Part shown: one piece after another, positions 1 through 21,890 of the stretch
Layout of the letters: each line of letters starts with the position of its first letter
How positions within the stretch are numbered: position 1 is the stretch's first letter
Source: a virus
Virus record (IMG/VR): IMGVR_UViG_3300005822_000010
Coordinates: 1-21,890 of that record
Reading direction: 5' to 3' (one strand)
DNA length: 21,890 bases
Notes under the pieces: model-generated
What the model saw: the letters and a program-made list of their open reading frames with translations, nothing else
Database searches by the model: none
What the model was told of the DNA's origin: nothing
Position numbers and translations under genes: made by a program

Positions 1-41
1 TAGATCGCTCGTCGGCAGCGTCAGATGTGTATAAGAGACAG
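1..41 (+). other. Nextera adapter plus index (assembly artefact)
   Basis: Bases 9-22 read TCGTCGGCAGCGTC and bases 23-41 read AGATGTGTATAAGAGACAG, the 19-base Tn5 mosaic end. Together they are the 33-base Illumina Nextera read 1 adapter. The preceding bases 1-8, TAGATCGC, equal the Nextera i5 index known as N501/S501. This is library-preparation DNA left untrimmed at a contig end, not a transposon in the phage. Biological sequence starts at base 42. Confidence 0.98.
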
Positions 42-73
42 TATTAAAGATGAGCCCACATAGTATAGCGGGT

Positions 74-81
74 ATTAAATA
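74..81 (+). promoter_or_regulatory. Candidate late promoter box before the gp25 gene
   Basis: ATTAAATA lies 26 bases before the start codon at 108. It shares the TAAATA core with three other boxes in this window and resembles the T4 late promoter -10 element TATAAATA, which needs no -35 box. The AGGA ribosome-binding site at 97-100 sits 7 bases before the ATG, the same spacing as at 16743 and 20512. The promoter assignment is inferred from position and motif only. Confidence 0.45.
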
Positions 82-107
82 TAAGTCTAATGTTCTAGGA
101 AATCAAG

Positions 108-479
108 ATGGCGAAGGCACTTTACCGGGGTTTTTCTTCCGTAGCAAACGAGGGTATCCAGACCGGGTTGTTTGATATCAATTTAGTATCTCAGGATTTA
201 CTAAATCAATTCAACACCCGCCTGGGCGAACGCCGTATGCGCCCCAATTATGGTTCCGTTATTCATGATCTCATGTTCGATTTGTCAGATTCTCGCACGG
301 AAGCATTGATAGTGCAAGACGCTGAGAGAATAATTTCTGAAGACCCACGGGTGCAGCTTTTAGCACTAGAACCCACGGTGGACCTTGAAAACCACAGCAT
401 TAGACTCGATATTACATTAAAAGTTCTGGAATTCGATATGACGGCAAATTTCGCAGCAATCTTTGAGGCACAAATATAA
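108..479 (+). CDS. 25: Baseplate wedge protein, gp25-like
   Basis: This 123-residue protein belongs to the GPW/gp25 family, the inner baseplate component that joins the wedges to the hub and is thought to help start sheath assembly (the T6SS counterpart is TssE). T4 gp25 is about 132 residues, so this is full length. The recognisable core is the stretch with GERRMRPNYGS (about residues 40-50), followed by the helix and strand region SDSRTEALIVQDAERI and then DPRV; this is the usual family order of a conserved GER/RP turn, helix and C-terminal beta sheet. The start is set by AGGA at 97-100, 7 bases upstream. The stop TAA overlaps the next ATG (TAATG, 477-481), so translation with the gp6 gene is probably coupled, which fits proteins that contact each other in the baseplate. 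Confidence 0.95.
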   Translation: MAKALYRGFSSVANEGIQTGLFDINLVSQDLLNQFNTRLGERRMRPNYGSVIHDLMFDLSDSRTEALIVQDAERIISEDPRVQLLALEPTVDLENHSIRLDITLKVLEFDMTANFAAIFEAQI

Positions 480-3400
480 TGGCAAACGTAATTAGTAGAC
501 AGAATACATTATTCGTCGCTGAGGATTGGATTCAGATATACCAAGCCATTGAAAACGTTGACTTTAGAGCCTACGACTTCGATAACTTAGTCCAGGCTAT
601 AATGGATCACTTACAGCAGACCTTCCCGGAAGAATTCAACGATTGGATAGCCTCCTCGGAATTTATAATGAAAGTCGAGACACTGGCGTGGTTGTCCCAG
701 AACATCGCTTTCAGGATCGACCTGAACGCCAGGGAAAACTTTTTGGCGACAGCAGAACGTCGTAACAGCCTCATCCGCCTCGCCGAAAACGTGGCATATA
801 AGGTAGACCGTGTTACTTCCGCCAGCGGTCAAGTCCGCATCGAGCGCATAAGAACAGATCAACCAATCACCGATTCCAACGGTATTAATATCCAGAATGC
901 TGATATTATCTGGAACGACCCCCGCAACGAGGATTGGTTGGAACAGTTTATTTTGATCATGAACTCCGCATTCACTCGCCGGACCCAGTTCGGTAGACCG
1001 CTGGTTTCCACACAGACTGATGGCATCCAGAAGGACCAGTACGTTTTCAATTCGGCTGCCCCCGAGGGCGGCTCATACCCGTTCACCACCCAGGTTAATG
1101 GTGTGAACCTCCCGTTTGATACCATCAACTTGTTATTGGACAAGGATACTGGTGTGGTCGAGGAAAATATTCCTGACCCAACAAACGCTTACAACATCCT
1201 GTATAACCAGGACGGTAAAGGTCTTTCCTCCGACGGTACTGGATTCTTCTTCCAGGTAGTACAGGGAACCCTCACCTTCCGTGATGTGGATTTTGTAGAC
1301 CCGATCATTATCCGTGTGTTTGATCTTGATGTCCCCAATATTAATAATGACGATTTCTTTGTTCAAGAAGTCGATGAAAATGGTGACGTTATCCAGAATT
1401 GGACTCAGGTTGATGATGTGTTCGGTGAAGGCGTTTCATTCGATCCGGACGTTGACAGTTCGAATACCATTTATGAAATAGACACCCTACTCGGCGACAC
1501 GGTTCGGGTTCGTTTTGGTGATGGTAAATTCGGTGCGATCCCCCAGGGACTATTCAGGTTCTGGTACCGCACCGCAAACCCACAGCCGCAGGCTATCAAG
1601 CCAGAAGCCATACAGAATCAACAAGTAACCGTGCCTTATGTTGTTGACTCGACTATATTTTATTTGACATTGACATTCTCTCTGAGGGATCAGTTACTGA
1701 ATGCTGCCGCTACAGAATCGAATGACGATATCAGAACCCGTGCTAATCGGGTATTCTACACCCAGAATCGCATGGTTACCGGTCAGGATTATAATAGTTT
1801 CTTCCTGAAAGATAGTGCCATCGAGAAAGTCAAGGTTGTAAATCGGACGTATGCCGGTCACTCCAGATTCTCCAAACTGACAGACCCGACTGGATTGTAC
1901 CAGAACGTTAAGGTCATGGCAGACGATGGTAGGTTCTATAAAGATAATACTCTGACGAACACCCAGGTGTCCGCAGACATAACCATCGTGCCTATTGATT
2001 CCTTATTGAACAATTACATAGCACCTCTTATTTCAAAACCGGACAAGAATGTTCTGTATGTTAATGATTATCCGCCGATAAAGTTTGATAACACTAACAC
2101 CGATACCCGCCTTAATGGCAATGGTGACTTTGTTCTTCAACCATATGAATGGGCAGAAAATGCGATAGTTGCCGACCAGTCCCGTGGTAATATCAAGGAC
2201 AATAGTAGTAATATTTTACCGGTAGGTACCGGAAATACAACAACTAATCTTCAATTCGTTGATGTTGACGCCGTTATAACAACCGGGTTGAGCGTAAACG
2301 CATACGTGGATCGGATCGTTGATGACGGCACTGGTGCCGGATCGATAATCCTTCGTGATATAGTGCAGGACTTGGACACGATTGACTCCGTGCTCCCGGC
2401 TATGCGTACAGTATTCACTGGAGCCGAGCTTGCCAACATCGAGCAGCAATTATTGTTCCGTCTTGATTTTGGTATCTCCTGGGACTATGTGACATCCACT
2501 TGGAATATGATCACCTTTGAAAATCTCGATAAGACATCACCATTTAGCCTTGCAAACCAAGGTAATACGTCCGGCTCCGGACTTGATGCGTCGTGGATGA
2601 TTATGGCTGAATTCGTTCCTGGTGGAACCGGTGAAGATTTCTGGAGCATCACAGACCGTGGGTTTGGATTCTTCTGGGAATCAGCTCGTGAAGTCGATTT
2701 CTTCTTCGTAAATAATTCTGCTGTTCTTAATCCCGAGACTGGTGTGGTTGAACATGACGCCGTTACCATTCTTAATTGCAATGAGACCAGGGACAGCTTA
2801 CGTAGACAGTGCATCTCAGACGATCCCAGTTTTATCTCGGACTCCGGAAATGAGCTGTTTGTCTCCGATGTTCTCCGATATCCAGACGGCTACGTCAATA
2901 CTGACGGTATTTTTGTCACCCCGGCTGACTTAGATAATTCGGGATTCTACGACAATCCGTTCCTGTTTAGCGATTTCGTTGTAGAGGACGGAGTAACCGA
3001 TTTGGTTCTTTGGAGGAGTATTGATTCGCAAGGATTCACAGTACCCCAGCCGATAAACCGATTCACTTCGCCGAAAGGGACGTATGGAACGCAAGGTGTT
3101 GATACCGTTAGTGGTTATCCAGTACCGGGTGATCCCATCCAGACTAAGACGATCTATTATTCCGCCACCCCACTCGTGGCGTGTCACACTATTCCGTATG
3201 TTAGTGGTGATATTCACTATGACCAGACCACCGGTCAATGGTTGGTGGCAAATGGTGCTAACCAGACCACCCACGTTGAGGGTGAATGGGAAGTCGCTGT
3301 TAATCAGGATGCGTATCAGTATCGGATTGGTAGGGATGATCTACCGTTTAAGTGGGTTCATTACTCCCCGGATTCCATTCGAATTGACCCGTCGGTGTCG

Positions 3401-3964
3401 AATGTCATGGATGTTTATATCCTCACGGCGCTATATGATGAGCAAATCCGTTCCTGGTTGTTCAACAACGAACCACTGAGCACGATGCCAGAAGCCCCGT
3501 CCTCGGAAGCACTGCGCACTCAGTTCCAGGATTTTGAAGATTTCAAAACCATGAGTGATTCGATTATCTTCCACTCGACCAGATACTTACTGTTGTTTGG
3601 TGAGCAGGCGATACCAGAACTCCAGGCTACTTTCAAGATTGTTCAGACCCCAGGATCACTGGTTAGTGAAAACAATATCCGCCTGAGAGTTTTGGCAGCG
3701 ATCAACACATTCTTCGAAGCAGCGAACTGGGACTTCGGTGAGACATTCTACTTCACCGAACTGGCAGCATATATCCATAAGGAATTGACGCCGGATATCC
3801 AGTCGGTGGTTATCGTACCAAGGTCCAATGATTTGTCCTTTGGTGCAATGTTCCAGGTCAGGTCTGAGCCGGATCAGTTGTTCGCTTCGGCGGCAAGTGC
3901 TGAAAATGTACAGATTGTCACGAGTTTAACAGATGAAGAGCTGAAAACCTGCGCAATCGGGTAA
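479..3964 (+). CDS. 6: Baseplate wedge protein, gp6-like (enlarged)
   Basis: This 1161-residue protein is a gp6-type wedge subunit; in T4, gp6 dimers form the continuous inner ring of the baseplate. The N-terminal part (residues 36-110) holds the helical region with WLSQNIAFRIDLNARENFL. The baseplate-J-like core lies at about 400-490: ESNDDIRTRA, then TGQDYNSFF, then a GHSRF...DPTGLY segment. The C-terminal domain, about residues 1000-1161, has DSIIFHSTRY, LLLFGEQ, NWDFGETFYFTELAAYIH and VIVPRSND, matching the end of gp6 proteins. T4 gp6 is about 660 residues; the extra length is mainly at 490-1000, with segments such as DFGISWDYV, DASWMIM and YRIGRDDLPFKWVH, which I recall from gp6 of marine T4-like phages. 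It starts on the TAATG overlap with the gp25 gene and has no separate promoter. Confidence 0.93.
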   Translation: MANVISRQNTLFVAEDWIQIYQAIENVDFRAYDFDNLVQAIMDHLQQTFPEEFNDWIASSEFIMKVETLAWLSQNIAFRIDLNARENFLATAERRNSLIRLAENVAYKVDRVTSASGQVRIERIRTDQPITDSNGINIQNADIIWNDPRNEDWLEQFILIMNSAFTRRTQFGRPLVSTQTDGIQKDQYVFNSAAPEGGSYPFTTQVNGVNLPFDTINLLLDKDTGVVEENIPDPTNAYNILYNQDGKGLSSDGTGFFFQVVQGTLTFRDVDFVDPIIIRVFDLDVPNINNDDFFVQEVDENGDVIQNWTQVDDVFGEGVSFDPDVDSSNTIYEIDTLLGDTVRVRFGDGKFGAIPQGLFRFWYRTANPQPQAIKPEAIQNQQVTVPYVVDSTIFYLTLTFSLRDQLLNAAATESNDDIRTRANRVFYTQNRMVTGQDYNSFFLKDSAIEKVKVVNRTYAGHSRFSKLTDPTGLYQNVKVMADDGRFYKDNTLTNTQVSADITIVPIDSLLNNYIAPLISKPDKNVLYVNDYPPIKFDNTNTDTRLNGNGDFVLQPYEWAENAIVADQSRGNIKDNSSNILPVGTGNTTTNLQFVDVDAVITTGLSVNAYVDRIVDDGTGAGSIILRDIVQDLDTIDSVLPAMRTVFTGAELANIEQQLLFRLDFGISWDYVTSTWNMITFENLDKTSPFSLANQGNTSGSGLDASWMIMAEFVPGGTGEDFWSITDRGFGFFWESAREVDFFFVNNSAVLNPETGVVEHDAVTILNCNETRDSLRRQCISDDPSFISDSGNELFVSDVLRYPDGYVNTDGIFVTPADLDNSGFYDNPFLFSDFVVEDGVTDLVLWRSIDSQGFTVPQPINRFTSPKGTYGTQGVDTVSGYPVPGDPIQTKTIYYSATPLVACHTIPYVSGDIHYDQTTGQWLVANGANQTTHVEGEWEVAVNQDAYQYRIGRDDLPFKWVHYSPDSIRIDPSVSNVMDVYILTALYDEQIRSWLFNNEPLSTMPEAPSSEALRTQFQDFEDFKTMSDSIIFHSTRYLLLFGEQAIPELQATFKIVQTPGSLVSENNIRLRVLAAINTFFEAANWDFGETFYFTELAAYIHKELTPDIQSVVIVPRSNDLSFGAMFQVRSEPDQLFASAASAENVQIVTSLTDEELKTCAIG

Positions 3965-3981
3965 TGCTACTGTTCTTGAAA

Positions 3982-4082
3982 AATAATCCATTTGAACTTA
4001 TATAGTTCTTATGGATTATTCCAATCGTGCCCCTCGGAAATTAGTAAATAATCCTATATAATTTAATAAGGTTCAAATGGAT
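3982..4082 (+). promoter_or_regulatory. Structured leader with two competing RNA folds
   Basis: The gap before the giant gene contains two overlapping inverted repeats. Fold 1: AATAATCCAT (3982-3991) pairs perfectly with ATGGATTATT (4011-4020); inside it, after a TT/TT mismatch, GAAC (3994-3997) pairs with GTTC (4005-4008) around a 7-base loop. Fold 2: ATCCATTTGAACTT (3986-3999) pairs with AGGTTCAAATGGAT (4069-4082), 14 pairs with a single G-U. Fold 2 uses the same left arm as fold 1 and takes in the AGG of the ribosome-binding site and the first two bases of the ATG at 4081. A second copy of AATAATCC (4047-4054) could pair with GGATTATT (4013-4020) inside fold 2. The hairpin has no T-run after it on this strand, so it is not a standard terminator. 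Complementarity is seen directly; a regulatory role is inferred. Confidence 0.5.
4043..4050 (+). promoter_or_regulatory. Candidate late promoter box before the giant gene
   Basis: AGTAAATA ends 30 bases before the ATG at 4081, close to the spacing seen before the gp25 gene. An alternative host-type -10 element, TATAAT at 4057-4062, lies just downstream, but I see no good -35 box. Transcripts starting here would lack the left arm of the inhibitory helix described for 3982-4082. Confidence 0.4.
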
Positions 4083-4097
4083 GGCAAAACAACGTAG
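4077..4097 (+). other. Six-codon mini-ORF overlapping the giant gene start
   Basis: ATG at 4077 opens a frame coding for MDGKTT and stopping at TAG 4095-4097, in a different frame from the giant gene, whose ATG is at 4081. The AAGG at 4068-4071 is only 5 bases from this ATG but 9 bases from the 4081 ATG. It could take some initiations away from the main gene or be chance. The giant frame is preferred because it is 4207 codons long. Confidence 0.2.
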
Positions 4098-7000
4098 GGC
4101 ATTTACCTCATACCCTGATTATCTGAAGACTCCTCATAACGACCAGGAGACTTACATTGCGGATGATATGATGTATGAGCCCGAGAATGCTGATTTCCTT
4201 CAGGGGTATATCGGATCGGGAGAGTTGCTCACGCCTTTGGACCTTGAGCGGACCCCGCTCATCCACGAAAACACACCCGAACGTCAGAAATATCAGCTTT
4301 CCATTGGTGCCACCTACATTGAGCCGGAATTCCAGCGCAGACTTAGTGCAGCGTTCTACACCGACCTCACTGGGCAGATCACCGCAAATGGTGGGTTGTC
4401 TGATGACCCGAATCGAGTGTTTGATGTCGGGTTCTATGCTTGGACCCCGCCGATTGATTATGACAAGCATATCAATTTCAGTAGGTATTTCTGGATTGTT
4501 CCCGGTGAAGCTGCCGACATTCATGGTGTGTATATCACCAAGGAACCAGAAGCATCTAAAACCACGATTTATGAATTTGACGGAACGACATTCAATCGTG
4601 TCGAGGTTCCTATTGCTGATGGGTTGCCAGCTGTTGGTGCAGTCGGTGAATATGTGGAAGATGCTTCCAATATTACAAGGTTGATATATCGCTCCAATGG
4701 TACCTCCTGGATTGTTGTAGAATTTACACCAGTAGATAATATTCCTACCAACACTGCACCATTTGTGTCCGGCGACGTTGTGTATGTTACCAGGACCGGT
4801 CCTGAGTTCAACAGACCCCTGGTGTGGATGTATAGTGATCAGGCTAAACGTTGGATAGCCCAGCCCGTAGTCGTGTCACTGGTGGCTCCTGATGTCCCTC
4901 GTGAGGGTATGATTTGGGAAGATGCTAGGGTAAAGCCTCAGCGAAAATTTAAAATCTACACCAATGGTATGTTTGTGGACCTCGTATATACCAATGCCCC
5001 CGGTCCGTCTGGTGTTGGTACCGATCAAGAACACGTGTACGATATCAGAAACTTCTTCGATAGTATCAGTCTTAGTGATGCCCAAGACGCATGGTCCCGT
5101 GAAAACTGGTGGAGACATTATGAAGACTTATCACCTGCTGATAAGGCTGCGTTACTGTCTGAAGATCAGGCTGTACGACCAATCGTTGAATTCTGGAATG
5201 GTATAGAGTCCGTTGCTGGTGATAGTAAAGACTCAAGGAATGATCAGCCGGTATACAAAAAGTATTCTTACAATGCAACCCTGAATGATATCACGGACAC
5301 CGGCGAATCCACTACGATTTATGCATATGAGGTTGGTACCGGGCGTGATGATACCGTTCTTGGGTTCCCGCTGGAGTTCAACGCATCCGGTGAGTTCTTG
5401 TTCAACCTTACTTTAGAGAGTGACCCGTCGAGTGCTCTGGGTTACAAATATTTCAAAGACGAAAATACTGGTCTCATGCATTCCATCTGGTTCAAATCGG
5501 ATAAAGATTTGGAACAGACCCAGGATGCGGAGGGATTGTATGACGTTCCGCACAGTCTTAGCTCGAACCCAGATCACGTCATTCTGACTGAATTCTCTCG
5601 CTCTAAGATATTGGATCATATGATTAGTGTCATTGGTTCACAGGATGACGCATCCGGCAGCCCGAATGGTCCGAATGGTTATCGTTGGTCTGATAGGAGC
5701 CCCACCCTTGGAGCTTCTCTTATCGATCCCGAACAGTCGTTGCTCCGCACTATGGCAACATTACAGTCGTCGAGCCTCGATTTCACCAATGCGATGCGTG
5801 AGTCATCCAGAATTTATCAGAAGACCCTGTTTAGATTTACCAACAGGATGAATCAGCTATGGGGTGAAGATAATAAATTCGCAGACCCCGCTGGAACACT
5901 GCTTGTAACACCCACCGAGGCTGTTGACACTGTGTTAACGGAGCTGTTCGCCGGTAGGACTGGTGATTTCCCGTATGCACACTCGGACATGGGTACATAC
6001 CTGGAGACCCGAGTTGATAGCGGTACCGCAATCGTTGTTGACCCGACTAACCCTAAACCCATTTTTATCCCGCCATCACCACCAAAGGTTGGTGCATCAC
6101 CGACTTACCTACCGTCGAAGTATGTTGACACCCAGGGTAATATTTTACTCCGTGGGCATGATGGGTACATCCAGAATTCGTTCGGTGACGACAGGGACTT
6201 GATGTGGCTTGATCTACAAGATCGATTCTTCGCTAAAGTTCCAGAGTCGTACAGGACGGAGGACACCTCCTTCTCAGCTAGATATCTTCCATCTAATTTC
6301 TTCCTGGGTGATTACTACGGTAATAAAACCCCGGTAACGACACAACCCCCGGTTGACGAGGTTGTGGTTGATTATACCACCATCGTGGCACCGAGCCTGA
6401 ACCAGCGTGTGTTCTCCACCGGGCAGGCAGTGTTTGCAGATTATAATGGATCAACGTGGTTGCTCACCCAGGCAATTGTCGATGACACTTTCCTCAATAA
6501 TGGGGATAGTGAGTATTACATTTACAATGGTAAAACCACGAGCGTTATTCAACTGTTCAATAATTCATTTGATTTCGATTACAGTGATAACGAATTCCGC
6601 AAAGTAATACAGAACGAATACAGCCGTCTGGTTATATTAGAAGAGGAAGACCCTACCGCTAACGACACATTTGAAGAATCCGACAAGTTCACATGGAACT
6701 ACAGTTCTGCTGGCGTGGAAGGCAACTACCGTGGTATATATCGTCGGTTGTACAACACCATCGAGCCCCAGATTCATGCGTGGGAAGTTGTGGGATACAC
6801 CATCGAACCTACGTGGTGGAGAACTGAGTACGTCCCGACCAGCGTGGCGGCAGACGGAACCCCCAGATACGGAAGCGCACACCCGATGTGGGTTGATTTC
6901 CAGGCTGGTATTGTCAACCCGATAACTGGCGCAGTACGAGAAGAGTTTGTGATGGCTGGTCCTATACCAGTTGACGCTGCTGGTGAGCTTATAGACCCAA

Positions 7001-10000
7001 TCACAGCTGGTATTGTTGAAGAGTCCAGTCTTGATTGGGACAGGATCGACGATTCCTGGAAGTATGGCGACGATGGTCCGGTCGAGCAGTCGTTTTATGA
7101 CTCCCCAATATACCCATTCTCCGTTTCACTGTCATCGTATTTGATGAAGAACGGTAGGTGGGTCGATCTTACCTGGGCTGGTCAGACATTATCTATAGGT
7201 GATTCTGGTACGAACCAGATAGCTACTGCTCCACACTTTGTACAGCAGGACACGCTAACTCGCCCGAACAATGACGAAATCCCAACCCATCTTGAAGTCG
7301 ATGACGATGGTAATCTGATAGAATCAATCGGTACCAATGCATGGATTTCCGATGTTATTTTAGCTGGTGGTGGAAGCCCGACGGCTGATTTTGCCGTGGT
7401 TGTCGATAACACCGAACCGGCTCTTATATGGCAGACCTCTGGATTCATCAGAGACGAAAGGACAACTGTAACAACATTGTCCAGTAATGATATTCCGTTT
7501 GAGGATGTCCACACTATTTTACATACGTCACAGCCGTTTGATCGCAAGTTTGCTTCCGGTATTACCGTTGTTCGTGAGCAGCCGTCTGGCTACCGTATCT
7601 ATGGAACAGATTCTAGTAACCCGATATTCGAAATCGATAAGCCTGCCGTGCCGACCGCCGCTGGTCAGTTTGAGCGCAGAGAGAGTTTTGAAACCGGTGT
7701 CAATCAGGGGAGCAGCCCAGCAGCTTTGACCCTGGTGGAAATTGGTGATAAGCACACCTACATAACAGACTCTCTGGTTCTCCCATTTAATCTGGCTAAC
7801 AATGATACCACTAAGGTGTCAATCTTGGTTGATGGTAGAAGGATTAAACCACAGCATATAACCATACTTGATAAGCGCACTTTCCAGATTGAGAGTAGCG
7901 TTCGGATGGAAGATGGGATGATCGTTACGGCGACTGTCCTGGCAACAACACAGAGCCCTAGTGCTCAAATGCGTTCCTTTAAGGTCCGGGGCATCCCGTT
8001 CTCTTACTTCCCAAGGGGAACCGGTGAAAGAATAGCAGTCGAATACGGTAGGTTCTTTGAAACCTCATCTGAAGTCATCAACTTCATGCTCGGTTATGGT
8101 AGAGCGTTGGACGAGGATGGTTGGATATTCAGCGACACGGACGAAACAACGAACGCAACATTGGATTGGATGAACGGTGCCCAGAAGTTTGCTGCATGGG
8201 TCATCGAGACAGAGAGTGCATGGAATCCCAATAAATCCAAAGTTGATGTTTTGGATACGGGTATATTCCGGTACACCCCGATGGCTAGAAAAGCCATATT
8301 CAAAGCAGACTTCGGTATTTCCAACAACATCGAGTCTCTACAGAATGGTTCATATGGTATTGTAAACTATAATGGTCTCCCGATTGATTCCGATCAGACC
8401 CTGGTGTCTCGTAGTGAATCACATACTGAAGTAGTAGCCACTGGCGACCCTGATCTATATGGCATCCGTATTAATCTCATTGAGATGCAGCACGTTGTGA
8501 TATTCTCCAATATCACGAGATTTAATGACATAATTTACGATCCTGTACTTTCCCTGGCACACACAACGCTCCGTGTTGATAGTTATAGGACAAATGATTG
8601 GGTCGGACGACCGGAAGCAGACGGTTACGTCATCGATAATGGCACACTTCTCCCCAACTTCGAGAAACAAGCCTTTGACTTTACTAGGTTCTACGATAGA
8701 ATAGATACACCCGATGACCCAACACTGCGTGACTCCGCTAGGAACTTATACGGTTGGAGTCCTAATGATTCTTATATGGATATCATCGGCGCATCAGATC
8801 GCTCAAGGTTTGACTACTTCCGTGGTATGCTTAATGCGAAAGGCACAGTGCGTGCGGTAACGGCGTACACCAGGGGTACCATACTTGGTGCTGGTAATGT
8901 GTTCGTCTATGAAGATTGGGCTTGGAAGGTTCAAAAATTCGGTGATGAGAATCGTGTTATTGCACAATTCAACGTGACCGAAGATGAATTCCGTGATGAT
9001 GTCCAGATAATAGGTTTCGGAACCCCGGTCAACTTGTTTGATAATGTTCTTGAGGTGCAGGACTTTGATAGGTACAACTCCGCTGTTGGCACCGTGTCAA
9101 ACCCGGCATTCGTGGCATCCAATGATTTTACAATAAGCAACGCAAGTAATACCCTTTATTTCAACGGTTCGTCTGGTGGAACCGCAACTGATATTGCTGC
9201 TGAGATAAATCAAAAGCTTGCTGCTATCAGTATGGTCGGTGTCCAAGCGTTTGTTGTTATAACTGACAACAACGAAACTCTCGGCATCCAAAACACCGGT
9301 GACTTCATCGGAACTGAGTACACCCTTGAAGCTGGTACTGTTAATGACCTGCTTGCTGATGCTGGTATAACTCCAGGGACTTACACGACCGATAACTCAA
9401 GGTGGATCACACCACCACCAACCGGACAGAGCGGATTGTCCAATGTGACATTCCCTGTTGACGGAAATGGTCTTCCTATTGTTGAAGATACTGAATATTT
9501 CGCACAGTTGTTTGATGAGACGACTGGATTCACACTTACCAGAGCACCACAGTTTGATCCCGAGCTTGGGAAATTCGACCCGATTGCCGTGGCTGAGGTT
9601 GATTACACCGAAGCACTGGACCCAGCTCGATATAATGTTGGTCCTGATACTACACGCTCCAATGGATTGGCATGGGGTGCAAACCACGTTGGTGATCTGT
9701 GGTGGGATATCTCTCGTCGTAGTTATGTTGACTACCGTAGACCAATCGATGGCTCCGACCCAGTTACATTCCCTAATGGTCCGGATTATCTGGCTGCTGG
9801 TAGCGTGTGGGGCAATCTTGAGTACTACCGTGCAGACATAACCCGTGATGGTGATGTAGCAACAGTACAGACTCTGGATATCTTCTCCAGGGAGCCTGTG
9901 ATCAGTGGTTTGTCATCCGGTGATATTATTAGCATTCGTGATGCAAACGAACCGGAATGGAACGTTTCCGACGTTGTTATTTCACTAGGTCCGGTAGAAG

Positions 10001-13000
10001 TAACTGGCACAGTCCCGTATGTGGAAGAGGAAGCTGCTGGTACAGTATTCATCCCGTCGTCAATAACGATTTCCGGCAGTCAGCTTTCTGGAAGCAATGA
10101 GATTACCGGAACGATAACGTTTGTAAACAATAACTCAGTGTCCGGAATCGAGGCTAACCCCGAATTCCAGGCTGGTGACAACTTCGAAGTAACAACACGT
10201 GATGGAACATTCCAGTTCACGTCCGCTGCTGGCGGCACCGTGATAGGAATGGTTCAAGAAATCAACCAGTTCTTCATCACCAATGGTATTGAAGACGAAA
10301 TAGAAGCATTTAATGACTATGACACCCTGGCACAAGTTAACAGGATGGCATTCCGGAACCCCGGACAGGTCACTTGTGGTAGTGGTGAAGCATACGATCT
10401 GACGAACCTCCCTCGTGAAGTGGTTGGTTCCGTCGCTGGTCCTACTTTCTCAGTTGGTGATAACTTCTCATTCACAACAGATTCTGACTCATATGGCTTC
10501 TCCAGTACTGCCGGTGGTAACGTTGCAGCAATCGTAATTGAGATCAACACTAGATTTGCAACTCCACCACTTGGTAAGAATCCGATTGTTGAAGTGGAAG
10601 CATTCGACTCCGGTGGTAGACTTGGGTTCAGGAACACCGTTGGTTATGAGGGAGCAAAATACTTCCTGGTTTCCGGATCATCTAACGATCTTCTCACCGT
10701 GGCTGGAATACCAGCTGGTGTATATGGCGGTATCCTCGAAATAGCCGGTGTTGCCCCCGGTACCTATGAGATAATCCCAGGTGAGGACTTCTCTGGTCCA
10801 GGAACCGGTGCCGATTTCTCATTGGTGTTGTTTAAAGATTTAATGACCAAGGCTGGTATCGACATCACCGATCAGACCAGTAAAGTACGCACGGGTTTGA
10901 CCACAATCGGTACCGTTGTTAATCCAGTATTTGATAACGGTGACACTTTCGAGATAACTGTTCATCAGTCAGCTACGGTTACCCCCACAAATGGTACAAC
11001 CATCGGGCAGCTCGTATCCGAAGTAAACGCTGATTTGCTGGCTGCGAATATCACAGCCATATCAGCTACTGCCGTTGGAAACAAACTACGCCTCAATAAC
11101 GTTATATCTGGAGCAGACGTAACATTTGATCTTACGGCTGGTGCAACCGATCTCCTGCCTAAAGTTTTCATAAACCCAGGCACATATACCGACGTGACTG
11201 GTAGTGTAGATGTTGCCCCCTACCTTGCTACCGAGTCTTTCGACATCGAAGTTGATATTGTGGTCCCAGTGGTTGTCTCGAACACCACGTTGACTGGGGT
11301 CATCTCTGACATTAACGCAGCATTGGCTAACTCCGGAATCTCATCCGTGGTGGCAGTCAATAATGCCAACAGGCTGTCGTTTACCACCACCGGTAATGAC
11401 TACACCTTGTTTGCGTCCAAGCGCCTCAACTACGTTAACCAGCGCAGTGCCAACCTTGAGACCGTCATCGCAGAAATAAATTCTAGCCTGGGTGCTACTG
11501 ACATAGTAGAGGCTCACGCATTCTTCTCTGAGGATTCTCTTGGGTTCCAGAACGGACTCGGGTACGAGGGAACATCATTTATCCTGATCAGTGGCACCCA
11601 GGACGACCTGCTTGCCATGACTGGTATAGCAATAGGTCCGTCTACCGCATTCCCGGCACCATATGATAGTGTGTTTAGTGGTGATACTGGTGTTGCTCTG
11701 GAAATCATCCCGTCTGGATATAGTTTCAACATCGCTACAGATGCAGTACCGACCACAACCGGACCGTATGTAACCACAGCTAGTGCCGGGGTTGATAGCC
11801 TTGTTGCTGACATTAATACATACCTGACATCTGAAGGAATAACGGTTGTTACCGCCCTGAACGTTGATGATGTTGTTGTGTTCACGAACACCGCTGGTAA
11901 TGGTGGTGCTAGGTTCCAGCTTATTGCTGGTGTCCCGGATGATCTTCTTGCAGTCATCGGCATCTCAGCTATCCCTGGGTATTTTGAAATCATCCCAGCA
12001 TTGTCCGACTTCTCCATCGAAACTGATGCAAGTGGTTTGCAGACATTCAGTAGTGCCGAGGGTGGAAATCTCGACACTATCGTGGCTGAGATAAACACAT
12101 TCTTGACATCTGTTCTCATCGTAGAAGTAGAAGCGGTTGCTGAAGATAACAAGCTCATTCTTCGTAACACCATAGGTAACGAAGGTAAGAGATTCGTGCT
12201 TACAGCCGGAACTGTAGATGATCTCCTGGCACGTGCTGGAATCTCCGCCCAGACCTACGGTGCATACCCGTCCGGAAGCAACTTCGACATAACCACTCCG
12301 TCCACTGGTGTCCCAATCTCGTTCACATCCCCGGAGGGTGGAACGCTGGATGCCATTGTTGCCGAAATTAATGCATTCTTCACGGCGGTACCGGTAGTTG
12401 AGGTAGAAGCTGTAAACGATGGTGGGTTCCTGAAGTTCGAGAACACAAATGATTACATTGGTGTGACATTCGATCTGGTATCCGGCACCCCAGCATCGCA
12501 CGATCTGCTGACATTGACTGGTATAACCCCAGGAACATTTACTACGGACCTCACCAAGTTCACATTCGAAATAACTAGCCTGCCTTCGTCTCCAGCCACT
12601 GGCGACGTTAAAGTTCAGGTGGGCGAGATCGACCTGTATGAGTGGGTAGAGTCCCCTGTGCCGCCTGAGAGTTGGGTAGATTACACTAACACCCTGACAG
12701 CCCCTGATCACCCGACTGGTGTGCCGCTAAACGCTGATAATCCGTCTTATGTGAAGATTGATAAGTACAACAGTCTTAATATACTCACCCCGGTTTACTA
12801 TTTCTGGGTTAAGGGCAATACGGGTACCAACCCATCTTCAGATGTTGACACGGTAGAAGTTGCTCAGCGCCTCGCTAGTCCATCCATAGTCGGTTCTGCA
12901 TGGTTTGCACCAATGGATGCCAACTATATGGCAATGTTCACTGGTGGCGTGAAGGTTCTTAATAACCATGCTGTGGAAGTCATCATCGACGAGCGTGTCC

Positions 13001-16000
13001 TTGACACCCATGCCGCATGGGTACTCGTGTCCGAGGGAGACCAGTTTAAGGAAGTACCACCGGTTATTAATAGTAAGATCATCGATTCCATGTCTGGTGT
13101 AGACCAGTTTGGAACTACCGTTCCTGCGCCTCAGTTGTCAGATACTGAGAAGTATGGTTCATGCGAATTCCCGGTACAGACAATTTATGCAGATGTTGAC
13201 TCCGCAGTATCCACGTATCTGGAAACCGTAAACGGTATACTGAAGCAAAAGAATCTGGGTCCGCTTGATGCGTTGGTAGCAATATTCGACCTCGCAGACG
13301 AGTACAACGCAACCACCAATCCTACTGGGTTCTGGAAGCGAGAGGATTTCATTCTTAAAGAATACGAAAATCAGCCATTATTCGATACCACCGTAACGAT
13401 TGCAGTTCGTGATTTCCGTGGTGCTAATGATTTCTATGCAAACGGCGACCTTATTAAGGTAGAACAGTCTGGAAACCTTGACCCGTTCGAGGAAGCTGCC
13501 GGTAACACCGTCGAAGTTGGTGCAACATATGTGTTTAGTGATGGTGCGTTCCTGGAAGTTGGTCTGGACAACCACACTGTTGCATTAAACACCAACCTCA
13601 CAAACGATACCACTAGATTCCGAGTCGTATACCAGCGCACGTATGATGCTTTGGATCGTGGCGAGCAGAATGCCCTGGTATTCTCCTTGTTGCATGAAAT
13701 GATGCGCCAGCACTTAAACGCCGACTGGTTTGTCAAGACTTCATATATCTCCACCCAGGTGTTTGATGTACTGATTCAATCCCCGTTCGTTCGCCCGGAT
13801 GAGACCCAGGGTGTGATAAACAACATTACTGATGTTAAGCCGTTCCGCACCAAACTTCGTAGCGCAACGTCAACTATGACAGTAGACACCCTTGAAGAGG
13901 TTCCGGTTAATATCCAGGAACTCCCGAATATCAAGATTGGCCTTAGATTTGACAGGCTGTCCTGTAACCTTATAGACGATGGTGGTTGGGACTCTTACGC
14001 ATGGGACGATCCGTCACCACCGGCTATCGGTTGGGACATGCCTTTGTGGGATATGGCAGAACTGGGCACCGATGAATGGTACACCGTGGGCATTGAAGTA
14101 GCCGATGGTATCAATACATCATATACATTTAACAACCCGGCTGACAACCCACCGCTTTACAGTCAGCGTGTTGTCATTCGTGATCAGTTTGGTAATGAAT
14201 TGTCGAATGATTCAGTTGGTGTGACCATAACTACATTCCCAACCTCGATTCAGGTTGACCTTGCCTCCATTCTCCCGAACGGTAGTGAGGTTGAGGCACA
14301 ACAGACCCAGGGCTTTGTAGAACGCAATACTGCAATAACACTTGGACCTGAATTCGACGATACTCAATTCGAGGCTATCCCGAGCAGCTACAAGCATCAC
14401 GTGGCACGCACGCTCACGACCGGGGCAATTGGCTTTGACCCGAGGACTGAGGGATACACCAGTTTCATAGGTGATGGATCACAGACTACATTTGTGGTCG
14501 GTAACGGAGCATCCGAAAGTACAACTGTGGTATTTGTATCCGACGTACTTCAGGTAGCTGGTGTTGATTACACCGTTATTGATCCTGGTACGGCTGATGC
14601 CGCCATTGAATTCGTTGTTGCCCCATCCAATAATGCGGTTATAGTTGTACAGCTTGAGGGGATAATCGGGATGTACGGGTGTACCGATCTGAATGACCCC
14701 CTTGGTGGTCGTCCGGAAGAGCGCATCGTGACTGAAGTTATCGATAGTGTTAATATCTGTGTCACCAATACAGTAAATGAGATCATGGCATCCTGGGACT
14801 CGACACCATGGGATACTACTGGTTTTGATCAAGCCCCGAACGATATAGGTAACCGGGTATTCCTCATGAGCATCGGTGCTCAGCAGGAAATAGCACCCGG
14901 ATTGGAAATATTCCCAACCAGTGAAGACTTCACATCGATAAATGCACCATATGTGATAGGCTCAAGTGAAGCATATCGCCGTGTAGAGGTTCTGGTGGAT
15001 GCTGGTGGTACTGGTACATTCCTCCCTGTAACTGAGGGAACTGAGTACACCGTCGTCGAACCGTTCAATAATATCCTTGAATTTGGATCACCAGCCGGTC
15101 AGCAGTTTATCGCTGATGGCTCGACTACCCTGTTTAATGTCACCATCGTAACAGGTGCTAACGACGTTAGGTTGAATGGCAACCTGTTGACAGGTGGTGT
15201 TGATTACTTCCTGTCTGGTCCCAATGGTAACCAGATAATCGATTTCACACCGATCCAACCGGCACCAAGGACTGTTGAAGAAAACTTCATCTCCAGTGCT
15301 AGTAGTGTACTGGCATCCGGTGCAACCTTCGGGTTTGAAATAAATCTCCCATTGGACAGCCTCACTCGTGAGAATGTATTTGTGTTCCAGGACACTGGTT
15401 CCGGTGCCGCATACGTATCCGACTTCTCCGGCGCATATAACATTGGTCCGGTTAGTGATGTGACATTCACGGTAGCCCCGAATACTAATGATGAGATCAT
15501 TCTTTTTGGATTTGGTAACACTTTCAGCGACAATTCCCCGCTGTTCTCGATCACCAACTTCACAGGCAACTCGATCCTTACCTCGTTCCTGATTGGAACT
15601 ATTACTACCGGACAGGATGACTCATTCGATGACACTGTGTTTGTGTTTGTTGATGGAGTATATCAGAATCCTGGTGTTGACTACACTATTTCAAATCCGG
15701 GCACTGCGTTGGCATCTGTTGATTTTGTAGTAGCGCCACCGGCAACCTCCGTTGGTAATATCGAAGTCCGAGTAATCGATAGCCCTGTTGACATTTACAA
15801 CGTGGTTGAGAGTACCTTCTCAGCTTCTGGTGGAGCTTCGGATGTAATCCCCGGTGTTACGGATGCGTTGGACCCTGATGACATCATGATTTTCCTTAAT
15901 GGTGTTGTGCAGGATTTGTATACGGCGCTTGGAATACCGGATTTGACATTATCTGGTGGAAACACTATCAACTGGACCACCAACCCGGCTCCTGGTGATG

Positions 16001-16704
16001 TGATTTCATTCCGGATGATCCGTTCCATCACGGTATCCCAGATAACCATTCAGGATATCGTCCCGGTTCCTGGCGATATCATTGATGTATCCCCGAACCC
16101 GTACCTGCTCCCAGGCGATATCGTCCGGTTTGTATATAATGGCTGGCCTGTCGGTCCTCTGGGTCCGTTTGAGGTGGTTTCCTCCCCGACCCCATACGAT
16201 GTGGTGAACCAATACTTCGTCCTGGACACACCGGTGGTCAACGACACAATCACGATTAATTACAAAGAACCCCGTCAGGGTGATCTGGCACGGTCTATTT
16301 TGACCAGAATGCCAATCGTTGTGGCTGATATTATGGTTGATCATCTGAGTTACGACGCCCCGCTTGGTGAAGAGACCGGTCGAATTGTCGGAACTACTGT
16401 CGTGGATACCACATTAGTTGAGTATTATCAATGGGATGGGACAGTTTGGAATATGACAGCCCCGGTACTCCCCGGTGAACAGTTCTTCGTAGCCCGTAAA
16501 CAGGAAATCTGGGAATACGACGGAGCCTCATTTAATAAGCTGTTTAGCGTCGGCGATTCGTACATTACCCCACCATTAATCGGTTTCCCGACCTTTGGTA
16601 GGGGCGTAACATACGGAACATACGCATTCGGCACCGCTAATGGTGCAGCAGTCCAGTGGCCTGAAGCATATGAAATTATGCAGCATCCTGGGGATTGTAG
16701 TTGA
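4081..16704 (+). CDS. Giant virion protein in the gp7 baseplate position
   Basis: One unbroken frame of 4207 residues, roughly 450 kDa. It follows gp6 as T4 gp7 does, but T4 gp7 has 1032 residues, so 'gp7-like' rests on position. Residues 1-1670 include YFWIVPGEA near 140, a helical stretch with LLRTMATLQ near 560, FMLGYGRALDEDGW near 1340 and RGMLNAKGTVRA near 1580; I recall these from very large structural proteins of marine T4-like phages. Residues 1674-1771 and 2021-2823 hold IN-like repeats. VGDLWWDISRRSYVDYR near 1880 and IDLYEWVESPVPP near 2850 flank the main array. A helical part with DVKPFRTKLRSA lies near 3260. Residues 3461-3985 are beta modules like those of the 544-residue fibre protein. 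The protein is beta rich with little coiled coil, so it is not a typical tape measure. AAGG at 4068-4071 is 9 bases from this ATG. Stop is TGA. A long side-fibre or adsorption protein is the alternative. Confidence 0.85.
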   Translation: MAKQRRAFTSYPDYLKTPHNDQETYIADDMMYEPENADFLQGYIGSGELLTPLDLERTPLIHENTPERQKYQLSIGATYIEPEFQRRLSAAFYTDLTGQITANGGLSDDPNRVFDVGFYAWTPPIDYDKHINFSRYFWIVPGEAADIHGVYITKEPEASKTTIYEFDGTTFNRVEVPIADGLPAVGAVGEYVEDASNITRLIYRSNGTSWIVVEFTPVDNIPTNTAPFVSGDVVYVTRTGPEFNRPLVWMYSDQAKRWIAQPVVVSLVAPDVPREGMIWEDARVKPQRKFKIYTNGMFVDLVYTNAPGPSGVGTDQEHVYDIRNFFDSISLSDAQDAWSRENWWRHYEDLSPADKAALLSEDQAVRPIVEFWNGIESVAGDSKDSRNDQPVYKKYSYNATLNDITDTGESTTIYAYEVGTGRDDTVLGFPLEFNASGEFLFNLTLESDPSSALGYKYFKDENTGLMHSIWFKSDKDLEQTQDAEGLYDVPHSLSSNPDHVILTEFSRSKILDHMISVIGSQDDASGSPNGPNGYRWSDRSPTLGASLIDPEQSLLRTMATLQSSSLDFTNAMRESSRIYQKTLFRFTNRMNQLWGEDNKFADPAGTLLVTPTEAVDTVLTELFAGRTGDFPYAHSDMGTYLETRVDSGTAIVVDPTNPKPIFIPPSPPKVGASPTYLPSKYVDTQGNILLRGHDGYIQNSFGDDRDLMWLDLQDRFFAKVPESYRTEDTSFSARYLPSNFFLGDYYGNKTPVTTQPPVDEVVVDYTTIVAPSLNQRVFSTGQAVFADYNGSTWLLTQAIVDDTFLNNGDSEYYIYNGKTTSVIQLFNNSFDFDYSDNEFRKVIQNEYSRLVILEEEDPTANDTFEESDKFTWNYSSAGVEGNYRGIYRRLYNTIEPQIHAWEVVGYTIEPTWWRTEYVPTSVAADGTPRYGSAHPMWVDFQAGIVNPITGAVREEFVMAGPIPVDAAGELIDPITAGIVEESSLDWDRIDDSWKYGDDGPVEQSFYDSPIYPFSVSLSSYLMKNGRWVDLTWAGQTLSIGDSGTNQIATAPHFVQQDTLTRPNNDEIPTHLEVDDDGNLIESIGTNAWISDVILAGGGSPTADFAVVVDNTEPALIWQTSGFIRDERTTVTTLSSNDIPFEDVHTILHTSQPFDRKFASGITVVREQPSGYRIYGTDSSNPIFEIDKPAVPTAAGQFERRESFETGVNQGSSPAALTLVEIGDKHTYITDSLVLPFNLANNDTTKVSILVDGRRIKPQHITILDKRTFQIESSVRMEDGMIVTATVLATTQSPSAQMRSFKVRGIPFSYFPRGTGERIAVEYGRFFETSSEVINFMLGYGRALDEDGWIFSDTDETTNATLDWMNGAQKFAAWVIETESAWNPNKSKVDVLDTGIFRYTPMARKAIFKADFGISNNIESLQNGSYGIVNYNGLPIDSDQTLVSRSESHTEVVATGDPDLYGIRINLIEMQHVVIFSNITRFNDIIYDPVLSLAHTTLRVDSYRTNDWVGRPEADGYVIDNGTLLPNFEKQAFDFTRFYDRIDTPDDPTLRDSARNLYGWSPNDSYMDIIGASDRSRFDYFRGMLNAKGTVRAVTAYTRGTILGAGNVFVYEDWAWKVQKFGDENRVIAQFNVTEDEFRDDVQIIGFGTPVNLFDNVLEVQDFDRYNSAVGTVSNPAFVASNDFTISNASNTLYFNGSSGGTATDIAAEINQKLAAISMVGVQAFVVITDNNETLGIQNTGDFIGTEYTLEAGTVNDLLADAGITPGTYTTDNSRWITPPPTGQSGLSNVTFPVDGNGLPIVEDTEYFAQLFDETTGFTLTRAPQFDPELGKFDPIAVAEVDYTEALDPARYNVGPDTTRSNGLAWGANHVGDLWWDISRRSYVDYRRPIDGSDPVTFPNGPDYLAAGSVWGNLEYYRADITRDGDVATVQTLDIFSREPVISGLSSGDIISIRDANEPEWNVSDVVISLGPVEVTGTVPYVEEEAAGTVFIPSSITISGSQLSGSNEITGTITFVNNNSVSGIEANPEFQAGDNFEVTTRDGTFQFTSAAGGTVIGMVQEINQFFITNGIEDEIEAFNDYDTLAQVNRMAFRNPGQVTCGSGEAYDLTNLPREVVGSVAGPTFSVGDNFSFTTDSDSYGFSSTAGGNVAAIVIEINTRFATPPLGKNPIVEVEAFDSGGRLGFRNTVGYEGAKYFLVSGSSNDLLTVAGIPAGVYGGILEIAGVAPGTYEIIPGEDFSGPGTGADFSLVLFKDLMTKAGIDITDQTSKVRTGLTTIGTVVNPVFDNGDTFEITVHQSATVTPTNGTTIGQLVSEVNADLLAANITAISATAVGNKLRLNNVISGADVTFDLTAGATDLLPKVFINPGTYTDVTGSVDVAPYLATESFDIEVDIVVPVVVSNTTLTGVISDINAALANSGISSVVAVNNANRLSFTTTGNDYTLFASKRLNYVNQRSANLETVIAEINSSLGATDIVEAHAFFSEDSLGFQNGLGYEGTSFILISGTQDDLLAMTGIAIGPSTAFPAPYDSVFSGDTGVALEIIPSGYSFNIATDAVPTTTGPYVTTASAGVDSLVADINTYLTSEGITVVTALNVDDVVVFTNTAGNGGARFQLIAGVPDDLLAVIGISAIPGYFEIIPALSDFSIETDASGLQTFSSAEGGNLDTIVAEINTFLTSVLIVEVEAVAEDNKLILRNTIGNEGKRFVLTAGTVDDLLARAGISAQTYGAYPSGSNFDITTPSTGVPISFTSPEGGTLDAIVAEINAFFTAVPVVEVEAVNDGGFLKFENTNDYIGVTFDLVSGTPASHDLLTLTGITPGTFTTDLTKFTFEITSLPSSPATGDVKVQVGEIDLYEWVESPVPPESWVDYTNTLTAPDHPTGVPLNADNPSYVKIDKYNSLNILTPVYYFWVKGNTGTNPSSDVDTVEVAQRLASPSIVGSAWFAPMDANYMAMFTGGVKVLNNHAVEVIIDERVLDTHAAWVLVSEGDQFKEVPPVINSKIIDSMSGVDQFGTTVPAPQLSDTEKYGSCEFPVQTIYADVDSAVSTYLETVNGILKQKNLGPLDALVAIFDLADEYNATTNPTGFWKREDFILKEYENQPLFDTTVTIAVRDFRGANDFYANGDLIKVEQSGNLDPFEEAAGNTVEVGATYVFSDGAFLEVGLDNHTVALNTNLTNDTTRFRVVYQRTYDALDRGEQNALVFSLLHEMMRQHLNADWFVKTSYISTQVFDVLIQSPFVRPDETQGVINNITDVKPFRTKLRSATSTMTVDTLEEVPVNIQELPNIKIGLRFDRLSCNLIDDGGWDSYAWDDPSPPAIGWDMPLWDMAELGTDEWYTVGIEVADGINTSYTFNNPADNPPLYSQRVVIRDQFGNELSNDSVGVTITTFPTSIQVDLASILPNGSEVEAQQTQGFVERNTAITLGPEFDDTQFEAIPSSYKHHVARTLTTGAIGFDPRTEGYTSFIGDGSQTTFVVGNGASESTTVVFVSDVLQVAGVDYTVIDPGTADAAIEFVVAPSNNAVIVVQLEGIIGMYGCTDLNDPLGGRPEERIVTEVIDSVNICVTNTVNEIMASWDSTPWDTTGFDQAPNDIGNRVFLMSIGAQQEIAPGLEIFPTSEDFTSINAPYVIGSSEAYRRVEVLVDAGGTGTFLPVTEGTEYTVVEPFNNILEFGSPAGQQFIADGSTTLFNVTIVTGANDVRLNGNLLTGGVDYFLSGPNGNQIIDFTPIQPAPRTVEENFISSASSVLASGATFGFEINLPLDSLTRENVFVFQDTGSGAAYVSDFSGAYNIGPVSDVTFTVAPNTNDEIILFGFGNTFSDNSPLFSITNFTGNSILTSFLIGTITTGQDDSFDDTVFVFVDGVYQNPGVDYTISNPGTALASVDFVVAPPATSVGNIEVRVIDSPVDIYNVVESTFSASGGASDVIPGVTDALDPDDIMIFLNGVVQDLYTALGIPDLTLSGGNTINWTTNPAPGDVISFRMIRSITVSQITIQDIVPVPGDIIDVSPNPYLLPGDIVRFVYNGWPVGPLGPFEVVSSPTPYDVVNQYFVLDTPVVNDTITINYKEPRQGDLARSILTRMPIVVADIMVDHLSYDAPLGEETGRIVGTTVVDTTLVEYYQWDGTVWNMTAPVLPGEQFFVARKQEIWEYDGASFNKLFSVGDSYITPPLIGFPTFGRGVTYGTYAFGTANGAAVQWPEAYEIMQHPGDCS
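9100..9393 (+). repeat. IN-like repeat R1 (separate first copy)
   Basis: Residues 1674-1771 of the giant protein are a full copy of the repeat found in the array further on: NPAF, then NDFTIS, SSGG, IAAEINQKL, an LGIQNTGDFIG strand and NDLLADAGITPGTY. About 250 non-repeat residues separate it from R2. Its end, GITPGTYTTD, is almost the same as the end of the last copy, GITPGTFTTD, which suggests one copy was duplicated to both sites. Confidence 0.85.
10141..12549 (+). repeat. Tandem array of IN-like protein repeats R2-R9
   Basis: Eight further copies of a unit of about 95 residues. Approximate limits: R2 10141-10372, R3 10441-10728, a remnant 10768-10875, R4 10921-11193, R5 11203-11424, R6 11425-11646, R7 11701-11985, R8 11986-12267, R9 12268-12549. 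A full unit has a phenylalanine-rich first strand, an S-x-x-GG turn, a short helix with the (I/V)xxEIN signature (EIN, EVN or DIN in all copies), VEVEA, a strand with LxFxNTxGYEG, and DDLLAxAGI. R2 and R5 have lost the second half. R6 lacks the first strand. The remnant keeps only EIIPGEDFS and DLMTKAGI. At the DNA level the copies differ widely, so they are old. The EIN helix followed by a 'VxA...LxF' strand resembles the flagellin/hook IN motif, an inference from pattern. Confidence 0.85.
14461..16030 (+). repeat. C-terminal fibre-type beta modules of the giant protein
   Basis: Four or five diverged modules at about residues 3461-3527, 3672-3735, 3735-3815, 3821-3902 and 3908-3985. The clearest pair has VFVSDVLQVAGVDYTV with FVVAPSNN, and VFVDGVYQNPGVDYTI with FVVAPPAT. 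The pattern is a 'dG..TTF.v' opening, an 'vFvnGv.Q..GvDYT' hairpin and an 'I.F..aP...' closing strand. The same pattern occurs twice in the 544-residue protein at 18071. Such modules are common in phage fibres. The third copy is the least certain. Confidence 0.7.
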
Positions 16705-16709
16705 GAAAT

Positions 16710-16717
16710 GATAAATA
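16710..16717 (+). promoter_or_regulatory. Candidate late promoter box, GATAAATA
   Basis: This is the best match in the window to the T4 late element TATAAATA, at seven of eight bases. It lies in the 38-base gap after the TGA of the giant gene and 25 bases before the ATG at 16743. Confidence 0.55.
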
Positions 16718-16742
16718 TAATAGATCGCACTAGGAATTGGTT

Positions 16743-17351
16743 ATGACAAGTCTTTCTGATGAATTAAAAGTAAAAATCGAAGGTCACGTGAAAATCGTCG
16801 AATATGACGAGGAATGTGATATTGGTGATGAGTCCAAGGGTAAGATTCTCCTGAATCGCAGGAACGCTATTCACCCTGAACACGCATCCGTGATCATTTC
16901 GAGGGGACTAGCCCACCGTGATAATGGCTACATCTACACGATGTGGTTCGGTACTGGTGGCGCAACCATTGATCCCCTGGGTAACATCATTTATGCGACC
17001 CCGAACACCACTGGTGCCGCCGATCTGAACACCCCGGTTTATTTCGAGGTTGTGGACGATAATAGTGGAGCCCCGGCTGGCAACTCGATGTCTGTTCGTC
17101 ATGTGAATGGAACCCTGTTCTCGGACGTTGAAATACGATGCGTGATCGACAAAAACGAGCCGTTTGGTCAGGCTGCGTTTGATAATGTTGGCGATACCAA
17201 CATAAATTCGTCAGCTTTCATATTCGATGAGATCGGATTGAAATCCAAAGACGACCTGCTGATCACCCATATCGTGTTTTCCCCGATTGAAAAATCAGCC
17301 AACAGAATCATCGAGGTTGTGTATACACTTAGAATACGCATCTGCGAATAA
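16743..17351 (+). CDS. Virion structural protein, probably baseplate
   Basis: A protein of 202 residues starting MTSLSDELK. The ATG at 16743 is chosen because AGGA (16732-16735) lies 7 bases upstream, the same spacing as for the genes at 108 and 20512; a TTG at 16737 in the same frame has no such support. Notable segments are KILLNRRNAIHPEHASVIIS, then MWFGTGGATIDPLGNIIY, and VVDDNS in the middle; I recall the 'NAIHPE...FGxGG...GNI' pattern from small structural proteins of marine T4-like phages encoded next to gp6 and the giant protein. It occupies the T4 gp8/gp9 position, but T4 gp8 (334 residues) and gp9 (288) are longer and I see no clear homology, so no symbol is given. It has no signal peptide or membrane segment. 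Confidence 0.8.
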   Translation: MTSLSDELKVKIEGHVKIVEYDEECDIGDESKGKILLNRRNAIHPEHASVIISRGLAHRDNGYIYTMWFGTGGATIDPLGNIIYATPNTTGAADLNTPVYFEVVDDNSGAPAGNSMSVRHVNGTLFSDVEIRCVIDKNEPFGQAAFDNVGDTNINSSAFIFDEIGLKSKDDLLITHIVFSPIEKSANRIIEVVYTLRIRICE

Positions 17352-17354
17352 CAG

Positions 17355-17362
17355 ACTAAATA
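17355..17362 (+). promoter_or_regulatory. Candidate late promoter box, ACTAAATA
   Basis: It lies in the 30-base gap between the stop at 17351 and the ATG at 17382, 19 bases before the start codon, so any leader would be very short. It shares the TAAATA core with the other three gaps. Confidence 0.4.
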
Positions 17363-17381
17363 GTAGAATCGAGGAAGTAAA

Positions 17382-18059
17382 ATGCCTGCATATAACGTAT
17401 TGAACTCTAGGGGTAATCTGGTAACCACTATAAACGTGGGGACAACCACTGGTGCCAATTTCCCAATCGAGATGATTGGACAGGGAATTTCGCTGTATGG
17501 CGGCATTATATCCGAGTCCCAGTATCGCCTCATGGAACATTTCGCCAACCCGACCGAGCCAGCCAACCCAGTTGAGGGTATGATCTGGTACGATACCGAC
17601 TTGGCATTGCCGAAATACCGAGATGCGAGCCAGTTCATCCCGTTGTCAACGGCTGATAGTAACTACGCACACCAGTTCCAGATGTTGGCTGCCGCAACCG
17701 ATATCGACTTTACTGTCGCCGGTTCGACGATTATCTTCCAGGCTCCTGGTCTGGCTAATGTAACTCACCACCCCACGGGTCTTATGTTGATTCCGAAGAC
17801 CGTTAACGATGGTGGTGCGCCTCCGATTGGTCCCACTCAGTTGAACCTGTACATCGATACCTCCGAGGACATCATGGAGAACGTGTTGGTGCAGAACTAT
17901 ACTCTGCAAAAGCACGCATTCTACACCATCCAGGGTATGACTCGTTTCGCAGAGAATGCGGAAGAGATCAAACTGGAGATTACGAGCCCAGCCACTGGTG
18001 CGGGTGTTATAGATTTAAAATTCGACGCTGTGGTATTCGGCTACCAGCGTGTTAGTTAA
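17382..18059 (+). CDS. Virion structural or short fibre-like protein
   Basis: A protein of 225 residues. GAGGA at 17371-17375 is 6 bases before the ATG. The N-terminal part holds ISLYGGIISESQYRLMEHFANP followed by PANPVEGMIWYDTD (about residues 40-72). The 'NFA.P..P.NPveGqlWYDt' pattern is common at the start of fibre and baseplate-rim proteins of T4-like phages, where it forms a small beta domain. The rest (residues 90-225) is beta rich, has no recognised catalytic motif and ends VIDLKFDAVVFGYQRVS. It is the first gene of a tight run continuing to the window end, with only 11 bases to the next gene, so it is likely expressed with the fibre genes. A gp9- or gp10-like rim role is plausible from position but not shown. 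Confidence 0.78.
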   Translation: MPAYNVLNSRGNLVTTINVGTTTGANFPIEMIGQGISLYGGIISESQYRLMEHFANPTEPANPVEGMIWYDTDLALPKYRDASQFIPLSTADSNYAHQFQMLAAATDIDFTVAGSTIIFQAPGLANVTHHPTGLMLIPKTVNDGGAPPIGPTQLNLYIDTSEDIMENVLVQNYTLQKHAFYTIQGMTRFAENAEEIKLEITSPATGAGVIDLKFDAVVFGYQRVS

Positions 18060-18070
18060 GGGTTGAAAAG

Positions 18071-19705
18071 ATGGCTAAAAATTTAGTACCTTATGGTTTG
18101 CTTCCGAGTGGAAACTACGGAATTAATCTGGACAACGCTACCGGAGACCCCTTGGCGACTGCCTTGGAGGTTCTGGACACGCTGCCTTCCGTTGCAGACC
18201 CGGACAACACCCCCGGTAGGATCGTTTTTAGCATCGCCGATGCAACTATTTTCCTGTACATTAACTCCCCAACTACCCAATGGGTAGCATTGGAAGGTGT
18301 CCCGGCAGAAGTCGGTCTCTCCGACGGCTCTCCGACTGATCCCAAGCCGCCCGTAACTGGCAGTGAAGTTCCTGGAGCATTGTACTGGACCACAGACACT
18401 GAAGTATTGTTCGTTTGGGATGGTTTGCAGTGGCAGGCTACTGGTGGACGATATGCAACTAACGTTATCGAGCGAAGAGCTGTTGGTGACAACATCACAG
18501 TGTCTTATCCGCTCGGTGTTGGGTCCGCTCTCCCTTCAGAATTGGTTGAAGTATTCATTGATGGTGTTCGCCAGAACTCCTTGACAGTGGAACCCGTCAC
18601 CGGGGATTACTCGGTTGTTGGTACCACCATCGTATTTGTTGTACCTCCTGTATTGAATGCTGAGGTTTATACTAGGGCATACGAGACAGTGCAGATATCC
18701 CAGACCGCAAGGGTATTTGAGTCAATTACCACTGCCGGTATTGGACAAACAACGTTCCAAACTGGTGTGGCTGGAACCCAACCGGAAGCAATACTTGTAA
18801 CAGTTGATGGTATTGGTAAGACAATCGGTATCGATTATTCCGTCAATCAGCAAGATTTGACTGTGAATTCCATTATCAAGGCGTTTGCCGGTGCAGTGTT
18901 GGCAAATGTGAACACGATTGACCCGCATGGTATTACATCCGTTGGTACTGTGGTAGAGCTTGGTGGGGCACTTGAGGCTGAATACAACGGTGATTTCACT
19001 GTTGCTAATATTGTTGGTCCTAACGACTACGAAATTAATGTCCTCGCCACTGACCCGATTTCCGCAACACCAGACCCGATTTTATACTTTTCTCCACCGT
19101 TCGTCCCGGATGAGGTTGAATTCTTCGTAGGTATGACAGGTGGTGAGCTTGTTGATATCAAGAGTTTGAAGAATCTTGTTGTTGCCCCGACAGCCGGTGA
19201 AGCAAACACCGCATCCCTGAACTCACTGGCTCCGTTTGGATCAGCTGATATAACGGATGGTAAGAGTGGAGTTGACCTCCAGTTTAAGGGATTGGTAGCT
19301 GGCTCCAACATCACCATCGTCGAAGACGCTCCAGGTCATCAAATAACCATCGCAGCATCGACTGGTGCCAACTACGAACAGCGAATCGGTGCGAATGGAA
19401 GCCCCATAGTTGTTGGAGAATCGCCGAGTTATGTTGGTGTTCTTGATACCAATATTCCTGGTCCTAATATTATTGTTGATTTGGCTACATGTGGTCCAGG
19501 TGGAGCAGCACCCACCCCCGGACGTAAGATAATCATCAAGGATGAAGGCGGTCTGGCAGGATCACTCAGAAATATCGACATTACTGGTCCGTTTGCGGCA
19601 ACATTTGATGGTGCAGCAACCTATACGATCTCTACCGACCGAGGTGCCGTTACATTGGTGTTCGACAGTTCAAATAACTGGAACATCGTATCTGAGAAGA
19701 TTTAA
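18071..19705 (+). CDS. Modular tail-fibre or baseplate-rim protein
   Basis: A protein of 544 residues. Residues 46-78 and 100-130 are two 'tD...lfvW..W' beta modules (PGRIVF, then PGALYWTTDTEVLFVWDGLQW). Residues 133-205 form one fibre module with VFIDGVRQN and VFVVPP. Residues 215-355 form a second, starting TAGIGQTTF and closing LYFSPPFVPDEVEFFVG, but interrupted at about 268-335 by a separate small domain with DPHGIT and YNGDFTVANI. Residues 399-432 (DLQFKGLVAGSNITI) are a common phage fibre element. Residues 469-541 are a C-terminal domain with GRKIIIKDEGG, DITGPF and NNWNIV, a typical fibre end. It lies about where T4 has gp10 (602 residues), but the visible domains are general fibre modules. 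A ribosome-binding site, AAGGG, lies at 18058-18062. Very little space on either side points to one operon with the neighbours. Confidence 0.82.
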   Translation: MAKNLVPYGLLPSGNYGINLDNATGDPLATALEVLDTLPSVADPDNTPGRIVFSIADATIFLYINSPTTQWVALEGVPAEVGLSDGSPTDPKPPVTGSEVPGALYWTTDTEVLFVWDGLQWQATGGRYATNVIERRAVGDNITVSYPLGVGSALPSELVEVFIDGVRQNSLTVEPVTGDYSVVGTTIVFVVPPVLNAEVYTRAYETVQISQTARVFESITTAGIGQTTFQTGVAGTQPEAILVTVDGIGKTIGIDYSVNQQDLTVNSIIKAFAGAVLANVNTIDPHGITSVGTVVELGGALEAEYNGDFTVANIVGPNDYEINVLATDPISATPDPILYFSPPFVPDEVEFFVGMTGGELVDIKSLKNLVVAPTAGEANTASLNSLAPFGSADITDGKSGVDLQFKGLVAGSNITIVEDAPGHQITIAASTGANYEQRIGANGSPIVVGESPSYVGVLDTNIPGPNIIVDLATCGPGGAAPTPGRKIIIKDEGGLAGSLRNIDITGPFAATFDGAATYTISTDRGAVTLVFDSSNNWNIVSEKI

Positions 19706-19707
19706 TA

Positions 19708-20499
19708 ATGACAACAAAAGTAACCGACTCAGTAATGGATTTAAGTGATGTTCAACAGGACATTGCTTTGAATGGGAAAAAGGTTATTGGTGTCACTGCT
19801 ACACCATCCCTTGATGATGAAGCAACGTCAAAGAAATACGTTGATGATACCATCGCTGCACTCCTTCTTCTTCGAGTACCTCCTGGTCTTGGACCATTAC
19901 CATGGGCGGGTGCTGTAGCACCAACTGGGTGGTTGCTGTGTGAAGGACAATCGTTGTTGGTTTCCGCATACCCAGATTTATTTGCAGCTATTGGTTATAC
20001 CTATGGTGGAGCTGGTGCTAATTTCAATGTTCCAGACGCCAGGGGTCGGTTTGTTTTAGGTAAAAATAACACCGGTTCCGGAGTCAACCGTGTTAATAGG
20101 ACGCAATCACAGAATCTTGGTGGTGTCACCGGTCAGGAGAACTACGCTCTTCAGCCCAGTGAGGGACCAGCACATACGCATTCGGCTACTATCGCATCCA
20201 GTGGATCGCATCTACATAGTGGTGCCACTACTGATATAGAACCGGATCATACACATACATATTACGATAGATATTACGTAAGTGGTGCATTCCCTCAAAA
20301 CTACGAAAATGGTAATGATAGTAATACACAAGATCACGCTAGGGTAACTGCTGGTGGTGGTCAGCATTCCCATAATGTCACTGTGCCAACGAACAGCTCG
20401 TCGCACACTCACCCAGTGTCGATTGGAACCACTGCGGCAGCGTCTGCTCATGAGAATACACCACCGTTCTTGACTACCAACTATATAATCAAGACGTAA
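19708..20499 (+). CDS. Tail collar-domain fibre protein (gp12-like tip)
   Basis: A protein of 263 residues. Residues 30-50 contain DDEATSKKYVDD, a common linker in phage fibres. Residues 62-120 are a phage tail collar domain (the T4 gp12 type): GWLLCEGQ, YPDLFAAIGYTYGG, FNVPDARGRFVLG. The C-terminal region carries five HxH motifs at His156/158, 168/170, 181/183, 220/222 and 233/235, and ends with PPFLTTNYIIK. In T4 gp12 and gp37, HxH motifs in trimeric needles bind metal ions, so a metal-bound receptor-binding tip is likely. It is half the length of T4 gp12 (527 residues) and lacks the long repeat shaft. The start is 2 bases after the previous stop, so it probably depends on translational coupling. 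Confidence 0.9.
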   Translation: MTTKVTDSVMDLSDVQQDIALNGKKVIGVTATPSLDDEATSKKYVDDTIAALLLLRVPPGLGPLPWAGAVAPTGWLLCEGQSLLVSAYPDLFAAIGYTYGGAGANFNVPDARGRFVLGKNNTGSGVNRVNRTQSQNLGGVTGQENYALQPSEGPAHTHSATIASSGSHLHSGATTDIEPDHTHTYYDRYYVSGAFPQNYENGNDSNTQDHARVTAGGGQHSHNVTVPTNSSSHTHPVSIGTTAAASAHENTPPFLTTNYIIKT

Positions 20500-20511
20500 T
20501 AGGATAACACG

Positions 20512-21684
20512 ATGAGAACAAGAGCAAAAGGTAACGTTATAGACGCAGTATCGAATGAGTTGGCTGGTGCCAAACTGGCTAACAACGAGTCTGTGCTTGG
20601 GTCTATAGCAACAGCCGACGGTAATGGTGCTGGTGTACCCGCATTCATAGTCGCTGGCGACCAAACTTACTTGTACCCCGTCGGTAGGACGTTCACCGTT
20701 ACTGGCGGAAGCAACGCTGGCTCATATACCGTGCTGGCTCCTGGTGCAGTATACAACACTTTCCCCCTGGCTCCGCATATTGCCAACACCACCGAGATAC
20801 CGGCAGCTGTTTCTGTTGACGTATCCGGTGCCGATGGTACTATAAGCGGTTATGGTATTGACCTGGACGGAACACTTATAACCAATAGTGGAACTCCTGT
20901 TGCCTCTGGCGACCTCGCTAGTAAGGGTTATGTTGATGGTGCGATCACTGGTATCACCGTTGGTCCTTCTAATCTTAGCCCCGGTACGTATTCTATCAGT
21001 ATTACAGGTGACGCCGGTACCGTTGACGGTTTAAACGGTAGTCAGTTCCTGAGATCGGACACTAGTGACACTTTACAAGACGGATCACTTACAATACAAT
21101 CAGCAACAACTCGATATGTGAGCTTCAATGATCAGGCTGGAAACCAGAATCCTGGTGTCAGGATGCTTACTAGTAACAGTGTCAACGCTGGTGCATTGAT
21201 TGATAACGTTAACAGCGCAGGAACTGGATACCTCCGTCTATATCGCTACACCGCTGGTGGTGGCTTTGCATCACAGATCAACCTATTCGAAGATGGTAAT
21301 ATAACCATCGACCCGGCTGGTACGACAACCAACTCTGGTAACTTTAATGTTACCGGTGCAATCGTGGCAACTGGTAATATCACTGCATATTCTGACATCC
21401 GCTTGAAGGAAGATATCAAATCCATCGAAAATGCAATGGATAAAATCGTTCAGATTGGTGGTTACACATTCACCAGGAACGACCTGGAAGACGAAAAGAA
21501 ACGCCACGTTGGTGTTATAGCCCAAGAGGTACAGCACGTACTTCCCGAAGCTGTTGAAACGTCCGAGGACGGTACCCTATCCGTGGCATATGGTAACTTG
21601 GTAGCCCTCCTCATTGAGGGTATGAAGGAACAGAGGAAAGAAATCCTCAATCTTAAGAAGCGCCTCGACGACCTTGAGGACTAA
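20512..21684 (+). CDS. Tail fibre with self-cleaving S74 chaperone domain
   Basis: A protein of 390 residues. AGGA at 20501-20504 lies 7 bases before the ATG. Residues 45-105 form a small beta domain (VAGDQTYLYPVGRTFTVTGG, then GSYTVLA). Residues 135-143 read LASKGYVDG, like the linker in the collar protein before it. Residues 171-188 (VDGLNGSQFLRSDTSDTL) are a frequent fibre element. Residues 294-390 are the intramolecular chaperone of the endosialidase type (Peptidase S74): SDIRLKEDI with the catalytic Ser294 and Lys299 in the same spacing as the Ser911/Lys916 pair of phage K1F endosialidase, then HVGVIAQEVQHVLPEAV, and a coiled-coil end (KEQRKEILNLKKRL). The chaperone helps the fibre trimer fold and then cuts itself off before Ser294, leaving a mature fibre of about 293 residues. 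It is probably a receptor-binding side or tip fibre. Confidence 0.9.
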   Translation: MRTRAKGNVIDAVSNELAGAKLANNESVLGSIATADGNGAGVPAFIVAGDQTYLYPVGRTFTVTGGSNAGSYTVLAPGAVYNTFPLAPHIANTTEIPAAVSVDVSGADGTISGYGIDLDGTLITNSGTPVASGDLASKGYVDGAITGITVGPSNLSPGTYSISITGDAGTVDGLNGSQFLRSDTSDTLQDGSLTIQSATTRYVSFNDQAGNQNPGVRMLTSNSVNAGALIDNVNSAGTGYLRLYRYTAGGGFASQINLFEDGNITIDPAGTTTNSGNFNVTGAIVATGNITAYSDIRLKEDIKSIENAMDKIVQIGGYTFTRNDLEDEKKRHVGVIAQEVQHVLPEAVETSEDGTLSVAYGNLVALLIEGMKEQRKEILNLKKRLDDLED

Positions 21685-21690
21685 GCCGAC

Positions 21691-21890
21691 ATGACTTTAC
21701 CATGTTCCGGAACAATTTCAATGAGTCAGGTGAATACTGAACTCGGTCTCCCGTCAACCACTCCAATATCATTGAATGATGCTGCTGTGCGCTCGCTCGC
21801 TGTTAAACCAACACCGGGTAGTACCATTAGTATGAGTGACCTGCATTGTAAATCGGCTCCGGGCTCAACACCACCGACTCTTCCATCGGC
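21691..21890 (+). CDS. Structural or fibre protein, N-terminal part only
   Basis: The frame opens at ATG 21691, 6 bases after the previous stop, and runs off the window end after 66 codons. GAGGA at 21676-21680 is 10 bases upstream. It begins MTLPCSGTISMSQVNTELG, followed by STTPISLNDAAVRSL and then GSTISMSDLHCKS. Two 'ISMS' strands around 'ISLND..VR.L' form a short module often found at or near the ends of T4-like phage structural proteins and fibres. Its product and length cannot be told from this window. It seems to be the fifth gene of the transcription unit that starts near 17355. Confidence 0.75.
   Translation, partial: MTLPCSGTISMSQVNTELGLPSTTPISLNDAAVRSLAVKPTPGSTISMSDLHCKSAPGSTPPTLPS

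Follow-up and report, generated by a model that had tools for sequence, protein, structure and literature searches.

A putative late-promoter leader with a duplicated and apparently self-cancelling fold before the giant virion gene of a jumbo phage lineage

The locus and its putative late promoter

The window (the whole stretch of DNA analysed here, a virus record of 21,890 bases) carries gp25-like and gp6-like baseplate genes, a giant open reading frame and tail-fibre genes (Table 1). Relatives of both the gp6-like and the giant product are held by T4-superfamily jumbo phages. Two overlapping ATGs, at 4077 and 4081, lie in different frames at a workable spacing from the AAGG, and the frame opened at 4077 runs, by eye, for six codons only.

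Table 1. Features of the window around the start of the giant gene
Feature	Position	Strand	Basis
gp25-like baseplate gene	108-479		
gp6-like baseplate wedge gene, 5' neighbour of the giant gene	479-3964	+	PHROG 10646, E 6e-276; tblastn to T4-superfamily jumbo phages
Copy 1, upstream repeat: degenerate box AAAATA, with ATG (4012) 32 nt on	3981-4016	+	direct repeats D1 and D2; local alignment
Local "guard" hairpin, 10 + 5 pairs, -16.9 kcal/mol	3982-4020	+	fold; arms conserved in L004
L, left (anti-RBS) arm of the 14-pair helix	3986-3999	+	
R1, right hairpin arm, resembling the start region R2	4004-4020	+	12-mer same as R2 in L004
TAAATA box, putative gp55-type late promoter	4045-4050	+	position in relatives; gp55 homologue
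Copy 2, downstream repeat, the working leader	4046-4082	+	
AATAATCC repeat, pairing with 4013-4020 in the closed form	4047-4054	+	
AAGG, Shine-Dalgarno-like	4068-4071	+	sequence
R2, start-region arm of the 14-pair helix	4069-4082	+	
Giant virion structural gene, 4207 aa	4081-16704	+	ORF; PHROG 10938 (virion structural protein), E 1.7e-192

The TAAATA box between the gp6-like and giant genes very likely serves as a T4-type (gp55) late promoter. It was found at -31 to -36 from the giant-gene ATG in all 12 metagenomic loci, which were gathered by protein rather than by leader and comprise nine distinct leaders, including that of the near-identical phage L029. Nine of the 11 cultured phages examined have it at -41 to -46; it is missing in Sinorhizobium phage Phosso and Agrobacterium phage Atu_ph07. 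All six records searched with CBB_244, the late sigma factor of phage CBB, contain a gp55 homologue, with the best match (E 3.2e-29, 55% identity) on a contig of the near-identical phage. On this contig (G006) the gp55-like late sigma gene occupies 27683-28021, on the strand opposite the baseplate genes, as in CBB. According to the account in PMC5259590, an ATAAATA consensus is predicted 5' of structural genes in CBB and likened to the T4 late promoter. When TAAATA followed after 16 to 30 nt by ATG was counted against a reversed control, records G001 to G006 gave 60/32, 65/10, 45/14, 9/4, 12/12 and 6/7, so that the pattern exceeds the control in only four of the six records, not in G005 or G006.

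T4 late RNA starts about 6 nt past the box, and by this analogy the RNA of the giant gene is expected to start near 4057. Both the position of the box and the gp55 homologues speak for the earlier note's proposal of a promoter giving RNA without the left arm of the helix described below; the note had placed the element at 4043-4050, where it is indeed present, with the box proper being the last six bases. A putative T4-type late promoter and a sigma factor are thereby recorded for an uncultured jumbo phage lineage. Three more TAAATA boxes in the window (76-81, 16712-16717 and 17357-17362) stand 25-32 nt 5' of gene ATGs, and read-through penalty (defined below) is absent from them (-0.1 to 0.9 kcal/mol). 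Since the baseplate genes carry their own box at 76-81, the gp6-like gene is itself probably late-type, and RNA reading through from it would be expected to be late.

Two competing folds in the leader

The helices, the repeat and the box described by the earlier note are all present in the sequence. The 14-pair helix (3986-3999 with 4069-4082) consists of 13 Watson-Crick pairs and one G-U pair (3998-4070), and covers A4069-G4071 as well as the first two bases of the ATG at 4081; we call this the closed form. The competing hairpin has the ten outer pairs claimed for it (3982-3991 with 4011-4020), and its inner stem (3994-3998 with 4004-4008) has five pairs, one more than had been noted. The repeat of AATAATCC was likewise found where reported, giving the closed form its inner stem. 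These matches are hard to attribute to chance. The duplex between the upstream sequence and the start region (-19.1 kcal/mol) was equalled in one of 500 shuffles, the perfect 12-nt complementarity of the left arm to the start region in none of 500, and the 151-nt fold of 3960-4110 beat all 200 dinucleotide shuffles (z -3.62). The left arm, moreover, lies 5' of the box, so the window has an upstream arm that is complementary to the Shine-Dalgarno and start and would be lost from the late RNA.

That the two folds exclude one another was borne out, but which of them wins varies with how the RNA is cut. The probability of the closed form was 0.80, 0.82, 0.91 and 0.88 in 3965-4090, 3965-4110, 3960-4110 and 3940-4130, and 0.13, 0.06, 0.04 and 0.00 in 3977-4110, 3977-4200, 3900-4200 and 3850-4300; the cuts at 3977 would mimic a ribosome on the gp6 stop. 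In four of the eight cuts, including the two longest, the hairpin had a probability of 0.86-0.98. The claim that read-through RNA is closed therefore fails in half of the cuts, and the fold calculation that had been suggested for 3960-4110 supports the closed form there, but not in the longer 3900-4200 and 3850-4300. The choice of fold window can thus easily make an apparent RNA switch, closed in the stretch first proposed and gone in longer RNA. In nascent RNA from 3964 ending at 4083 to 4110, the closed form is the minimum-energy fold of the window, and when nascent RNA reaches 4083 this holds for the window and the related locus L004 both.

Over 3964-4110 the two ensembles of the window are near-isoenergetic (closed -35.26, hairpin -33.52 kcal/mol), as might suit an RNA thermometer or a riboswitch, and a link to temperature or a ligand had been suggested. 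Computation on one cut (3977-4110) gave no fold switch from 10 to 50 C, however: the closed form stayed at 0.09-0.19 and the start region at 0.40-0.52 unpaired. Rfam gave no family at gathering score in the window, and between the window and L004 the spacer is variable, with no conserved pocket-like core. We consider a thermometer or riboswitch highly improbable.

L004, whose giant product is 83% identical to that of the window over the first 250 residues, was the one further distinct sequence in which the element was found. Scans of viral contigs recovered the element solely in the contigs of L002 and L004, and a scan by the promoter-side pattern recovered the same two; the left-arm 16-mer occurs in 99 stretches, two of which carry the hairpin by the patterns sought. 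A scan of genome contigs with query A2 found no relative. A mobile or repeated hairpin was rejected, the element being nowhere else in the contig scans. Identity between L004 and the window is 24/24 in L, 15/17 in R1, 22/22 in the promoter stretch and 14/15 in the start stretch, against 8/17 in the spacer. Two distinct sequences are too few for covariation. The L004 hairpin gains a pair (3993-4009) and loses the outermost one (3982-4020), and its long helix can form 13 of the 14 pairs, 3992-4076 being lost. As a result, the L:R2 duplex energy goes from -17.1 in the window to -13.8 kcal/mol in L004, and the balance flips to the local hairpin (closed -33.13, hairpin -36.45 kcal/mol). The start of L004 is partly covered by other pairing.

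Accessibility of the giant-gene start

The earlier note had read the closed form as a translational gate, in which the 14-pair helix would hide the start in RNA reading through from gp6, and late RNA without L would be translated. This is a known kind of control, as precedents in T4 and Aeh1 make clear. In the account given in PMC3014915, a helix hides the start of T4 e, soc, 49 and I-TevI in long RNA, the late-promoter RNA is without the left arm, and the gated genes, which are late, are also carried on long transcripts of early and middle genes; PMC2988022 describes similar arrangements for I-TevII, I-TevIII, segB and Aeh1 mobE. A box between left arm and start is the geometry of these leaders (PMC3014915, PMC2988022), and it counts for a gate in the window together with the perfect 12-nt complementarity and the four cuts in which the closed form prevails. 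The logic of the T4 gate would be missing in the window, however, since the upstream genes are probably late-type too and the read-through RNA would be late as well.

We compared leaders by the cost of opening the start region (-12 to +3), assuming an RNA start 6 nt past the box and energies at 37 C. The read-through penalty is the opening cost in read-through RNA minus that in late RNA, over 45 cuts per leader (20 for the first gene of the window); the shuffled-upstream test and the 100-leader tests used one cut per leader. Penalties for the T4 controls were 13.6 (e), 9.8 (I-TevII), 7.4 (49) and 4.2 kcal/mol (soc), a second gene 49 start giving no box and going unscored in this comparison. 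Among giant-gene leaders, the window reached 2.6, L004 3.3, L011 16.7 and L032 6.9 kcal/mol, and 15 other leaders (those without the T4 controls, L004, L011 and L032) -0.5 to 3.4 kcal/mol. The window thus exceeds 14 of these 15 ordinary leaders, CBB alone topping it, which would favour a gate, but it stays below all four T4 controls. In addition, among 100 TAAATA leaders taken from three relatives, 62 had a penalty of at least 2.6 kcal/mol (median of the 100, 3.2; a rough comparison, from one cut each), so that the leader of the window is not unusual in its read-through effect.

Shuffling the upstream sequence pointed the same way. The start was hidden as much or more in 129 of 200 shuffles for the window (67 of 100 in an earlier version with a start region of -16 to +3), so that the read-through start is no less accessible than expected. 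The controls gave 1 (e), 5 (soc), 5 (49) and 0 (I-TevII) of 200, and the relatives 0 (L011), 2 (L032) and 20 (L004).

When L (3982-3999) was barred from pairing, the opening cost in the window hardly moved (4.6 kcal/mol, native 4.7), whereas barring R1 (4004-4020) raised it to 10.8 kcal/mol; the pattern was alike in all four window cuts. In these computations, the hairpin cancels the anti-RBS arm. The cancelling is partial in L004, where the native cost of 8.4 kcal/mol became 11.7 with R1 barred and 6.5 with L barred.

On these results, the giant-gene start seems usually to be open, and a translation switch, though possible, is not supported. The shuffles, together with the preference of L004 for the hairpin (by 3.3 kcal/mol, with pair 3992-4076 broken), leave the translational gate weakly supported, and the other leaders mostly have no such helix and show no strong match of an upstream arm to the start region. 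A gate of the T4 e/soc/49/I-TevI type is, on these grounds, quite unlikely in the window.

A stronger candidate for such a gate was seen in a relative. The L011 leader (IMGVR_UViG_3300026518_000033) precedes the same giant gene as that of the window, with TAAATA at -32, and forms a single 15-pair hairpin in which TAAATA ends the left arm and AGGTGAG lies in the right arm. It was equalled by none of 500 shuffles for complementarity, and this stronger hairpin is unrelated to the fold of the window. The giant-gene leader at L038:1918-2003 is the same locus. Modelled in this way, the L011/L038 leader is a candidate for a strong T4-gene-e-like gate before a jumbo-phage virion gene. L032 (upstream of 2001) is a second relative in which the start is more hidden than in shuffles, beside a GC-rich terminator-like hairpin.

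The set of 100 leaders came from 135 fetched stretches (45 from G003, 35 from G002 and 55 from G001; L149-L228 and L234-L288), kept if they had an open frame of at least 45 codons and enough upstream sequence and were not duplicates; of the 65 pattern matches in G002, only a part was taken into the set. The 42 nt around the box paired with their own start region better than permuted leaders did (0 of 5000 permutations for the 100 leaders; G001 10, G002 495 and G003 1 of 5000). For a segment further upstream the count was 144 of 5000 overall (G001 1497, G002 1482, G003 62). The box-proximal signal is real in two of the three records; local base composition may account for some of it. In 18 of the 100 leaders the penalty equalled or exceeded that of T4 gene 49 (7.4 kcal/mol). 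By these models, RBS-hiding late leaders like that of T4 gene e may be common in these phages.

Origin of the fold and comparison with known systems

How did the window come to hold an arm that matches its own start region? In each of copies 1 and 2 an ATG follows 32 nt after a box-like end, and their alignment scores 15 in the window (reached in 2 of 1000 shuffles) and 19 in L004 (0 of 1000), where the same 12-mer stands in both copies. The two copies have the look of a partly self-complementary leader that was duplicated and then diverged, which would explain all four pairings together. The ATG of copy 1 (4012) could also open a small upstream ORF of 16 codons, through which coupling or attenuation by a leader peptide would regulate the giant gene; the equal spacing of this ATG from a degenerate box and the L004 frame, which by eye from the alignment extends over the giant start, would fit this. 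But a Shine-Dalgarno is absent before 4012, frame length and most mid residues differ between the window and L004, and the spacer is without coding constraint at 8/17 identity, and we give such an ORF very little credence.

We therefore favour, if only by a little, a late-promoter leader that was partly duplicated upstream, and whose hairpin captures and neutralises the anti-RBS arm. Expression of the giant gene would be set by the box at 4045-4050, well supported by its position in relatives, and the short RNA from about 4057 would have AAGG and ATG accessible. The repetition of part of the leader, from box-like to ATG-like end, 65 nt upstream is supported by the alignment and would have produced four arms in the order L-R1-P-R2. 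Because the duplicated unit is partly self-complementary, the arms could form either L:R1, or L:R2 enclosing R1:P. R1, a mimic of the start region that lies nearer to L, would then capture L in a stable local hairpin and cancel the hiding of the start, and in read-through RNA from gp6 the start would be about as open as without L. Against this explanation stand the four of eight cuts won by the closed form, the closed minimum-energy fold of nascent RNA reaching 4083 in the window and L004, and the incomplete neutralisation in L004.

The hairpin also lies at the site of a terminator-like hairpin in relatives, and may shape the 3' end of gp6 RNA. All eight cultured phages that combine the box with a gap longer than 70 nt (75-91 nt) have a terminator-like stem-loop, with a T-rich stretch after it, immediately downstream of gp6, which is consistent with our preferred explanation. 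This finding would also fit a simpler one, in which the hairpin is a 3'-end element of gp6 RNA (a weak terminator or RNase barrier) and the duplication produced the complementarity of L to the start as a mere by-product. Both hairpin arms are conserved in L004, and R1 is conserved though it is neither promoter nor RBS. The window hairpin has no T run behind its stem, however, and so is not a standard terminator; a promoter/terminator scan of the + strand over 3500-4500 found no terminator-like site, and the resemblance of R1 to R2 is left unexplained. A 3'-end element alone is an unlikely, if credible, account.

R1 might instead serve as a decoy that mimics the ribosome-binding region and soaks up L, leaving the leader open by default and closed on demand. 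We regard this as very unlikely. If true, L would be released to close the start, worth about 6 kcal/mol, once R1 was occupied or removed (by a repressor that also binds R2, a nuclease or an antisense RNA), and one ligand site would act twice, on R2 and through the release of L. This would invert the gate of T4 gene e and be a new way to set a leader open or closed. Our preferred reading is plainer: a late-gene leader of the ordinary sort whose fold, duplicated and self-cancelling, is unusual.

Three known systems help to place this leader. Like T4-type late promoters (gp55; TATAAATA) and the ATAAATA promoters of CBB, the window and its relatives have TAAATA 25-46 nt before structural genes and a gp55 homologue in related records; unlike the T4 sequence, the window keeps the TAAATA core only, and its RNA start is putative, read from sequence. 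With the RBS-hiding leaders of T4 e, soc, 49, I-TevI and I-TevII and of Aeh1 mobE, the window shares an upstream arm complementary to the Shine-Dalgarno and start codon, and a late promoter between arm and start. It differs from them in having a second, local hairpin that competes for the arm and, as computed, cancels it; in the position of the arm, 46-59 nt 5' of the box where theirs is beside it; and in its probably late-type upstream genes and a helix that is weakened in L004. Finally, the order of gp6 stop, hairpin, TAAATA box, Shine-Dalgarno and giant ATG is common to the window and the gp6-giant junctions of CBB, 121Q, XbC2, XaC1, KP13-7, Hallingskeid, PHA46 and Vibrio 2.275.O. These cultured junctions have a short, GC-rich hairpin with T residues behind it, and no match to the start region comparable to that of the window.
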